Shown here: piece by piece, positions 1 through 64,000 of the stretch
Layout of the letters: the number at the start of each line of letters is the position of its first letter
Position numbering within the stretch: position 1 is the first letter of the stretch
NCBI RefSeq assembly: GCF_018325905.1
Contig: NZ_AP021901.1
Location: 3,038,001-3,102,000 of the forward strand
Reading direction: 5' to 3'
DNA: 64,000 nucleotides
DNA from: Pseudomonas sp. St316
GTDB lineage: Bacteria > Pseudomonadota > Gammaproteobacteria > Pseudomonadales > Pseudomonadaceae
Notes under the pieces: model-generated
Databases searched by the model: none
Seen by the model: only the letters and a program-made list of their open reading frames with translations
What the model was told of the DNA's origin: nothing
Program-made: the position numbers and the translations under genes

Positions 1-759
1 AGGGCACATCACGCCGCGGGCGCAGGCGGCGAAGAAACGGATGTGTTCGTTCAGCACCTGGTCGAACACCATCGGGTCGATGTCCTTGAAGTGCAGGTAG
101 TCCAGGCGGTGGGCGTAGGTGCGCAGCGACGCGACGGGGTCCATGCCCGCGTAATAGAGATGCCCGGTGTCCAGGCACAGCCCGGCGACGTCGTCGGGAA
201 TGTCGTCTACCAGGCGCGCCAACTCGTCGGCGAACTCGATGTGGCCACCGGCGTGGGGATGGATGACGGCGCGGATGCCGTATTGATGCCAGGCGATGTC
301 AGCGATGGCGCAGATGTGCGCCATCATCGTGTTCCAGCGCGCATCGTCCAGGCGCGGGGCGCGGTCCGAGTGACCGGCTGCGTAATCGCGCGTCTCGTGG
401 CCCCAGTCGATGATCACCAGGTAGGGACCGGCAAAGCGTTGGCCGACCTGTCTTTCCATGGCGGGCAACTGCTTGAGCAGTGCGCAGATGTCGTGGGCCT
501 GGCGCAGCAGTTCAGGCAGGTTGGCGGGGTTGACCAGGTCGTCGAAAATCGTCCCCGCAACCACGTGCAGGCCGTGTTCGGACAAGGCCGAGCCTACGCC
601 TTCGGCGTCCAGTGGCAAGTAACCATAGGGCCCCAGTTCAATGCCGCGATAACCCGCCTCGGCGGCCTCGCCAAGCACTCGGCGCCACGGTGGCAGGAAC
701 GGATTCTTGACGTCGTCGACGCCCCAACAGCAGGGCGCTGTGCAGATATGGATCGCCAT
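1..759 (-). CDS. Sugar phosphate isomerase/epimerase family protein (partial, IolE-like)
   Basis: The reading frame runs leftward from ATG at 759 and leaves the window without a stop, giving 253 codons; the C-terminus is missing. GGAG at 767-770 fixes the start. The protein begins MAIHICTAPCCWGVDD, then has GYRGIELGPYGYLP and, near residues 210-217, GLCLDTGHLYY, followed by LDYLHFKDI. These are the usual strand motifs of the xylose-isomerase-like TIM barrel (AP endonuclease 2 superfamily), as in inosose dehydratase IolE and related epimerases. The family acts on sugars or cyclitols in the cytoplasm with a divalent metal held by Glu/Asp/His residues. It is divergent from the LacI regulator, which probably controls it. 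The exact substrate cannot be told. Confidence 0.85.
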   Translation of the reverse strand, partial: MAIHICTAPCCWGVDDVKNPFLPPWRRVLGEAAEAGYRGIELGPYGYLPLDAEGVGSALSEHGLHVVAGTIFDDLVNPANLPELLRQAHDICALLKQLPAMERQVGQRFAGPYLVIIDWGHETRDYAAGHSDRAPRLDDARWNTMMAHICAIADIAWHQYGIRAVIHPHAGGHIEFADELARLVDDIPDDVAGLCLDTGHLYYAGMDPVASLRTYAHRLDYLHFKDIDPMVFDQVLNEHIRFFAACARGVMCP

Positions 760-886
760 GGAGGTACTCCGCCGTGTTTATTGTTATGGGCTGGGCCTGA
801 TGCTATTGCGTTGCCGGGAAGGGGGCCATGGGGTGTTGGCTTAATCTGTCAAAACCCCTCATGATGCCCCTAAGAGGTGTCAAGAC

Positions 887-1942
887 ATGTCAGAAAAGCC
901 ACGCCGAATGCTTCGCCCCACCATGGCCGATGTCGCCCGGGAAGCCGGCGTCAGCCTGTCTACCGTCGACCGGGTGCTGAACCTGCGCGCTGATGTGCGC
1001 GCCGACACCGCCCAGCGCATTGCCGCGGCGGCCGCGCGGTTGGGGTTCCATGCCAAGGGCGTTATCGAGCAGCGGGTGCTCAACGACCGCCCGACCTTGC
1101 GGCTTGGCTTCCTGTTGCAGAAAAGCGGCGTGCCTTTTTACCAAGGACTTGCCCACGCGTTGTCGGATGCTGCCGCGACCTGCACGCGAGCACGGATTCG
1201 CGTGGTCATCGGCTACTTGGACGACCTCGACCCGGTCATCGTGGCGCAACGCATCCTGGCCCTGCGCGATCAAGTGGACGGGCTGGGTGTGGTGGCGGTG
1301 GATCATCCCCGGGTCCGAGAGGCGGTTGCGCAATTGCGCGAGACAGGTGTTTCGGTGGTGGCGCTGTTGTCGGAGTTGTCCAGCGCCAGCGGCACGGGGT
1401 ATGTCGGGTTGGACAATCGACTCACGGGCCGCACGGCAGGCTGGTTCATCAGCCGTCTGGCGAGGCAACCCGGGGCGGTGGCGGTGATGCTCAGCAGCCA
1501 GCGTTTCCAGTGCCAGGAATTGTGTGAGCTGAGCTTTCGCAGTTATCTGGCCGAGCACTCCAGCGAATGGGAGCTGCTCGCATCGCGCCTGACGCTGGAG
1601 GACGATGAGTTCGCGTATGGCAACACGTTGGACTTGCTCAGCGCAGAGCCTGACCTGGTGGGGCTTTACGTGGCCGGTGGTGGCATCGCCGGCGTGTTGC
1701 GGGCCTTGCGCAGCCTCCAGGACCAGCAGATTCGCTTGCCCGTGGTGGTGTGCCACGACTTGACGCCGTTGACACGCGAGGCGTTGAAGACGGGGCTGGT
1801 CCAGGCGGTGCTGTCCCATCCCGTCGTGACCATGGCCGAACAGGCAGTCCAAGCCCTGCTCGAAGCGGCCACTGCTACGCTGCCTGGCCCGGCGCCGAGG
1901 CGGGTGGTGCCGCTTCAGATTGATGTATCAGAAAGCGTATAG
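887..1942 (+). CDS. LacI family transcriptional regulator
   Basis: 351 residues. An N-terminal LacI helix-turn-helix is clear at about residues 12-60 (TMADVAREAGVSLSTVDRVLN, with the hinge region after RLGFHAKG). The rest is a periplasmic-binding-protein-like effector domain, with LRLGFLLQKSGVPFYQGLAHAL opening it and LYVAGGGIAGVLRAL in the second lobe. It faces the isomerase-like gene across 127 bp, so it most likely represses or activates that sugar/cyclitol locus in response to a sugar ligand. The TVDRVLN variant (Asp where many LacI members have Ser) occurs in inositol- and sugar-responsive relatives. The ligand is not determined by the sequence. Confidence 0.9.
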   Translation: MSEKPRRMLRPTMADVAREAGVSLSTVDRVLNLRADVRADTAQRIAAAAARLGFHAKGVIEQRVLNDRPTLRLGFLLQKSGVPFYQGLAHALSDAAATCTRARIRVVIGYLDDLDPVIVAQRILALRDQVDGLGVVAVDHPRVREAVAQLRETGVSVVALLSELSSASGTGYVGLDNRLTGRTAGWFISRLARQPGAVAVMLSSQRFQCQELCELSFRSYLAEHSSEWELLASRLTLEDDEFAYGNTLDLLSAEPDLVGLYVAGGGIAGVLRALRSLQDQQIRLPVVVCHDLTPLTREALKTGLVQAVLSHPVVTMAEQAVQALLEAATATLPGPAPRRVVPLQIDVSESV

Positions 1943-2016
1943 CGAAACATTCGAGCCGGTTTATTCATCCTGCGAACTGAGCATCGTGACCACTAAGCGA
2001 TGACTTCTCGAAAAGC

Positions 2017-2040
2017 TGTACAAATCTAAATTCTTGTACA
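2017..2040. promoter_or_regulatory. Paired TGTACA-N12-TGTACA operator, left operon
   Basis: Two perfect TGTACA hexamers at 2017-2022 and 2035-2040 are separated by exactly 12 bases, 37 bp before the first gene of the + operon. An identical arrangement precedes the convergent operon at 8497-8520. From memory, the P. putida light regulon controlled by PplR/LitR-type MerR regulators has the consensus T(G/A)TACA-N12-TGTA(C/T)A. The match is seen in the sequence; the regulator is inferred and is not encoded in this window. Confidence 0.75.
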
Positions 2041-2077
2041 ACTATAAGGGCTCCCTTGATAAACGGGTAACGCCTTC

Positions 2078-2644
2078 ATGGCCCGGTCGTTCGCGCTCAG
2101 GAAAAGCCTGGTCGCCATAGCGTTTTGCATGTTTTCGCTTTATGGCACCCAAGCCTTGTCGGACTGGCGCGACGTATTGCCAGGCGCGCGCCTGGTGGGG
2201 CAAGCCGATTTCGACTGGTATGGGTTCGACCTCTATCAGGCCAGGCTCTGGAGTGCGGCCGCCGCGCCAAGCCTGGAAACGGCGTTTGCCCTGGAACTCA
2301 ATTACCGACGCGCCATCGACAAAGAATCTTTGGTCGAAACGAGCCTGAAGGAAATGCAACGCCTCAACGGCGCGCCCCTGGACGCCGGGCGCCGCGACGA
2401 ATGGGCCGCTCAAATGCGCCGTGCCTTTATTGATGTGAAACCTGGAAGCCGTATCACTGGCCTGTACCTGCCGGGGCAGGGCTGTCGTTTCTATGTGGGC
2501 GAAACACTGTCTCTTGCGGTTACAGACCCGCGATTCGCCCGGGCTTTTTTTGCCATCTGGCTCGATCCTCGAACTCGAGAGCCAAACCTTAGAAATCAAT
2601 TGCTTGGAACAAAAATATCAAGTGAAGGGAGAGGAAATCAGTGA
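2078..2644 (+). CDS. Chalcone isomerase-like exported protein
   Basis: 188 residues. It starts MARSFALRKSLVAIAFCMFSLYGTQALSDW, a probable signal peptide with cleavage near ALS. The body (PGARLVGQADFDWYGFDLYQARLW, ALELNYRRAIDKESLVETSLKEM, LPGQGCRFYVGE) is typical of the bacterial chalcone-isomerase-like fold (chalcone_3), found in proteins that bind fatty acids rather than flavonoids. A periplasmic lipid-binding role is an inference from the family. First gene of a tight three-gene operon preceded by the TGTACA pair. The next gene starts inside its last codons (GTGA overlap at 2641). Confidence 0.75.
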   Translation: MARSFALRKSLVAIAFCMFSLYGTQALSDWRDVLPGARLVGQADFDWYGFDLYQARLWSAAAAPSLETAFALELNYRRAIDKESLVETSLKEMQRLNGAPLDAGRRDEWAAQMRRAFIDVKPGSRITGLYLPGQGCRFYVGETLSLAVTDPRFARAFFAIWLDPRTREPNLRNQLLGTKISSEGRGNQ

Positions 2645-3180
2645 GACATTTTTTGATGGCGTCGCTGCTGGTGCTAGGCCTGACCAGTTGCGGGAATGTA
2701 AATGTCGAACGTTATGCCGACCAGCAACCCCGGCTGGATCTGGAGCGCTTCTTCAGCCAGCCCGTCAAGGCCTGGGGAATTTATCAGAAGCGCTCGGGCG
2801 AAGTGATCAAGCGCTTTGAGGTGGACATCTCCAGCCGACATGAGGGAGGGGACCTGATTCTCGATGAGCGCTTTCTCTACAGCGACGGCAGCCGCCAGCG
2901 AAGGGTCTGGACGCTGACCCCCGAGCGGCCCGGCCTGTGGCGTGGTCGCGCTGACGATGTGATCGGCCTGGCCCGAGGCGAAGTGGCCGGCAATGCGCTG
3001 CGCTGGCGTTATCGGTTGAAACTGCCGGTCGATGGCTCGACCTACGAGGTGGACTTCGATGACTGGATGTACCTGATGGACGAGGACACGCTGATCAACC
3101 GCTCCAGCATGAGCAAGCTGGGTGTCGAATTGGGCCAGGTGACTCTGTTTTTCCGTCGTCAGGCGGTGAGTTCGCCATGA
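2641..3180 (+). CDS. DUF3833 family lipoprotein
   Basis: 179 residues with a GTG start that overlaps the upstream stop; GGGAGAGG a few bases before acts as ribosome binding site. The N-terminus MRHFLMASLLVLGLTSCGNV contains a lipobox (LTSC), so it is probably a lipoprotein with Cys17 as the lipidated residue. The remainder (RLDLERFFSQPVKAWGIYQKRSGEVIKRFEVDI, DDWMYLMDEDTLINRSSMSKLGVELGQVTLFF) matches DUF3833 as I know it. The family has no proven function but recurs beside CFA synthase, DUF2878 and DUF1365 genes in Proteobacteria, as here. It is translationally coupled on both sides. Confidence 0.82.
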   Translation: MRHFLMASLLVLGLTSCGNVNVERYADQQPRLDLERFFSQPVKAWGIYQKRSGEVIKRFEVDISSRHEGGDLILDERFLYSDGSRQRRVWTLTPERPGLWRGRADDVIGLARGEVAGNALRWRYRLKLPVDGSTYEVDFDDWMYLMDEDTLINRSSMSKLGVELGQVTLFFRRQAVSSP

Positions 3181-3482
3181 ATTTGCAGGCGCTGACCGAG
3201 TTGGCCGTCGAGGGGCGGATCCATGAACTGGAGTTGCTGTCGCTGGAGGGTGGCATCTACATATTGCGCGCCCGACTGGACGGTGGCCTGCGTACGTTGC
3301 TCGATGAGTCTGGAAAGACATTGCATATACGTTCCACCACCCATTTGCGTGAGCTGATGCGTTTCGTCCCGCGGCTGCCCTGCACGCTGGTGCAACAGGT
3401 TGTCCATGATGAGATGTGCGGCCAGCGTGAGGGGCCGATCGAGCCGCTGCGCATGCCGCTTTTCCTTGACGAGCCCTGGTAG
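3177..3482 (+). CDS. DUF6482 family protein
   Basis: 101 residues, starting in an ATGA overlap with the DUF3833 stop. The sequence (IHELELLSLEGGIYILRARLDGG, HLRELMRFVPRLPCTLVQQVVHDEMCGQ) is a small soluble protein without signal peptide or membrane segment. I recognise it as the DUF6482 type common in pseudomonads; no function is known. Its place as the last gene of the TGTACA-controlled operon suggests it works with the same lipid or stress response. Four tandem copies of the pentamer AGTTC follow at 3501-3520 between the two convergent operons; no terminator hairpin is evident. Confidence 0.7.
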   Translation: MNLQALTELAVEGRIHELELLSLEGGIYILRARLDGGLRTLLDESGKTLHIRSTTHLRELMRFVPRLPCTLVQQVVHDEMCGQREGPIEPLRMPLFLDEPW

Positions 3483-3513
3483 CGATGGCGTTCCGGGGCC
3501 AGTTCAGTTCAGT

Positions 3514-4002
3514 TCAGTTCGGCTCGGCCAGACGCAGCGCCAGGGGTAGCCATAACGCCCATAGCGGGGCCAGTAACAGGGCGGTGCCAATGACCCCCAG
3601 TGGCAATGTGACGCCCGCCAGTGGCGCCCCCACGCAATAAGCCAGCGGGCCACCGACCAAACCCAGCAGTACCCCGCGCCATACCGGCCGCCTGGCCCAG
3701 GCCAGGCTATGACGCAAGCCCGTGGCAAACACCAGCCAGAGCAGCGCCAGCCAGAGCGGCAGCGGGGTTTGCTTGAATATGAACAAGCCCTGGGTGCCCA
3801 GGCTCCAGTCCAGCAACATGCCACAAAGCCCGACACGCATCACCGCAAATAGCTCTGCCCGGGGAGCAGGACACCGCCACAGGTGGACCAGCAATCCGAT
3901 GACCACCAGCGACAGCCACCACGGATCCTGCGCCCCGAGCACACAGCCCCACCAACCCAGTTGCAACCAGAGGGCATTGACGATCAGACCGGTGCGGCTC
4001 AT
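3514..4002 (-). CDS. DUF2878 family membrane protein
   Basis: 162 residues starting MSRTGLIVNALWLQ. I chose the ATG at 4002 because it overlaps the stop of the CFA synthase gene by one base (TGATG); a longer frame upstream lies inside that gene. The protein is almost entirely hydrophobic, with about five membrane segments (WLQLGWWGCVLG, WLSLVVIGLLVHLW, VGLCGMLLDWSLG, WLALLWLVFATGL and the C-terminal half). DUF2878 proteins are inner-membrane proteins of unknown function that co-occur with CFA-like methyltransferases. Last gene of the six-gene minus-strand operon. Confidence 0.8.
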   Translation of the reverse strand: MSRTGLIVNALWLQLGWWGCVLGAQDPWWLSLVVIGLLVHLWRCPAPRAELFAVMRVGLCGMLLDWSLGTQGLFIFKQTPLPLWLALLWLVFATGLRHSLAWARRPVWRGVLLGLVGGPLAYCVGAPLAGVTLPLGVIGTALLLAPLWALWLPLALRLAEPN

Positions 4003-5270
4003 CACGTACCCTGGTATTCCAGCAGAGCGGGGCGACGGGCGCCGGGCGCGGCGAAGAGCAGTTGGGCCACGCCGATGGCGCGCTCGATGAATCCACCTTC
4101 GCAGTAACACAAGTAGAACTCCCACAGGCGCTGGAAGGTTTCGTCATAACCCAACTGCGCCAATGCCTGGTGCGATTGGCGAAAGTTGTCGTGCCAATGC
4201 CGCAGTGTGCGGGCGTAGTGCGCACCGAAATCCTCGAGATGCAGGAGGTTGAGCGGCGTCTGGGTGCTGGCGGTCTTGAGCAGGATCGCCAGTGACGGTA
4301 ACGCGCCACCGGGAAAAATATGGCGCTGGATAAAGTCCACCGAGCGTCGGGCCTGCTCGTAACGCTGGTCGCGGATGGTGATCGATTGCAGCAGCATCAG
4401 CCCGTCATCCTTGAGCAGCGCGGCGCAGCGCCGGAAGTACTCGGGCAAATAGCGATGCCCGACGGCTTCGATCATTTCGATGGAGACCAACTTGTCGTAG
4501 CGCCCTTGCAAGTCACGGTAGTCCTTGCGCAACACGTGAACCTGCTGTTGCAGGCCCAGTTCTTCGACACGTCGACAGGTGTGGGTGTATTGCTCCAGGG
4601 ACAGCGTGGTCGTGGTCACCTTGCAGCCATACTGGCTGGCAGCGTAGATGGCGAGGCTGCCCCAGCCCGTGCCGATTTCCAGCAAATGGTCGCTGGGGCG
4701 CAGGTCGAGTTTGCGGCAGATATGGGCGAGCTTGTTGAGCTGGGCCTCTTCCAGGCTCTGTTCAGGGCTTTGGAACAGCGCGGCTGAATACATCATGGTG
4801 GGGTCGAGCAGGCGCTCGAACAGCGCATTGCCCAAGTCGTAGTGGGCAATGATATTGCGCCGCGAGCCGCGCCGACTGTTGCGGTTGAGCCAGTGCAGCC
4901 CGCGCAGCAGCGGGCGGCCGATGCGTGCCAGGCCGCTGTCCATGGCATCGAGCACCTCCAGGTTGGCAACGAACAGGCGCGTAACCGCCGTCAGGTCCCC
5001 GCTGCGCCAATAGCCATGGACGTAAGCCTCGCCAGCGCCGATGGAACCGTTGCAGGCAACCATGCTCCAGACCGCGTCGTCGAGGATCTCGACCTCGGCC
5101 ATCAAGGGGCTGGCCAGGTCACCGAAGCTCGATGGCTCGCCATTGAGTAGCAGCCGCAGGTGGCCGTGACGCAGGCGGCGTAACTGACCCAGCACGGCTT
5201 GCTTGAAAAAGCCTCCGTTAAAGAGGTCGCCACTACCAGTCTTGGTAGCGCTCAGGGTCGGTTCGGACAT
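4002..5270 (-). CDS. Cyclopropane-fatty-acyl-phospholipid synthase family methyltransferase
   Basis: 422 residues. The SAM-binding motif LLEIGTGWGSLAIYAA lies near residue 196, the family signature SIEMIEAVGHRYLPEYF near 263, and the C-terminal LWEFYLCYCEGGF motif is present. Enzymes of this family transfer a methylene or methyl group from S-adenosylmethionine to a double bond of membrane phospholipid acyl chains. Members in gene sets like this one may instead make methylated or furan fatty acids, so the product is open. The start is supported by AAGGATCC upstream and overlaps DUF1365 by 38 bp. Most pseudomonads carry another, stand-alone cfa gene; this one belongs to the stress-type operon. 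Confidence 0.9.
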   Translation of the reverse strand: MSEPTLSATKTGSGDLFNGGFFKQAVLGQLRRLRHGHLRLLLNGEPSSFGDLASPLMAEVEILDDAVWSMVACNGSIGAGEAYVHGYWRSGDLTAVTRLFVANLEVLDAMDSGLARIGRPLLRGLHWLNRNSRRGSRRNIIAHYDLGNALFERLLDPTMMYSAALFQSPEQSLEEAQLNKLAHICRKLDLRPSDHLLEIGTGWGSLAIYAASQYGCKVTTTTLSLEQYTHTCRRVEELGLQQQVHVLRKDYRDLQGRYDKLVSIEMIEAVGHRYLPEYFRRCAALLKDDGLMLLQSITIRDQRYEQARRSVDFIQRHIFPGGALPSLAILLKTASTQTPLNLLHLEDFGAHYARTLRHWHDNFRQSHQALAQLGYDETFQRLWEFYLCYCEGGFIERAIGVAQLLFAAPGARRPALLEYQGT

Positions 5271-6057
5271 GATTGGGATCCTTGTGAGCGGTTTGACCCA
5301 GGCTCAGGCTGCCTTCGCTGGCCTGGTGGGTGTAAAGGGGCGTACGTTTGAAAAGCAGGCGCAGGGCCTGCCAGTAAATGGCGCTGACGGTGCGCAGGCT
5401 CATCCAGGGGAAGGCCAGGACATGTCGGCGCAGCGAGGAGGCGTCGAGGGGTTGGCGCTTGAGTGCCAGGTCGGCCTCGAACACCTTGTGGCCGTCGCGC
5501 CAGTTCTCCATGCGTATGCGGATGTGCGTGGCCTGGATCAGGAACCCCATGTGATAGTCCATATCCCGGGGCAGGAACGGCGATACATGAAACGCCTTGG
5601 CCACCCTGAAGGCACAGGGCTCGCCAGGAGGCACTGGCAATACATAGTGATAGCGCTCGCGCCATGGGGTGTTGCGCACTTCGCAGAGGATCGCCGCCAG
5701 CCGCCCGTTGGCTTCATGGCAGAAATAGAAGCTCACCGGGTTGAACGACAGGCCCCAACTGCGCGGTTGGGTCAGCAGGTGAATCGCCCCTTGGGGAGCG
5801 GCGCCCAGGGCTTCGTCGAGGATCTGGCGCACGGCATCGACCAAGGGAACCCCACGGCGGGTGCGCGATGGCAGGTAGTCGCGCTCGCGCCAGCACAGGG
5901 GCGCCCAGGACCAGGGGCGCAACAGACGCGACAACCCCAGCATGTGTTCCTGTTCGGCGAGGTCCACGTAAAGCATGCCGATCGGATAGCGGAAGGCGTG
6001 GATTCGCGGCGTATGGCGCCGATGATCAATCCAGCCGCGACACACACTGCTGTTCAA
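5233..6057 (-). CDS. DUF1365 family protein
   Basis: 274 residues. Typical DUF1365 stretches are PRIHAFRYPIGMLYVDLAEQEHM near the start, LLTQPRSWGLSFNPVSFYFCHEANG near residue 100, and EVRNTPWRERYHYVLP. The family has no proven reaction. It is nearly always found beside an FAD oxidoreductase and a CFA-type methyltransferase, as here, and probably takes part in the same acyl-chain modification. The start overlaps the stop of the FAD gene (ATGA at 6054-6057) and its 3' end overlaps the CFA gene, so the three are translationally coupled. Confidence 0.9.
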   Translation of the reverse strand: MNSSVCRGWIDHRRHTPRIHAFRYPIGMLYVDLAEQEHMLGLSRLLRPWSWAPLCWRERDYLPSRTRRGVPLVDAVRQILDEALGAAPQGAIHLLTQPRSWGLSFNPVSFYFCHEANGRLAAILCEVRNTPWRERYHYVLPVPPGEPCAFRVAKAFHVSPFLPRDMDYHMGFLIQATHIRIRMENWRDGHKVFEADLALKRQPLDASSLRRHVLAFPWMSLRTVSAIYWQALRLLFKRTPLYTHQASEGSLSLGQTAHKDPNHVRTDPERYQDW

Positions 6058-7301
6058 AGCTGCTCTCCGAAATGCTTCGCCACGTGGAGCGCACTGACCA
6101 CGCCATCCTCATGAAAGCCGTTGGCCCAATAGGCGCCGCAGAAATAGCTGTGCTGATGCCCTTGCAGATCACCTTGGCGGGCCTGGGCGGCAATGGCGGC
6201 GAGGCTGTACTGAGGGTGCGCATAATTGAAGCGCGCAAGGACCTTGGCCGGGTCGACCACATCGCCCAGGTTGAGGCTTACGCAGAAGGTCACCGGGGCG
6301 TCCAGGCTCTGGAGCAGGTTCATGTTGTAGGTCACTGCGGCAGGTGCTTGCGCAGGGCCGCCGAGGCGGTAGTTCCAGCTAGCCCAGGCCTGGGGTCGCT
6401 GGGGCAGCAGGCGGGTGTCGGTGTGTAGCAGCACTTCATTGTTGGCGTAGGCCAGGGCGCCGAGTACTTCACGCTCCGCCATGCTTGGCACCTCGAGCAG
6501 GGCGAGGGCCTGGTCGCTGTGACAGGCGAACACCACTTTATCGAAATGCTCGGTGCCAGCGCTGCTGGTCACGCTTACGCCAGTGGCGTCGCGGCTCACA
6601 CGCTGCACTGCGCAGTTGAGCCGGATGTGTTCGCGAAAGGATGCACACAAGGGCTCGATATAGCCACGTGAGCCGCCCGCGATCACTCGCCATTGGGGGC
6701 GTTGATTGACCGACATGAGGCCGTGGTTGTGGCAGAAGCGCACAAAGAACTCGAGCGGAAAATCCAGCATCCCGGCTGGGGACATCGACCAGATGGCTGC
6801 GCCCATGGGGACGATGTAGTGATCGATGAAGCGCTGGCTATACCCTTGGCTGTGCAGGTAGTCGCCGAGCCGGGCGCTGCGGTCGATGCGCTGCGCCTCC
6901 AGGTCGGCGGTGGCCTGCCGATTGAACCTGAGTATGTCCCACAGCATGCCCCAGAACCGCGGCGAAAATAGATTGCGGCGGCGGGCGAACAGGCTACGCA
7001 GGGTATGGCCCTTATACTCCTGGCCGCTGGCCGGATCATGCACAGAGAAGCTCATTTCAGTGGGGCGAGACGCGACGCCCAACTGGTCCAGCAGACGGAT
7101 GAAATTCGGGTAGGTCCAGTCGTTGTACACAATGAAGCCTGTATCTACGCCATAGCGCTGCCCCTGCCATTCGACATCCACGGTGTGGGTGTGGCCGCCG
7201 ATCCTGTCGTCGGCCTCGAACAGGGTGATCTGGTGTCTGCGGGCCAGCAAGTAAGCACATGTCAGCCCGGAAATGCCGCTGCCGATGATCGCGATGCGCA
7301 T
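6054..7301 (-). CDS. FAD-dependent oxidoreductase (amine oxidase/desaturase-like)
   Basis: 415 residues. The N-terminus MRIAIIGSGISGLTCAYLLA is a Rossmann dinucleotide-binding motif, followed by the acidic end of strand 2 (ITLFEADDRIGGHTHTV). VVFACHSDQALALL and the C-terminal GAYWANGFHEDGVVSALHVAKHF are typical of the NAD/FAD-binding proteins encoded next to CFA synthases. The family is related to phytoene desaturases and amine oxidases, so a role in oxidising a modified acyl chain is plausible. It lies three bases after the SDR stop, within the operon. No membrane segment is seen. Confidence 0.88.
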   Translation of the reverse strand: MRIAIIGSGISGLTCAYLLARRHQITLFEADDRIGGHTHTVDVEWQGQRYGVDTGFIVYNDWTYPNFIRLLDQLGVASRPTEMSFSVHDPASGQEYKGHTLRSLFARRRNLFSPRFWGMLWDILRFNRQATADLEAQRIDRSARLGDYLHSQGYSQRFIDHYIVPMGAAIWSMSPAGMLDFPLEFFVRFCHNHGLMSVNQRPQWRVIAGGSRGYIEPLCASFREHIRLNCAVQRVSRDATGVSVTSSAGTEHFDKVVFACHSDQALALLEVPSMAEREVLGALAYANNEVLLHTDTRLLPQRPQAWASWNYRLGGPAQAPAAVTYNMNLLQSLDAPVTFCVSLNLGDVVDPAKVLARFNYAHPQYSLAAIAAQARQGDLQGHQHSYFCGAYWANGFHEDGVVSALHVAKHFGEQL

Positions 7302-7304
7302 GCT

Positions 7305-8060
7305 TCAAGACTCCTTGGAAGGGCGTGCCAGGCGTTGACCCAGGGCCAGCCGCCAACGGGCGGGCAAATGCCCGAGCAGACGCAGGACCTGCGTGAACAA
7401 CCATGGAAACGTAATGTCCAGCGGCCGCGCCGGCAGGCGTCGCGCGATATGGCGGGCGGCTCGTTGCGCCGACCAGCGCATGGGCATGGGAAAGTCGTTG
7501 CGTTGGGTCAATGGCGTATCAACGAAGCCGGGACTGACCAGGGTGACATCGATACCCTCGGCGGCCAGGTCGATGCGCAAGGATTCGATCAGGTAGCGCA
7601 GCGCGGCTTTGGACGCACCGTAGGCGCCGGCGCGAGGCAGCGCCAGCCAGGTGACCGCGCTGCTCACTGCCACCAGATGTGGACGCTGGCCCCGGCGCAG
7701 CATGGGCAAGGCGGCCTCCAGGCAATGGCAAGTACCCAGCAGGTTGGTGTTGATAAGCCGTTCTACCAGGCGGGTGTCGAAGTGCCCCGGCTCCAGGTAT
7801 TCGCAGGTGCCGGCATTGAGAATCACCAGGTCGAGCGCCCCCCAGTGAAGGTCAATCTGCTGGCAGATCGTGGCGACTTGGTGCGGGTCGGTCAGGTCGC
7901 CGGGTAGCACTAACATCTGGTCTTGATAGCGCGCGGCCAACGTCTCCAGTGGTTGGGTCCGGCGCGCACTCACAGCCAGGTGATGCCCCTGTTCCAGAAG
8001 GACTGCTGCCAATGCCGCGCCAATACCACTGCTGGCGCCGGTCAGCCAGACACGACTCAT
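7305..8060 (-). CDS. SDR family NAD(P)-dependent oxidoreductase
   Basis: 251 residues. The cofactor motif TGASSGIG is at residues 8-15, NAG near residue 86 (VILNAGTCEY), and the catalytic YGASK (Tyr-x-x-x-Lys) near 150, preceded by the Ser in VAVSSAVTW. It is a classical short-chain dehydrogenase/reductase of unknown substrate. It overlaps the NTF2-like gene upstream by four bases and is followed directly by the FAD oxidoreductase, so it belongs to the lipid-modification operon. The C-terminal tail (TFPWLFTQVLRLLGHLPARWRLALGQRLA) is hydrophobic/basic and may associate with the membrane. Confidence 0.92.
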   Translation of the reverse strand: MSRVWLTGASSGIGAALAAVLLEQGHHLAVSARRTQPLETLAARYQDQMLVLPGDLTDPHQVATICQQIDLHWGALDLVILNAGTCEYLEPGHFDTRLVERLINTNLLGTCHCLEAALPMLRRGQRPHLVAVSSAVTWLALPRAGAYGASKAALRYLIESLRIDLAAEGIDVTLVSPGFVDTPLTQRNDFPMPMRWSAQRAARHIARRLPARPLDITFPWLFTQVLRLLGHLPARWRLALGQRLARPSKES

Positions 8061-8479
8061 GCCAACCTCCGCTTGAGCCAGCGAATCACCGATCCAAACA
8101 GCGGCAGATGTTCGTAGAGCAGGGCGCCAGCATCGAAAAAGTCGTGATGCAGGTAGATTCGATCATTCCAACGCAGATAGCTGCAGCCTTGCAGCGCGAT
8201 GGGTGCTCCTTGCGCCAGGCGAGGATGGCTGAAATGCAGGGTCCAGCGCAGATAGCCTTCCCCGGGACCGACTTCATCGAAGGCGTGGAAGTCATAGCGC
8301 AGGTTGCTGGCGTTGGCGTACAACTGGGCAAAGTAAGTGCGCAGGGCCGGCAAGCCTTCGATCCGGTGCAAAGGGTCTTGGAACTGTATGTCGGCGCTGT
8401 AGAGCTCATCGAGCTCAGCCAGGCGACTGGCGTCCAGCTCGGCGAAAGCGTGGGCGAAACGCTGGAGGTAGACGGACAT
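8057..8479 (-). CDS. Nuclear transport factor 2 / SnoaL-like protein
   Basis: 140 residues. I chose ATG at 8479 (MSVYLQRFAHAFAELDAS) because GGAG at 8487-8490 sits seven bases upstream; the frame extends further only through the operator region. The fold signature is the sequence LDELYSADIQFQDPLHRIEGLPALRTYF, typical of the SnoaL/NTF2-like cone. Members bind small hydrophobic ligands or act as isomerases; the role here is unknown. It is the first gene of the six-gene minus-strand operon, directly downstream of the TGTACA cluster, so it is the best marker for the promoter. Confidence 0.85.
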   Translation of the reverse strand: MSVYLQRFAHAFAELDASRLAELDELYSADIQFQDPLHRIEGLPALRTYFAQLYANASNLRYDFHAFDEVGPGEGYLRWTLHFSHPRLAQGAPIALQGCSYLRWNDRIYLHHDFFDAGALLYEHLPLFGSVIRWLKRRLA

Positions 8480-8496
8480 GCATAGGCTCCGATTGT

Positions 8497-8520
8497 TGTA
8501 CAAGAAACTATTCATGTACA
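8497..8520. promoter_or_regulatory. Paired TGTACA-N12-TGTACA operator, right operon
   Basis: TGTACA at 8497-8502 and again at 8515-8520 with exactly 12 bases between, the same geometry as at 2017-2040. The proximal copy lies 17 bp upstream of the NTF2-like start codon and overlaps the likely promoter and leader. This matches the form I recall for light-responsive LitR/PplR MerR-type regulators. Confidence 0.75.
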
Positions 8521-8546
8521 AGTTTTCAGAAGCCTACTGCACGCCT

Positions 8547-8593
8547 TGTACAAATCAAAGTATTTTGTACAAGTAATTTTGCTATTTTGTACA
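8547..8593. promoter_or_regulatory. Three further TGTACA boxes upstream of the NTF2-like gene
   Basis: TGTACA occurs at 8547-8552, 8566-8571 and 8588-8593, each extended to TTGTACAA. Spacings are 13 and 16 bases, so these are not the canonical N12 pair. Five copies within 97 bp upstream of one operon is far beyond chance in GC-rich DNA and points to an extended regulator-binding array. Confidence 0.6.
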
Positions 8594-8626
8594 AGTCCAG
8601 GCGAGGCATGCGCTGGACCCGGGGCG

Positions 8627-9703
8627 TCAAGCCCCGGCCAAAGTCGGATAGTCCGTATAACCGCGCTCGTCGCCTTGGTAGAACGTCGATGCATCAGGGG
8701 TGTTCAGCGCCTGGCCTTGTTTGAAGCGCTCCACCAGGTCCGGGTTTGCCAGAAACGGCGTGCCGAATGCCACCAGGTCTGCTTCTCCACGGCTGATGGC
8801 AGTGGCGGCGCGTTCGGCGCTGTAGCCGCCATTGGCAATGTACGTCCCGCCGAAGCGACGCTTGAGTTCCAGGAAGTCGAACGGGCCTTCGCCCACTTCC
8901 ACGATGTGCAGGTAAGCCAAGCCATAGCGGCTGAGCATTCTGGCCGTGTAGTCGAATGTCGCTTGCGGATTGCTGTCGCTCATCGAGAAGTAGCTGAAGA
9001 TCGGCGAGAGGCGAACGCCGACACGGCTGGCGCCGAAGACTTCGATCACCGACTCGACCACTTCCTTGAGCAAACGTGCACGGTTCTCGATCGAGCCGCC
9101 GTAGGCATCGGTACGTTGGTTGGTGCCGTCACGCAGGAATTGGTCGATCAAGTAGCCGTTGGCGCCATGAATCTCGACGCCGTCGAAGCCGGCCAGCTTC
9201 GCGTTGGCCGCGGCCTGGCGGAAGTCGGCGACCACACCGGGGATTTCATCGAGCTCCAGGGCCCGTGGCAGTTCATACGGCTTGAGGCCTTCGGGGGTGT
9301 AGATCTCGCCATCGGCCTTGATTGCCGAGGGGGCTACGGGTTGGGCACCGTTGACCTGTACCAAAGGATGGGAAAGACGGCCTACGTGCCACAGCTGCAA
9401 GAATATCTGCCCGCCCTCGGCATGGACTGCGTCGGTCACCTGTTTCCAGCCGGTGATCTGCTCAGGGGTAAAGATCCCTGGCGTTCTCAGGTAACCCTTG
9501 CCCTGGGCCGACACCTGGGAGCCTTCGCTGATGATCAGGCCGGCGCTGGCCCGTTGGCTGTAGTACTCGGCCATCAGGGGCGTGGCTGCATCGCCCGTGC
9601 CTGCGCGGCTGCGGGTCATTGGCGCCATGATCATGCGGTTGTTCAGGGACAGCTTGCCGACCTGAGCACGGGACAGCAGAAGATCGAGACCAATGTCGGT
9701 CAT
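8627..9703 (-). CDS. Alkene reductase, Old Yellow Enzyme family
   Basis: 358 residues. An FMN TIM barrel with NNRMIMAPMTRSRA at the N-terminus, FLQLWHVGRLSHP near residue 100, and the signature IHGANGYLIDQFLRDGTNQRTDAYGGS near 180; the C-terminal FGTPFLANPDLVERF is present. These enzymes use NADPH to reduce activated C=C bonds or nitro groups of electrophilic compounds (NemA/XenB type). It sits just upstream of the TGTACA cluster on the same strand, but the 147-bp gap holding those boxes separates it from the NTF2 operon. The closest functional link is detoxification of reactive lipid products, which is inference. Confidence 0.95.
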   Translation of the reverse strand: MTDIGLDLLLSRAQVGKLSLNNRMIMAPMTRSRAGTGDAATPLMAEYYSQRASAGLIISEGSQVSAQGKGYLRTPGIFTPEQITGWKQVTDAVHAEGGQIFLQLWHVGRLSHPLVQVNGAQPVAPSAIKADGEIYTPEGLKPYELPRALELDEIPGVVADFRQAAANAKLAGFDGVEIHGANGYLIDQFLRDGTNQRTDAYGGSIENRARLLKEVVESVIEVFGASRVGVRLSPIFSYFSMSDSNPQATFDYTARMLSRYGLAYLHIVEVGEGPFDFLELKRRFGGTYIANGGYSAERAATAISRGEADLVAFGTPFLANPDLVERFKQGQALNTPDASTFYQGDERGYTDYPTLAGA

Positions 9704-9751
9704 GATTCACCTCTAGGGGATGGGTATGGATGGGGTTAAGTCGAGGGTCGG

Positions 9752-10591
9752 CTAAGCCAACCGGCCCTCTTGTTGCAAAAGGGCGCCGATGCGCTGGATT
9801 TCTTTCTCGCCTTTTTCCAGGGCGGCCTCGCTGGTGTGCACCGAGTAGTAGCCCATCACCAGGTCATGGGGATGCGTGACCGCCGAACCGAGCACGAAGG
9901 AGGTCGCGCCCCGGGCAACGATGTCGATGGCCTCGCCGCAGGCTTCGAATACCACCATTTCCCCGGCATTGACGTTGCCGCCAGCATCGAGGCTGCCGTT
10001 GTTGACCGCCAGCCAGGCGACGGTGTGCCCGGCCGGTGGCGTATAGCGCCAGTGCTCGTTGTCCTGCAACTGCACGGCGAGATAATTCATGCCCGCCGGG
10101 GAGGCGACGCTGCTGCGGGCTGCGCCGTATTGGCCGAGCAACACCAGCGCCGGACCCTCACGGGGGATCTCGGAGGGCGCCAGGTAAACGCTGTGGGCCG
10201 GGGCATTTTCTTCTGCCGCCGGCAGCGCAACCCAGAGCTGGAAGCCTTGGATCGGCGAACCTGCGACCGGTCGGGCGGTGTGCCATACGCCGTTACCAGC
10301 TTGCATCCACTCCATGCCGCCGCTGGGCAGCGTGCCTGACTGGCCCGTGGTGTCTTCGTAGATCACCTGGCCCTCGATCATGTAGGTCAGCGTGGCGATC
10401 CCGGAATGAGGGTGCATACCGAAACCTCGTTGCATGGCATCGGCGTTGAAGGCGAAGTGATCGAGAAACACGAATGGCTTGCAGAGCTGGCCCAGGTCGC
10501 CGGGGCTCATGAGCCGGGTGATCGACCCATGGCTGCTGCCGGAGGTGCGATGGACGATGGCGCGTGGTGGCGCTGCGACGATGCTGTTCAT
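9752..10591 (-). CDS. Pirin family protein
   Basis: 279 residues from ATG at 10591, chosen because GGAGG at 10598-10602 precedes it. The bicupin motif FGMHPHSGIATLTYMIEGQVIYED holds the pirin metal-binding histidines, followed by SGGMEWMQAGNGVWH. Pirins bind iron; some have quercetinase activity. It is divergent from the LysR regulator at 10713, a common pairing in pseudomonads, and lies 48 bp before the ene-reductase on the same strand, so the two may be co-transcribed. Confidence 0.92.
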   Translation of the reverse strand: MNSIVAAPPRAIVHRTSGSSHGSITRLMSPGDLGQLCKPFVFLDHFAFNADAMQRGFGMHPHSGIATLTYMIEGQVIYEDTTGQSGTLPSGGMEWMQAGNGVWHTARPVAGSPIQGFQLWVALPAAEENAPAHSVYLAPSEIPREGPALVLLGQYGAARSSVASPAGMNYLAVQLQDNEHWRYTPPAGHTVAWLAVNNGSLDAGGNVNAGEMVVFEACGEAIDIVARGATSFVLGSAVTHPHDLVMGYYSVHTSEAALEKGEKEIQRIGALLQQEGRLA

Positions 10592-10712
10592 GGGGTGCCT
10601 CCAAGTCTTGGGCGGTGGGCCTTGATGCGAGAAGGATAAGGGCCTGCCAATAGATTGATTAGCCGATACAATGGGATTGAACTCATCCATAAAACGAAGG
10701 AATGTCGGCGCC

Positions 10713-11627
10713 ATGCTCGATCTCAACGATGTCGCGCTGTTTGTCCAGGTGGTGCGCAGCGCCAGCTTCGCCGAAGCTGCCAGGCGCTTGGGCATGCCTT
10801 CCAATACTGTCAGCCGACGGGTTCAGCAGTTGGAGGCGCAACTGGCGTCGCGACTTTTGCAGCGCTCGACCCGCAAACTCACGCTGACTCATGCAGGCCA
10901 GGGGTTTTATGAACGCTGCGTGGATGCGGTGGACGGCTTGATGGACGCCGGACAGGAACTGATGATGGGCAGCGAGGAGCCCAGCGGCCTGGTGCGCATC
11001 GCGGCGATGGCGGATTTTTTCGATTTCTTCCCGATGGAATGGGTGGCCGACTTTTTAGCCGCGCATCCGCGCGTGCAACTTGACTTCGTGCTCAGCGATG
11101 CCCGGGTCGATCTGATTGCCGACCGCATCGACGTTGCCTTTCGTGGCGGTCCCTTGCAGGACTCGGGGTATGTCGGTCGCCAACTGCTCAAGAACGACGG
11201 TGACGGCATGGTTGCCAGCCCCGCGTACATTGCCGCGCGCGGCGCACCGCTTTCGCTGCAGGACCTGGCGCACCACGACGGGGTGAGTTTCGCTCATCCC
11301 GGCGGCATGACCCATTGGCGATTCGTTGGCCCGGACGGCATCGAGGAACAGGTGCAGATCGCCAGCCGGTTCCACGCCAACACCGCCCAAGCGTTGCGCA
11401 GGGCGACCGTCGCCGGCCTGGGCATCGCCGTGCTGCCGGGGGCACTGAGCGCGCTCGACCTGGAAGCCGGTAGGCTGGTGCGCGTGCTGCCGCAGTACCA
11501 ACGCACCGGCTTTGGCCTGAATGTGCTTTATCCGAGCCGGCGGCAGTTGCCGCTGGCGGTTTCGGCGTTCATCGGGTTGGTGATGGAAAAGCTGGAGCTC
11601 AAGGCGTTCCCGGCGCGGATGACATGA
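10713..11627 (+). CDS. LysR family transcriptional regulator
   Basis: 304 residues from ATG at 10713 (MLDLNDVALFVQVV); GAAGGA at 10696-10701 lies upstream, and an in-frame ATG at 10671 would add 14 atypical residues. The winged helix is at residues 1-60 (SFAEAARRLGMPSNTVSRRVQQLE), followed by a co-inducer domain (IDVAFRGGPLQDSGYVGRQL, FHANTAQALRRATVAGLGIAVLPGAL). It faces pirin and the ene-reductase across 121 bp and probably regulates them and itself. The 296 bp after it hold no gene other than the terminator of the opposite-strand flavoprotein gene. Confidence 0.93.
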   Translation: MLDLNDVALFVQVVRSASFAEAARRLGMPSNTVSRRVQQLEAQLASRLLQRSTRKLTLTHAGQGFYERCVDAVDGLMDAGQELMMGSEEPSGLVRIAAMADFFDFFPMEWVADFLAAHPRVQLDFVLSDARVDLIADRIDVAFRGGPLQDSGYVGRQLLKNDGDGMVASPAYIAARGAPLSLQDLAHHDGVSFAHPGGMTHWRFVGPDGIEEQVQIASRFHANTAQALRRATVAGLGIAVLPGALSALDLEAGRLVRVLPQYQRTGFGLNVLYPSRRQLPLAVSAFIGLVMEKLELKAFPARMT

Positions 11628-11836
11628 GTCGGCCATTGCCCTTCGCCACGATGGGCCAGTGACTATTACGCCCGGTCGCAGCTTCAGCTGACGCAAGGAG
11701 CAGGACGCCACGGCCCACCTCGATCCGGATGGTTCTGCCTACCTTGCCTTGTGTTCAGGGGACCGGGGGTGGGCATTGATACGGATTTTTCTGGGCCGTG
11801 ACGATGTTCAGACTGGCTTGGGGGAGAAGCCAGCCC

Positions 11837-11871
11837 AAAAAAACGCCCGCCGAAGAATCATTGGCAGGCGT
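11837..11871 (-). terminator. Rho-independent terminator of the NDH-2-like gene
   Basis: On the minus strand ACGCCTGCC and GGCGGGCGT form a nine-pair stem (one G-T pair) around an 11-base loop, followed at once by seven T residues. It ends 53 bp after the stop codon at 11924. This is the clearest intrinsic terminator in the window. Confidence 0.9.
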
Positions 11872-11923
11872 CTGGGAAAGACCGGCACACAAAGGAGAAA
11901 CTGGCCGGGGTAGGGGGCAAGGG

Positions 11924-13126
11924 TCAGGCCACCGGAATCAACGGGTCAGCCGCTGCCAGGGCCGCCGCGCGGTCGGCGGCGGGCGGGTAGATCCACACAC
12001 TGTTGATCTGAGTCTTGAGATCCTTGGCTTCCTGCCCGACCAGCTTGAGTTGGCGATCCCAACCTTCGGTATACACCGCACCCCAGGCGCCCAGGTCCAG
12101 GCAGGTCACGTACTTGGGTTGGCTGTAGGGCATCGGCGCCACACCCAGCAGGTCGGCCGCGACGTTGTTGCCGGCGTAGCGCCCCAGGGAGATGGCGTGT
12201 TGGCAAGACATCGCCGCGTAATTGCCCAGTGTGTCGGTGGCGGCATAGGCCACGTCACCGGTGGCGAATATGGCGTTTTGTCCCAGCACTTTCAGATGGC
12301 TGTCGACGTGCAGGCGGCCCAGGTGATCGCGGGTGCCTGGCACTTGCTGGGTCAGCGGGTGGGCACGGAAACCGACGGTCCAGATCACGGTCTTGGACTC
12401 GATACGCTGGCCGTTCGACAGGGTGACACCGCCGGCATCCACCGAATCGACCGAAGCATTGAGGATCCACTCGATGCCCAGGTGATCGGACGCTTCGATC
12501 ACGGAGGGGCGAATGCCGTCGCCCAACGACGCGCCGATCTGCGGCGCGCGATCCACCACGATGACCCGGATGTTCGCATCCTCACCCAGGGCGGCCCGCA
12601 GGCGGGTCGGCATTTCGGTGGCGGTTTCGATGCCGGTGAAGCCGCCACCGGCTACCACCACGGTGTTGCGGGCTGGGCTGTCCGGCAGGTTTTTGAGGGA
12701 CTTGATGTGGGCTTCGAGGCGCGTTGCCTGTTCGATCTCATCGACGTCGAAGGCATGTTCGAGCATGCCTTTGAGATCGGGGCGAAACAGTTTGCTGCCC
12801 GCCGCCAGTACCAATCGGTCGTAACCCAGGCTGCCCTGGGTACCGAATACGTCCACGTAGCCGACCCGTTTGCCTTCGACGTCGATACTGCTCGCCGAGC
12901 CCTGTACGAATTTCACGCCCACAGCATCGAACAGTCCGTCCAGCGGAGCCATCATGGTGTGGACGTCCGGCTCATAGAAACGAGGCCGCATGCGCAGTTC
13001 CGCCTGGGGCGCCAGGACAGTAATCTGCACGTCATTTCGATCATGCTGGTCCAGCAGGCGGGCCGCGCTCAATGCGCTCCATACTCCGCCGAAACCAGCA
13101 CCAATAACCAGAATTTGCTGTTTCAT
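11924..13126 (-). CDS. NAD(P)/FAD-dependent oxidoreductase, NDH-2-like
   Basis: 400 residues from ATG at 13126 with GGGAG upstream. Two dinucleotide folds are visible: VIGAGFGGVWSALSAARLL at the N-terminus for FAD, and VVVAGGGFTGIETATEM near residue 160 for NAD(P)H. TVIWTVGFRAHP and FATGDVAYA near the C-terminus are typical of the pyridine nucleotide-disulfide oxidoreductase family. It resembles type II NADH dehydrogenases but lacks an obvious C-terminal membrane anchor and is shorter than Ndh, so an exact electron acceptor is uncertain. Monocistronic, ending in a strong terminator. Confidence 0.88.
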   Translation of the reverse strand: MKQQILVIGAGFGGVWSALSAARLLDQHDRNDVQITVLAPQAELRMRPRFYEPDVHTMMAPLDGLFDAVGVKFVQGSASSIDVEGKRVGYVDVFGTQGSLGYDRLVLAAGSKLFRPDLKGMLEHAFDVDEIEQATRLEAHIKSLKNLPDSPARNTVVVAGGGFTGIETATEMPTRLRAALGEDANIRVIVVDRAPQIGASLGDGIRPSVIEASDHLGIEWILNASVDSVDAGGVTLSNGQRIESKTVIWTVGFRAHPLTQQVPGTRDHLGRLHVDSHLKVLGQNAIFATGDVAYAATDTLGNYAAMSCQHAISLGRYAGNNVAADLLGVAPMPYSQPKYVTCLDLGAWGAVYTEGWDRQLKLVGQEAKDLKTQINSVWIYPPAADRAAALAAADPLIPVA

Positions 13127-13361
13127 GATTTGCTCCCGAAGACAAAATCGATACGTTGAATGAATTAAACTGTTCAGCGTGACCGTGGCGCGAAGTACTC
13201 CAGAAACGCCTGGCTTCAATGTATTCACATCGAGCACATTCAGTTTCGGTTCGCTGTAGGAAATCATATTGGCCGGGACTGTGTTTAACACTTCTACATA
13301 AGGTCATCGGGCCCATGCTTGGGTAGGTGTGATCTATACGAAGGTATGAGGGGGCGGACAG

Positions 13362-13736
13362 TCAAGCAGGCCGGGCCAGTACCGATTCGATACAGGCGAT
13401 CAATTCAGCGCAGTCGAAGGGCTTTGGGAAAAACGCCACCGGCTCGGGCGCAGCAGCGCTGGTACGGGGCGGCACGCCAAGGTATCCGGTAATGAAAATG
13501 ATCGGAATATGAATGCCCAGGGTCGACAGGCGATCGTACATCTGAATACCCGTCATGCTGGGCATTTGTATATCCGATATCAGGCAGGCTGTATTTTCAA
13601 GTTCGCAGGAAGATAAAAAGTCCAAGGCGCTGGCGTATGTTTCAACCCGATATCCGTGGGAACGTAACAAACCATCCAGGGCAATTCTAACTGATGCATC
13701 ATCATCAATAATTGCAATAGTTGCGGTGTTGGACAT
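13362..13736 (-). CDS. Single-domain response regulator (receiver only)
   Basis: 124 residues. All receiver landmarks are present: the acidic pair in IAIIDDDASVRIAL, the phospho-acceptor Asp in CLISDIQMPSMTG, the Thr in IIFITGYLG, and the Lys in FFPKPFD. There is no output domain. The sequence is FixJ-receiver-like. It lies 101 bp downstream of the remnant of a FixJ-type regulator on the same strand, which suggests a former two-component locus. No histidine kinase is seen nearby, so its phosphodonor is unknown. Confidence 0.9.
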   Translation of the reverse strand: MSNTATIAIIDDDASVRIALDGLLRSHGYRVETYASALDFLSSCELENTACLISDIQMPSMTGIQMYDRLSTLGIHIPIIFITGYLGVPPRTSAAAPEPVAFFPKPFDCAELIACIESVLARPA

Positions 13737-13837
13737 GTCGATACCTGGGATGATATCAGGTAGCCATAAAGGCGACCGTTATCAGTGCAAGATACGCCGT
13801 CCAATGTGCCCGCCAATTATACGTGTGTATGAACTTT

Positions 13838-14033
13838 CTACTGCTCGCCACGCAATTCCAGCACTTGGGTCATGCGCACCAGATCGGCGAACGAACGTGC
13901 GCACATTTTGCGCGTGGCTTGGCCGCGGTGAATCTTGACTGTGATTTCACTCAAAGGTCGAGCCGGGGATGGTTCATGAGTTGCGCGACCGAATCGAACA
14001 AGTGGACCTGCAGGCCTTGGGTCAAGGCTTTAG
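13838..14033 (-). pseudogene. Remnant of a FixJ/LuxR-type response regulator with a large internal deletion
   Basis: Reading leftward, one frame gives GLQVHLFDSVAQLMNHPRLD, which is the early part of a FixJ-type receiver. It runs into a stop at about 13951. Directly afterwards another frame gives LSEITVKIHRGQATRKMCAR and then SFADLVRMTQVLELRGEQ with a stop at 13838, which is the LuxR-type recognition helix and C-terminus. The phosphorylation site, linker and first half of the helix-turn-helix are gone and the two pieces are out of frame. A half REP element (14053-14074) lies just upstream. The gene is clearly dead. Confidence 0.8.
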
Positions 14034-14293
14034 GGCCGCTACGCAGCCCAACGGGGATAAATCCCCTCGCCACAGAAGGACGCGCTCACACAAGGCGCTG
14101 TTGGCTGTGGCGCTGGAGCTATACCGAAGTATCGATGATGTTGCCCAAAGGGTGAGTCAAGTGTCCCCACGTACAACAGACATCAGCCCGCCGCGGGGAT
14201 TACGCTTTCATCACCTCGTCGCCGCAGGCCTTGATGGAGGGCGCAGGCGATGATCTTGTTCACTTCTGACTCAATGGCCTGGGGCCTGAGGCG

Positions 14294-15241
14294 ATGACTA
14301 TGATGAACAGAAATGACTTGCGTCGTGCTGACATCAATTTGCTGGTGGTCTTCGAAACCATGATGCACGAGCAAAACGTTACCCGCGTCAGCGAAAAGCT
14401 GTTTCTCGGCCAGCCCACGATCAGCAGTGCCTTGGCGCGCTTGCGGTTGATGTTCGATGATCCGTTGTTCATCCGTTCGGGACGGCTGATGGAGCCGACC
14501 TCCCGGGCCCAGGAAATTTTCTCCAATCTGTCACCGGCGCTGGACGGCATCGCTGCCGCCTTGAGCCTTTGTCAGGCGTTCGAGCCGGCCACCAGCGAAG
14601 CGACCTTCCATATCGGGCTGTGCGATGACGTCGAGTACGCCCTGTTGCCCCAGTTGTTGCGCCGCCTGCGGGCCGAGGCCCCCGGCACCACATTGGTGGT
14701 GCGCCGGGCCGATCAATGGCAGTTGTCCCAGCTGATGGCCAGCGGTGAAATTTCCCTGGGAATCAGCCCGGCCTTGGAACTGCCGGCCAATGCCCGACGC
14801 AAGACGCTGCGGCCGATTCGACCGATGTTGTTGCGCGCCGATTCGCAGCCCGGTGAACTGACGCTGGACGAATTCTGCCGTCGGCCCCATGCGATTGTGT
14901 CGTCCATGGGCAATGTCATCGATGACTCGGACCGCGCGTTATGCCAGATGGGCCGACAGCGCCGGGTGGTGTTGACCGTGCCGCAATTCAGCGCCTTGCC
15001 CGTGCTGTTGGCCCAGAGCGACATCATCGCCATCGTGCCGGATTACGTTGCCCAGGCGATGGCGGTGACGACCGGCATGAGGGCGCAAGCGGTCCCGATC
15101 TGCTTGCCACAGCACGAGCTTTCCATGGTCTGGCGCGGCGCTTCGCACAATGATCCGGGGGAGCGGTGGCTGCGTTCGCGTTGCAGCGCGTTCCTGGCCG
15201 AGCAGGCCGACCCGCGGGAGCACTCGAGAAGAGTGGCCTGA
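14294..15241 (+). CDS. LysR family transcriptional regulator (NodD/NahR-like)
   Basis: 315 residues if the first ATG is used; ATGs at 14300 and 14303 are equally possible and better spaced from GAGG at 14288-14291. The helix-turn-helix spans about residues 10-65 (LRRADINLLVVFETMMHEQNVTRVSEKLFLGQPTISSALARLR). The effector domain includes FHIGLCDDVEYALLPQLLRRLR and SDIIAIVPDYVAQAMA. The RADINLLVVFE start resembles regulators of aromatic catabolism and nodulation genes. The target is not obvious: the next intact gene is the substrate-binding protein at 15520, beyond a regulator remnant. Confidence 0.92.
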   Translation: MTMMNRNDLRRADINLLVVFETMMHEQNVTRVSEKLFLGQPTISSALARLRLMFDDPLFIRSGRLMEPTSRAQEIFSNLSPALDGIAAALSLCQAFEPATSEATFHIGLCDDVEYALLPQLLRRLRAEAPGTTLVVRRADQWQLSQLMASGEISLGISPALELPANARRKTLRPIRPMLLRADSQPGELTLDEFCRRPHAIVSSMGNVIDDSDRALCQMGRQRRVVLTVPQFSALPVLLAQSDIIAIVPDYVAQAMAVTTGMRAQAVPICLPQHELSMVWRGASHNDPGERWLRSRCSAFLAEQADPREHSRRVA

Positions 15242-15267
15242 CGGGACCGTACCGTAAGGAGGCGCGC

Positions 15268-15415
15268 TCAGCGGGCAAACCGGTTGCGATACTCCCGGGG
15301 GAAATCGAGAGATGGCGCTGGAAGGTGTGACGCATTCGTTCCTCGTCACCGAAGCCGCAGGATCGGGCGATCTGGTCGATGTTGCGCTGTCAGGTTCGTG
15401 GCCCAGGCGCCGAAC
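15268..15415 (-). pseudogene. C-terminal remnant of an AraC-family (GlxA-type) regulator
   Basis: Leftward translation gives NIDQIARSCGFGDEERMR and HTFQRHLSIS, the second helix-turn-helix of GlxA-type AraC regulators. After the run of C residues near 15297-15302 the expected ending REYRNRFAR-stop continues in another frame, so one base has been lost. Nothing recognisable remains upstream of about 15415. The fragment is about 50 codons and starts 26 bp after the convergent LysR stop. It is a decayed gene end, not a functional product. Confidence 0.75.
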
Positions 15416-15519
15416 CGTTAGGTGCTATTGATATGCTATTAAGGTATTTAAATTAATATTTTTATAGCTTTAAAGTCGTGACCTTCAGTCTTGTGCACTT
15501 TACTGTGAGGTTCTCGACC

Positions 15520-16527
15520 ATGGCTTTCAAGCGTTCTGCGCTGACCTTGTTGGTTTCCCTGGCGGCCACTGCGCTGCTCAATCCTTTGGCCCATGCCGAA
15601 GGCAAGATCAGCATCGCCCAGCAATTCGGTATCGGCTACCTGATCCTCGACGTGGTGCGTGACCAGCAGTTGATCGAGAAACATGGCAAGGCCCAGGGCC
15701 TCGATATCAAGGTGGACTGGAACAGCATTTCCGGCGCGACCGCGATGAACGAAGCCCTGCTGACCGGCGCCCTGGATGTGGTGTCGGCGGGCGTTCCGCC
15801 GATGCTGACGATCTGGGACCGGACCCGGGGCAAGCAGAACGTCAAGGCCATCGCCTCGCTGGGGTCGATGCCCAATTATCTGTTGACCAATAACCCGAAC
15901 GTGAAAAGCCTCAAGGACTTCACCGACAAGGACCGGATCGCTGTTCCAGCGGCGGGCGTCGGGTTCCAGTCGCGCACATTGCAGATCGAAACAGCCAAGG
16001 TGTTCGGCGACGATCATTTCAAGAAATTCGACGACATTTCAGTCAGCCTCCCACACCCGGATGCCACGGCGGCGCTGATTGCCGGTCAGTCGGAAATCAA
16101 TTCGCACTTCTCCAGCCCACCGTTCCAGTACCAGGCACTGCAAAGCCCCAACGTACACAAGGTGCTCAGCTCCTATGATGTACTGGGCGGGCCGGCGACG
16201 TTCAACGTGCTCTACACCACGGAAAAATTCCACGACGAAAACCCCAAGACCTACAAGGCGTTCTACGACGCCCTGGTGGAGGCACAAGGCATCATCAAGG
16301 CCGACAAGCCGGCTGCGGCCCAGACCTACATTCGCGTAGAGCAGTCCAAATTGCCGCTGTCGCTGGTGGAGAAAATCGTTACTGACCCCGAAATCGACTT
16401 CACTGTCGTCCCGCAACGCACCTACATCTATGCCGAGAAATTGCATGAGCTGGGTGTGCTGAAAAACCAGGCCGACAGCTGGAAGGACTATTTCTTTGAA
16501 GAGGCCCATGGCGGCGCCGGCAGTTGA
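15520..16527 (+). CDS. ABC transporter substrate-binding protein (NitT/TauT/SsuA-like)
   Basis: 335 residues from ATG at 15520 with GAGG upstream. It starts MAFKRSALTLLVSLAATALLNPLAHAEGK, a signal peptide cleaved after AHA. The mature part (ISIAQQFGIGYLILDVVRDQQLIEKHGKAQG, GALDVVSAGVPPMLTIWD, PDATAALIAGQSEINSHFSSPPF) is a type 2 periplasmic binding protein like those for sulfonates, nitrate or aromatic acids. No matching permease or ATPase gene lies in the window, so it either uses components encoded elsewhere or acts as a sensor. The next gene is an AraC regulator on the same strand. Confidence 0.88.
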   Translation: MAFKRSALTLLVSLAATALLNPLAHAEGKISIAQQFGIGYLILDVVRDQQLIEKHGKAQGLDIKVDWNSISGATAMNEALLTGALDVVSAGVPPMLTIWDRTRGKQNVKAIASLGSMPNYLLTNNPNVKSLKDFTDKDRIAVPAAGVGFQSRTLQIETAKVFGDDHFKKFDDISVSLPHPDATAALIAGQSEINSHFSSPPFQYQALQSPNVHKVLSSYDVLGGPATFNVLYTTEKFHDENPKTYKAFYDALVEAQGIIKADKPAAAQTYIRVEQSKLPLSLVEKIVTDPEIDFTVVPQRTYIYAEKLHELGVLKNQADSWKDYFFEEAHGGAGS

Positions 16528-16638
16528 GTCCTGACTGATTATCCGTTTTCGGCACAATTGCTCGACCGGCTCACGGGGCGGAATGGAACTTGCCTGAGCT
16601 TTGACCCGCAAGCCCTGGAATCATCAAAGGTCGGGTCA

Positions 16639-17631
16639 ATGAACAATTCCTACATGCTGCAGCCAGCGGTCTCGTCGGACCTGTTGCCGACGCTGCCGAT
16701 CAATCGGTTCCGCACCGCAGACATCGATGAACACGCCCGCAACATGGGTGGTTGGCAGGTTTGCTATGACCAGTTGACCCCCGGGCGCTTCGAAGGCGAG
16801 TTGATCGAGTTCCGCTCGGACTGGATGCAACTGGTGCGCGACCGCTCTAATCAGGCCATGACCAAGCAAGGCATGGCCTGGGAGGGCGCCATCACCTTCA
16901 GCGTGCCGCTGAGTGCCGATGGACCGGTCTTTTGCTCTGGGCACCCGATTATCGAGCCCAGCCTGTTGGTCGCCCGTGGCCAAAACCTGCCCGAGCTGCG
17001 CACACCCCAGCATCTCGATCTGCTCGGTGTCGCCATCGACGAGCAGGCGTTGGAGCATGTGCTGGAACGACAGGGCAGTCGCTTTCGAATTACCGATCTT
17101 CCCAAGTGTTACCGTCTCGGCAACTCGACGCTGCCCGCCGAGCTTGCGGCGTTGTTCGGTGAGCTTGAAGGTGGCGAGCAGGGGCGTGACTCGTTACTGG
17201 GTTACGAGTCGATCCGCCGTGGCCTGCGTGACACGGTGATGCTGCACATACTGGAATTGGTGGCGCCGGATGAGGTGCCGCCGCTCAACCCCACGGCGCG
17301 CAAACGCATGGTCGACCGCGCCCGGGAATATGCCTTGACCCATGTCGATGAGCCGCTGTCGATCCTCGACCTGTGCAACCACATCGGTGCCAGCCGGCGA
17401 AAACTGCAGTATTGCTTCCAGGAGACGCTGGGCATCAACCCCGTGGCCTATTTACGAGCATTGCGCCTCAATGCCGTGCGTCGTGAACTGCGCAGCGGCG
17501 GACAGGCCCAGGGTGTACAGGAAGTGGCAGCACGCTGGGGTTTCTGGCATTTGAGCCGGTTTTCCAGCGACTATCGAGTGCTGTTCGGCGAGACACCTTC
17601 ACAAACCCTGCGTCGCACGTATCTGTGCTGA
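16639..17631 (+). CDS. AraC family transcriptional regulator
   Basis: 330 residues from ATG at 16639 (MNNSYMLQPAVSSD), with AAGG upstream. The C-terminal 110 residues hold two helix-turn-helix segments (EPLSILDLCNHIGASRRKLQYCFQETLGINPVAYLRALRLNAVRREL and VQEVAARWGFWHLSRFSSDYRVLFGETPS). The N-terminal domain (FEGELIEFRSDWMQLVRDRSNQAM, SADGPVFCSGHPII) resembles the sensory part of EutR-like regulators. It probably controls the downstream SphA/MFS/amidase genes and the substrate-binding protein. The ligand is unknown. Confidence 0.9.
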   Translation: MNNSYMLQPAVSSDLLPTLPINRFRTADIDEHARNMGGWQVCYDQLTPGRFEGELIEFRSDWMQLVRDRSNQAMTKQGMAWEGAITFSVPLSADGPVFCSGHPIIEPSLLVARGQNLPELRTPQHLDLLGVAIDEQALEHVLERQGSRFRITDLPKCYRLGNSTLPAELAALFGELEGGEQGRDSLLGYESIRRGLRDTVMLHILELVAPDEVPPLNPTARKRMVDRAREYALTHVDEPLSILDLCNHIGASRRKLQYCFQETLGINPVAYLRALRLNAVRRELRSGGQAQGVQEVAARWGFWHLSRFSSDYRVLFGETPSQTLRRTYLC

Positions 17632-17701
17632 AAACGGATAACGGCTGACCGGTCGGCTCCCTAGGATGACCCCTACACCACATGGTCGGGAGGGGCATTC
17701 G

Positions 17702-18634
17702 ATGAATCAGAAGAATAAAACAAACGTCTTGCGCTGTACTGGGTTGACCCTGGGATTGATCGCTGTCTGTAGCGCTGCCCATGGTACCGAAAACGGCGCA
17801 CCGACCACGGCAGTCGGGGTCTACGATTTCGGCGCAGGCATGATGCCGCCGGCCACGCCCTTTGGCACCGTCGGCCTGCGAACCGCGTTCTATTCTGCCA
17901 ACGTGCAGAAAGATCGCCACGGCAAGTCTGCGGACAACAATTTCTCCCTGGATGTCTTGTCCATCGGCGTCGCCTACATGCGCATGACCGATTACACCGT
18001 GCTGGGTGCCAAGTATGGCTTCGGCGCCGTCGTGCCGTTTTTCCAGATGGACGCCTCGGTACAGGTGCCGACGCCTGTCGGTCCGCTGGACCTTGCGGCA
18101 GATCCGTTTCGCCTGGCTGACATCCAGGTGTTGCCGGTAATCCTGCAATGGACCCTGTCGCCGAACCTGTTCGTCAACGCCCAGTTCCAGATCCAGGCCC
18201 CCACAGGCGACTACGACAAGGATCGCTTGATCTCGCCGGGCCTCAACCACTGGACCTTCTCGCCGATCATCAACGCCACCTACCTCTCCGACAGCGGTTT
18301 TGAAGTGTCGTCCAGCTTTGAAGCCGACATCAACACCCGCAACCACGCCACCGACTACAAGAATGGCGTCGAGTACCGCCACGAATTCGCCGTGGGTCAA
18401 CACGTTGGCCCATGGACCGTGGGTGTGGGCGGTTATTACTACCGGCAATTCACCGATGACGATGCGCCGGGTCTGGAAGCGGCCAATCGCGCCCGGGTAT
18501 TGGCGGTCGGTCCGGCAGTGAGCTACTTCAAGCCCGGCATGCCTCCGGTGTGGCTGCATGTCTACAAGGAGCTCGATGCGCGAAACCGCGCCGAGGGCTA
18601 TACCGCGGCGCTGCGTATTTCTCAAAGTTTCTAA
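17702..18634 (+). CDS. SphA-like outer membrane protein
   Basis: 310 residues from ATG at 17702 (MNQKNKTNVLRCTGLTLGLIAVCSAAHGTENG), with AGGGG upstream and a signal peptide cleaved near AHG. The mature chain alternates aromatic and small residues like a beta-barrel (GVYDFGAGMMPPATPFGTVGLRTAFYSA, PWTVGVGGYYYRQF) and ends in Phe (ISQSF), an outer-membrane assembly signal. It matches the SphA/MetA-like family that takes up hydrophobic or aromatic compounds. It stands 12 bp before the MFS gene, so the two probably form an outer/inner membrane uptake pair. Confidence 0.8.
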   Translation: MNQKNKTNVLRCTGLTLGLIAVCSAAHGTENGAPTTAVGVYDFGAGMMPPATPFGTVGLRTAFYSANVQKDRHGKSADNNFSLDVLSIGVAYMRMTDYTVLGAKYGFGAVVPFFQMDASVQVPTPVGPLDLAADPFRLADIQVLPVILQWTLSPNLFVNAQFQIQAPTGDYDKDRLISPGLNHWTFSPIINATYLSDSGFEVSSSFEADINTRNHATDYKNGVEYRHEFAVGQHVGPWTVGVGGYYYRQFTDDDAPGLEAANRARVLAVGPAVSYFKPGMPPVWLHVYKELDARNRAEGYTAALRISQSF

Positions 18635-18646
18635 AAGGGGCTCGCC

Positions 18647-19903
18647 ATGAACCAATCAAGTTCCGTTTCAACGACGGCCAGCCCGTCGCGCCAGGCCGGT
18701 TGGCGTGAAGGGCTGGTGCTGATGCTGGGCAGCAGCCTGACGATCATGGGCTCGGTGATGGTCGCGCCGATCCTGCCCAGGTTGGGCGCCGAATTCGGCC
18801 CCATGGAACCTCGCGCCGATCTGCTGGTGCCGTTGGCCGTCACTGGGCCAGCCCTGGCGATTGCCTTGTGCGCGCCTTTGGCCGGCTGGTTGGCCGACCG
18901 GGTTGGGCGCAAGGCCTTGCTGGTGATTACCACGGTGCTCTACGCCTTGCTCGGCGCGCTGCCGGCGCTGCTCGATAGCCTGCCTTCGATTGTCGGTGCG
19001 CGGCTGTTGTTCGGTTGTACGGAGGCGGCGGTGATGACCTGCTGCGCAGCCTTGATTGCTGACTATTGGCAGGGCGAGGAGCGGTTGCGCTACGTCAACC
19101 GGCAGGTGGTGACCATCGGCCTGGTGGGGGCGCTGTTTTTCGTGGTGGGCGGGGTGCTCGGCGAGCATTCGTGGCGGGCGCCGTTTCTCCTGTATTTGCT
19201 GCCATTGCTGCTGGTGCCGGCCATGATGAAGGTGCTCTGGGAGCCGCCGGTGGCGAAGCTGCAGGGGGTCGAGCAGAGCGTCGATGAGTCGGGACCGGCC
19301 AAGGTCGCCGTGCTGCAACTGATGGTCGGCTACCTGATGATCCTGGGCGGCATGGTCCTGACGTTCATCATGCCGATCCAGGCGCCGATGCTGTTGGCAA
19401 GCCTGGGCGTCACCTCCAGCACGATGATCGGCCTGGCTGCGGGGTTGAGCCTGTTGGCGACCCTGGGCGGTTCGCTGATGTGGCCGTTGCTGCGCCGCCG
19501 CTTCGGCATCGCTGGTTGCAACGCACTGTTGCTCGGCCTGATGGGCCTGGGGTTGTGGCTGCTGATGCGCGCACAGAGCTACAACGCCGTGCTGGTGGCA
19601 GTGTTCATCCAGGGCCTGGGGGCCGGGTTGCTGGTGCCCAATGTGATGGCGCCGGTGATGAATGCCCTGACCGCCAGTACCCGTGGCCGGGGCTTGGGCG
19701 GGTTTACCTCGTGCCTGTATATCGGCCAGTTCGTCAGTCCGCTGGTGGTGGCCTTGGTGGTTGTCTTCGCCGGTGACCTGCGGCACGCCATCGAGTGGCT
19801 GGCCCTGGCCAGTTTTGCCCTGGCGCTGCTCTGGGTCGTTGCCGGCCTGCGAGCACGGGGCCAAGGGCAGGCGAGCACCGTTGGATCACATCAATCGTCA
19901 TGA
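18647..19903 (+). CDS. MFS transporter
   Basis: 418 residues with 12 predicted membrane segments. The loop 2-3 motif GWLADRVGRKALLVIT is present, and the central loop follows segment six (WEPPVAKLQGVEQSV). The substrate is not evident. Its position between an SphA-like porin and an amidase suggests import of the amide substrate, although the open structure also fits an exporter. The stop overlaps an in-frame ATG of the next gene (ATGA at 19900). Confidence 0.9.
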   Translation: MNQSSSVSTTASPSRQAGWREGLVLMLGSSLTIMGSVMVAPILPRLGAEFGPMEPRADLLVPLAVTGPALAIALCAPLAGWLADRVGRKALLVITTVLYALLGALPALLDSLPSIVGARLLFGCTEAAVMTCCAALIADYWQGEERLRYVNRQVVTIGLVGALFFVVGGVLGEHSWRAPFLLYLLPLLLVPAMMKVLWEPPVAKLQGVEQSVDESGPAKVAVLQLMVGYLMILGGMVLTFIMPIQAPMLLASLGVTSSTMIGLAAGLSLLATLGGSLMWPLLRRRFGIAGCNALLLGLMGLGLWLLMRAQSYNAVLVAVFIQGLGAGLLVPNVMAPVMNALTASTRGRGLGGFTSCLYIGQFVSPLVVALVVVFAGDLRHAIEWLALASFALALLWVVAGLRARGQGQASTVGSHQSS

Positions 19904-19920
19904 CACAAGGAACCTTGAAC

Positions 19921-21378
19921 ATGGGTATGCAAGACATCCACCAGTTGATGGACAGTGAAGATGCCACGGCGCTGGCCGAGTGGGTCAGGCGTGGCGAGGT
20001 CCAGCCTGGCGAGTTGCTGGAAACCGCCATCGAGCGTCTGGAGCGGGTCGAGCCACAGCTCAATGCGGTGGCCGAGCGCTTGTACGATTCGGCCCGGCAG
20101 GCGGCCCGCACGCCACAGGTTGGCCAAGGCCTGCTGGCCGGTGTGCCGACGTTGATCAAAGACCTGTTTTCGCCGGTCCACGGCGCGGCGATGACCAACG
20201 GCTCTCGCGCACTGGGTGACTTTCGTGCGGATTTCGAATCGGAAGTCGTGGCGCGTTTGCGCCGTGCCGGATGCCAGGTGATGGGCACCAGCACATCGCC
20301 GGAGTTCGGCACCTCGTATTCCACCGAGTCCGCGCGCTTTGGTGCCACGCGCAATCCCTGGAGTACCGATCACAGCGCTGGTGGCTCCAGCGGGGGCGCG
20401 GCGGCGCTGGTGGCGGCCCGCGTGGTGCCATTCGCCCATGGCAACGATGGCGGAGGTTCATTGCGTGTGCCGGCGTCTTGCTGTGGCGTGTTCGGCTTCA
20501 AGCCCAGTCGTGGCTTGCTGCCGTCGGGCCCAATGGTGGGCGAGGGCTGGGCCGGAATGGGCACGCCTCATGCGATCACCTTGTCGGTGCGCGACAGTGC
20601 GGCGCTGCTGGACGCCACCGCCGGGATGGACCTGGGCGCGCCTTACGCTGCGCCGATGCAGGCGTTGCCGTATGTGATGGCGGTGCAGGCTGATCCCAAA
20701 CCGCTGCGCATAGCCCTGGTCGAGCAGCTCGGGCCTTGGCCTACGTCACCACAGAGCCTTCAGGCGGTGGGCGAGGCCGCGCGGTTGTGCGAGTCGTTTG
20801 GGCATCGTGTCGAAGCGGTGAGCCTGCCGGTGGGGTTGCTGGAGTTCCTCGACCAGGTGTTCACCATCATTGGTGCCAGCACCCGTCACTATGTCGACCT
20901 GCTGGGCCAGATGCGCGGGTTTGCCGTACAGGCCGAAGAACTGGAGGTGCGTACCCGGATCATCTTGCGGGACAAGGGCAACGTCAGCGGCGCCCAATAT
21001 GCGGCGGCGGTGGAGTGGATTCACGCCCTCGGCCGGCAGTTGGCGGTGTTCATGCAGGATTACGACGTGATCCTGACCCCGGTCCTGACCCGTGAACCGA
21101 TGACGATTGGCGAGCTTGATCTGCAGGATGTGTGCATGAGCCTGGATCAACTGATCGAGCGCTACCACAGCTATGCGCCGTTCACTGCATTGTTCAATGC
21201 CAGCGGTCAGCCGGCGATGTCGGTGCCATTGTCCTGGAGCGCCAATGGCCTGCCGATGGGGGCGCATTTTGCCGGTCGCTTTGGCGAGGAAAGCACCTTG
21301 CTGGCCCTGGCTGGCCAACTGGAACGCGCCCAACCCTGGCGCGGCCGAGTCCCACCGGTCAACGCCTGCCGGCGTTAA
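19921..21378 (+). CDS. Amidase (amidase signature family)
   Basis: 485 residues from ATG at 19921, preferred over the ATG at 19900 because AAGGA lies ten bases upstream. The Ser-cisSer-Lys triad is complete: Lys in VPTLIKDLFSP, the cis-Ser in HSAGGSSGGAAAL, and the nucleophile in GNDGGGSLRVPASCCG. The family hydrolyses amides in the cytoplasm; the sequence is closest in feel to 6-aminohexanoate-cyclic-dimer hydrolase and glutamyl-amidotransferase-like amidases. It is the last gene of the SBP-AraC-SphA-MFS-amidase set, so the pathway probably imports and hydrolyses an aryl or alkyl amide. Confidence 0.92.
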   Translation: MGMQDIHQLMDSEDATALAEWVRRGEVQPGELLETAIERLERVEPQLNAVAERLYDSARQAARTPQVGQGLLAGVPTLIKDLFSPVHGAAMTNGSRALGDFRADFESEVVARLRRAGCQVMGTSTSPEFGTSYSTESARFGATRNPWSTDHSAGGSSGGAAALVAARVVPFAHGNDGGGSLRVPASCCGVFGFKPSRGLLPSGPMVGEGWAGMGTPHAITLSVRDSAALLDATAGMDLGAPYAAPMQALPYVMAVQADPKPLRIALVEQLGPWPTSPQSLQAVGEAARLCESFGHRVEAVSLPVGLLEFLDQVFTIIGASTRHYVDLLGQMRGFAVQAEELEVRTRIILRDKGNVSGAQYAAAVEWIHALGRQLAVFMQDYDVILTPVLTREPMTIGELDLQDVCMSLDQLIERYHSYAPFTALFNASGQPAMSVPLSWSANGLPMGAHFAGRFGEESTLLALAGQLERAQPWRGRVPPVNACRR

Positions 21379-21382
21379 AACC

Positions 21383-21473
21383 GTGGGAGCGAGCTTGCTC
21401 GCGATGGCGTCGGGGCAGTCGATATCCTCATTAACTGACCCTCCGCTATCGCGAGCAAGCTCGCTCCCACAGG
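21383..21473. repeat. REP doublet (REPIN)
   Basis: GTGGGAGCGAGCTTGCTCGC and its inverted copy face each other about 90 bp apart, downstream of the convergent amidase and aldehyde dehydrogenase genes. This is the common pseudomonad REPIN; it can fold into a long hairpin and may end transcription from both sides. Confidence 0.92.
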
Positions 21474-21519
21474 GGATTTGTGATGGTCGCGAATACCCTT
21501 GGACGACCCGGAACAAATC

Positions 21520-21543
21520 GTGGGAGCAAGCTCGCTCCTACAA
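21520..21543. repeat. Single REP element
   Basis: A lone palindrome beginning GTGGGAGCAAGCTCGCTCC, 46 bp after the REPIN and before the aldehyde dehydrogenase stop. Confidence 0.85.
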
Positions 21544-21592
21544 GGGGATTTTGCTGGGTAGGGCTCTGGGGGTGTCCCAGAGCCCTTGAACG

Positions 21593-23080
21593 TCAGTAGC
21601 GGATCATCACCGACTTCAGTTCGGTGTAGTCATCAATGAATGCACTGCCAAATTCCCGGCCTATCCCTGAAGATTTGCTGCCGCCAAAAGGCACCGCCGG
21701 GTCGAGCAGGGTGTGCATGTTCACCCAGACCGTGCCTGCTTCGATGGCGGGAACCATGCGCAGGGCTTTGCCCAGGTCGTTGGTCCAGAGGCTGGCGCTG
21801 AGGCCGTAGGGTGTGTCGTTCATCAGTTCCAGCAGTTCCTCCTCAGTGTCGTAAGGGAAGAAAGTCGCAATCGGGCCGAAGGTTTCTTCGTTGAGCAGGG
21901 CATCGTCGCGGTGGTTGGCGAGGATGATCGTGGGTTCGACGTAGCACCCCGGCCCATCGATCAGCTTGCCTCCATGGATGATGATGTTGTTCTGCGCGCG
22001 GGCCTTGGCGAAGAATTCCGCGAGTTTGAGCTGGTGCTGGCGGTTGGTTACTGGACCGAATTCGGTGCGTTCGTCCAGGGGCGAGCCGATGGTGAGCTTG
22101 CTCAGGCGCTGGGTGAGTTTGTCCGTGATCGACTCGATCTGCGAGCGATGGACGAAGAACCGTTCCGCCGCCGCGCAGATTTGCCCCGAATGCAGGAACC
22201 CCGCCTCGATGATGCCGTTGACCGCCACCTCGGGATCGATATCAGGCAGGAACCCCGCTGCATTCTTCCCGCCCAGTTCCAGGGTCGCGCGGGTCAATCC
22301 GGCGCCCATGGCCGCCTGGCCCACCGCCAGGCCAGTGGGCACGGAACCGGTGAATGAAACCTTGTTGGTGCCCGGGTGTTCGATCAGCCCTTTGCCCACC
22401 TGGCCGCCGCCGGTCAACACGTTCAGGGCACCCGCCGGAAGGCCGGCTTCCATCGCCAGTTCAGCGATGCGCAGGATGGTCAGCGGGGTGAACTCGCTGG
22501 GCTTGATGATGACGCTGCAACCGGTCACGAGGGCTGATGCCAGTTTCCAGATGGCGATCATGGTGGAAAAATTCCACGGCACGATGCCGACCACCACCCC
22601 GACCGGCTCGCGCAAGGTGAACGCGGTGTAGCGCTCACCGGCGAAGGAGGGCAACGATGGGGTGATCGTCTCGCCATTGATCTTGGTTGCCCAGCCGGCG
22701 TAGTAACGCAAAAAGTGCGCGGCCTGATCGACTTCGAAGGCCCGGGAGATGTGGATGATCTTCCCGGACTGGCAGGTTTCGATCTGCGCCAGCTCTTCGC
22801 GGTTACGTTCCAGCAGGTCTGCCAACTTGAGCAACACATGGCCGCGGACCGCGGGTGCCGTTTGGGACCACTGCTTGAAGCCGCGGCGGGACGACGCCAC
22901 CGCTGCATCAATGTCGCCGGGCGTGGCGTCGCTGACCTGGGCGATGACTTGGCCGGTGGCGGGGTTGACGACGTCCAGCGTCTGGCTGCTCTGGCTTTCG
23001 ACGTAGCCACCGTCGATGAACAGGGCGTGATGTCTACCGAGGAAGTCTTGAACCTGAGGCAGCAGGGCAATATCGCTCAT
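21593..23080 (-). CDS. Aldehyde dehydrogenase, phenylacetaldehyde dehydrogenase-like
   Basis: 495 residues. NAD-binding motifs PWNFSTMIAIWKLASAL and FTGSVPTG, the catalytic Glu in ATLELGGKNAA, the catalytic Cys in HSGQICAAAERF, and the C-terminal PFGGSKSSGIGREFG are all present, so the enzyme should be active. Length and sequence fit FeaB/StyD-type enzymes that oxidise phenylacetaldehyde or 4-hydroxyphenylacetaldehyde to the acid with NAD. The FeaR-like regulator and MoaF gene nearby support an aromatic-amine pathway. Specificity is inference from family and context. Confidence 0.88.
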   Translation of the reverse strand: MSDIALLPQVQDFLGRHHALFIDGGYVESQSSQTLDVVNPATGQVIAQVSDATPGDIDAAVASSRRGFKQWSQTAPAVRGHVLLKLADLLERNREELAQIETCQSGKIIHISRAFEVDQAAHFLRYYAGWATKINGETITPSLPSFAGERYTAFTLREPVGVVVGIVPWNFSTMIAIWKLASALVTGCSVIIKPSEFTPLTILRIAELAMEAGLPAGALNVLTGGGQVGKGLIEHPGTNKVSFTGSVPTGLAVGQAAMGAGLTRATLELGGKNAAGFLPDIDPEVAVNGIIEAGFLHSGQICAAAERFFVHRSQIESITDKLTQRLSKLTIGSPLDERTEFGPVTNRQHQLKLAEFFAKARAQNNIIIHGGKLIDGPGCYVEPTIILANHRDDALLNEETFGPIATFFPYDTEEELLELMNDTPYGLSASLWTNDLGKALRMVPAIEAGTVWVNMHTLLDPAVPFGGSKSSGIGREFGSAFIDDYTELKSVMIRY

Positions 23081-23287
23081 GAGGGTTTCCTGATCACGAA
23101 TAGGGAAAGCCTCGAGGGTAATCCCGGCAGGACCGTCCAGCTTGACTGTGCCTGCCGCGCCCTATGTCTGTGGCTGCCAGCCTGCGTGTTGGCAGCCAGG
23201 AGCAAGGCCCCGTGCAGGCAGGAACAAGCCAGCCTGGCCGGTTTGCGATCAGATCCGGGTTTCGACTTGATGGCATAGGGGCGGGCG

Positions 23288-24256
23288 ATGTTTCTCCAGA
23301 CCAACAAACAGAAACTGGCGTTGACTGCACAAGTGCACCGCGTGCTGACCGGCGAAACGGAGCACACGCCGCAGCTCGACGCTTATCCGCAGCTGCGCAC
23401 CCTCCTTGAGCAGCATGCACGGCAGATGGTGAGCGCGACTGCACATCTGCAACAGGTCGAAGCACAGGTACGGGCGCAAACGCTGCAATGGCAGCAGAGC
23501 GAGCGTGAGTTGCACATGGCTCGCCAGCAACTGGAACAAACCCGTGCGCGCGAGCAGGTGCTTGACATCCGCTTGGACGAACTCAGCCAGCAGCTGCAGC
23601 AACAACGCCAGGATGCGCAGATCTGGGAGTTGCTGCAATCGACCCTGACAGAAGGCTGCTGGGATATCACGGTCGTCAACGGTGATCTCCAGCACCCGGC
23701 CAGTGGCATGCGCTTTTCCAGTCAGTTCCGTTCGCTGCTGGGGTATGGGCCGGATGACTTGCCCGATGGCTGGGATGCCCAGGTCGGCATCACTCACCCG
23801 GACGACTTGCCCAAGATCATGGCCATTTTCGACCGGGAAATCCTTGGCTCCCAGGGCAGCGGTGAGTACGTCTTTGAATACCGGATGCGCCACAAGACCC
23901 GGGATTACATCTGGTGTCGTGAACGCGGTCGGGCAGTACGCGACTCGCATGGGCAACTGGTGCGAGTCATTGGTGCGGTGCGTGATATCAGCGATGAGCG
24001 TTCGGCCCAGTCCACCCATCAGCGCATGCTCGAACAGAACCAGGTGACCTACGCCCAGATCGCCACGGTGGTGGCGGTGATCAAGGGCATTGCCGACCAG
24101 ACCAATCTGCTCGCCTTGAACGCCGCGATTGAAGCGGCCAGGGCCGGAGATGTCGGGCGCGGTTTCTCGGTGGTGGCCGATGAGGTGCGCAAGCTGGCGC
24201 AGAGTACCCGGCAGGCGACCCATCAGATCCAGACCATGTTGCATCAGCACAGATAA
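23288..24256 (+). CDS. Soluble PAS-containing methyl-accepting chemotaxis protein
   Basis: 322 residues without membrane segments. Residues 30-115 form a Gln-rich coiled coil, 115-235 a PAS/PAC domain ([66 protein letters not shown]), and the end is a chemoreceptor signalling tip ([34 protein letters not shown]). The signalling part is short, lacking a long adaptation helix bundle and a clear C-terminal methylation region. It may sense redox or energy state, or an intracellular aromatic intermediate. It is divergent from the aldehyde dehydrogenase across 207 bp in which I see no further gene. Confidence 0.88.
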
Positions 24257-24291
24257 CAGATAACAGGCTAATCGCTACCCCGCAGCTACGT

Positions 24292-24405
24292 AGGCGCTGC
24301 GTAGGCGCTGTCGAGTGCAACGAGGCTGCGATCTTTCCCCAGGCACTTGAGTCCCAAGCGAAAGATCAAAAGCTCGCAGCCTTCGTCAGCTCCCACGGTC
24401 GGCCG
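24292..24405. repeat. Imperfect palindromic repeat, second REP family
   Basis: AGGCTGCGATCTTTC and the roughly inverted GAAAGATC...GCTCGCAGCCTTCG face each other here. The same core recurs at 46512-46592, so this is a second dispersed palindrome family, distinct from the GTGGGAGC REP. Confidence 0.7.
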
Positions 24406-24406
24406 T

Positions 24407-25735
24407 CTAGAACGGAACCGCCACCACCAACTGGCTGTAGACGTTGGTGCCGTTGCCGCCGACCTGATTGCCACCGCTGTCCGCATCCTTCTCAGGCTTG
24501 TACAGGCCCACCAGCGGCGTGACGATCAGGTGCTCATTCAACGCCCATTCCACGTACAGGTCCAGCTCCTGCGCATCGAGATTCAGCGCTTCACGGGTAT
24601 GCAGGGTCTGGTAGTCGAAGAACAGTGCACCAATGGTCACCGTTTCTGCCGGCTTGAGCTTGAGGCCCACGTGCTGGATGGCGGTGTTGCTGTTGAACGG
24701 GCCGGCATAGTTGCCCGCCACTTCACCCTGGAACCAGGTGCCATAGCCGCGGTTCTGCCCGTTGAACATCGAGTCCCAGCCTTTGGAGTAGCGGCTGTAG
24801 CGATAGGTCAGGTCCGGCGTCCAGGGCAGGTCGGCGAAGGTGTAGCCGGCTTCGGTGTACCAGGCTTTCTCCGGGCCCGCGTCCTTGTCCTGCCAGGCAT
24901 ACTCGAAGGAAAAGTGGGCATTCTCGATACCGGCATTCCCGGCGCCGCGCAGGCTGTAGATGTCCATGCCTTCACGCTGTTTCTGGAAGTCGCTGGCGTA
25001 GCGGTCATCGACGTTGATGCCGTGGATGTAGGTCAGTCCCAGGGTGCCAGGCGCGGCAGTGTATTCCAGGGTGCTGGCGGCCATCTCGGTGTTGGCCTGG
25101 GCGCGGTTGTCGGACTTGATCCACATCAGGCTGCCATGCACGCCTTCCTTGCCGCCCAGACGCACTACAGCGGTTTCGTCGAAGGCATGCCGGGCCGCCA
25201 GGTAATAGGCACCGCCACGGTTGAGGTCGCCATCGGCTACGCCTTTGCCCAGGTTCAGGCCATCGTCGTTGATGATGAAACCGTCACCCAGGGTGATTAC
25301 CTGGCGGCCGTAGGACAGGTCGACACCGTCTTTGCCCAATGCCGGGAACAGATCCCCCGAACGCCAGCCGGCAAAAGCTTCATCGAACTGGGTGGTGCGT
25401 TCGGACCCATCGCTCAAACCGGCTGCGTCGCCATCGCCCCAGGTGCCGGAGCTGACCAGGTTGGCCGTGCCGTAGACACTGCCCAGGCCGCCGAGTGTCT
25501 GGTCGATACTCAGGCCATACTTGATGAAACCTTCGCGCCAGCTCGAACCGCCGGCGGTGCCGTCGTAGTTCTTGCGGCTGTTGAACAGCCCGTAGACCGC
25601 CAGGAAGTTACCGGTGACGGTGGTGTCTTCGTCGGCGTAAAGCTCATAGGCCTGGGCCGATGAATCGGCGACCAGCAGGGCAATGCCCAGGCCGATGGCG
25701 TTGCGCAGCAAAGGTGTACGGCGTGTGTGCTCCAT
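24407..25735 (-). CDS. Outer membrane porin-like protein
   Basis: 442 residues from ATG at 25735, with GGGGAA upstream. The signal peptide MEHTRRTPLLRNAIGLGIALL continues to VADSSAQA and is cleaved before YELY. The mature protein is rich in Tyr, Trp and Gly in alternating patterns (FKKQ-type loops, WYTEAGYTFADLPWTPDLTYRYSRYSKG) and ends VVAVPF with the terminal Phe of outer membrane barrels. It probably admits the aromatic amine or related solute used by the neighbouring permease. The specific porin family is not certain. Confidence 0.8.
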   Translation of the reverse strand: MEHTRRTPLLRNAIGLGIALLVADSSAQAYELYADEDTTVTGNFLAVYGLFNSRKNYDGTAGGSSWREGFIKYGLSIDQTLGGLGSVYGTANLVSSGTWGDGDAAGLSDGSERTTQFDEAFAGWRSGDLFPALGKDGVDLSYGRQVITLGDGFIINDDGLNLGKGVADGDLNRGGAYYLAARHAFDETAVVRLGGKEGVHGSLMWIKSDNRAQANTEMAASTLEYTAAPGTLGLTYIHGINVDDRYASDFQKQREGMDIYSLRGAGNAGIENAHFSFEYAWQDKDAGPEKAWYTEAGYTFADLPWTPDLTYRYSRYSKGWDSMFNGQNRGYGTWFQGEVAGNYAGPFNSNTAIQHVGLKLKPAETVTIGALFFDYQTLHTREALNLDAQELDLYVEWALNEHLIVTPLVGLYKPEKDADSGGNQVGGNGTNVYSQLVVAVPF

Positions 25736-26027
25736 GGTGGATTCCCCAGTGCGATAGGACAGTAGAGCGCGCATTAAGGGGAGTGCTACCCGGGGATGTC
25801 TTTCACCTGCCTGCCATGGAGTTGACTCAGACCGCCAGCGCGGCGGTGTTGGCAGGCAGCAACAAAACCGGCGGCAGACATGGGCAAGACGCCCAGGGTG
25901 GCGCGGCGCAGAGTAATGCTGCACGCAACGCCGTTTCGATCAGTGACCGGTTGGGGAAGGCATGATCGCCGGTTCCTGGACGGCTGTGGCAAACATACTA
26001 AAAATCCGCTTTCGAGGACCTTGCACC

Positions 26028-27527
26028 ATGTCGATCAATGACAGGCTCACCGAGCACTTGAACCGGGGTTCGGTGGGTTTTCCCACCGCGTTGGCCAGTA
26101 CCATTGGCCTGATCATGGCAAGCCCCGTGATTCTCACCGCGACCATGGGCTTTGGCATTGGCGGCAGCGCCTTTGCCGTGGCGATGCTGATCGCCGTGGT
26201 CATGATGCCGGCCCAGGCGACGACGTTTGCCGAGGCGGCGTCGATGCTCCCGACCACTGGCTCGGTCTATGACTACATCAACTGTGGCATGGGACGTTTC
26301 TTCGCGATTACCGGGACGTTGTCGGCCTATCTGATTGTCCATGTGTTCGCCGGCACCGCCGAGACCATCCTGGCCGGTGTCATGGCCCTGGTGAACTTCG
26401 AACACCTCAACACCCTGGCCGAATCGGCAGGTGGCTCCTGGTTGCTGGGCGTGGGGTTCGTGGTGGTGTTTGGCGTGCTCAATGCGTTCGGTGTCAGTGC
26501 CTTTGGTCGGGCCGAAATCATCCTGACGTTCGGCATGTGGACCACCCTGATGGTGTTCGGCGTACTGGGCCTGATCGCCGCACCGGCGGTGGAGCTGGAG
26601 GGCTGGTTCGGCGCGTCCGTGGTGGGCACCGATATGGTGACGGTGCTGTCGCTGGTGGGCATGGCCATGTTCATGTTTGTCGGTTGCGAATTCGTCACGC
26701 CGCTGGCACCGGACCTGCGCCGCTCCGCCCGGACCATGCCCCGGGCCATGATGCTGGGCTTGTTCAGCGTCGCCACCTGCATGTTCATCTACGGTGCGGC
26801 GATGAAGCGCCAAGTGGAAAACGTGCTGCTCGATGCCTCCAGCGGCGTGCATCTGCTGGACACGCCCATGGCGATTCCACGCTTCGCCGAACAGGTCATG
26901 GGCGATATTGGCCCGATGTGGCTGGGCATCGGTTTTCTGTTTGCCGGTGCGGCGACCATCAACACCCTGATGGCCGGCGTGCCGCGGATTCTCTACGGCA
27001 TGGCTGTGGACGGTGCGTTGCCGAAGGTCTTCACCTATCTGCACCCGCGCTTCAAGACGCCGTTGCTGTGCATCCTGGTGGCGATGCTGATTCCGTGCCT
27101 GCATGCGTGGTGGCTGGGCGGCAATACCGACAACATCATGCACCTGGTGCTGGCCGCGGTGTGCGCCTGGAGTTTTGCCTACCTGCTGGTGACCGTGTCG
27201 GTGGTCAGCCTGCGGATTCGTCGCCCCGATCTGCCGCGGGCCTATCGCTCGCCGTGGTTCCCATTGCCACAGATCCTGTCCAGTGTCGGCATTGTGCTGG
27301 GCATGTGGTTCATCACACCGCCCGGCATGAATCCGGCGGACATCTACGTGCCCTTCGCGGTGATGCTCGGTGGCACGGCCGCGTACGCCTTGTTCTGGAC
27401 CCTGGTGGTGCAGAAGGTCAATCCATTCATGCCAGCGTCGGTAGAAGACGTGTTGGCCAAGGAGTTCTCCCATGAGCCAGGGCAACCTGCGGGCGAGTTT
27501 GTCGACCCAGCTGCAAAAGCTGTCTGA
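26028..27527 (+). CDS. APC superfamily amino acid/amine permease
   Basis: 499 residues from ATG at 26028, with GAGGA at 26013-26017. About 12 membrane segments can be traced, the first with the APC start GFPTALASTIGLIMASPVILTATMGFG and the middle with MFMFVGCEFVTPLAPDLRRSARTMPRAM. It is a cytoplasmic-membrane importer. The neighbouring DUF3156, FeaR-like regulator and aldehyde dehydrogenase suggest tyramine, phenylethylamine or an aromatic amino acid. The 3' end overlaps DUF3156 by 56 bp. The 292 bp upstream, shared with the divergent porin gene, show no other gene. Confidence 0.9.
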   Translation: MSINDRLTEHLNRGSVGFPTALASTIGLIMASPVILTATMGFGIGGSAFAVAMLIAVVMMPAQATTFAEAASMLPTTGSVYDYINCGMGRFFAITGTLSAYLIVHVFAGTAETILAGVMALVNFEHLNTLAESAGGSWLLGVGFVVVFGVLNAFGVSAFGRAEIILTFGMWTTLMVFGVLGLIAAPAVELEGWFGASVVGTDMVTVLSLVGMAMFMFVGCEFVTPLAPDLRRSARTMPRAMMLGLFSVATCMFIYGAAMKRQVENVLLDASSGVHLLDTPMAIPRFAEQVMGDIGPMWLGIGFLFAGAATINTLMAGVPRILYGMAVDGALPKVFTYLHPRFKTPLLCILVAMLIPCLHAWWLGGNTDNIMHLVLAAVCAWSFAYLLVTVSVVSLRIRRPDLPRAYRSPWFPLPQILSSVGIVLGMWFITPPGMNPADIYVPFAVMLGGTAAYALFWTLVVQKVNPFMPASVEDVLAKEFSHEPGQPAGEFVDPAAKAV

Positions 27528-28092
27528 GTTGTTCCGCGCCCGGCGCGCCCCGGTCGGTTATCGGCCTGGGGTGACCCTGGAGCACCTGCGGCGCAACCTG
27601 GCGCTGGCGCGATTCGAGGTGGTGGGCCCGGCTACGGCGACGGCAGCCACCGACGACGGCAGCTTGCAGTTGGAGGTTGTCGAACGCACCGAGTCGCAGC
27701 TGTTGATGCACCTGGTGATGACCGAGTTCGTCCTGCGCGTGCCTGCCTCCCGAGAGGGCACGGCGCGCCTGGAGCTGCACCACGGCGGGGCTGTTCGGCG
27801 TAGCGGCATTCGTTGCCGGCAGCGGGACGGGAGCATTGACCTGGCGGCCCGGTTGCAGGCGGCCGTGGAGCAGGATCTTGTGCTGTATCAGGCCCTCATG
27901 CCGCTGGATTTCAAGCGTCTGCGCATCGATCTGCAAGAACGCCAGTGGTGCGTGCATTTGGAACACATGGGCGGTAGCGAAGTGGTGAATCGCATGCCGG
28001 CCTTTCGTCGCTATATCCCGTTGAGCCGGGAGCAGCGCAGCGTCTTGCTGGCGACCTTGAGCGGCCTGCAGCGGGTGTTGGCAGCGCTCTGA
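27472..28092 (+). CDS. DUF3156 family protein
   Basis: 206 residues, starting inside the 3' end of the permease gene, so translation is probably coupled. It is soluble and Arg-rich (GYRPGVTLEHLRRNLALARFEVVG, VVNRMPAFRRYIPLSREQRSVLLATLSGLQRVL). I recognise the DUF3156 type, found almost only next to APC permeases of this kind; no activity is known. A permease-assisting or intracellular handling role for the imported amine is possible. Confidence 0.8.
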   Translation: MSQGNLRASLSTQLQKLSELFRARRAPVGYRPGVTLEHLRRNLALARFEVVGPATATAATDDGSLQLEVVERTESQLLMHLVMTEFVLRVPASREGTARLELHHGGAVRRSGIRCRQRDGSIDLAARLQAAVEQDLVLYQALMPLDFKRLRIDLQERQWCVHLEHMGGSEVVNRMPAFRRYIPLSREQRSVLLATLSGLQRVLAAL

Positions 28093-28157
28093 TTCCTCTG
28101 CTCTACCTGGCATCATTCCTGCTACTGCTCTGGCGATCAGGTACTTGTTGCGCGCAT

Positions 28158-28177
28158 ATAGATAACATGTTAACTAT
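28158..28177. promoter_or_regulatory. MarR/HpaR-type palindrome upstream of the feaR-like gene
   Basis: ATAGATAA-CATG-TTAACTAT is a 20-bp near-perfect palindrome, one pair off, 38 bp before the feaR-like start. It has the same half-site and 4-base spacer as the sites at 36894-36919 and 44934-44974. Its 11-mer ATGTTAACTAT recurs exactly at 44964-44974. Confidence 0.65.
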
Positions 28178-28214
28178 TGCCGTACAAAAACAATAAGCCA
28201 CTGCGGAGAATGCC

Positions 28215-29177
28215 ATGAGCATGCAACAGGTTGGGCAGGACGGTCTGGACACCTGGAACCGGGATCTGCGGGCGACTTGCGGTCACTTCGATACCGAGCT
28301 GGCCTTCAATCGTTCGCTGTTTATCGGTGAAGTGTCGAACTTCCATCGTGGTGGCCTTGCCCTCGCGAACCTGCGCACCAACGCCGGTAGCATCAAGCGT
28401 CACTCACCCAACGCCGATCACGATGATGACCAGGATTGCTTCCTGGTCAGCCAGCGCAGCGGCTACTGCCGCATTACCCAGAACGGCCTGAGCATTCAGT
28501 TGGCACCCGGTGAACTGCTGCTGATGGATTCCGTGGGAGCGCTTGAGATCAGCCCGTTCGGCCTGATCGAGCACGCCGTGCTGTCCTTGTCCCGCCAGGA
28601 CGTGTCGAGGCAGCTGGGCGGGGAGGCCAAGACCTTCGGCAAGGTTTCGTCCAGCAAGGCGTGTGGGCGGATGCTGCATGTCTTGATGGACCAGTTGTGC
28701 AGGGACACTCCGGACGGCGAAGGCGCGGTGGGCGAGGGCGAAGCCTTGCAGAGTGCCTTCGTTTCGCTGTTGGGCTTGGCCCTGGAACACAGCAGCGATA
28801 CCCGTGATGAAGGGGCTGCGTTGCAGGGCAGCCATCTGCGCAGCTATGTGCAGAAGGTCATCGACGAGTCACTGACCCAGCCCGGCCTCAGCCCGGTGGG
28901 CTTGGCCAATCGGCTGAATATTTCGGTGCGGCATCTGTATCGTTTGTTCGAAGAGCAGGATGACAGTGTTTGCCGCTACATCCAGCGGGCCCGCCTCAAG
29001 CGCAGCGCTGATGACCTGACCAACCCGTTCCTGCGGGACGAGTCCATTACCTCGATCGCCTACAAATGGGGTTTTACCGATTCGGCGCATTTCAGCCGTT
29101 CGTTCAAGAAGCAGTTCGAGCTCTCGCCCAAGGAGTTTCGTTCCAGCCGTTTGCAGGTGGGGCAGGGAGTGGCTTGA
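28215..29177 (+). CDS. FeaR-like AraC family regulator
   Basis: 320 residues. The N-terminal AraC-binding-like domain (LSIQLAPGELLLMDSVGALEIS) is followed by two helix-turn-helix segments in the last 100 residues (LSPVGLANRLNISVRHLYRLFEEQDDSVCRYIQRARLKRSADDL and ITSIAYKWGFTDSAHFSRSFKKQF). Layout and sequence style match FeaR/MoaR, the activator of monoamine oxidase and phenylacetaldehyde dehydrogenase genes in enterobacteria. It stands between the permease pair and the convergent SDR-MoaF set. A HpaR-type palindrome in its leader suggests control by the hpa repressor. Confidence 0.82.
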   Translation: MSMQQVGQDGLDTWNRDLRATCGHFDTELAFNRSLFIGEVSNFHRGGLALANLRTNAGSIKRHSPNADHDDDQDCFLVSQRSGYCRITQNGLSIQLAPGELLLMDSVGALEISPFGLIEHAVLSLSRQDVSRQLGGEAKTFGKVSSSKACGRMLHVLMDQLCRDTPDGEGAVGEGEALQSAFVSLLGLALEHSSDTRDEGAALQGSHLRSYVQKVIDESLTQPGLSPVGLANRLNISVRHLYRLFEEQDDSVCRYIQRARLKRSADDLTNPFLRDESITSIAYKWGFTDSAHFSRSFKKQFELSPKEFRSSRLQVGQGVA

Positions 29178-29205
29178 ACAAGGTCGTCGCGGGCTGGACG
29201 ACCGC

Positions 29206-29272
29206 TATCGCGAGCAAGCTCGCTCACAGGGGACCTGAGGAGGAAAACTGTGGGAGCGAGCTTGCTCGCGAT
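29206..29272. repeat. REP doublet
   Basis: Two inverted GAGCTTGCTCGC/GCGAGCAAGCTC cores about 65 bp apart between the convergent feaR-like and SDR genes; the left copy is partly degenerate. Confidence 0.85.
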
Positions 29273-29322
29273 GACGGTGGTACATCCACCCTCACCGCAA
29301 GCTGACTCACCCCGACAAAGGT

Positions 29323-30090
29323 TCAAACCTCCGGCAAGGTCGACCCTCCATCGACCACCAAGGTCTGCCCGGTCACATAGCCGGCCAGGCTCGACGCCAG
29401 GAACAGCATGGCGCCAGCGATGTCGCTCGGTTGGCCCAATCGACCCAGCGGCACCCGGCGGGCGATGTCCTGGTTGACGTCATCGTCGCCCAGGTTGGTC
29501 ATGGCCGGTGTCGCGATCATGCCTGGTTCGACGCCATTGACGCGGACATTCTCGGCCGCCAGTTCCAGCGCGGCGTTGCGAATGAAACCATTGACTCCGG
29601 CCTTGGAGGCCGCGTAGTGGCTGAGCCCTGGATACGCCACCCGCGGGCCGGTGACCGAGGAGGTCACCAGCACGCAGCCTTGGCCCTGGCGCCGGAACAT
29701 CGGCAACGCGGCCTGGGTCAGCCAGAACAGCGCCGACAAGTTCACCGCCAGCGTTCGCTCAAGCATCGATGGGGTGATCTCGGCGAATGGCGTCAGTGGA
29801 AAATACCCGGCGTTGTGCACCAGGATATCCAGCTTCCCCAAGCGCTGCTCCAGCTCGGTCATCATCCCGAAGACTGCCGTTGCGTCGGCCAGGTCAACCC
29901 CCACCGCTTGCACCTGACAGCCCATGACGGTCAATTCGCCGGCCACTGCTTCGGCCCGGGCCAGGCCCAGGTCGGCAATGACCACGCGAGCCCCACGCAG
30001 GGCAAACGCTTCGACGATGGCCCGGCCAATGCCCTGGGCACCGCCTGTGACCAATACGGTCTGGCCGCTGAAATCCAGATCCTCAGGCAT
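29323..30090 (-). CDS. SDR family oxidoreductase
   Basis: 255 residues from ATG at 30090 (MPEDLDFSGQTVLVTGGAQGIG). The cofactor motif TGGAQGIG, NAG in LVHNAGYFPL, Ser in VLVTSSVTGP, catalytic YAASK and the C-terminal YVTGQTLVVDGGSTL are all typical of classical SDRs that use NAD(P). It overlaps the next SDR upstream by eight bases and is the last gene of the minus-strand MoaF set. Substrate unknown; relation to MoaE of the Klebsiella monoamine regulon is plausible because of the adjoining MoaF. Confidence 0.92.
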   Translation of the reverse strand: MPEDLDFSGQTVLVTGGAQGIGRAIVEAFALRGARVVIADLGLARAEAVAGELTVMGCQVQAVGVDLADATAVFGMMTELEQRLGKLDILVHNAGYFPLTPFAEITPSMLERTLAVNLSALFWLTQAALPMFRRQGQGCVLVTSSVTGPRVAYPGLSHYAASKAGVNGFIRNAALELAAENVRVNGVEPGMIATPAMTNLGDDDVNQDIARRVPLGRLGQPSDIAGAMLFLASSLAGYVTGQTLVVDGGSTLPEV

Positions 30091-30883
30091 CGCTGGCCTC
30101 CATCCGGCTGAAGGCCAGTGTCGGCACGTCGACGATGCTGGAGCCACCATCGGCCACCAGCGTCGCTCCGGTGATGATCGACGCATCGGGCGAGGCCAGG
30201 AAACGGCAGACGTTGGCGATTTCCTGCGCAGTGGCCGGCCTGCGCAGCGGCACGTCGGCGCAGACCCGCTCATACGCCTGCTGCAACGTTTCGCCATGGA
30301 ACTGCATCAATGCCTGCATTTCTTCATCGGCCATGGGCGTGCGGACCCAGCCTGGGCAGATCGCATTGACCCGTACGCCGTGAGGCCCGTAATCCCTTGC
30401 CAGGGAGCGGTTGAGGCCCAGCAGCGCATGTTTGGCGGTGGTGTAGCCGCACACGTGGGGGCCCGCCGCCAATGAAGCGATGGAGGCGATCAGCACAATA
30501 TTGCCGGCGCTTTCCTGCAGCAGTGGCAGGCACGCCCGGGCGCTGTAGAAGGCGCTGTCGAGATTGCTGCGCAGGGCCGCTTCCCAGGCCGATGGCTGGG
30601 TTTGGGTGGCGCTGCCCATGCCCAAGCCACCGGCACAGGCCAGCAGCACGTCGAGTCGGCCATAACGCGTGCGAATCTGCTCGACGAAGCCATCCCAGGT
30701 GTTCGGACAGGCCGCGTCACCCACCAGCACCAGGCCGCCGATGTCCTCGGCGAGTGCTTCCAAGGGCTCGCGACGTCGACCGATCAGCACCAGGTTGGCG
30801 CCTTCGGCGGCATACAGTCGGGCGCAGGCCGCACCGATACCGGTGCCGGCGCCCGTGATCACGACGGTGCGTAATTCAGGCAT
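30083..30883 (-). CDS. SDR family oxidoreductase
   Basis: 266 residues from ATG at 30883, with GGAG upstream. TGAGTGIG, LLACAGG (where most SDRs have NAG), YTTAK and ITGATLVADGGSS are visible. The catalytic Ser sits in IVLIASIASLAAGP. It overlaps MoaF by eight bases and the next SDR by eight, so the three form one translational unit. It may reduce or oxidise an aromatic alcohol or aldehyde from amine breakdown; that is inference from context. Confidence 0.9.
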   Translation of the reverse strand: MPELRTVVITGAGTGIGAACARLYAAEGANLVLIGRRREPLEALAEDIGGLVLVGDAACPNTWDGFVEQIRTRYGRLDVLLACAGGLGMGSATQTQPSAWEAALRSNLDSAFYSARACLPLLQESAGNIVLIASIASLAAGPHVCGYTTAKHALLGLNRSLARDYGPHGVRVNAICPGWVRTPMADEEMQALMQFHGETLQQAYERVCADVPLRRPATAQEIANVCRFLASPDASIITGATLVADGGSSIVDVPTLAFSRMEASDA

Positions 30884-31697
30884 CGGGGTACTCCGTCTGG
30901 TTGAGCACCTGGCAGTACGAACTGACCGGGAAGTTGGAGAACTCATTGAACGAAGCAGCGGCGTAGCCGAAGATCTTGCCGTCGCTGCGGTGCTGTTGCA
31001 GGTCGATCAGCACCAGGCCCAGGGTCGGGATGATTTTTTCCCGCCACACGAACAGGTACAACTGATCGGCGATCTTGTAGGTGTCGCAGCGATCGGTGTC
31101 GCACAGGCCTTGTTCGACGCCCTTGAGGCACTGCCACGAGTAGAACTGGTCGTTGAGGTAAATGTGTTCGTAGACTTCGCTCGGGCTGTAGCGATACAGG
31201 TTGCGCAGCCCCACCAGTTCGCTGGTCGGTGCATGCGAGCACAGGCCAGGCTGCCAGGGACGATCGAGGCTGCCGTGCAGGAACTGCACTTGCACCGAAG
31301 TCAGTGGCTTGCCGGCCAGCGCCCGGCTGTAGAGGCCTTCACCGGTTTCTTGCTGGCTCGGCATGCGGCCGAGCACGGCGGTGAAGGCGGCGCTGGCGGT
31401 ATCGAGCACCAGGCTTACCGACAGCGTCAGCTCGCCTTCGCGCTTGATGAAGTCCACCAGGTAAAGACCCGGGCGTACGGATGTGGCTCGGTAGGTCGCG
31501 GTGCCGCTGGAGTGCCCATCGGCGGCGCTCCAGGTCAGGGTGTCCTGCTCGAAGCGATGCTCGATCTGCCAGCCATTGGCAAAATGCAGGGTGAAGGTCT
31601 TGCCGTCCAGGTCGGCTAGGTTGGGCAGAATGAAGCTTTCGGGGGCAAAGCTATCGGCCAGGGCGCCGACGGTGATCCAGTCTGAAGATGTGCTCAT
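30876..31697 (-). CDS. moaF: MoaF family protein
   Basis: 273 residues, no signal peptide. MoaF-type features are the two lipocalin-like halves (DLDGKTFTLHFANGWQIEHRFEQDTLTWSAADG and DQLYLFVWREKIIPTLGLVLIDLQQHRSDGKIFGYAA). The name comes from the Klebsiella monoamine-regulon gene moaF, not from proven molybdenum cofactor work. In that regulon it is induced by tyramine together with an SDR (MoaE), the same pairing seen here. Function remains unknown. First gene of the MoaF-SDR-SDR unit. Confidence 0.82.
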   Translation of the reverse strand: MSTSSDWITVGALADSFAPESFILPNLADLDGKTFTLHFANGWQIEHRFEQDTLTWSAADGHSSGTATYRATSVRPGLYLVDFIKREGELTLSVSLVLDTASAAFTAVLGRMPSQQETGEGLYSRALAGKPLTSVQVQFLHGSLDRPWQPGLCSHAPTSELVGLRNLYRYSPSEVYEHIYLNDQFYSWQCLKGVEQGLCDTDRCDTYKIADQLYLFVWREKIIPTLGLVLIDLQQHRSDGKIFGYAAASFNEFSNFPVSSYCQVLNQTEYPDA

Positions 31698-31775
31698 TGC
31701 AAGGCTCCGGTGGTTGAATTAAGCACTCGGATCATGCGATGCCGGGCACCGGCGGCCTATCAACCAAATGGTTGA

Positions 31776-32435
31776 TCAGAGGAACAGTGCGCTGACCAAC
31801 TCGGTACGGCTGCTGACGCCAACCTTGCGAAACAGGTGGATCAGGTGAGTCTTGATGGTCGGCAAGCCCACCTCCAGCTCCCGGGCCAATTGCTTGTTGC
31901 TGACGCCTTGGCGCAGCAGCCAGGCAATCTGGCGCTCCTTGGGCGTCAGGTCGCCCAGTGGGTCCTCATGGCTGGGCAAATGGGCCACGGCCAGTTGCAG
32001 CAAGGCCTGCAACGCGCTGAGTTGACTCAGCTGGTGGCTGGTGAAGACACCTTGCTCGGCAGTGCGCAGCAATGAAATCGCCGCTTGGGGCCGACCGTCC
32101 CGATGGGCGAAGACTTCCACCACGTCGACCACGCCGTAGCGCAGCAGGAAGTCGCGATAACGATGGTTGTCACGTCGCGGCTGGCGGGTCATCGCCAGGC
32201 TCAACGGCACCACGGCCAAGGCGCTGGACACGCAGTGGCGCGGGTGCAGCGGATCAAATTGGCGATAGTTGTCCAGGTAGTCGCGGTGCATCTCGCCGCT
32301 CATCCTGTGCAGACTGAAGTCATGGACCTGCAGCTGCCGATCAACGCAGTAGAACGCCGCCCGGCTGACGGGAACGAGCTGGGTAAATGCCTGCAGGCAC
32401 TGGCCGGCGATGTCCTGGGTGGGGATGACGTTCAT
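31776..32435 (-). CDS. LuxR-type transcriptional regulator
   Basis: 219 residues from ATG at 32435 with AAGG upstream. The C-terminal LuxR helix-turn-helix is clear (LTPKERQIAWLLRQGVSNKQLARELEVGLPTIKTHLIHLFRKVGVSSRTELVSAL). The N-terminal 140 residues have no receiver Asp motif and no confident autoinducer-binding signature, so the input signal is unknown. It lies between the cupin and MoaF genes on the same strand and probably regulates this amine-related set together with the FeaR-like protein. Confidence 0.9.
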   Translation of the reverse strand: MNVIPTQDIAGQCLQAFTQLVPVSRAAFYCVDRQLQVHDFSLHRMSGEMHRDYLDNYRQFDPLHPRHCVSSALAVVPLSLAMTRQPRRDNHRYRDFLLRYGVVDVVEVFAHRDGRPQAAISLLRTAEQGVFTSHQLSQLSALQALLQLAVAHLPSHEDPLGDLTPKERQIAWLLRQGVSNKQLARELEVGLPTIKTHLIHLFRKVGVSSRTELVSALFL

Positions 32436-32486
32436 GGTCGCACCTTCGCCGAGAGGGCTGCCGGTGGGGCCGGCAGCCAAGTCCGA

Positions 32487-32852
32487 TCAGGCTACCGCGA
32501 AGTAGTGTTTGACGAAACTCTCGCTGACCACTTCCCACAGCACTGGCGTGCCCTTGGTCACGAACCAGCTGTCGCCGGCCTTGTAGCGGGTGCTCTGGCC
32601 GGTGGCCTCGTCGGTGAGCACTACTTCACCGGTGACCACGGTGGCTTGTTCGGCAAAGGGGTAGACCATCCGGAACTTGCCTTGGGTGGTGCCGAAGTAG
32701 GCGCTGCTGACGGGATCGGTCGGGGCGCCGAAGGTCATCTTGCCGAAGGCTTTGACGTCGCCTTCGAGAATCTGCGAACCGAGATCGGCGACGGTGCCCC
32801 AGGCGTCCAGGTCGGACAGCTGGGTGTCTTTTTCGAGGGTGATAAGGGGCAT
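32487..32852 (-). CDS. Cupin domain protein (DUF861/EutQ-like)
   Basis: 121 residues, one cupin barrel. MVYPFAEQATVVTGEVVLTDEATGQSTRYKAGDSWFVTKGTPVLWEV is the typical cupin_3 stretch. The usual metal-binding histidines are mostly absent. Such cupins are often encoded next to FAD-dependent amine or amino-acid oxidases, as here, where the oxidase lies upstream across a REPIN. Function unknown; cytoplasmic. Confidence 0.88.
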   Translation of the reverse strand: MPLITLEKDTQLSDLDAWGTVADLGSQILEGDVKAFGKMTFGAPTDPVSSAYFGTTQGKFRMVYPFAEQATVVTGEVVLTDEATGQSTRYKAGDSWFVTKGTPVLWEVVSESFVKHYFAVA

Positions 32853-32906
32853 GGCAGTGACTCCTGATGAGTAAAAAAGAGGGTGTAGATGTGCAAAGTG
32901 GAGCCC

Positions 32907-32999
32907 TGTGGGAGCGAGCTTGCTCGCGAAGACGGCGCAACGGTCAACATCAGCGCTGCCTGACCCACCGCTTTCGCGAGCAAGCTCGCTCCCACAGGG
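32907..32999. repeat. REP doublet (REPIN)
   Basis: Inverted GTGGGAGCGAGCTTGCTCGC copies about 93 bp end to end, between the FAD oxidase and cupin genes, which are on the same strand. It may lower transcription into the cupin. Confidence 0.92.
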
Positions 33000-33029
33000 G
33001 GGTTGCCTGATTGGCTGGCATCACGGCCA

Positions 33030-34328
33030 TCAGCGACGGCCGTTCCAGTAGCCCGACAGCTGATGCCAGGACTTGCCGGCGGTCAGCAGCAATGGGCGAA
33101 TGGCGTCTTTGCCGATGATGGTCGGGCGATGGATCGAGCTGACCAGGTCGTAGCGCGCCGAGCCTTCGCTCATGCCTTCGGCCAGCACCTTGCAGATGAT
33201 GTGGCTCGGCGTGACACCAAAGCCTGAGTAACCCTGCACGAAAAACGCGTTGCTGCGGCCGGGCAGGGTGCCGATCTGCGGGAACAGGTTCGGGCTGCAG
33301 GCCATCGGGCCACCCCAGGCCAGGTCGATCTTCACGTCCTTGAGGTATGGGAAGATCTTGAGCATCAGCCGCCGGTTCCAGGCCTTGAGATCTTGGGGGA
33401 TGTGCTCCACCAGCGGCGTCGCGGCACCGAACAGCAGGCGATTTTCGTTGGTGACGCGGTAGTAGTCGATCACCGGGCGAATGTCGCTGTAGGCTCCGCG
33501 AATCGGGCTGATACGCTGGATCAGTTCGTCCGACAACGGCTCGGTCATCATCTGGAAGGCGTAGGTGTTGATGGTCGAGCGATGCAGCTCCGGTTCCAGC
33601 TTGTTGAGGAAACTGTCGCAGGCCCACAACAGCTTGCTGGCCCTGACCGAACCGCGCCCGGTACGTACGGTGATGCGCTCGCCGTAACTGACTTCCAGGG
33701 CCGGGCTGTTCTCGAAAATCCGCACGCCGTGGCTGACCAGGGCCTTGGCCTCACCCAGTAACAGGTTCAACGAGTGCACGTGTCCGCCGCCCATGTGTAG
33801 CAAGGCGCTGCCGTAAGCCTTGGAGCCGATGATCTGCTGTACATCGGAGCCGCCGAGAAAACGAATCTCGTGCTTGGTGTTGATTGACTTGAAGTCTTTT
33901 TCCCAGGCCCGCAAGGTTTTCTCCTGGCGCGCGTTGAAGCCCATGTAGCCGTAGCCGTGGCAGAAGTCGGCATCGATGGCGTACTTGGCGATACGGTCCT
34001 TGATGATGTCGGCGCCCAGGTCGCTGATCTCGAAGACTTGGCGCAGGCCGTCTTCACCCACGTCCTTTTTGATCTTTTCCAGGTCATGACCGATGCCGGC
34101 CATGATCTGCCCGCCATTGCGCCCGGTGCCGCCGAACCCCAGGTAACGCGCCTCCAGCACCACGATGTTGGTGATGCCTTTTTCGGCGAGCTCCAGCGCG
34201 GTATTGATGCCGGAGAAACCGCCGCCAATGACCACAACATCGGCGTCCACGTCCTGTTCCAGCGTGGGGAAGCTGAGGTTGTATTTCTTGGTGGCCGTGT
34301 AATAGGTGGGCGTTTCGATATTGATCAT
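33030..34328 (-). CDS. FAD-dependent oxidoreductase (PuuB/DadA-like)
   Basis: 432 residues from ATG at 34328 (MINIETPTYYTATKKYNLSFP), with an AGG-type site upstream. The FAD motif VVVIGGGFSGINTALELAEKG is at residues 31-51, then VLEARYLGFGGTGRNGGQIMAG, the typical DAO start of gamma-glutamylputrescine oxidase-like enzymes. The C-terminus has FFVQGYSGFGVTPSHIICKVLAEG. It should oxidise an amine or amino acid to the imine or aldehyde using oxygen or a quinone. In this context it is the best local candidate for the amine-oxidising step that feeds the aldehyde dehydrogenase. Divergent from hpaB. Confidence 0.88.
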   Translation of the reverse strand: MINIETPTYYTATKKYNLSFPTLEQDVDADVVVIGGGFSGINTALELAEKGITNIVVLEARYLGFGGTGRNGGQIMAGIGHDLEKIKKDVGEDGLRQVFEISDLGADIIKDRIAKYAIDADFCHGYGYMGFNARQEKTLRAWEKDFKSINTKHEIRFLGGSDVQQIIGSKAYGSALLHMGGGHVHSLNLLLGEAKALVSHGVRIFENSPALEVSYGERITVRTGRGSVRASKLLWACDSFLNKLEPELHRSTINTYAFQMMTEPLSDELIQRISPIRGAYSDIRPVIDYYRVTNENRLLFGAATPLVEHIPQDLKAWNRRLMLKIFPYLKDVKIDLAWGGPMACSPNLFPQIGTLPGRSNAFFVQGYSGFGVTPSHIICKVLAEGMSEGSARYDLVSSIHRPTIIGKDAIRPLLLTAGKSWHQLSGYWNGRR

Positions 34329-34563
34329 GACGCAACCTGACAGAGTGAAAGGAAACTCCGTTGCAACACCTACGCAAGGCATTGCAGGGGATGGCCCTAT
34401 TAAGAGCCCTGATGGGGGCGCCTGTCTTGATCATCCGTGCCGGGGTATTTGACCGAGCGCGCCAGGGCGCCGAAACCGGCCCATGAAAAGTACAATCTTG
34501 GATCTGGAAGGTGCATTTTTCACCTGCCCGTGATTGCCCATACTGGACCGGCCTTAATCACTG

Positions 34564-34608
34564 ATCCCGCTGTTTGGGCAACCTCAGGTTGCCGGGCAAA
34601 GGCGGGAT
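34564..34608. other. Nested inverted repeats in the leader of the hydroxylase gene
   Basis: GGCAACCT-C-AGGTTGCC is a perfect palindrome at 34577-34593, enclosed by a second stem ATCCCGC/GCGGGAT (34564-34570 with 34602-34608). It lies 32 bp before the start of the 4-HPA hydroxylase gene in the 311-bp divergent intergenic region. It could be an operator or an RNA hairpin; there is no T-run, so a simple terminator is unlikely. Confidence 0.55.
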
Positions 34609-34639
34609 TGGCAGATGCCAATAATAAAAGAGCCTGTCC

Positions 34640-35809
34640 ATGAAAAAGCCAAACCCGCTGCTCGAAGACCTCAAGCCTATCCTGCCGGTCATTGCCGCCA
34701 ACGCCTTCCAGGCGGAAAAGGACCGTACCGTTCCTGCCGAGAATATAGCCCTGCTCAAAGGCATCGGCATGCACAAGGCCTTCCAGCCGAAAAAGTACGG
34801 GGGCATGGAGATTTCCTTGCCACAGTTCGCCGATTGCATCGCGCTGCTGGCCGGAGCCTGTGCCAGCACGGCCTGGGCCATGAGCCTGTTGTGCACCCAC
34901 AGCCATCAGTTGGCAATGTTCCCGGCCAAAGCCCAGCAGGAGATCTGGGGCGATGACCCCGATGCCACCGCCAGCAGCAGCATCGCGCCGTTCGGCCGCA
35001 CCGAGGAAGTCGAGGGCGGTGTGATGTTCAGCGGTGAAATGGGCTGGAGCAGCGGTTGCGATCATGCCGAATGGGCGATCGTGGGGTTTCGCCGTAAAAA
35101 CGCCGAAGGCGCCCAGGACTATTGCTTTGCGGTGCTGCCGCGCAGCGACTATGAGATTCGCGATGACTGGTTCGCGGTGGGCATGCGCGGCAGTGGCAGC
35201 AAGACGTTGATCATCGACAACGCTTTCGTGCCGGAACACCGGATCCAGAAAGCCAAGGACATGATGGAGGGCAAGTCCGGCGGATTCGGCCTTTACCCCG
35301 ACAGCAAGATTTTCTACTCGCCATACCGGCCGTACTTCGCCAGTGGTTTCTCCACGGTCAGCCTCGGCGTGGCCGAACGCATGCTGGAGGTCTTTCGCGA
35401 GAAAACCCGCAACCGCGTGCGGGCCTACACCGGCGCGGCCGTCGGTGCTGCTACCCCGGCGTTGATGCGCCTGGCCGAGTCGACCCATCAGGTGGCAGCG
35501 GCCCGTGCCTTCCTGGAAAAAACCTGGCAGGAGCACGCCGAGTACGGCGAGCGCCACGAATACCCCAGCCGGGAAACCCTGGCGTTCTGGCGGACCAACC
35601 AGGGCTACGCCACCAAGATGTGCATACAGGCCGTCGACCGCTTGATGGAGGCGGCCGGCGGCGGTGCCTGGTTCGAAAGCAATGAGTTGCAACGACTGTT
35701 CCGCGACGCTCACCTGACCGGCGCTCATGCCTATACCGACTACGACGTCTGCGCGCAGATTCTCGGTCGTGAGCTGATGGGCCTTGAGCCTGATCCTTCC
35801 ATGGTTTGA
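34640..35809 (+). CDS. hpaB: 4-Hydroxyphenylacetate 3-monooxygenase, oxygenase component
   Basis: 389 residues of the acyl-CoA-dehydrogenase-fold flavin monooxygenases (ACASTAWAMSLLCTHSHQLAMFP, FSGEMGWSSGCDHAEWAIVGF, WFAVGMRGSGSKTLIIDNAFVPEHRI). It is the type of the Acinetobacter C2 component, not the E. coli HpaB type. With reduced flavin and oxygen it hydroxylates 4-hydroxyphenylacetate to 3,4-dihydroxyphenylacetate in the cytoplasm. The flavin reductase with its MarR-like tail follows 65 bp downstream, which fixes the pair. Nested inverted repeats lie in its leader. Confidence 0.9.
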   Translation: MKKPNPLLEDLKPILPVIAANAFQAEKDRTVPAENIALLKGIGMHKAFQPKKYGGMEISLPQFADCIALLAGACASTAWAMSLLCTHSHQLAMFPAKAQQEIWGDDPDATASSSIAPFGRTEEVEGGVMFSGEMGWSSGCDHAEWAIVGFRRKNAEGAQDYCFAVLPRSDYEIRDDWFAVGMRGSGSKTLIIDNAFVPEHRIQKAKDMMEGKSGGFGLYPDSKIFYSPYRPYFASGFSTVSLGVAERMLEVFREKTRNRVRAYTGAAVGAATPALMRLAESTHQVAAARAFLEKTWQEHAEYGERHEYPSRETLAFWRTNQGYATKMCIQAVDRLMEAAGGGAWFESNELQRLFRDAHLTGAHAYTDYDVCAQILGRELMGLEPDPSMV

Positions 35810-35874
35810 CCGCCTGTTCGCTGAACCCTAGAACAATAATCGAGGCCGTCGCTTGAGGCGGCCGGGAGTCTTGC

Positions 35875-36816
35875 ATGTCCAGTCTTTGTGATACCGCTTT
35901 CGATACCCGGGCGTTCCGCCGGGCCCTGGGTAACTTCGCCACCGGCGTGACCGTGGTCACCGCTGCCACTGAAGATGGCCGCAAGGTCGGTGTGACGGCC
36001 AACAGTTTCAACTCGGTGTCCCTCGATCCGCCATTGATCCTGTGGAGCATCGACAAGCGTTCGAGCAGCCATGGCGTGTTCGAAGCCGCCAGCCACTTTG
36101 CGGTGAACGTGTTGGCCGCCGACCAGATCGACCTGTCGAACAACTTCGCACGACCCAAGGAGGACCGCTTCGCTGAAATCGAATTCGAGACCGGCGAAGG
36201 CGGCGCTCCGGTGTTTGTTGATTGCTCGGCGCGTTTTCACTGTGAAAAATTCCAGCAGGTTGATGGCGGCGATCACTGGATCATGATCGGCAAGGTCGTG
36301 GCGTTTGATGATTTCGGACGCTCTCCATTGCTCTATCACCAGGGCGCCTACTCGATGGTGCTGCCTCACACTCGCATGACCAAACGGGAAGAGGGGCAGT
36401 CCCCCAGCAGTCACTTCCAGGGGCGCTTGAGCCACAACCTGTATTACCTGATGACCCAGGCACTGCGGGCCTATCAGGCCAGCTACCAGCCGCGTCAGTT
36501 GTCCACCGGCTTGCGCACCAGCGAGGCGCGAATGTTGATGGTGCTGGAGAACGACGCCGGGCTGAACCTGTGCGACCTGCAGCGGGAAGTGGCAATGCCG
36601 GCGCGCGAGATCGAAGAAGCCGTGGCCAACCTCAAGCGCAAGGGCCTGGTGAGCGATGAAGGCGAGCGGGTACGCCTGACTGCCAAGGGCATCGATGAGA
36701 CTGAAGGGCTCTGGGCGATTGCCAAGGAGCAGCAGGACAAGGTGTTCGGTCAGTTCGGCGAGGCCCAGTTGGAACATTTCAAGGCGGTGCTCAAGGGTGT
36801 GATCAAGGGGGCTTGA
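35875..36816 (+). CDS. hpaC: 4-HPA 3-monooxygenase flavin reductase with MarR-like C-terminal domain
   Basis: 313 residues. The first 170 are a flavin reductase domain (RRALGNFATGVTVVTAATEDGRKVGVTANSFNSVSLDPPLILWSIDKRS, DHWIMIGKVVAF). The last 130 are MarR-like (LRTSEARMLMVLENDAGLNLCDLQREVAMPAREIEEAVANLKRKGLV). The same two-domain form is known for the Acinetobacter C1 reductase, where the MarR-like part binds 4-HPA and relieves autoinhibition. It supplies reduced flavin to the oxygenase. A perfect palindrome at 36837-36870 follows the stop and may end the transcript. Confidence 0.92.
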   Translation: MSSLCDTAFDTRAFRRALGNFATGVTVVTAATEDGRKVGVTANSFNSVSLDPPLILWSIDKRSSSHGVFEAASHFAVNVLAADQIDLSNNFARPKEDRFAEIEFETGEGGAPVFVDCSARFHCEKFQQVDGGDHWIMIGKVVAFDDFGRSPLLYHQGAYSMVLPHTRMTKREEGQSPSSHFQGRLSHNLYYLMTQALRAYQASYQPRQLSTGLRTSEARMLMVLENDAGLNLCDLQREVAMPAREIEEAVANLKRKGLVSDEGERVRLTAKGIDETEGLWAIAKEQQDKVFGQFGEAQLEHFKAVLKGVIKGA

Positions 36817-36836
36817 GCTGAGATAGGCATCGAGGG

Positions 36837-36870
36837 CCTGTGGCGAGGGGATAAATCCCCTCGCCACAGG
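36837..36870. repeat. Perfect palindrome, GGCGAGGGG-type REP
   Basis: A 15-base arm (CCTGTGGCGAGGGGA) and its exact complement flank a TAAA loop. It sits 21 bp after the hpaC stop and before the hpaR operator. It is a dispersed pseudomonad palindrome; a truncated copy is at 14053-14074. Confidence 0.9.
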
Positions 36871-36893
36871 TAACCCGGCGCTGAAGCTGTTAA

Positions 36894-36919
36894 GATTTAG
36901 TTAACTCATTAACTAAATC
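36894..36919. promoter_or_regulatory. HpaR operator upstream of hpaR
   Basis: Perfect inverted repeat: the 11-base arm GATTTAGTTAA and its exact complement flank the spacer CTCA, 18 bp before the hpaR start. The half-site and 4-base spacer match the sites at 28158, 44934 and 44955. Autoregulation by HpaR is the natural reading. Confidence 0.8.
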
Positions 36920-36937
36920 CCTCTCGCGAACATACTC

Positions 36938-37360
36938 ATGCCCAAGCCGCGCCAATCCTTGACCCTGACCCTGCTACAGGCCCGTGAAGCGGCCATGGGT
37001 TTTTTCCGGCCTTCCCTCAATCAACATGGCTTGACCGAGCAGCAATGGCGGGTCATCCGTATTCTCAGCCAGCACGATGAGCTGGAGATCAATCGCCTGG
37101 CCGAACTGGCCTGCATCCTCAAGCCCAGCATGACCGGCGTGTTGGTGCGCATGGAAGCGGCGGGCATGGTGGTGCGGCGCAAGGCTGAACAGGATCAGCG
37201 GCGAGTGCTGGTGCGCCTGGCACCCCAAGGGCGGGCGAGTTTCGATTCGATGAGCCAGAGCATGGAAGAGAATTACCAGCGTCTGCAGGACCAGTTAGGG
37301 GAGGAAAAATTGCAGACGTTGCTGGGCTTGCTCAATGACCTGAAGGCGATCAGGCGCTGA
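36938..37360 (+). CDS. hpaR: Homoprotocatechuate operon repressor HpaR (MarR family), copy 1
   Basis: 140 residues. The MarR winged helix is at about residues 30-100 ([67 protein letters not shown]). The start [19 protein letters not shown] is the HpaR hallmark. It represses the meta-cleavage operon until 4-HPA or related acids bind. A perfect palindrome lies in its own promoter. A close paralogue (about two thirds identical by eye) is at 46071, on the other side of the hpa genes. Confidence 0.95.
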
Positions 37361-37385
37361 GATCCCGGGCTGGTTGTTTTCTGTG

Positions 37386-37470
37386 TAAGCAAAGCTTGCC
37401 CGCGCTGAAGACGCTGCGGTCTTTCAGAGACCGAGGTGCCTGTTTCGCGAGCAAGCTTTGCTCCCACAGA
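37386..37470. repeat. Degenerate REP doublet
   Basis: GCAAAGCTTGCCCGCG and CGCGAGCAAGCTTTGC face each other between the convergent hpaR and hpaI genes. It is a diverged form of the common REPIN. Confidence 0.75.
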
Positions 37471-37499
37471 TCCCCTTGCCACAAGGTCTTTGATACCGA

Positions 37500-38297
37500 T
37501 CAGTACACGCCGCCAGCCGCAGGTTCTGGTGTGTTTTTGAACGTCGCCGCCAGCGTCTGCAAGCCCCGCATCAGCACCGTCGTATCCACGCCCACCGCGA
37601 CAAACGCCGCGCCCAGTTCGATATAGCGCCGGGCCAGTTTTTCATCGGCGCTGAGAATTCCGGCTGCCTTGCCGGCCTGGCGGATGCGGGCGATGGCGTC
37701 TTCGATGGCCGCTTGCACCACCGGGTGACCGGGGTTGCCGCGAAAACCCATGGACGCGCTCAGGTCCGCCGGGCCGATAAAAACCCCATCCACACCTTCC
37801 ACTGCCGCAATTTCATCCAGGTTGGCCAGGCCTTCGCGGCTTTCGATCTGGACCAACAGGCACATCTGTTCATCGGCCTTGTCGAGGTAACCGGGGATGC
37901 TGTTCCAGCGTGACGCCCGGGCCAATGCGCTGCCGACGCCGCGTACGCCATGGGGCGGGTAGTGGATGGCGCGCACCAGGTCGCGCGCCTGGTCGGCGCT
38001 TTCCACCATCGGCACCAGCAGGGTCTGCACACCAATATCGAGCACTTGCTTGATCAGTGCCGTGTCACCGATTACTGGACGTATCACGGGCTGGCTGGAG
38101 TAGGGCGCCACCGCCTGGAGCTGACCGAGCAATGTACGCAAGTCGTTGGGCGCGTGTTCACCGTCGATCAGCAGCCAGTCGAAGCCGGCGTTGGCCGCCA
38201 GTTCCGCACAGTAGGCATCGGCCAACCCCAGCCACAGGCCGATTTGCGCCTCGCCGCTGCACAGGCGTTGCTTGAAGGTATTGATGGGCATGTCCAT
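37500..38297 (-). CDS. hpaI: 4-Hydroxy-2-oxoheptanedioate aldolase
   Basis: 265 residues from ATG at 38297, with GGAGA upstream. HpaI signatures are [45 protein letters not shown], the metal site VQIESREGL...[17 protein letters not shown], and [28 protein letters not shown]. It is a class II, metal-dependent aldolase splitting 4-hydroxy-2-oxoheptanedioate into pyruvate and succinic semialdehyde, the last pathway step. It lies 14 bp after hpaH and ends the minus-strand hpa operon. No succinic semialdehyde dehydrogenase gene is in the window. Confidence 0.96.
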
Positions 38298-38311
38298 GAA
38301 GTGGTCTCCGA

Positions 38312-39115
38312 TCAGACGAAACGGCAGGCGATGGAACCGAGCATGTCGTAGTCGACATGAAAGGTATCACCGGGGCTGGCTGCCACGGGGCGGGTGAAGG
38401 AACCACCGAGGATGATCTGTCCCGGTTGCAGGGTGACGTCATAGGCTGCCAGCTTGTTCGCCAGCCAGGCCACGCCTTTGGCCGGGTGATTGAGCACCGC
38501 TGCCGAGACGCCGGACTCTTCGATCACGCCGTTGCGGTAGAGCACCGCCGGCACCTTGCGCAGGTCGATCTCGGTCGGGCGTACGGCGCGACCGCCCATG
38601 ACCACGCCGGCGTTGGCGGCGTTGTCGGAAATGGTGTCGAACACCTTGCGGGTTACCTTGGTCTGCGGGTCGATCTGCTGGATGCGCGCATCGATGATTT
38701 CCAGCGCCGGGATCACCCATTCGGTGGCGTCGAGTACGTCGAACACCGTCACGTTCGGGCCCTTCAGCGGCTTGCCGAGAATGAACGCCAGTTCCACTTC
38801 CACCCGCGGCACGATGAAACGCTCGAACGGGATGTCGGTGCCTTCATCGAAAAACATGTCGTCGAGCAGCGCGCCGTAGTCCGGCTCGGTGATGTTCGAC
38901 GACACCTGCATGGCCCGAGAGGTCAGGCCGATCTTGTGGCCGACCAGTTTGCGGCCGTCCTTGATCTTTTGCGCGACCCAGGCGCGCTGGATGGCGTAGG
39001 CATCCTCGAGGGTGATGTCCGGGTGGTCGAGGGAAAACTGCCGCACCTGCTCGCGGGAGCGTTCGGCCTGGTCGAGGCGGGTGGCGGCTTGCTGGATGAG
39101 GTTCTGGTCAAGCAT
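38312..39115 (-). CDS. hpaH: 2-Oxo-hept-4-ene-1,7-dioate hydratase
   Basis: 267 residues of the hydratase/decarboxylase family ([69 protein letters not shown] holding the metal-binding Glu pair). It adds water to 2-oxohept-4-ene-1,7-dioate. It lies 12 bp after the HpaX gene and 14 bp before hpaI, so it is a core operon gene. The ribosome binding site is weak, which suggests coupling to HpaX translation. Confidence 0.95.
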
Positions 39116-39127
39116 GGCAAGGGTCTC

Positions 39128-40432
39128 TTATTGAGGGTTGACGATGGCGGCCCGGGTACGCAGCACCAGCAAGCCGCCAAGGGCGATGAGCAGGGCCAGC
39201 ACATACAGGGCGAGGCTGGCGCTCTGGGTGGTGTCGCGCATCCAGCCGATCAGGTAGGGCGCGAAGAATGAGGCGATGCTGCCAAAGGAACTGATCAGCG
39301 CGATACCGGCGGCCTGGGTGCCGTTGGACAGGAAGGCCGGCGGCAGTTGCCAGAACATCGGCAACGCCGCGCTGGCGCCCATGCCGGCGACAATCAGGCC
39401 GCTCAGCACCAGTGTCGGATTGCCAGGTGAGAGCCCGGTGACCGCAATGCCCAGCGCTGCCATCAACAGCGGTACGCACAGGTGCCAGCGGCGTTCGCGA
39501 TGGCGGTCGGAGGAACGCCCGCAGCCGATCATGAAGAAACAGCCGGCCAGGTAGGGCATCGCGCTGAGCAGCCCGACCTTGCCGTCGCTGCCGATGCCGG
39601 CGCCATGGATCAAGGTGGGCATCCAGAAGGCCAGGGTGTTCACCGCCAGCATCACGGCGAAGTACACCGCCACCAACAACCAGACCTGCGGATTGTTGAG
39701 AATCGCCGAAAACGAGTTGATGGATTTGCGCTGTTCCTCAAGGCTCAGTTGTTCGCGCAGCTGCTGTTTGGCGTGCGGTGTGAGCCACCTGACCGTCTCG
39801 AAATTGTCCGGCAGGCACTTGAGCACAACAAGCCCGAGCAGGATCACCGGTAGCCCTTCGATGACGAACATCCACTGCCAGCCGCGCAAACCGCCAACAT
39901 CATGGAAGTGCTCCAGAATGCCGCCGGACAAAGGCCCGCCAATCACCCCGGCCATCGGTACGGCGATGGCAAACAACGCGGTCACCTGGGCCCGACGCCG
40001 GGCCGGATACCAACGGTTGAGAAAGACCAGGATGCCAGGAAAGAAACCGGCCTCGGCCACGCCCAGCAGAAAGCGCAACACATAGAAACCGGCGGCGCTC
40101 TCGATAAGGAACATACCGGTGGACAAGACGCCCCAGACCACCATCAGCGTGGCGATCCAGCGCCGCGGACCGACCCGGTCCAGGGCCATGTTGCTGGGCA
40201 CCCCAAACAGCGCATAGGCGATGAAGAACAGCCCGGCGCCGAAGCCGTAGACCGTATCGCTGAACTGCAGGTCGGCGCTCATCTGCATCTTCGCGAAGCC
40301 GATGTTGATGCGATCCAGGTGGGCAAAGAGGTAACAGACCAGCAGCAGTGGCATCAGCCGCCAGGTAATGGTGGCATGGGTGCGGTCGTGCGCGACGGTG
40401 CCGGCAGTGTCGGCGGTATTGGCTGTGCTCAT
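39128..40432 (-). CDS. hpaX: MFS transporter, probable 4-hydroxyphenylacetate permease
   Basis: 434 residues, 12 membrane segments, of the anion:cation symporter group (WRLMPLLLVCYLFAHLDRINIGFAKMQMSADLQFSDTVYGFGAGLFFIAYALFGVPSNMALDRVGPRRWIA). The central cytoplasmic loop has EEQRKS. Its place between hpaF and hpaH, and similarity to the HpaX type, suggest uptake of 4-hydroxyphenylacetate or its relatives. No strong ribosome binding site is visible at ATG 40432. Confidence 0.88.
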   Translation of the reverse strand: MSTANTADTAGTVAHDRTHATITWRLMPLLLVCYLFAHLDRINIGFAKMQMSADLQFSDTVYGFGAGLFFIAYALFGVPSNMALDRVGPRRWIATLMVVWGVLSTGMFLIESAAGFYVLRFLLGVAEAGFFPGILVFLNRWYPARRRAQVTALFAIAVPMAGVIGGPLSGGILEHFHDVGGLRGWQWMFVIEGLPVILLGLVVLKCLPDNFETVRWLTPHAKQQLREQLSLEEQRKSINSFSAILNNPQVWLLVAVYFAVMLAVNTLAFWMPTLIHGAGIGSDGKVGLLSAMPYLAGCFFMIGCGRSSDRHRERRWHLCVPLLMAALGIAVTGLSPGNPTLVLSGLIVAGMGASAALPMFWQLPPAFLSNGTQAAGIALISSFGSIASFFAPYLIGWMRDTTQSASLALYVLALLIALGGLLVLRTRAAIVNPQ

Positions 40433-40484
40433 GATCTTGTACTTTTTGTCAGAGGGGCCGATGGGGTGTGCGGGGCAGACGGAT

Positions 40485-40877
40485 TCAGTTGGCCTGGCCC
40501 TTGAGAAAGGCGTGGACGTTGTTGGCCTTGAAATTGAGCTGTTCGTGCAGCTCGATCATCTCGAACGACAGGGCCAGCAGGCGTTGGGCCTGAAGCTCGG
40601 CGAAGTGCGCGGTGATCACCTCGAAGAGCTTTTGCGCGACCTTCTGGCGGGTGGCCAGGTCACGACCGTGGCCGACTTTCAAGGTCATGTGCACGAAGGC
40701 GTAGTCGTGCTTGCCGTCGGCCATGCGCCAGGTGTCCAGGCGCACGCCGCGGCTGCGGATGCCGCCCAGGGGGAACACGCCGCTGTCGCCCAGCAGGGCG
40801 TGGACCTTTTCAAACAGGCCGGGCAGGTCGGCTTGTTGTTCGATGTTGTCGGTGTATTCAGCGATGAAGTGCGGCAT
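40485..40877 (-). CDS. hpaF: 5-Carboxymethyl-2-hydroxymuconate delta-isomerase
   Basis: 130 residues of the tautomerase-superfamily isomerase (MPHFIAEYTDNIEQQADLP, with Pro at position 2 as the catalytic base after Met removal). FVHMTLKVGHGRDLATRQKVAQKLFEVI is typical. It moves the double bond of 5-carboxymethyl-2-hydroxymuconate to prepare it for decarboxylation by HpaG. AGGAG precedes the start; hpaD ends 24 bp upstream. Confidence 0.95.
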   Translation of the reverse strand: MPHFIAEYTDNIEQQADLPGLFEKVHALLGDSGVFPLGGIRSRGVRLDTWRMADGKHDYAFVHMTLKVGHGRDLATRQKVAQKLFEVITAHFAELQAQRLLALSFEMIELHEQLNFKANNVHAFLKGQAN

Positions 40878-40901
40878 CGTCGGTACTCCTGCGCGGGTTG
40901 T

Positions 40902-41759
40902 TCAAACCGGGAAAATGGCGTTGATCTGGCCGGTGCCGGAGCTGCCGAAAGGCTCGGTGATGATTTCGGCAGGTTTGTCGTAGTCCGGCCCGCCGAGTAA
41001 CCCCAGCAGCATCGCCGTGTCATGCATCTTGCCTTCGCCGAAACAGTGTTCGGCGTAGTCCGGGAGCATGGCGCAGAATTCTTTCCAGCGGCCTTGGCGC
41101 CACATCTCGACGACGTGCAGGTCGACTTGCTTGTCGAACTCCCGCGTCCAGTTGTGGATGTTGGCTTCGGCGTTGCGATCATCGGAGAACCGGTGCGACA
41201 GCGAGCCGGACGCGAGCACCAGCACCTTGCGGTCGCTTTTTTCGATGGCTCGGCGCACGGCGGCGCCGAAGGTGAAGCTGTCTTGCAAGCGATGCCAGGC
41301 GCACCAGGCGGCAATCGACACGACGTTGAGTTTTTGTTCTTGCGGGACGTCCATGTGCATGTAGCGCATGGGCACCAGGGTGCCGTATTCCAACTCAAGG
41401 CTCGGGATGTTGTGGGCCAGGGTGCGTACATCGGCGGCATTGGCCTCGGCGGCGATCAACTCGCCCAGCTCCGGTGCCCCTGAGTATTGGTACTCCATGT
41501 TCTTGATGAAGTGCGGCAGCTCGTTGCTGGTGTAGATGCCTTTGAATTGTTCGCCGCTGTTGACGTGATAGGCGCTGTTGACCAGCCAGTGCACGTCGAA
41601 TACCACGGCGGTGTCGGCCCCCAGTTCACGGGCGCGGCGACCGATTTCCTTGTGGCCGGCAATTGCTGCGGCACGGCAGCCGTGGTGCTTGCCGGGCAGT
41701 TCCGACAGGTACATCGAGGGAACGTGGCAGATTTTCGCAGCGAGGACGACTTCGCCCAT
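40902..41759 (-). CDS. hpaD: 3,4-Dihydroxyphenylacetate 2,3-dioxygenase
   Basis: 285 residues from ATG at 41759 (MGEVVLAAKICHVPSMYLSELPGKH), with AGGAGA upstream. It is of the LigB-type (class III) extradiol dioxygenases: metal-ligand candidates are His in KICHVPSM and in VVFDVHWLVNSAYHVN, and Glu in the C-terminal half. It opens the ring of homoprotocatechuate to 5-carboxymethyl-2-hydroxymuconate semialdehyde with Fe(II) and oxygen. The 221 bp before it hold a REPIN and no gene. Confidence 0.95.
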   Translation of the reverse strand: MGEVVLAAKICHVPSMYLSELPGKHHGCRAAAIAGHKEIGRRARELGADTAVVFDVHWLVNSAYHVNSGEQFKGIYTSNELPHFIKNMEYQYSGAPELGELIAAEANAADVRTLAHNIPSLELEYGTLVPMRYMHMDVPQEQKLNVVSIAAWCAWHRLQDSFTFGAAVRRAIEKSDRKVLVLASGSLSHRFSDDRNAEANIHNWTREFDKQVDLHVVEMWRQGRWKEFCAMLPDYAEHCFGEGKMHDTAMLLGLLGGPDYDKPAEIITEPFGSSGTGQINAIFPV

Positions 41760-41829
41760 GATGATTCTCCTGAAAAGATTGTTCTTGTTGAATCTCGGGA
41801 CAGCCGGTGAATCAAGTCTTGCCGATGAA

Positions 41830-41927
41830 CCCTGTGGCGAGGGAGCTTGCTCCCGCTCGATTGCGCAGCAATCGCAAAATGGGGCCGCTTCGCAGCCCAG
41901 CGGGAGCAAGCTCCCTCGCCACAGGGG
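41830..41927. repeat. REP doublet inside the hpa operon
   Basis: CCTGTGGCGAGGGAGCTTGC and its inverted copy lie 98 bp end to end between hpaE and hpaD, both on the minus strand. A long hairpin in the middle of the operon mRNA could protect the upstream hpaGE part or reduce hpaD onwards. Confidence 0.9.
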
Positions 41928-41980
41928 GTATCACCTGCCAAAAATGTTTCATTGACTACAGGTTAATCACTCGGCCTGGG

Positions 41981-43441
41981 TCATGCACCCCAGCGCGGTA
42001 TGTGATGACTGCCCATGGAGATGCAAACGTTCTTGATCTCGGCAAACACTTCAAAGCTGTACTGTCCGCCTTCGCGGCCGGTTCCGGAACCCTTCACGCC
42101 GCCGAACGGCTGGCGCAGGTCGCGCACGTTCTGGCTGTTGATGAACACCATGCCGGCTTCGATGCCGTGGGCCAGGCGATGGGCCTTGCCGATGTCCTGG
42201 GTCCAGATGTACGAGGCCAGGCCGTATTCGGTGTCGTTGGCCAATTGCAGGGCTTGGGCCTCGTCCTTGAACGGGATCAGGCACACCACCGGGCCGAAGA
42301 TTTCTTCCTGGGCGATGCGCATGCTGTTGTTCACGTCGGCGAACACCGTCGGCTGGATGAACTGGCCGCGGCTCAAGTGCGCCGGCAAATTGGCCGGACG
42401 CTCCAGGCCGCCAGCCAGGAGGGTGGCGCCTTCTTCGAGGCCGATCTTGATGTAGCCGGTGACCTTGTCGTAGTGGGCTTGGGTAATCATCGAGCCGACC
42501 TGGGTTTTCGGGTCCTGCGGATCACCCACGATCAGGCGCTTGGCGCGGGCGGCGAACTCGGCGACGAACTGCGGGTAGACGCTTTCTTGAATGAAGATCC
42601 TGCTGCCGGCGGTGCAGCGTTCACCGTTGAGCGAGAAAATGGTGAACAGCGCCGCATCAAGGGCCCGCTCAAGGTCGGCGTCTTCGAAAATCAGCACGGG
42701 CGACTTGCCGCCCAGTTCCATCGAATACTTCTTCAACCCGGCGGTCTGCATGATTTTCTTGCCGGTGGCGGTGCCGCCGGTGAAGGAGATCGCCCGCACA
42801 TCCGGGTGGCGCACCAGCGCATCGCCGGCGGTTGCGCCGTAACCCTGGATCACGTTCAACACGCCATTGGGCAGGCCAGCCTCGACCGCCAGGCGACCCA
42901 GCTCGTTGGCGGTCAGCGGCGACAGCTCGGACATCTTCAGCACGGCCGTGTTGCCCAGCGCCAGGCACGGTGCGGTCTTCCAGGTCGCGGTCATGAACGG
43001 CACGTTCCAGGGCGAGACCAGCGCGCAGACACCCACCGGTTGATACAGGGTGTAGTTGAGCATTTGATCGTCGACCGGATAGGTATGGCCATCCATCCGC
43101 GTACAAACTTCGGCAAAGAAATCGAAGTTGTGGGAGGCGCGTGGGATCAGCACGTTCTTGGTCTGGTGGATCGGCAAACCGGTGTCGAGGGTTTCCAGTT
43201 CGGCCAGCTTCGGCACGTTCTGCTCGATCAGTTCACCGAGCTTGCGCATCAACCGGGCGCGTTCCTTGGCGGGCGTATTGGCCCATTTCGGGAAGGCCTC
43301 CTTGGCCGCGGCCACGGCCTGGGCGACTTCCTCGGCACCACCGCTGGCGACTTCACCAATGGCTTCGCCGGTGGCTGGGTTGTAGTTGACGAAGACGTCT
43401 TTGCTTTCGACCTCACGGCCGTTGATCCAGTGTTTGATCAT
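41981..43441 (-). CDS. hpaE: 5-Carboxymethyl-2-hydroxymuconate semialdehyde dehydrogenase
   Basis: 486 residues from ATG at 43441 (MIKHWINGREVESKDVF), chosen because GAGG lies ten bases upstream and a TTG three codons earlier has no proper site. Motifs PWNVPFMTATWKTAPCLA, FTGGTATGK, MELGGKSPVL and the catalytic Cys in NGERCTAGSR are intact. It oxidises the ring-cleavage aldehyde to the diacid with NAD. It follows hpaG2 after a five-base gap. Confidence 0.96.
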   Translation of the reverse strand: MIKHWINGREVESKDVFVNYNPATGEAIGEVASGGAEEVAQAVAAAKEAFPKWANTPAKERARLMRKLGELIEQNVPKLAELETLDTGLPIHQTKNVLIPRASHNFDFFAEVCTRMDGHTYPVDDQMLNYTLYQPVGVCALVSPWNVPFMTATWKTAPCLALGNTAVLKMSELSPLTANELGRLAVEAGLPNGVLNVIQGYGATAGDALVRHPDVRAISFTGGTATGKKIMQTAGLKKYSMELGGKSPVLIFEDADLERALDAALFTIFSLNGERCTAGSRIFIQESVYPQFVAEFAARAKRLIVGDPQDPKTQVGSMITQAHYDKVTGYIKIGLEEGATLLAGGLERPANLPAHLSRGQFIQPTVFADVNNSMRIAQEEIFGPVVCLIPFKDEAQALQLANDTEYGLASYIWTQDIGKAHRLAHGIEAGMVFINSQNVRDLRQPFGGVKGSGTGREGGQYSFEVFAEIKNVCISMGSHHIPRWGA

Positions 43442-43446
43442 GCTGC

Positions 43447-44217
43447 TCAAGCCTCTTTACGGGATGCGAAGAACTCGGCTTCGCTGACAATTCGATTGAC
43501 CAGACGGCCGACGCCTTCCACTTCCACCACCACTTTATCACCGGGCACCACGTCCGCCAGGCCTTCCGGCGTGCCGGTGGCGATCATGTCGCCGGGTTGC
43601 AAGGTCATGAAGCTGGACAGGTACTCGATCAGGTACGGGATATCGAAAATCATGTCGCGGGTCGAGCCTTCCTGGCGCAGCTCGCCATTGATCCAGGTGC
43701 GCAGCGTCAGGTCGCTCGGGTCTGGTACATCGGCCACATCGACGATCCAGGGGCCGACGGGCGTCGTCGCGTCACGGTTCTTCACCCGCAGGTTGGGGCG
43801 GTAGTAGTTTTCCAGGAAGTCGCGGATCGCGTAGTCGTTGCACACGGTGTAGCCGGCCAGGTAGCCCAGCGCATCCTCGCGCTTGACGTTGCGCGCGGCC
43901 TTGCCGATGACCGCCACCAGCTCGCACTCGTAATGCATGTAGGCGACGTTGTCGGGACGCCAGGTCACCTGGTTATGGCCGGTGTAGGTGCCGGGGGACT
44001 TGATGAACGCCAGGGGTTCGGTCGGTGGCTTGAACGCCAGTTCGGCGGCGTGATCGGCGTAGTTCAGCCCCAGGGCGAACATGCTGCCGGTGGCCGGTGG
44101 CAGCCACTGGACCTGGTCCTCGGCCAGCAGGCGGCCGTCGGCCAGGCGTACGGCATTGTGAGCTTCAACGGTGACGGCATGATCCTGGCCTTCAAAACGA
44201 ATGCGCGCGTGTTTCAT
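43447..44217 (-). CDS. hpaG2: 4-HPA degradation isomerase/decarboxylase subunit HpaG2
   Basis: 256 residues of the fumarylacetoacetate hydrolase fold (MFALGLNYADHAAELAFKPPTEPLAFIKSPGTYTGHNQ, MHYECELVAVIGKAARNV with the metal-binding Glu pair, GDMIATGTPEGLADVVPGD). It is the counterpart of the C-terminal half of enteric HpaG, which is one bifunctional polypeptide. Together with HpaG1 it decarboxylates 5-oxopent-3-ene-1,2,5-tricarboxylate and isomerises the product. Overlaps hpaG1 by four bases (ATGA). Confidence 0.95.
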   Translation of the reverse strand: MKHARIRFEGQDHAVTVEAHNAVRLADGRLLAEDQVQWLPPATGSMFALGLNYADHAAELAFKPPTEPLAFIKSPGTYTGHNQVTWRPDNVAYMHYECELVAVIGKAARNVKREDALGYLAGYTVCNDYAIRDFLENYYRPNLRVKNRDATTPVGPWIVDVADVPDPSDLTLRTWINGELRQEGSTRDMIFDIPYLIEYLSSFMTLQPGDMIATGTPEGLADVVPGDKVVVEVEGVGRLVNRIVSEAEFFASRKEA

Positions 44218-44891
44218 GAACCTGCTCCTGTTTCCTCGGCCACGACGATATTGACCAGACGGCCCAGGCCGCTGATGTCCACTTCAACACGGTCGCCGGG
44301 CAATACGTCGACCCGACCCTCAGGCGTACCGGTGATGAGAACATCGCCGGCATGCAGGGTCATGAACTCGCTGATCTCGGCAATCAGTTGGGCAATGTTG
44401 CGAACGAAGTTGGCCGTGCTGTTCTGCTGGCGAACCTCGCCGTTGACGTACAGGGTGATCACCAGGCTGTGAGGGTCGGCCACCTGAGTGATGGGCACCA
44501 GTTCCGGGCCGATGGCGCAGAACCCGTCCCGGCACTTGGCCTTGACGGCAGGGCGGTAATAGCTGTCTTCCGGGAGGCTGAATTCATTGACGATGGTGTA
44601 GCCGGCCACGTAGTCCAGGGCTTCGGCGGCGCTGACGCGACTGGCTGACTTGCCCATGACCACGCCAAGCGCCGGCCCTGGTTGCAGTCTTTCGCCGTGA
44701 CCGGGGTGAATCACCTCGGCGCCGTGCCGGTTGCGGGTATTAGGGGTCTTGATGAACAACACCGGCTTGAGCGGCGGTTTCTGGTAGGGCGGCTGCTCGA
44801 ACTCGGCGAGGCGCTGTTGCAGCACCCCCTGGTAGTTCAGCGCGACCCCAAACAGGGTGCCGGTCGCGACGTCATGCAGGGCACGGCTCAT
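44214..44891 (-). CDS. hpaG1: 4-HPA degradation isomerase/decarboxylase subunit HpaG1
   Basis: 225 residues, same fold as HpaG2 but closer to the N-terminal half of enteric HpaG (GVALNYQGVLQQRLAEFEQPPYQKPPLKPVLFIKTPNTRNRHG, HAGDVLITGTPEGRVDVLPGD). Split G1 and G2 genes are usual in pseudomonads. It is the first gene of the operon G1-G2-E-D-F-X-H-I. AGGAG precedes ATG 44891. Two HpaR-type palindromes lie just upstream. Confidence 0.95.
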   Translation of the reverse strand: MSRALHDVATGTLFGVALNYQGVLQQRLAEFEQPPYQKPPLKPVLFIKTPNTRNRHGAEVIHPGHGERLQPGPALGVVMGKSASRVSAAEALDYVAGYTIVNEFSLPEDSYYRPAVKAKCRDGFCAIGPELVPITQVADPHSLVITLYVNGEVRQQNSTANFVRNIAQLIAEISEFMTLHAGDVLITGTPEGRVDVLPGDRVEVDISGLGRLVNIVVAEETGAGS

Positions 44892-44933
44892 GCTTGTCTC
44901 CTGGCGATGCAGAGGGGTGAGGGCTCTGCGGTT

Positions 44934-44953
44934 ATTGTTAATGTGTTAACAGT
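44934..44953. promoter_or_regulatory. HpaR-type palindrome, hpaG1 proximal
   Basis: ATTGTTAA-TGTG-TTAACAGT in the hpaG1/hpaA divergent region. The centre lies 21 bp, two helical turns, from the next site, so two dimers could bind on one face. Confidence 0.65.
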
Positions 44954-44954
44954 T

Positions 44955-44974
44955 ATAATTAAGATGTTAACTAT
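44955..44974. promoter_or_regulatory. HpaR-type palindrome, hpaA proximal
   Basis: ATAATTAA-GATG-TTAACTAT. The right arm with its spacer (ATGTTAACTAT) is identical to the site before the feaR-like gene at 28167-28177. Confidence 0.7.
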
Positions 44975-45074
44975 CGTCAAGCGTGACAGAATGAGCGTGC
45001 ACTGGTTGCCTTGCCGGATTCGGTGCAGGATGGGGTGACAGGTGCCTGGACCAGAATAAGAAAACGAGTACTGC

Positions 45075-45983
45075 GTGATGACTGATCGTCAGCCGATCCC
45101 CAACATCAACATTGGTCAGGTGTACGACCAGCGCTACAGCGACGCCGAAGTGCATTACGACCGGCTTGCCAACCTGGCGGATTTTTTCGGTCGCAACATG
45201 CCGGTCCATCGTCACGACCGATTCTTCCAGGTGCACTACGTCAAGAGCGGCACCGTGCGTGTGTATCTCGATGACCAGCAGTACGTCGAATCCGGTCCGA
45301 TGTTCTTCCTCACACCGCCGACCATTCCCCATTCCTTCGTGACCGAGGCCGACAGTGACGGGCATGTGCTGACGGTGCGCCAGCAACTGGTGTGGCAGTT
45401 GATCGATGCCGACCCAAGCCTGGCGCCGGCGGGTGTGCAAATGCCGGCAGCCTGCGTTGCGCTGGCGCAACTGGGGCCTGGGCAGGCGGGGGAGGTACGG
45501 CGGTTGGAATACCTGTTCGAGGAATTGAGCGAGGAGGTGACGGCCGGGCGCCCGGGGCGCAGCGCAACACTGGACGCTTTGACGCGGCTGATCATGATCA
45601 GCCTGCTACGGTTGTGTTCCAACTCCCTGGAGGCCAGGCCGGCGCGGCATGAAGACCTAAAGATCTTTCACCGCTTCAACGAGTTGATCGAGGCCCACTA
45701 CCTGCAGCATTGGCCGTTGTCGCGCTACGCCGAAGGCATCGGCGTGACCGAGGCGCGCCTCAATGACGTGTGCCGACGCATCGCTGACCTGCCTTCCAAG
45801 CGGCTGATCATGGAACGGCTGATGCAGGAGGCCAAGCGCCTGTTGTTGTTCACCGGCAGCTCGGCCAATGAAATCTGCTACCAGCTCGGGTTCAAGGACC
45901 CGGCGTATTTCAGTCGGTTTTTCCAGCGTTACGCCCAGCTCACTCCGGGGGAGTATCGCCAGCGGCAATCTGGGTTGCGCTGA
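45075..45983 (+). CDS. hpaA: 4-Hydroxyphenylacetate catabolism activator HpaA (AraC family)
   Basis: 302 residues. The N-terminal cupin sensor includes GRNMPVHRHDRFFQVHYVKSGTVRVYLDDQQYVESGPMFFLTPPTIPHSF. The C-terminal pair of helix-turn-helix segments includes LSRYAEGIGVTEARLNDVCRRIADLPSKRLIMERLMQEAKRLLLF and ICYQLGFKDPAYFSRFFQRY. HpaA activates the hydroxylase genes in response to 4-HPA in enterobacteria. It is divergent from the hpaG1 operon and shares the two palindromes. Confidence 0.93.
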   Translation: MMTDRQPIPNINIGQVYDQRYSDAEVHYDRLANLADFFGRNMPVHRHDRFFQVHYVKSGTVRVYLDDQQYVESGPMFFLTPPTIPHSFVTEADSDGHVLTVRQQLVWQLIDADPSLAPAGVQMPAACVALAQLGPGQAGEVRRLEYLFEELSEEVTAGRPGRSATLDALTRLIMISLLRLCSNSLEARPARHEDLKIFHRFNELIEAHYLQHWPLSRYAEGIGVTEARLNDVCRRIADLPSKRLIMERLMQEAKRLLLFTGSSANEICYQLGFKDPAYFSRFFQRYAQLTPGEYRQRQSGLR

Positions 45984-46070
45984 GCGCCACTACTGGTGGA
46001 GAGCACTTACTCTTGCAGCGCTGTGATAGCGACACTAAGCTGCCGACTCGCTCATCCATACAGTTCGAAC

Positions 46071-46493
46071 ATGGCCAACCCCAGACCCTCATTGACCCTG
46101 ACGCTGTTGCAAGCCCGCGAAGCGGCGATGGCTTTTTTTCGACCGGCGCTGAACCAGCATGACCTCACGGAACAGCAATGGCGGGTGATCCGCATCCTGC
46201 ATCAGCAAGGGGAACTGGAAAGCCATCAGCTCGCCCACCAGGCGTGCATCCTCAAACCGAGCATGACCGGTGTGCTCAGTCGCCTGGAGCGTGACGGCTT
46301 GGTGCGGCGGCAGAAGTCCAGCCAGGATCAGCGGCGGGTCTTTGTCGGGCTGACCGAGCGCGGCGAGCAGTGTTTCGTGTCCATGAGCGAGGGCATGGAA
46401 AGCAATTATCGACGGATCGAAGAGCAGTTCGGCGAGGAAAAGATGCAGCAACTGCTCGCGTTGCTCAATGAACTGAAGAACATCAAGCCCTGA
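46071..46493 (+). CDS. HpaR paralogue (MarR family), copy 2
   Basis: 140 residues from ATG at 46071 ([25 protein letters not shown]). The helix-turn-helix region is nearly superimposable on copy 1 ([64 protein letters not shown]). Its ribosome binding site is poor and no HpaR-type palindrome lies in its own leader, unlike copy 1. The two could divide control between the meta-cleavage operon, the hydroxylase and the amine genes. It lies 87 bp after hpaA on the same strand and may be co-transcribed. Confidence 0.92.
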   Translation: MANPRPSLTLTLLQAREAAMAFFRPALNQHDLTEQQWRVIRILHQQGELESHQLAHQACILKPSMTGVLSRLERDGLVRRQKSSQDQRRVFVGLTERGEQCFVSMSEGMESNYRRIEEQFGEEKMQQLLALLNELKNIKP

Positions 46494-46511
46494 ACCGCCC
46501 TGTCAGGCACT

Positions 46512-46592
46512 CGCAGCGAGGCTGCGATCTTTCCACCGCTCATTGAGTCGAAAGCTCAAGAGCAAAAGATCGCAGGCTTCGCCAGCGCCTAC
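46512..46592. repeat. Imperfect palindromic repeat, second REP family
   Basis: AGCGAGGCTGCGATCTTTC and the inverted AAAGATCGCAGGCTTCGCC, the same family as 24292-24405. It lies between the convergent hpaR paralogue and the repeat-protein gene. Confidence 0.7.
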
Positions 46593-46631
46593 AGAGTCAT
46601 GCGAGAGTAAGCCCATCGCCACAAAATCGCT

Positions 46632-47045
46632 TCACACCGCGCTGCGTTCACGCAACTCCTGCAACCGATCAGCCCCGCCTTCGGCCACGCGATTTTCCAG
46701 CAAGCGATCAGACCCGCCTTCGGCTACTCGATTCTCGAGAAGGCGATCGGAACCACCTTCAGCCACGCGATTCTCGAGCAGGCGATCGGAACCACCTTCA
46801 GCCACGCGATTCTCGAGCAGGCGATCGGAACCGCCTTCGGCCACGCGATTTTCGAGCAAGCGATCGGAACCGCCTTCGGCCACACGATTTTCCAGCAAGC
46901 GATCAGACCCGCCTTCAGCCAGTTGTTGCACCTGGTTGTGAATCGATGCACTGGCTGCGGTGGCCGAGGCGACATTGGCCAGGCCGACACCGCCAACCAA
47001 TGTCAGGGCGATAGCCAGGGACGATACTTTCGAGAAATTGAACAT
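46632..47045 (-). CDS. Secreted protein of seven 13-residue repeats
   Basis: 137 residues, AAGGAG-type site before ATG 47045. Residues 1-29 are a signal peptide (MFNFSKVSSLAIALTLVGGVG continuing to LANVASA). Residues 42-132 are seven tandem copies of a 13-residue unit, VAEGGSDRLLENR: the first starts with Leu, five are exact, the last is VAEGGADRLQELR. Only ERSAV follows. The matching 39-bp DNA units are also well conserved, so copy number probably varies between strains. I recall similar AEGGSDR repeat proteins annotated as phage infection protein in Pseudomonas; that name is not evidence of function. It lies next to the Nfr-type glycan operon on the same strand. Confidence 0.85.
   Translation of the reverse strand: MFNFSKVSSLAIALTLVGGVGLANVASATAASASIHNQVQQLAEGGSDRLLENRVAEGGSDRLLENRVAEGGSDRLLENRVAEGGSDRLLENRVAEGGSDRLLENRVAEGGSDRLLENRVAEGGADRLQELRERSAV
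46641..46922. repeat. 39-bp tandem repeat array (coding)
   Basis: Seven in-frame 39-bp units encode the 13-residue repeats. Adjacent units differ at a few synonymous sites. There are no spacers, so this is not CRISPR. Confidence 0.85.
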
Positions 47046-47244
47046 GGTGATTCTCCTTGCGCTTGATGAGTGTGTCCGTGGCAGCGAGTGTGTTGCTGTC
47101 CGGTGATCACAGTTAAACGCGCGGATGTATCGACGATGTGTGCCAGGAGAGGGCGCAATTCATTGTTTCGTATCAGTCCGCCTCTCAGATACAGACCGAT
47201 ACAAACTCAGTCAGCGAGGGTAAGCGGATGGCTCTAAGGCCCGG

Positions 47245-48117
47245 TCAAGGTTGGGCCAGGGCTTGTTTCAAGTGGTCCACCAAGGTTGGCGTCATGTAGT
47301 GCGGCCCGTCGAACAGGTACAGCGGATAGCCTGCATAGGCCGCCAGTTGTGGCTTGAGCTCGTCGACCGTGGCGGAGCGGAAGCCGCCGCCGTATTTGGG
47401 ACGAAAGGCTTCGACGATGATTCGCACGCGATTCTTGCCAAGCCGGTCACGCAGGGCATCGGCGTAATTGCGGGCAACCGGGGCGGTACGGGCGTAGACG
47501 CCGACACCGTCCTGGAAAAACACGCCGATGTCGTTCGGCAACCATTGCTTGAGCCAGTCTGCGGTAGCGGCGGGGCCGATGTTGGCGCCGTCGTAGACGC
47601 TGATCCATAGCGGGCGTGGCAGCTTGGCCAGCAAGGCCGGCAGCTCCGTGGCGCCCGACCAACTGGGGTCGACCTCAGCCGGAAAGTACCAACCGGTGAC
47701 ATGCAATGGCGTCGGCAACCCGGCAATGCGCTCCGACAGCGCCGCCAGTTGCCCGATGTTTTCTCGTGAGCGGTTCTCGCTGAAATAGCCAGCCAGCCCG
47801 AGGATGACATCCTGGGCCCAGGGCGTCTTGGCGATGCGCGCCCAGTCCGGCAGTACCGGTACGCTGGGCAGGCCCGTCCCGGACACGAAGGCCTGGTCGT
47901 CCACCACCGTCCATTGCACCAGTAGCTCGTGTACGCCCAGTTTTTCCCAATTGCCGCTGATGCCGACGGTCTGGTTGTCCGGCTGCCAGACAATGCCGAC
48001 GATGTTCGGTGTCGTGGTGGTCATTATGTAGTACGTCCCTGTACCTGCGCCGAGGAGCGCGGCCAGAAACAGCGCCGCGACGGTCTTGCGATTGACGAAC
48101 TTTGCGAACCTATTCAA
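47245..48117 (-). CDS. DUF4434-like protein of the Nfr-type glycan operon
   Basis: 290 residues with an N-terminal signal anchor (VAALFLAALLGAGTGTYYIM). The rest suits a TIM-barrel glycoside-hydrolase-like fold (GIVWQPDNQTVGISGNWEKLGVHELLVQWTVVDD, WISVYDGANIGPAATADWLKQWLPNDIGVFFQDGVGVYART, VRIIVEAFRPKYGGGF). I think it belongs to DUF4434, and that the E. coli neighbour of nfrAB (ybcH) is comparable. It may trim or hold the polysaccharide in the periplasm. It follows nfrA after 87 bp and is probably the last operon gene. Confidence 0.7.
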   Translation of the reverse strand: MNRFAKFVNRKTVAALFLAALLGAGTGTYYIMTTTTPNIVGIVWQPDNQTVGISGNWEKLGVHELLVQWTVVDDQAFVSGTGLPSVPVLPDWARIAKTPWAQDVILGLAGYFSENRSRENIGQLAALSERIAGLPTPLHVTGWYFPAEVDPSWSGATELPALLAKLPRPLWISVYDGANIGPAATADWLKQWLPNDIGVFFQDGVGVYARTAPVARNYADALRDRLGKNRVRIIVEAFRPKYGGGFRSATVDELKPQLAAYAGYPLYLFDGPHYMTPTLVDHLKQALAQP

Positions 48118-48204
48118 ACAAGTCCCTTCTGGATGCAGTGTAGTCGCGGCTCAGCAAGGCGAGCCGCTTTTCGTACCGACGAATCCAATATCCCACCAGC
48201 ACGC

Positions 48205-50751
48205 TCAATAGGAGTAGGTCAGGCGCGCGAACACGCCTTTGGCGCGATCCTCGCCAAACACCCTGGCCCGGTATTGCAGGGACAGGTCCACATAGGAGCG
48301 TGGTGCGTTGTAGGCGTCTTCCCTGAACCAGTAACGTACGTTGTTTCCTATCCCGATACCCCCGGCGTCGCCGGAAGAAAAGCCGCCGCCGGCTTCGCTC
48401 TTCATCTTGGAATCGTAGTCGATCGCCGCGACGACATGAGGGAAGGTCACCCAGCGCGAGCCGGTTCCGCCGATGGCGTAGCTGCGGCCCACTTGCCATT
48501 CGCTGTTGAAGTAGTCTCGCGAGTCGTTGATGTAGTGGCCGACCTCGGCGTACAGCTGCGAGGTCCACCAGCTCGGCACATCGACCCGCAGATCGGTGCC
48601 GATGCTCGAGCCATAGCCCAGTCGCACCAACCAGTCGCCGTCGACATTGGAAGAACCAAGCGGGAAGGTCCGTTCAAGGGCGGCCATGATGTTGACCGAA
48701 CTGAAGGGCTTGACCCGCACGCCGAGGGCGCCTTGCAAGGCGTCCGCGCCCGTATCCGAATCGCTGTTCTTGCTCCACAGGGTGTCGGTGATACGTCCGT
48801 AGAGTTCGACAAAGCGGCCATTGCGATAGCCCAGCGGACGCCACGACAGCTCGGTGCTGTTTTGCAGCAGGTCATTGCTCTCACTGCCGCTGCTGCTGGA
48901 GCCCGGGGCGGCGCTCAGGCCACTGGAACTGCTGCCGCGATAGCTGGTGGTGCTGGTCAGGCCGAGTCTGCGCGATACATCGCCCACGGTGCGACGGGTA
49001 TCGAATAGCTGTTGCGGGGAGAGGGGCGACTCAGCGGTTTTTTGCCCATCGATGACGCGTTTGAAGTACGCCACGGCTTCGTCGTCTTTGTGCAGGCGCA
49101 TGGCGTTGTAGGCTACGTCCTGGGCCGCCGTCGGCGGCAGTGGCGCGCTGGCGTCGGCCTTGCGGAACGCCGCGTGGGCGGCTTCGTCATCGCCGGCCTG
49201 CATCGAGAGGTAGGCGACCTGCAGATCGCTCGCCGAGGCCAGCTCGCCCGTGGCCCGTGCCTCTTGCAGACGTTCGCGGGCGGTGCGGCGCTGGCCGATG
49301 GCGGCATACAGCCCGGCTTCTTCGTAGGCCGGCAGGCTGCCTAGCGCCAGGGCGCGGGTAAAGTCATCCCGGGCGCCGGCATCGTCCCCGGATTGCTGGC
49401 GCAGGCGTCCACGCATGACCAATAGCCGCGCGTCGTCGCCATGGGTTTGCAGGCCTTCACTGGCGGCGGCGATGGCTTGGGGCACGCGCTTTTGATCCGT
49501 CAGGGCGCTGACCAGCAGGTGTCGATACGCCGGGTTCTGCGGGGCGCGCGCCACGGCCTGGTTTGCCAGGGCGACGGCGGTCGCGGGGTCTTTGCGGGCG
49601 AGGGCGGCATAGGCCTGGGACGCCAGCGCAGTACCGGCATCGTGGGAACTGCCTGGCCAGATCGCGCAGGTCAGGCCGAAGGTGCTTTCCTGGCACTCCA
49701 GGGGCGGTGGTGGAAATTGGGCCAGGCGGTTCAGGCCTTTGTTTTTCTGGCGCAGCGCAGCGCGGGCCGCACCGCTGCGACGGGTCACCTCATCGCTGTC
49801 GTCGTTGCCCAACGCCTGTAACTGGTCCAGCGCGTGCTGAGGTTCACCACGAGCCAGGGCGGCGTCGACGGCAAAGAGACGGATGTCCCGGCGCTCGCTT
49901 GTCGACAAGCCGGGCAGGGACAGGGCATGGTTCAGATCGGCTTGGGCTGGCTGTAACTTGCCCTGGCGATCCCGGGCATAGCTGCGCAGGATCCATGGCG
50001 CGGCTTGGCGATCGTCCAGCGCCAGCGAGCCAGAGGCAGCCTGTTCGGCAGCGGGGTAATCCTTCGCCGCGAGCAGCGCACTGATGAGCAGTTGCTGGTT
50101 GGCAGCGATCTCTGGCGCCCAGGCCACGGCTTTGCGCGCCTGGTCCACGGCCAGGGCTGTGTTGCCTTGCTCCAGGGCGTGATAGCCCTGGGTCGCCAGC
50201 GGTATCGCGAGTTGGCGGCGAATGGCTTTGCGGCGCATCAACAACGTGTTGTCGTTGGCAAAGACACGAAGGGCATCGGTGGTGGCCCGATCGGCTTCTT
50301 CCACGTGTTGCTGGCGTTGCAAGGAATCGATCAGCAACAGGCGATATTCACGGCGCCGGGGTGCCTGGGCGACAGCCTTGCGGGCCGATTGCGCGGCCAG
50401 GCCGAATTGTTCGCGGTCATAGGCCTTGAACCCCTGGGACGCGGCGACGAAACCCGGTGCTGCGCTGGCGGGGCGAGACGCTGCCAGGGACTGGGGTTGG
50501 TCGCGCAGTTTCTTGTCGCGCTCGGCCAATTCAATCAGGGTGTTCAGGCGCGTCACGTCGGCCCGCTGGCGCAGGGCTTCGCGTGCCTTGGCGATGGCCA
50601 GGTCGTAGTCCTTGCGTTCGTAGGCGCTGTAGGCTTCGTTGGCGGCGGTATAGGCCGGACCAGACAATGGCAGCGGCAACGTTTCGGCAAGCGCAAACGC
50701 TGGTATCAGGCTCAGCCCCGTGGCCAAAAGGGTCAGGAAGGGGCGGTTCAT
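48205..50751 (-). CDS. nfrA: NfrA-like outer membrane TPR protein
   Basis: 848 residues, signal peptide MNRPFLTLLATGLSLIPAFALA cleaved before ETLP. Residues 30-600 are tetratricopeptide-like repeats (AYSAYERKDYDLAIAKAREALRQ and many others). From about 650 the NfrA C-terminal beta-barrel-like domain follows (ELSWRPLGYRNGRFVELYGRITDTLW, AKGVFARLTYSY, ending in Tyr). In E. coli NfrA is the outer membrane exit protein of the NGR glycan and part of the phage N4 receptor. Overlaps nfrB by four bases. Confidence 0.88.
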   Translation of the reverse strand: MNRPFLTLLATGLSLIPAFALAETLPLPLSGPAYTAANEAYSAYERKDYDLAIAKAREALRQRADVTRLNTLIELAERDKKLRDQPQSLAASRPASAAPGFVAASQGFKAYDREQFGLAAQSARKAVAQAPRRREYRLLLIDSLQRQQHVEEADRATTDALRVFANDNTLLMRRKAIRRQLAIPLATQGYHALEQGNTALAVDQARKAVAWAPEIAANQQLLISALLAAKDYPAAEQAASGSLALDDRQAAPWILRSYARDRQGKLQPAQADLNHALSLPGLSTSERRDIRLFAVDAALARGEPQHALDQLQALGNDDSDEVTRRSGAARAALRQKNKGLNRLAQFPPPPLECQESTFGLTCAIWPGSSHDAGTALASQAYAALARKDPATAVALANQAVARAPQNPAYRHLLVSALTDQKRVPQAIAAASEGLQTHGDDARLLVMRGRLRQQSGDDAGARDDFTRALALGSLPAYEEAGLYAAIGQRRTARERLQEARATGELASASDLQVAYLSMQAGDDEAAHAAFRKADASAPLPPTAAQDVAYNAMRLHKDDEAVAYFKRVIDGQKTAESPLSPQQLFDTRRTVGDVSRRLGLTSTTSYRGSSSSGLSAAPGSSSSGSESNDLLQNSTELSWRPLGYRNGRFVELYGRITDTLWSKNSDSDTGADALQGALGVRVKPFSSVNIMAALERTFPLGSSNVDGDWLVRLGYGSSIGTDLRVDVPSWWTSQLYAEVGHYINDSRDYFNSEWQVGRSYAIGGTGSRWVTFPHVVAAIDYDSKMKSEAGGGFSSGDAGGIGIGNNVRYWFREDAYNAPRSYVDLSLQYRARVFGEDRAKGVFARLTYSY

Positions 50752-52862
50752 GCCGGGAGCTCCGTTGGGTAGAGATTGTGCTGACGGGCCACCGCCTGTT
50801 CGATCGTCGCGCGTGGCAGCACGCCGCTGTCGACCAGGTAATCGCCGATGCGGCCGTGGTGCTGCGGCCGGTACTGGAGCATGACGCGACTGAATTCGTC
50901 GCGATCGAGCAGACCCATTTCGATCAGCAGGTCGCCCAGCAGCGGCGCCCGGGCATTGGGTACGGCATGACCGTTGCGCGCAGGCAGCTTGCGCAACAGC
51001 ACGAGAATTTCGCTTTCCCGGGCGATCAGTTGCACCGGCTCGCTACCCAGTGCGGCGCTGACCTGTTGCAGGCCTTCGTCGGGCAAGGGGTTGGCAACGG
51101 CGATCTGTTCGCGGCCCTCACTGTTGGGGCCCAGGGACACGACTCGCCAACGCAAGGCAAACTCGGGACTCAACGGGGACGTCGAGGCAGCGGCTTTCTC
51201 GGCGACATCAAAGACCCGTGGCAGGTCATTCTGGAACGCGATGGCTTCGGCCAGGGTTTCATCATCCAGCCAGCCATTATTGAGCAGAATCCGCCCCAAA
51301 GGCACATTGCGCGACTGTTGTTCGTTGAGGGCGCTTTGCAGGGCCGTGTCGGTGATGGCCTGCCAGGACAGCAACACGCTGCCCAGGCGGCGCGGCGCAA
51401 TGGCAACCAGATCGGTGGAAGGAAAATCGTGCATGGTCTTGTCCCAGACCAGCTTGCGATTCATCACCTTGCCCACCAGGAACATGCGCCAGGCCCGGGA
51501 GGCGGCCATGAAGTTGACGAAGTTGCCCACCAGCATGCGCGGCATGGACAGCAAGCCATGCTGCCAGCCGTACAACACGGTAGTGAAGTAATAGCGGTGC
51601 ACGATTCGCCAGACCAGCGCGACGCCGTTGGCCAGCAACAGGTATTTGACCAGGCCGTTGCTTTCGAACGGCGTAGGGAAGGTGACGTCCCACAGGCCGC
51701 TATTGCGCAGGATGATCAAGCCCAGCAGCTGTACCAGAATAACGTAGGCAATGATGCTCACGAACGCCGTCACCACCCCCTTGCGATCGCGAAACAGCAG
51801 GTATCGGTTGGCCAGCGAGCCGTTCCAACCCATCTGCTCCCAGCCTTGCAAGCCGATGCCCAGGGTCCAGCGGGCCTTTTGCCGGAAGGCGGTGCGGAAC
51901 GTGTCCGGGAAAAACTCGCGCACGCACAGCGGCATCGTCAGGGTCGATTCGTAGGGTTTGCGGAACCAGGATTTGCGCAGCACCCGGAACTGCACCGGAA
52001 AACGCACGAAGATCGCATTCATGCCCACCTTGGCCAAGCGTGCGCCAACGTCGTAGTCCTCGGTGAGGCTGTCGGTGTTGAACGGCTGGTTCTCGGTTTC
52101 ACCGGCCAGCACCCGCAAGGCACGGTGGGAAAAACAGGTGCCGACGCCGGCCGAGGGCACGGTGTCGGTCATGCTTTCGCGCACCACCAGGTCCTTGCCA
52201 TGCCATTCGGCGAACTCGTCCATGTAGACGCCCGCGACCCATTCGTACCAGTTGCGCTCCAGCGACACCACGGGCAACTGGATCATGTCCTTGCGCGGCA
52301 ACAGGTAGTTGAACAGACGCAGTTCCAGCGGATGCAGCACGTCCTCGCTGTCGTGCAGGACGACGCCAGCGAAGGTCATCCCATGGGTTTTCTCATGCAG
52401 GAAAATCGCCTGGATCACCCAGTTCAAGCAGTCGGCCTTGCAGGTCGGCCCGGCATGGGGCACTTCCACGCGGTGCAGTTGTTTGTAGCGCCTGCGCATC
52501 CGCTCGACTTCGTCGATGGTGCGCTGGTCGTTGATGTACGTACCGACGAAGACCACGTAGTTCTGGTAGTCGAGTGTCGACACCATGTTCTCGATCATCG
52601 GCGCGATGACGTCGTATTCCAGCCAGGCCGGCACCATGATCGCCAGGGGCTGTTCGTCCCGGGCCAACAATTGTTCGACGGTCAGCGGCCGGTAGCGGCG
52701 GTCCACGGTGAACTTGCGGTACAGGCGACGAGACCAGTACCACACGTCAACAATCAGATCGTCCAGGCTGGAGATCAGGATCAGTACCGCGACCACGATG
52801 GTCGCGATTTCCAGGTAGTTGTAGTAATGGGCCAGCCAATAGGGCCAATAAAGCGACGTCAT
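50748..52862 (-). CDS. nfrB: NfrB-like glycosyltransferase with c-di-GMP-binding MshEN-like repeats
   Basis: 704 residues. Residues 15-40 and 355-450 hold membrane segments. The family 2 glycosyltransferase core has GVVLHDSEDVLHP, TEDYDVGARLAKVG and the processive QKARW motif. The C-terminal 200 residues hold MshEN-type stretches (VPLGRILLNNGWLDDETLAEAIAFQ; LLGDLLIEMGLLDRDEFSRVML; RIGDYLVDSGVLPRATIEQAVARQ). In E. coli the matching part of NfrB binds c-di-GMP and turns on glycan synthesis. The same allosteric control is expected here. It would polymerise ManNAc-type sugar made by WecB. Confidence 0.92.
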   Translation of the reverse strand: MTSLYWPYWLAHYYNYLEIATIVVAVLILISSLDDLIVDVWYWSRRLYRKFTVDRRYRPLTVEQLLARDEQPLAIMVPAWLEYDVIAPMIENMVSTLDYQNYVVFVGTYINDQRTIDEVERMRRRYKQLHRVEVPHAGPTCKADCLNWVIQAIFLHEKTHGMTFAGVVLHDSEDVLHPLELRLFNYLLPRKDMIQLPVVSLERNWYEWVAGVYMDEFAEWHGKDLVVRESMTDTVPSAGVGTCFSHRALRVLAGETENQPFNTDSLTEDYDVGARLAKVGMNAIFVRFPVQFRVLRKSWFRKPYESTLTMPLCVREFFPDTFRTAFRQKARWTLGIGLQGWEQMGWNGSLANRYLLFRDRKGVVTAFVSIIAYVILVQLLGLIILRNSGLWDVTFPTPFESNGLVKYLLLANGVALVWRIVHRYYFTTVLYGWQHGLLSMPRMLVGNFVNFMAASRAWRMFLVGKVMNRKLVWDKTMHDFPSTDLVAIAPRRLGSVLLSWQAITDTALQSALNEQQSRNVPLGRILLNNGWLDDETLAEAIAFQNDLPRVFDVAEKAAASTSPLSPEFALRWRVVSLGPNSEGREQIAVANPLPDEGLQQVSAALGSEPVQLIARESEILVLLRKLPARNGHAVPNARAPLLGDLLIEMGLLDRDEFSRVMLQYRPQHHGRIGDYLVDSGVLPRATIEQAVARQHNLYPTELPA

Positions 52863-52874
52863 CGAAGGGTACCG

Positions 52875-55087
52875 TTACTGGCGATTGCGACGGGCGCTAC
52901 GGCCTGCCAGCAACAAGAGAAGGAACAGGATAATGCTGCCTGGGATCAGCCAGAGCAGCGAAGGTTTGCGCCAGGCATCCAGCCCCTTGGGTTCTTCGCG
53001 GCCGATCAGCAGGCTACCGCTTGGGTCTTGGGTATCGAAGATCGCCACGGCCCCGTTGTTGCCCAGAATCGCCACGTCGCCACGGGTCAGCACAATCGGT
53101 TTGGCCAGGCTTGGCGGCTGGTTGCCCAGGGCCCGGTAGACCAGGCCATGCTGGCCTGCGGTCTGCACCACTTGCAACGAGGCCAATTGGTTGAGGGGTT
53201 GTACGTCCAGCAACACCTGGTCCTTGTGGTTGATGCGCAGACGACCTTGCTCGTCGACCTGGACCGATTCCTGGCTGTCCTTGAGCGGCAACTCGAAGGC
53301 CAGGAAGGCTTTGTCCGGGCTGACGACGGCTTTGGGATCAGCGCTGACCTTGAGCTGCGCGCGCAGCGGCGATACACCGCTGGTATCGGCCACCGAAATG
53401 ACCCGCGCCAGGCTGCTGGCCGGTTGATCGAGGTAGGCCTGGGGGACCAGGATCTGGGTGTCCACGGCGAAGCGTGCGGCCATGCCGGAGAAGTCGTCGT
53501 CCAGCGAGGTTTTTTCCAGGACGATATGACTGGTCGGCAGGACCGACACCGGGAAGGCTTGCGGCGTTTCCAGGCAGCGGTCGCTGACTGGTTGGCGCTG
53601 GAACGATACGCGCAAGGTGTTTTTCGAGCCCAGGGCGTAGCGCGGGATGTGGGCCTGGATGCGCTGTGGCTCACCATTGGTGGTCAGTTGCTGCGCGCCG
53701 ATCAGGAAATCATTGAAAAACAGCGAGGCCACTGGAGCTGTAGCGGAAGCCCCCGGAGCTGCGGAGACATCCACCACGGCCGTGACGGGCAGGCGACCGT
53801 CATAAGCCACGCTGCCCAGAGGGAACGAAGTGCTCCAGTCGAATCGCGAGGCCACGTCAAAGTTGCCAGGGGCGCCGCCCAGTCGCGACAGGGCCACACG
53901 ACCATCGTCGCTCAATGGTGTTTGCGCTTGGCTCACGGTCAATTGGCGACTTTTCGCCAGTTTGTTCCACGCCGAACCGAGCAGCGACAAGGCTTTGCCG
54001 GTGGATTGCGGGGCGATCATCAGGACCGGGCGCGTGCCCAGCAGCGCCAGGCTTACGTTGTCGGTGCCGGCGCTCGCCAGCGCTGCGTTGACGCGCTGTT
54101 CGCGCCATTGGGTCAGGGCGCTGGCTGCCGTTGTGTCGAGGCCCTGGACCTGGCTTTGCAAGGCGTCCAGGGATTGGTTGATGGCCTTGAGCAGTTCCGG
54201 GTCGTTGATCGCCAGGTCAGCCTTTACGTTCGGGGTCTGGCCCAACACCAGCAGTGCGCCGATTTCAGCCGGGTTGACCAAAGTGTGCGGGCCTTTGCCG
54301 TTGAGGCTGGCGAAGGCTGGAATGCTCAGTAACTCGGCAGGAATGCGCAGGCTGCTCAGGTCCACGCTGTCCTGGACGGCAGGGAAGGGCAGGATGCGAC
54401 TGTGTTTGCCGATGCGCTCCAGGGCCACGCCCAGACGCCAGGCCGAATCGTAGCTGGCGGCGGACAGCGAGCCGGGGCCACGAGGATGCCGGGCTCGCCG
54501 GGCAGGGCCGCCCAGGCCGCACCGACGTCGCGCAACTGGCTGGCGTCATAGCTGTAGTTCAGGCGCGTCTCGGGTTGGATGCGCAGCACATTGCCGATGA
54601 CCCGATCGTCTTCGCACAACGGTCGGGACACCACCGAGGACCAGGCAATGCCCAGGCGCACGAGGCCGTTGTCACGCGCGGCTTTGTCGACGCCAAGCGT
54701 GGCGCTGGCATCGCCTTGTGCCTCGCTGAGCCCTTCGGCGCGCACCGGGTAGCCGTCCAGGGACAGCAGCAGGGTGTTGCGGCCACCTTCACCATTGAGG
54801 TAGTTGGCATCCAGTTGCAAGCTGGCATCATCCAGCGCAACGCCAGCGGGTACCGGTAGGTAGAGCTCGCGGCGGGCGTCGCTGGCGCTGAGGAGGATCG
54901 GCGCAGTGATGCCCAGGTCGCTCAAGCGCACTTCACGTGTCTGGCGGGTATCGGCGTTGAGTCGATGAATGGCCTGGGTCAGCGGGCTGTCCGCAGCCAG
55001 GGCAAAGGTCGGCATGAGCGCGAGCAGGCTCAAGCCGCAGGCAAGGGCGCTGAGCGCACCCGTAGGGGTGGCAACGGAAGGCTTCAT
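52875..55087 (-). pseudogene. BcsB-like polysaccharide synthase subunit with a -1 frameshift
   Basis: A single gene is split. From ATG 55087 the first frame encodes a signal peptide (MKPSVATPTGALSALACGLS continuing to LLALMPTFALA) and the BcsB-like first domain (ELYLPVPAGVALDDASLQLDANYLNGEGG) as far as PGEPGILVAP. The correct continuation GSLSAASYDSAWRLGVALERIGK lies in the next frame and runs to the stop at 52875, with a C-terminal membrane segment (LLWLIPGSIILFLLLLLAG). One G is missing in the CCCCGG run at 54471-54476. Restoring it gives 737 codons. It may be an assembly error, a true phase-off mutation, or a dead gene. BcsB-type proteins guide glycan across the periplasm. Confidence 0.85.
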
Positions 55088-55125
55088 TCAGGCAAGTCTC
55101 GATCTGATAAGAGGAATAACAGTGG

Positions 55126-56352
55126 TCAGTTGAAATCGGCGAGCAACTCACGCGGCACCGACGATGATGGAGCGGTCAGCTGCTGTGCGGGCAGCGGGGC
55201 CACGACGAAGTCGTCGACCGGGCGTCCCATCAGGGTATCGACGATGCGTTGGCTGGCCTGGCCATCGCCATAGGGGTTGGCGGCCTGTGAGGCGCGGCGC
55301 CACAAGGCCTCGTCGTCGAACAGTGCATCCACTCCGGCGATGATCGAGGCCGGGGAAGTGCCCACCAGGCGCACAGTGCCTGCGGCTACGGCTTCGGGGC
55401 GTTCGGTGACGTCGCGCATCACCAGCACGGGCTTGCCCAGGGACGGCGCTTCTTCCTGCACGCCGCCAGAGTCGGTGAGGATGACGTGGGCGTGTTGCAT
55501 CAGGCGCACAAAGGCCAGGTAATCCAGCGGCTTGATCAAGTGCACATTGAGCAGGTCGCCCAGCTGTTCGGTAACCGGCCTGAGCACGTTGGGGTTGAGG
55601 TGCACCGGGTAGACGATCTGGATATCCGGCCGCCGGGCCAGGTGACGCAAGGCCTTGCAGATGTCCAGGAAGCCCTCGCCGAAGTTTTCCCGGCGGTGGC
55701 CGGTCACCAGCAGCAGTTTGCGTCCGGTTTGCAGGTAAGGGAACTGTTGGTCCAGTTCGTCACGCAACCGGGCATCGTCATTGATGCGTCGGGCCGTCAG
55801 TTGCAGCGCGTCGATCACGGTGTTGCCGGTCACCAGGCAGCGGCCTTGCAGGCGTTCGCCCAGCAGGTTGTCGCGTGATTGTCCGGTGGGGGCAAACAGC
55901 AGGTCGGCGCTGAGATCGATGCACCGGCGGTTCATTTCTTCCGGCCAAGGGCTGTAGATGTCACCCGTGCGCAGGCCAGCTTCCACATGGCCGACGGGGA
56001 TGCGTCGATGGAAGGCGGCCATCGACGCGACCATGGCCGAAGTGGTGTCGCCGTGGACCAACACCCGATCTGGCCGGGTCTGTTCCAGCACCGGGTCAAT
56101 GGCTGCGTACAACGCGGCCGTCAGGGAGTTGAGTGTCTGGTGCGGCGTCATCACGTCGAGGGTGAAATCGGCCTTGAGGTCGAACAGATCCAGCACCTGC
56201 TTGAGCATGCTTTGATGCTGGCCGGTGACACAGATCAGCGACTCAATACCTGGTTCGGCGGCGAGGGCCTTGACCAAAGGTGCCATCTTGATGGCTTCCG
56301 GACGGGTGCCGAAGATCGAGAGGATCTTGATTCGTGGATGATTAGTTGCCAT
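55126..56352 (-). CDS. wecB: UDP-N-acetylglucosamine 2-epimerase (non-hydrolysing)
   Basis: 408 residues from ATG at 56352, with AGGAAGG upstream. Signature stretches are ILSIFGTRPEAIKMAPLVKAL, VHGDTTSAMVASMAAFHRRIPVGHVEAGLRTG, VTGHRRENFGEGF and ILTDSGGVQEEAPSLGKPVLVMRDVTERPEA. It interconverts UDP-GlcNAc and UDP-ManNAc. It is first in the operon, 38 bp before the BcsB-like gene, so it supplies the sugar for the NfrB polymerase. A long AT-rich leader lies upstream. Confidence 0.95.
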   Translation of the reverse strand: MATNHPRIKILSIFGTRPEAIKMAPLVKALAAEPGIESLICVTGQHQSMLKQVLDLFDLKADFTLDVMTPHQTLNSLTAALYAAIDPVLEQTRPDRVLVHGDTTSAMVASMAAFHRRIPVGHVEAGLRTGDIYSPWPEEMNRRCIDLSADLLFAPTGQSRDNLLGERLQGRCLVTGNTVIDALQLTARRINDDARLRDELDQQFPYLQTGRKLLLVTGHRRENFGEGFLDICKALRHLARRPDIQIVYPVHLNPNVLRPVTEQLGDLLNVHLIKPLDYLAFVRLMQHAHVILTDSGGVQEEAPSLGKPVLVMRDVTERPEAVAAGTVRLVGTSPASIIAGVDALFDDEALWRRASQAANPYGDGQASQRIVDTLMGRPVDDFVVAPLPAQQLTAPSSSVPRELLADFN

Positions 56353-57118
56353 GACGCCCTTCCTCGCGCAGTTTGCTGCGCCGCACAACAGCTCGCCCGG
56401 ATGCGACGAGGCATTCGAGCGGGCAAGCGATTTAGTTAAGTAGTGGCCCGTTGTCAGACAGCGGTTTGACGTACACAGGAAGTGACGCAGTGGCATCTTG
56501 AAAGTCGGGGCGGCAGATTAATAACATCAAAAATCATGAGCGCAAAGTTTTATATGTGGAGGCGTATTAATAATTTTTTAGAGGGTTGTTTGATGGGCAG
56601 GCTGAGGGGACTTGAAGGGGTGCTTTAACTTTTATTAATTGTTGAAATTAAAGGTTTTTTTGTCGTTATATGACGGGTTAATGGCCTCTTTAGGTTTGAG
56701 AGAGGTGCGCCGTGGTTTTTTTGGCGCCTAATTCCCTGCGCGGCCAGTGCGCGGTGTGTCATTCGAATGGCGCCTGTAAGTCGACTTAAAAACGGTCTTT
56801 ATGTGATTAGTTTTAGAGGGCAGTTCGCTGTTTGGCGAAAAGTTCAATTTAATTTGAGCTTTTATACTAATAGTTCAGAGAAATGGTTTCTGCCGCAATG
56901 GCACTAGACGGAGCCGTTACTTGCAATAAGTTAGTTGCGTAGAACGACCCCGCTCACAGGCAAGAGCCGCTAAGTCGTGCACTCATTGCGGCCGATAATC
57001 GCACGCTTTGTGGGGTACGCCTACCGGGGTTATTGACCAAACTAACCGGGTGGTACATTTTATCGGCAATTGTCTTGCTCGACGTGACCAAGACCATAAT
57101 AAAAATAGAGGAATACCC
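56353..57118. other. AT-rich intergenic region
   Basis: 766 bp with no convincing gene on either strand and clearly lower GC than all neighbours (for example 56517-56690 and 56790-56890). It must hold the promoter of the wecB operon on the left and of the TRAP operon on the right. I see no transposase, tRNA or repeat in it, and no strong intrinsic terminator. It may carry H-NS/MvaT-type silencing sites. Confidence 0.7.
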
Positions 57119-57208
57119 ATGCCTATCCGTCTGCGAGCCCTCCATCTCCCCTTGATCCGTTGTTCCAGCCCTGGAGCATCTTCCAGCCTTTCAGGTTCGA
57201 TCCGCTAG
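57119..57208 (+). CDS. Candidate small ORF / leader peptide before the TRAP operon
   Basis: 29 residues starting MPIRLRALHLPLIRC, preceded by a near-ideal GAGGA six bases upstream. It ends 72 bp before dctQ. It has five Arg and many Ser and Leu residues, and no obvious attenuator codon run. It could be a real small protein, a leader for coupling, or a chance frame next to a good site. No family recognised. Confidence 0.35.
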   Translation: MPIRLRALHLPLIRCSSPGASSSLSGSIR

Positions 57209-57280
57209 CGGCCCACGCTGTTTGTGGTCTTATCGCGCCAATGGGATGTCGGCGCTCGACAAGCCTCGGAGTTCTTCAAG

Positions 57281-57841
57281 ATGACAAAGGTCGTCGATCT
57301 GTATTTCAAGCTGCTCAAGCTACTGATTGTGTTGTGCATGGTCGCGATGATCGTGCTGGTGTTCGGCAATGTGGTGCTGCGGTATGCCTTCAACTCTGGC
57401 ATCAGTGTGTCGGAGGAGCTGTCGCGCTGGTTCTTCGTCTGGATGATTTTTCTCGGCGCCCTGGTGGCGCTCAAGGACCGTGCCCACCTGGGCATGGACA
57501 GCCTGGTCAAGCGCTTGCCGCCAGCCGGCAAGCGCGTCTGCCTGGTCATCAGTCACCTTTTGATGTTGTACATCTGCTGGCTGATCTTCAGTGGCAGTTG
57601 GCAACAGGCAGCGATCAACCTGAATGTCGTTGCCCCGGCGTCAGGTTTGTCCATGGCGTTGTTTTATGGTGCCGGCCTGGTGTTCGGCGCCAGTGCCACA
57701 GCGATCCTGCTCTACGAGCTCTACCTGGCGCTGTTCGGCAAGCTGGGGGATGACGAGCTGGTGATGATCAAGGACAACGACGCCGAGGTGATCACCCCGA
57801 ACCCCATCACCCCGAACCCCATCAAGAGTACCCGCCCATGA
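57281..57841 (+). CDS. TRAP transporter small permease (DctQ)
   Basis: 186 residues from ATG at 57281, with GGAG nine bases upstream. Four membrane segments are visible (LLKLLIVLCMVAMIVLVFGNVVLRYAF, FVWMIFLGALVAL, VISHLLMLYICWLIF, LFYGAGLVFGASATAILLYELY), with the DctQ hallmark SVSEELSRWFFVWMIFLGA. The tail carries a duplicated ITPNP from a 15-bp tandem repeat. It overlaps dctM by four bases. It couples substrate uptake to a sodium gradient with DctM. Confidence 0.93.
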   Translation: MTKVVDLYFKLLKLLIVLCMVAMIVLVFGNVVLRYAFNSGISVSEELSRWFFVWMIFLGALVALKDRAHLGMDSLVKRLPPAGKRVCLVISHLLMLYICWLIFSGSWQQAAINLNVVAPASGLSMALFYGAGLVFGASATAILLYELYLALFGKLGDDELVMIKDNDAEVITPNPITPNPIKSTRP

Positions 57842-59118
57842 CACTGGTTATTTTCCTCGGGTCCTTGATTGGCAGCATGGCTCTGGGCATGCCCATCGCG
57901 TTTGCCTTGCTGGTAGTCAGCTTGGCGTTGATGTTCTACCTGGATCTGTTCGACGCGCAAATCATTGCCCAGAACCTGCTCAACGGCGCGGACAGCTTCC
58001 CGCTGATGGCCGTGCCGTTCTTCATGTTGGCCGGCGAAATCATGAACGTCGGCGGCCTGTCCAAACGTATCGTCAACATCGCCATGGCGCTGGTGGGGCA
58101 CAAGCGCGGTGGTCTCGGTTACGTGGCGATCATCGCGTCCTGCCTGCTGGCGTCACTCTCCGGTTCGGCCGTGGCCGATGCGGCGGCACTGGCGGCCTTG
58201 TTGGTGCCGATGATGGTGTTGGCCGGGCACAACCGGGCGCGCTCGGCGGGTTTGATTGCTGCCGGCGGCATTATCGCGCCGGTCATTCCGCCGAGCATTG
58301 GCTTCATTGTCTTTGGCGTGGCGTCCGGGGTGTCGATTTCCAAGTTGTTCCTGGCCGGTATTGTGCCGGGGATCATGCTCGGAGCAGCGCTTGCCATTGC
58401 CTGGTGGTTCGTTTCCCGCAGCGAGAATGTCGAGACGCCACCCAAGCAATCCCGTGCCGAGGTCCTGCGGGCTTTGGTTGAGGGCAGCTGGGCCATGGGC
58501 TTGCCGATCATCATTATTTTTGGCCTCAAGTTCGGCATTTTCACCCCGACGGAAGCGGCAGTGGTGGCGGCCGTCTATTCGCTATTCGTCTCCCTGGTGA
58601 TCTACCGGGAAATGAAAGTCAGCCAGTTGTACGAGGTAATCCTGTCCTCGGCCAAGACCACCTCGGTGGTGATGCTGCTGGTCGCCGCCGCCATGGTTTC
58701 TTCCTGGTTGGTGACCATTGCCGACTTGCCTGGCCAATTGGCGGCGGTGCTCGAGCCGTTCATGGATAGCCCGACGCTGCTGTTGGTGGTGATCATGCTG
58801 ATGATCATCCTGGTCGGTACGGTCATGGACATGACGCCAAGCATCCTCATCCTTACACCGGTGCTGATGCCGGCGATCACCCAGGCGGGCATCGACCCCG
58901 TTTACTTTGGCGTGTTGTTCCTGATCAACACCGCCATCGGCCTGATTACCCCGCCGGTGGGCACTGTGCTCAACGTGGTGAGCGGGGTTTCCAAGCTCAA
59001 TATCGAAGAAATCGTTCGTGGCGTGTGGCCGTTCCTGCTTGCGCAACTGGCGGTGCTGTTCCTGCTGGTCCTGTTCCCGCAATTGGTCTTGGGACCCCTG
59101 AAATTCTTCACCGGTTGA
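57838..59118 (+). CDS. TRAP transporter large permease (DctM)
   Basis: 426 residues, about 12 membrane segments. DctM signatures LMAVPFFMLAGEIMNVGGLSKRIVNIA, ASCLLASLSGSAVADAAALAALLVPMM and FLINTAIGLITPPVGTVLNVVSGVSKLN are present. It is the transport channel subunit of a tripartite ATP-independent transporter for organic acids such as C4-dicarboxylates, sialic acid or hexuronates. Which of these applies is not shown by the sequence. Confidence 0.95.
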   Translation: MTLVIFLGSLIGSMALGMPIAFALLVVSLALMFYLDLFDAQIIAQNLLNGADSFPLMAVPFFMLAGEIMNVGGLSKRIVNIAMALVGHKRGGLGYVAIIASCLLASLSGSAVADAAALAALLVPMMVLAGHNRARSAGLIAAGGIIAPVIPPSIGFIVFGVASGVSISKLFLAGIVPGIMLGAALAIAWWFVSRSENVETPPKQSRAEVLRALVEGSWAMGLPIIIIFGLKFGIFTPTEAAVVAAVYSLFVSLVIYREMKVSQLYEVILSSAKTTSVVMLLVAAAMVSSWLVTIADLPGQLAAVLEPFMDSPTLLLVVIMLMIILVGTVMDMTPSILILTPVLMPAITQAGIDPVYFGVLFLINTAIGLITPPVGTVLNVVSGVSKLNIEEIVRGVWPFLLAQLAVLFLLVLFPQLVLGPLKFFTG

Positions 59119-59173
59119 GGCCGGTGCAAGCTGTAGTAACTCGACTTAAAAACAATAATGATCGGAGAGTGAC

Positions 59174-60193
59174 ATGGGACAACTGATGAAAACCCTGTTG
59201 GCCGGGGCGTGCGCAACGGGACTGCTGCTGGGTAGCGTGGTCAGCCACGCAGATGAAATCCGCGAACGCACCCTGCGATTCGCCTTCCAGAACGTCAAGG
59301 AGCATCCGCAAGGGCAGGGCGCGCAGAAATTCGCCGACCTGCTCAGCGAAAAGAGCGGTGGCAAGATCAAGGTCCGCCTGTTCCCCGGCGGTACCTTGGG
59401 CGGCGACGTGCAAACGGTGTCGGCGTTACAGGGCGGCACGCTGGACATCACCGTGCTCAACTCGGGCATCCTGGCCGCCCAGGCGCCGGATTATGCCATG
59501 CTCGATTTCCCGTTCCTGTTCAACAACGTCGAGGAAGCCCATGCGGTCATCGATGGGCCGGTCGGGCAGAAACTGGCGGCGCAACTGGACAGCAAGGGGT
59601 TGGTAGGGCTGGGGTACTGGGACCTGGGCTTCCGTAACCTGACCAACAGCAAGCACCCGGTGACCAAGCTTGAGGACATGCAGGGTTTGAAAATTCGCGT
59701 CATCCAGTCGCCGATCTACCTGGAGACCTTCTCCGCCCTGGGCGCCAACCCGGTGCCGATGGCGTTCCCCGAGGTCTACACCGGCCTTGAGCAGCACACC
59801 ATCGACGGCCAGGAAAACCCTTTCACGGTGATTGAGGGCAACAAGTTCTACGAGGTGCAGAAGTATCTCTCCGTCACGGGCCACATCTTCAACCCGCAGT
59901 CGTTGATCATCAGCCAGAAAACCTGGAACCGCCTCAACGACGATGAAAAAGCGATGATTCGTGCGGCCGCGGCCGAAGCGCAGACATTCCAGCGTGAAGT
60001 CACGGCGGCGGGCATGGACAAAGCCAAGGTGACGTTGGCCGGCGCGATGACCGTGAATGAAATTACCCCGACCGAGAAAGATCGCTTTCGCGAGCGAGTG
60101 AAACCGGTGATCGACAAGTTCGCCAAATCCCTGGATGGAGAGCTGGTGAAGATGATGTACGAGGAGATCGCCAAGGTGCGGGCGGCGCAGTGA
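59174..60193 (+). CDS. TRAP transporter substrate-binding protein (DctP)
   Basis: 339 residues with GGAGAG before ATG 59174. Signal peptide MGQLMKTLLAGACATGLLLG continuing to SVVSHA, cleaved before DEIR. The Arg that binds the carboxylate lies in GLKIRVIQSPIYLETFSALGANPVPMAFPEVYTGLEQHTIDGQENP. It captures an organic acid in the periplasm and delivers it to DctQM. It follows dctM after 55 bp. Convergent with the PheC-like gene across a REPIN. Confidence 0.94.
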   Translation: MGQLMKTLLAGACATGLLLGSVVSHADEIRERTLRFAFQNVKEHPQGQGAQKFADLLSEKSGGKIKVRLFPGGTLGGDVQTVSALQGGTLDITVLNSGILAAQAPDYAMLDFPFLFNNVEEAHAVIDGPVGQKLAAQLDSKGLVGLGYWDLGFRNLTNSKHPVTKLEDMQGLKIRVIQSPIYLETFSALGANPVPMAFPEVYTGLEQHTIDGQENPFTVIEGNKFYEVQKYLSVTGHIFNPQSLIISQKTWNRLNDDEKAMIRAAAAEAQTFQREVTAAGMDKAKVTLAGAMTVNEITPTEKDRFRERVKPVIDKFAKSLDGELVKMMYEEIAKVRAAQ

Positions 60194-60228
60194 GGTAAAT
60201 CGGTCAGTCCTGAACAGACCCAACCCAG

Positions 60229-60319
60229 TGTGGGAGCGAGCTTGCTCGCGATAGCGGTGCGTCAGCCAACATCAATGCGGCAGACGTGACGTCATCGCGA
60301 GCAAGCTCGCTCCCACAGG
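60229..60319. repeat. REP doublet (REPIN)
   Basis: Inverted GTGGGAGCGAGCTTGCTCGC copies, 91 bp end to end, between the convergent dctP and pheC-like genes; it may terminate both transcripts. Confidence 0.92.
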
Positions 60320-60343
60320 CATATTGTTTTGTCAGCCAACGGT

Positions 60344-61135
60344 TTACTGGGCGGCCGGAACAGCCAACCACTGCCCAATCACTTTCTGGTAGCTGCCATT
60401 GGCCTTGCTCAGGTGCAGCCACTGATCGACGTACATCTTCCAGGTGTTGTCATCGCGAGGCAGCAGGTAGGCCTTCTCGCCATATTGCAGGTAGCGGGTC
60501 GGGTTGACCGCGCACAGGCCTGGCTTGAGTTTTTGCTGGTAGAGCGCTTCCGACGCGTCGGTAATCATCACGTCGGCTTTGTTGTCCAGCAGTTGCTGGA
60601 AGATGGTCACGTTGTCGTGGAAGCTGAGCTGGCCGTTGGGCAGGAACGCCCGGACGAAGGCTTCGTTGGTGCCGCCGGCCGGCTCGACAAGACGCACCGA
60701 AGGCTGGTTCATCTGTTCGAGGGTCTGGTAGCGCTCCTTGTCTTCGCAACGCACCAGCGGGATCTTGCCATCCACGTCCAGGATGTTACTGAAATAGGCT
60801 TTTTTCTGGCGCTCCAGTGTCACAGAGATCCCGCCCATGCCGATGTCGCATTGACCGGCAACCATATCCGGCATCAAGGTTTTCCAGGTGGTCTGCACCC
60901 ATTGCACCTTGACCCCCAGGCTGGCGGCCAGCGAGCGCGCCATGTCGATGTCGATGCCTTCGTATTCGCCGGTTTCGGTTTTAAAGGTATAGGGCTTGTA
61001 GTCGCCGGTGGTGCAGACCTTCAGTTCGCCGCGTTGCAGGACCTGATCCAGCAGCGAGGGTGCCGGTTCGGCGAGGGCGCCGAATGAGAGCGCCAACAGG
61101 CCACAGAGCGTCATCGAGCTTGTTATGTTTTTCAT
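60344..61135 (-). CDS. PheC-like periplasmic cyclohexadienyl dehydratase / solute-binding protein
   Basis: 263 residues from ATG at 61135 (MKNITSSMTLCGLLALSFGA continuing to LAEP), a signal peptide cleaved at ALA. The mature protein (LKVCTTGDYKPYTFKTETGEYEGIDIDMARSLAASLGVKVQWVQTTWKTLMPDMVAGQCDIGMGGISVTLERQKKAYFS, DNVTIFQQLLDNKADVMITDASEA, CAVNP) is strikingly like the periplasmic PheC of P. aeruginosa as I recall it, a dehydratase turning prephenate or arogenate into phenylpyruvate or phenylalanine. A plain amino-acid binding protein of the same fold cannot be excluded. Confidence 0.8.
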   Translation of the reverse strand: MKNITSSMTLCGLLALSFGALAEPAPSLLDQVLQRGELKVCTTGDYKPYTFKTETGEYEGIDIDMARSLAASLGVKVQWVQTTWKTLMPDMVAGQCDIGMGGISVTLERQKKAYFSNILDVDGKIPLVRCEDKERYQTLEQMNQPSVRLVEPAGGTNEAFVRAFLPNGQLSFHDNVTIFQQLLDNKADVMITDASEALYQQKLKPGLCAVNPTRYLQYGEKAYLLPRDDNTWKMYVDQWLHLSKANGSYQKVIGQWLAVPAAQ

Positions 61136-61227
61136 AGTGATTGGACGTCTCGCAACGGAAGGGAACAAGACCGGGGAGTGTAGTGAAAGCGCCTGCTCGC
61201 TGTCACTGCGGTGTTGTTCGTGAACAG

Positions 61228-61881
61228 TCAGCCGGGCGTAGTCTCGCAGTTCTGTCGAGGCAGGCTTTCCAGGTAGGCGCAGAACATATCGGCCATGGCG
61301 TCGCTATAGAGCGCAACTTCCACAGGAGAGCGGGGCGCGAATGAAAATCGCTTGCCCACGGTACTCAGCGTCGTGAGCACCAGGTCACCTGCCAGGGCAC
61401 GGGCTTGTGCCGGGACGGTTGGCAGTGCTTGCAGCATGAAGGCGTCCACCGACTGTTGTACCGACATCCGCGCGGCCTGGTGCTCGGGGGCGTCGCGGTA
61501 GAGCGGCGCGGCGTCGTTGAGCGCAACGCGTATCTGGGCCTCGTCGCATTCGGACTGGATAAACGCCCGCACGAGGCTGCGCAGCCGCTCGAAGGGTGGC
61601 TTGCGGTTGTCCTCAAGAATCTCGCGCAGCATATCGCTGGTTTGTCGCCATTCATCACTTTGCAGGCGGAACAGGATCGCCGCTTTGTTCGGGAAGTACT
61701 GATACACCGAGCCGACGCTGACGCCGGCTCGCTCGGCAACCCGGGCAACAGTGAAACGTGTTGCGCCCTGGGTTGCCAGAACCTGAACAGCTGCTTCCAG
61801 AACGGCGGCGACGAGCTCGGTGGAACGTGCCTGTTTCGGCTGTTTACGCGAGGAAATCTGCGGGCTTGAGCGTTCGGACAT
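61228..61881 (-). CDS. TetR family transcriptional regulator
   Basis: 217 residues from ATG at 61881 (MSERSSPQISSRKQPKQARS), AGGA upstream. The helix-turn-helix is typical (VLATQGATRFTVARVAERAGVSVGSVYQYFPNKAAILFRLQSDEW). The C-terminal ligand domain has no named match. It is divergent from the MFS gene and most likely represses it and itself through the GAATGCGA repeats between them. Confidence 0.94.
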   Translation of the reverse strand: MSERSSPQISSRKQPKQARSTELVAAVLEAAVQVLATQGATRFTVARVAERAGVSVGSVYQYFPNKAAILFRLQSDEWRQTSDMLREILEDNRKPPFERLRSLVRAFIQSECDEAQIRVALNDAAPLYRDAPEHQAARMSVQQSVDAFMLQALPTVPAQARALAGDLVLTTLSTVGKRFSFAPRSPVEVALYSDAMADMFCAYLESLPRQNCETTPG

Positions 61882-61902
61882 ACGGGCATGATCCTGGGAA
61901 GG

Positions 61903-61964
61903 GAATGCGAATAGGAAATGCGACGGATTGTTCGTATCTTGAATGCGACGAATTGATCGCATTC
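61903..61964. promoter_or_regulatory. TetR operator region, GAATGCGA repeats
   Basis: GAATGCGA at 61941-61948 and its exact inverse TCGCATTC at 61957-61964 flank eight bases. Two further direct copies, GAATGCGA at 61903-61910 and AATGCGA at 61917-61923, lie closer to tetR. The layout fits a TetR dimer binding both divergent promoters. Confidence 0.7.
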
Positions 61965-62022
61965 TAGTCGGCTCCACAGACAACGTTCAACGTCACATCG
62001 CATCCTTTCTGTGAGTAGGGTT

Positions 62023-63252
62023 ATGACTCAAAAAAACGTTCAACAGGGCGCCTCCTTGGCGCCTCAGGCAACTGCTGACATCAAGCCGGTGCTCAAGCTG
62101 TTGCCACTCACGCTGACGGTATTCATCGGTTTTCTCACCCTGGGCATGCAGTTGCCTGTGTTGCCCCTTCATTTGCATGACACGCTGGGCATGGGCACGC
62201 TGGTCATTGGCCTGGTGGTCGGCGCACAGTTTGCCGCGGCGCTGTTGTCCCGGGCTTGGGCCGGCAACTTTGCGGACATGCGCGGTGGCAAGCGCGCCGT
62301 CATGGTCGGCTTGGTGACAGCGGCGGTCTCGGGGTTGGTTTATCTGGTTTCCCTGGCGTTCGTTGCCGAGCCTGTCACTTCGGTCTGGCTCTTGCTGGGC
62401 GGTCGTGTCCTGTTGGCCCTGGGTGAAAGCCTGATCGTCACCGGTGCGTTGGGGTGGGGCATCGGCCTGGTCGGTGCGCAGCATGCCGGCAAGGTCATGG
62501 CCTGGAATGGCATCGCCATGTACGGCGCGTATGCCCTGGGCGCTCCGCTCGGCGTGGCGCTCAATAGCGGCTGGGGGTTCACCGGCATTGCCGTCGCGAC
62601 GATTTTCATCCCGCTGCTGGCGCTGGCGATTGTCGCGGGTGTCCGGGCGGTCGCCCCTACGGCGACCCGGCGGACACCGTTCTACAAGGTGATGGGCGCC
62701 GTGTGGGTGCCCGGCATGGGGTTGGCGTTTTGCAGCGTTGGCTTCGGTGTCATCACGGCTTTTATCGCGCTGTTGTTTGCGGCGAGGGATTGGGGCAACG
62801 CTTCCTTGGCGTTTACGGCGTTCGGTGTGGCTTTCATCACTGCGCGCCTGCTTTTGGGGCACCTTCCGGACCAGATTGGCGGCGCCCGCGTCGCGCTGGT
62901 CTGCGTATTGATCGAAGCCGTTGGGCTGCTGCTGATCTGGAGCGCCGACACCGCGACCATGGCCTATTTGGGCACTGCATTCGCCGGCTTCGGTTACTCC
63001 TTGGCGTTTCCCGGTTTCGGCGTGGAGGCGGTGCGGCGTGCGCCACCGCAGGCACGCGGTCTCGCCATGGGCGCCTACGTCGCGTTTCTGGATATTTCCC
63101 TGGGCATCACCAGCCCGCTGGCCGGTTTGTTGGCCAGTGGCTGGGGGATCGGTGCGGTTTACCTGGGCGGCGCCATGGCCGTTGCGCTGTCCTTCGTGGT
63201 GGCCCTGATGCTGCTGGGAGGACGGGAAGTACACGTTCAATACAAATCCTGA
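62023..63252 (+). CDS. MFS transporter (YfcJ/YhhS-like)
   Basis: 409 residues from ATG at 62023 (a GTG at 62011 is the other option). Twelve membrane segments, with ADMRGGKRAVMVG as the loop 2-3 motif and LLLGHLPDQIGGARVALVC in the repeat half. The family includes arabinose and drug exporters of enterobacteria. Regulation by the divergent TetR protein suggests export of a toxic or excess compound. The substrate is unknown. Confidence 0.92.
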   Translation: MTQKNVQQGASLAPQATADIKPVLKLLPLTLTVFIGFLTLGMQLPVLPLHLHDTLGMGTLVIGLVVGAQFAAALLSRAWAGNFADMRGGKRAVMVGLVTAAVSGLVYLVSLAFVAEPVTSVWLLLGGRVLLALGESLIVTGALGWGIGLVGAQHAGKVMAWNGIAMYGAYALGAPLGVALNSGWGFTGIAVATIFIPLLALAIVAGVRAVAPTATRRTPFYKVMGAVWVPGMGLAFCSVGFGVITAFIALLFAARDWGNASLAFTAFGVAFITARLLLGHLPDQIGGARVALVCVLIEAVGLLLIWSADTATMAYLGTAFAGFGYSLAFPGFGVEAVRRAPPQARGLAMGAYVAFLDISLGITSPLAGLLASGWGIGAVYLGGAMAVALSFVVALMLLGGREVHVQYKS

Positions 63253-63309
63253 GCCCTTGATGGGTTATAGAAGATTTTCGGTCTCGTTTTTTGAATAGGA
63301 GCGTTGCAC

Positions 63310-64000
63310 ATGCACGTATTCGTTACCGGTGCCACGGGCTGGGTTGGCGCGGCCGTGGTACAGGATCTGATCGACGCCGGGCATCGGGTCACCGGCCTGG
63401 CCCGATGCGAAGAAAAGGGCGCCACACTGGCTGCGACCGGCGCGAAGGTGATCCGAGGCACTCTGGATGATCTCGATATCCTGCACAACGCCGCCTCGGC
63501 GGCGGACGCGGTGATTCACACGGCGTTCAATCATGACTTCTCACGGTTTGCCGAGAACGCTGAGCAGGACCGTCACGTAATCGAAGTATTGGGCAGCGCG
63601 CTGCAAGGAACCGAACGGCCGTTACTGGTGACGTCCGGCTTGTTGGGTTTGACCCAGGGGGCGAGCGAGCTGGAGGTTCCAAGCCCGGCCTCGCCGCGTA
63701 AATCCGAAACGGCGGCCCGGGCGCTGGTCGAGCGCGGGGTGCGGGTCGCGACGGTGCGGCTGGCGCCCTCGGTCCATGGCTTGGGCGATCATGGGTTCGT
63801 TCCTGTCCTGATTCGCCTGGCCCGGGAGACGGGCGTCTCGGCCTATCTCGGGGATGGCAGCCACTGCTGGTCGGGCGTGCATCGGCTGGACGCCGCACGG
63901 GTCTATCGGCTTGCGCTGGAGCAGGGCGTGACGCAGTCGGTCTACCACGCCGTCGCCGACGAGGCTGTGCCGTTCAAGGACATTGCCCAGGCAATCGGTC
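63310..64000 (+). CDS. NAD-dependent epimerase/dehydratase-type SDR (partial)
   Basis: The frame opens at ATG 63310 with AGGAG at about 63296 and is still open at the window end, 230 codons. MHVFVTGATGWVGAAVVQDLI gives the extended-SDR motif TGxxGxxG, and AVIHTAFNHDFSRFAENAEQD follows. The usual YxxxK is not seen at its place; SPRKSETAARALVERG has Ser where Tyr is expected, the pattern of atypical NAD(P)-binding SDRs. It lies 57 bp after the MFS gene and may be co-transcribed. Confidence 0.85.
   Translation, partial: MHVFVTGATGWVGAAVVQDLIDAGHRVTGLARCEEKGATLAATGAKVIRGTLDDLDILHNAASAADAVIHTAFNHDFSRFAENAEQDRHVIEVLGSALQGTERPLLVTSGLLGLTQGASELEVPSPASPRKSETAARALVERGVRVATVRLAPSVHGLGDHGFVPVLIRLARETGVSAYLGDGSHCWSGVHRLDAARVYRLALEQGVTQSVYHAVADEAVPFKDIAQAIG

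Follow-up and report, generated by a model that had tools for sequence, protein, structure and literature searches.

Two operons of the soil bacterium Pseudomonas sp. St316 that meet tail to tail are each preceded by the same paired hexamer, TGTACA-N12-TGTACA, which raises the question of whether they form one regulon and what controls it. They lie in a 64,000-nt window, the whole stretch of DNA that was analysed (GCF_018325905.1, NZ_AP021901.1, positions 3,038,001 to 3,102,000, forward strand). A preliminary description of this DNA proposed PplR-type control of both operons from outside the window. Judged from genomic data, the probability is about 85% that both belong to one blue-light regulon under class II LitR repressors and a short LOV anti-repressor acting in trans. 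This reading is favoured because the motif is rare, its other copies stand before rudS-pplR1-phrB and a sensor gene, LitR and LOV proteins are encoded in the genome, and the operators are conserved. The features of the locus, in window coordinates, are as follows.

2017..2040, no strand: operator TGTACA-N12-TGTACA before the CHI operon, exact motif match
2078..2644, plus strand: CHI-like protein (Pfam family Chalcone_3), N-terminus signal-like by eye
2641..3180, plus strand: DUF3833 protein, putative lipoprotein (Pfam family; lipobox LTSC by eye)
3177..3482, plus strand: DUF6482 protein, last gene of the CHI operon (Pfam family)
3514..4002, minus strand: DUF2878 protein, last gene of the ufa operon (Pfam family; reading frame open to 4125)
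4002..5270, minus strand: CFA-type methyltransferase, UfaM-like (CMAS, E 1.1e-86)
5233..6057, minus strand: DUF1365 protein, UfaO-like (Pfam family DUF1365)
6054..7301, minus strand: FAD oxidoreductase, UfaD-like (Amino_oxidase family and gene order)
7305..8060, minus strand: short-chain dehydrogenase, SDR (adh_short)
8057..8479, minus strand: NTF2/SnoaL-like protein, first gene of the ufa operon (SnoaL_2)
8497..8520, no strand: operator TGTACA-N12-TGTACA between the ufa promoter and the start codon, comparable to Site 2 of P6650, a Pseudomonas mendocina promoter
8531..8558, minus strand: putative promoter TTGATT-N16-TAGGCT, overlapping the upstream operator 8547-8571
8547..8571, no strand: upstream operator, a TGTACA pair with N13 spacing, missed in the preliminary description
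8588..8593, no strand: fifth TGTACA box, 16 bases beyond the preceding box

The stops at 3482 and 3514 confirm that the operons converge, and the families first named from the translations were borne out by Pfam: Chalcone_3, DUF3833 and DUF6482 in the short operon, and SnoaL_2, adh_short, Amino_oxidase, DUF1365, CMAS and DUF2878 in the long one. For the latter, the original label of lipid modification could be sharpened. Genes of the UfaM, UfaD and UfaO (DUF1365) types stand together, and the operon appears to fit furan fatty acid synthesis; the genes were assigned from their protein families and their order, as compared with the descriptions in PMC7380195, where UfaO carries DUF1365. The DUF2878 start was set at 4002 because it overlaps the stop of the preceding gene. 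The NTF2-like gene likely starts at the ATG at 8479, which follows CGGAG at 8491-8487, rather than at the TTG at 8521 of the program-made list of open reading frames, and the operator at 8497-8520 thus lies before the gene.

The product of 2078-2644 is predicted to adopt a CHI fold, the fold of chalcone isomerase, CHIL and FAP, as judged with a model of that fold. When the CHI alignment was searched against PDB sequences, a single match came back (E 0.014, CHD_buttress), and it was set aside for the fold comparison. A DUF3833 gene is described as adjoining a CFA-type gene in Erwinia amylovora (PMC8465259).

Both pairs, at 2017-2040 and 8497-8520, are exact as first reported, and they are the only exact ones among the four dyads found in the window at up to two mismatches, against 0.71 expected from shuffles. 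The hexamer itself occurs 12 times in the window (4.97 expected), five times in the ufa promoter and twice in the CHI promoter. TGTACA is its own reverse complement, and direct and inverted repeats are therefore indistinguishable. The genome (6,777,545 bp, one contig) was scanned with the reversed pattern as a control. The exact pair has four copies in 6.78 Mb, and the degenerate pattern T(G/A)TACA-N12-TGTA(C/T)A returns the same four sites, with none in the control. Two of the four stand before the CHI and ufa operons, the remaining two upstream of rudS-pplR1-phrB and of a PAS-PAS chemoreceptor gene, so that the motif is not a frequent one lacking functional coherence. At up to one mismatch there are 16 matches (4 exact) against 10 in the control, and the one-mismatch sites were therefore set aside as mostly chance. 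When the spacing is allowed to vary from 9 to 16, seven of the eight TGTACA pairs in the genome fall in five promoters, those of rudS, CHI, ufa, the chemoreceptor and a TIGR02450 gene, against two pairs in the control. An N16 pair at genome position 1829626 is not counted as a LitR site, since it overlaps what we take to be a LexA-box-like sequence and stands before an open reading frame that is UmuD-like by eye.

The ufa promoter is richer than first described. The exact pair stands, but there are five boxes rather than two (8497, 8515, 8547, 8566 and 8588). In P. mendocina, PmlR2 protects two such dyads at P6650 (PMC9758184), and the position of the pair at 8547-8571 matches the footprinted Site 1; TGTACA pairs with N12, N13 or N11 spacing occupy this place in relatives. 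The sequence TTGACT-N16-TAnnCT was read by eye at the place of the ufa promoter in several relatives. The rudS promoter has TTGACT-N16-TATGAT plus a dyad, with hexamers and spacing identical to those of P6650. For the CHI operon, a stack of 23 distinct dyads showed no convincing -35/-10 pair, and none is claimed. The absence of an assignable CHI promoter and the N13 spacing of the upstream ufa operator sit less comfortably with a single regulon.

In relatives, which are not independent of one another (L139-L141, for example, have identical dyads), 25 of 80 named loci have the consensus dyad at a comparable position ahead of CHI, and 18 of 22 have it before NTF2; the reversed control gives none in either set. 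Among the 30 ufa loci examined within Pseudomonas, an operator of the operon's own and a photolyase gene phrB upstream exclude each other: the 16 loci with no phrB upstream all have the operator, while the 14 behind phrB have none. A LOV gene lies directly upstream of ufa in 10 of the 30, and a LOV gene with a divergent LitR gene adjoins the ufa operon in 7 of 22 convergent loci.

The CHI gene is not a universal target, since an N12 dyad is lacking before 53 of 80 such genes even when one mismatch is allowed. This favours a reading in which the ufa operon is the sole true LitR target, while the CHI operator answers to a different MerR-type protein or serves an unrelated function; so do the many CHI loci away from a ufa operon (58 of 80 without an NTF2 gene in the DNA examined) and the nine MerR_1 matches in the genome. 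Nevertheless, the same rare operator precedes both operons in St316, and at the 22 convergent loci the CHI operator is exact in 16 and N11-spaced in three, in two of which the ufa operator is N11-spaced as well. A ufa-only regulon is therefore considered unlikely.

Comparing the presence of LitR with that of the operator over the whole genus is uninformative, because LitR homologues turn up at E 1e-20 in 147 of 149 genomes. The exceptions are G093, with no dyad, and G123, with two dyads; G010 and G080 have LitR homologues and lack the consensus dyad. G123, G010 and G080 run counter to the one-regulon reading.

The controller was expected to act in trans, and suitable genes were found elsewhere in the genome, namely two class II LitR (PplR-like) regulators, with a MerR domain and no full B12-binding domain, and, one gene from the second of them, a short LOV protein with the photoactive-cysteine motif YQDCRFLQ. 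Of the two LitR-like proteins, one has only B12-binding_2, and no B12 domain was called in the other. Both resemble class I LitR/CarH proteins, which are B12-based photosensors, in their MerR DNA-binding domain and in a weak similarity to the CarH model NF052513, but their scores of 77.7 and 81.9 bits are far below its cut-off of 400 bits, and the B12 domains set them apart as well. Class II LitR regulators work without B12 (PMC9758184). They are mentioned in passing as B12-dependent in PMC11417400, contrary to the former report, a conflict that counts against the one-regulon reading.

The preliminary description had also pointed to sigma-E/ChrR, and both operons might be driven by this (ECF11) singlet-oxygen control as in Rhodobacter, the dyads being secondary. 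In Rhodobacter sphaeroides, the furan fatty acid genes RSP1087-1091 and ufaM are described as being under sigma-E/ChrR (PMC7380195, PMC6852236), and such genes are reported as core members of this regulon in other Proteobacteria (PMC6852236). The same six-gene operon and ChrR also appear, both lowered, in one riboflavin-responsive list from Aeromonas salmonicida (PMC10012899). The methyltransferase, FAD desaturase-like and DUF1365 genes are common to Rhodobacter and St316, whereas the accessory genes differ, and the UfaM-like gene lies inside the St316 operon while Rhodobacter ufaM (RSP2144) is described as apart from its operon (PMC7380195). However, ChrR was not found in the St316 genome with the one NCBIfam model TIGR02451 (E <= 0.001), which matched 1 of 14 control genomes, and the ufa and rudS promoters have sigma-70-like hexamers together with LitR-type dyads. 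Sigma-E/ChrR control is thus very improbable in St316.

That both dyads arose by chance, as recurrences of a palindromic hexamer which is not very rare in the window, can practically be dismissed given their genome-wide rarity and placement, the empty reversed controls at the 80 CHI and 22 NTF2 loci, and the way operator presence splits with phrB position in the ufa loci.

A single LitR/LOV regulon has a close model in the PmlR1/PmlR2 - PmSB-LOV light regulon of P. mendocina NBRC 14162, where light gives a 25- to 33-fold induction of ufaM (PMC9758184, Table 1). St316 shares with it the operator consensus, two operators at a ufa/rudS-type promoter, the rudS-promoter hexamers, the gene order regulator-hypothetical-LOV, and the light genes phrB, SDR, FAD oxidoreductase and ufaM. 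These form one light operon in P. mendocina; in St316, by contrast, the ufa genes lie apart from rudS-pplR1-phrB under a promoter of their own, opposite the CHI-DUF3833-DUF6482 operon with the same operator, and the chemoreceptor and TIGR02450 genes also carry operators. The CHI loci L147 and L185, from P. mendocina strains, have no dyad. For the PplR1-3 / PpSB-LOV regulon of P. putida KT2440, the consensus T(G/A)TACA-N12-TGTA(C/T)A, 19 light-inducible genes and the targets phrB, pplR1 and ufaM are given by Sumi et al. 2020, as cited in PMC9758184; the St316 operator fits this consensus, and phrB, pplR1 and a ufaM-like gene are again among the predicted targets. The P. putida photolyase-PplR1 cluster is also reported as raised in co-culture with illumination unchanged, which is not a light test (PMC11014904).

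By analogy, a LitR repressor would occupy TGTACA-N12-TGTACA in the dark, at the ufa promoter through one operator overlapping the -35 region and a second between the transcription start and the start codon. On exposure to blue light, the repressor would be bound by the LOV protein and leave the DNA, allowing transcription of both operons. The long operon would convert 18:1 chains of the membrane into a furan fatty acid, UfaM performing methylation, UfaD desaturation and UfaO/DUF1365 oxygen insertion, with the SDR, NTF2-like and DUF2878 proteins as probable accessories; 9M5-FuFA would be the product expected among the membrane lipids. The facing operon, whose products are a CHI-fold protein that is probably exported, a putative lipoprotein of the DUF3833 family and a DUF6482 protein, may handle or protect envelope lipids.

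The switch itself is known, while part of the gene set placed under it looks new. In a mainly abstract-level survey of the literature, taken outside the P. putida 19-gene list, nothing was found that connects LitR or light regulation in Pseudomonas with genes of the CHI-like, DUF3833 or DUF6482 families; the words operon, LitR and MerR are absent from a P. cichorii photolyase paper (PMC13274461). The CHI-DUF3833-DUF6482 operon, the chemoreceptor and the TIGR02450 gene are predicted further members of the regulon. Three little-characterised families (bacterial CHI-like, DUF3833 and DUF6482), a TIGR02450 protein and a chemoreceptor would thereby be tied to a defined photoreceptor-repressor switch, so that their function becomes testable with light. 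The ufa set is of a known furan fatty acid pathway type, and the CHI operon encodes little-studied, putative envelope proteins. Similar furan lipid genes also appear to have come under different controllers, the published sigma-E/ChrR in Rhodobacter and, as predicted here, LitR/LOV in Pseudomonas.

It is tentatively hypothesized, as a rather speculative extension, that a single blue-light programme combines furan fatty acid synthesis, a periplasmic CHI-fold lipid carrier and a DUF3833 lipoprotein that move or shield them in the envelope, photoprotection of tRNA and DNA, and a soluble PAS-PAS chemoreceptor. If this is true, CHI, DUF3833 and DUF6482 would represent steps in the biology of furan lipids that have gone unrecognised, either transport or late ones, and a behavioural response would be coupled to light.

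The exact dyad TGTACA-N12-TGTACA occurs in the window at 2017-2040 and 8497-8520, before two operons, as the preliminary description had reported. The first dyad stands before the plus-strand CHI operon and the second before the minus-strand ufa operon of furan fatty acid-type genes. Neighbouring genes overlap or nearly touch in both operons, whose stop-to-stop gap is 31 bases.

2078-2644, plus strand: chalcone isomerase-like (CHI-like) gene
2641-3180, plus strand: DUF3833 gene
3177-3482, plus strand: DUF6482 gene
8057-8479, minus strand: NTF2/SnoaL-like gene, first of the ufa operon
from there to 3514, minus strand: SDR, FAD oxidoreductase, DUF1365, CFA-type methyltransferase and DUF2878 genes

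Among the best 80 of 266 relatives, the named CHI loci nearest to this one are from P. brassicacearum (92% identity) and P. kilonensis (90% identity), which places this Pseudomonas in their neighbourhood. A LacI-family regulator with a Peripla_BP_4 domain (887-1942) immediately precedes the CHI promoter and lies on the same strand.

The dyad is rare, as shown by the genome-wide scan that had been proposed. The whole genome (6,777,545 bp) contains four exact copies, the two of the window included, and the published degenerate consensus, T(G/A)TACA-N12-TGTA(C/T)A, finds the same four sites, with none for the reversed control pattern. Allowing one mismatch raises the number of matches to 16, versus 10 in the control. 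TGTACA pairs with spacings of 9-16 number eight, versus two in the control, and seven of them fall in five promoter regions: three in that of ufa and one each in those of rudS, CHI, a TIGR02450 gene and a PAS-PAS chemoreceptor gene. The eighth, with spacing 16 (genome 1829626), precedes an ORF that is UmuD-like by appearance, and the sequence it overlaps is presumably a LexA box. In a sample of 149 genomes of the genus there are 518 occurrences of the consensus, spread over 146 of the genomes, versus 22 for the control.

The exact copy at genome 1081206 precedes a minus-strand set encoding RudS (2-thiouracil desulfurase plus DUF1722), a MerR-family regulator with a B12-binding_2 domain, the kind of gene that the preliminary description had suggested looking for, and a DNA photolyase. 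The dyad lies downstream of the hexamers of the rudS promoter, TTGACT-N16-TATGAT, which are also those of the P. mendocina light promoter P6650, where footprinting with PmlR2 showed two TGTACA-N12-TGTACA sites, of which one covers the -35 element and the other lies between the transcription start and the start codon (available text of PMC9758184).

The fourth exact copy, at genome 4259128, precedes the chemoreceptor gene, just upstream of which lies the TIGR02450 gene with an N13 dyad of its own.

genome about 4257697-4259446 (locus L017, 5698-7447): TIGR02450 Trp-rich gene (N13 dyad) and PAS-PAS chemoreceptor (MCP) gene (N12 dyad)

Close homologues of the chemoreceptor, at the strict threshold of E 1e-150 and with 11 candidates scored per genome listed, occur in three of the 149 genomes, own included. 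All three carry the N13 dyad before TIGR02450; before the MCP gene two have the exact N12 dyad and the third (G035) TATACA-N12-TGTACA.

The ufa promoter contains further TGTACA boxes beside the reported dyad, at 8547, 8566 and 8588, which form an N13 pair (8547-8571) and an N16 pair (8566-8593). Where the ufa operon of relatives is free-standing, many of its promoters carry a pair of N12 dyads at a distance of 51 bp, and in several, by eye, TTGACT followed sixteen bases on by TAnnCT overlaps the upstream dyad. The corresponding putative elements in the window are TTGATT (8558-8553) and TAGGCT (8536-8531), a layout resembling that of the footprinted P6650. For the CHI operon a promoter was sought and none could be assigned.

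NTF2 homologues are present in 109 of the 149 genomes. Among the best 30 of their loci (own genome included), 16 have the exact consensus dyad within 200 bases upstream, with phrB, the photolyase gene, not found in the locus, while the other 14 have phrB directly upstream and no dyad even at one mismatch; there are no exceptions either way, the loci being related rather than independent events. A gene for a short LOV protein lies directly upstream of ufa in ten of the 16 operator-bearing loci. One genome, G046, has two NTF2 homologues, one converging with CHI about 4 kb off, which suggests that the ufa set is duplicated there, at least in part.

Of the 149 genomes, 106 have CHI homologues, and the consensus dyad lies upstream in nine of the best 30 loci, own included (12 with up to one mismatch). 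Among 80 named loci, the best of 266 relatives, the 250 bases preceding the CHI match contain the consensus in 25 and, with up to one mismatch, in 27, versus none for the reversed control; the remaining 53 lack an N12 dyad even when one mismatch is allowed. In the comparison of the best 30, five loci (L065, L067, L068, L078 and L082) have, in place of the N12 dyad, a TGTATACA box followed at about 25 bases by a TTGTACA box and then by CGTATA(A/G)G, possibly a variant operator.

The two operons converge in all 22 loci where both were found. Upstream of NTF2 the consensus dyad is present in 18 of these (19 with up to one mismatch; control 0), and before CHI 16 have the exact N12 consensus, three have N11 spacing (L134, L135 and L151) and three have neither. 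L135 and L151 have N11 before NTF2 too, as if the spacing preference had shifted together. The one locus of the 22 in which no dyad was found before NTF2 is that of P. oryzagri (L181), where CHI-DUF3833 converges with ufa-phrB-pplR1-rudS, followed by TIGR02450 and LOV genes, so that most of the predicted regulon lies in one stretch. LOV and divergent LitR genes adjoin the ufa operon in seven of the 22 (L139-L141, with identical dyads, L168, L177, L182 and L191). Their place is occupied in the window by an ORF (8627-9703) upstream of the ufa promoter and on its strand, which from its sequence we take to be old-yellow-enzyme-like; a similar ORF holds that position in L127, L128 and L131-L133.

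B12-binding_2 (PF02607) has two matches in the genome, a 1244-residue frame and the MerR gene of the rudS operon, whose product is also among the nine matches of MerR_1 (PF13411). Another of these, at 1120708, is a LitR/CarH-like protein which has its DNA-binding region in common with the rudS-operon regulator (36% identity overall), and the gene at 1122404, one gene away, encodes a PAS/LOV protein of 164 residues that contains the motif YQDCRFLQ. ChrR (TIGR02451) had no match in the genome at E 0.001. Class II LitR regulators are named B12-dependent in the available part of PMC11417400, whereas according to PMC9758184 these regulators act without B12; here the primary work is followed.

The rarity of the dyad, the regulators and the conservation of the operators thus support, and make more exact, the earlier proposal that both operons would belong to a light regulon. 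The switch and its ufa target are already known from P. mendocina (available text of PMC9758184) and, as cited there, from P. putida. The CHI operon, the TIGR02450 gene and the chemoreceptor were not found as light-regulon members in the literature searched, outside which the main P. putida study lies; from their operators they are predicted to be further members of this regulon.
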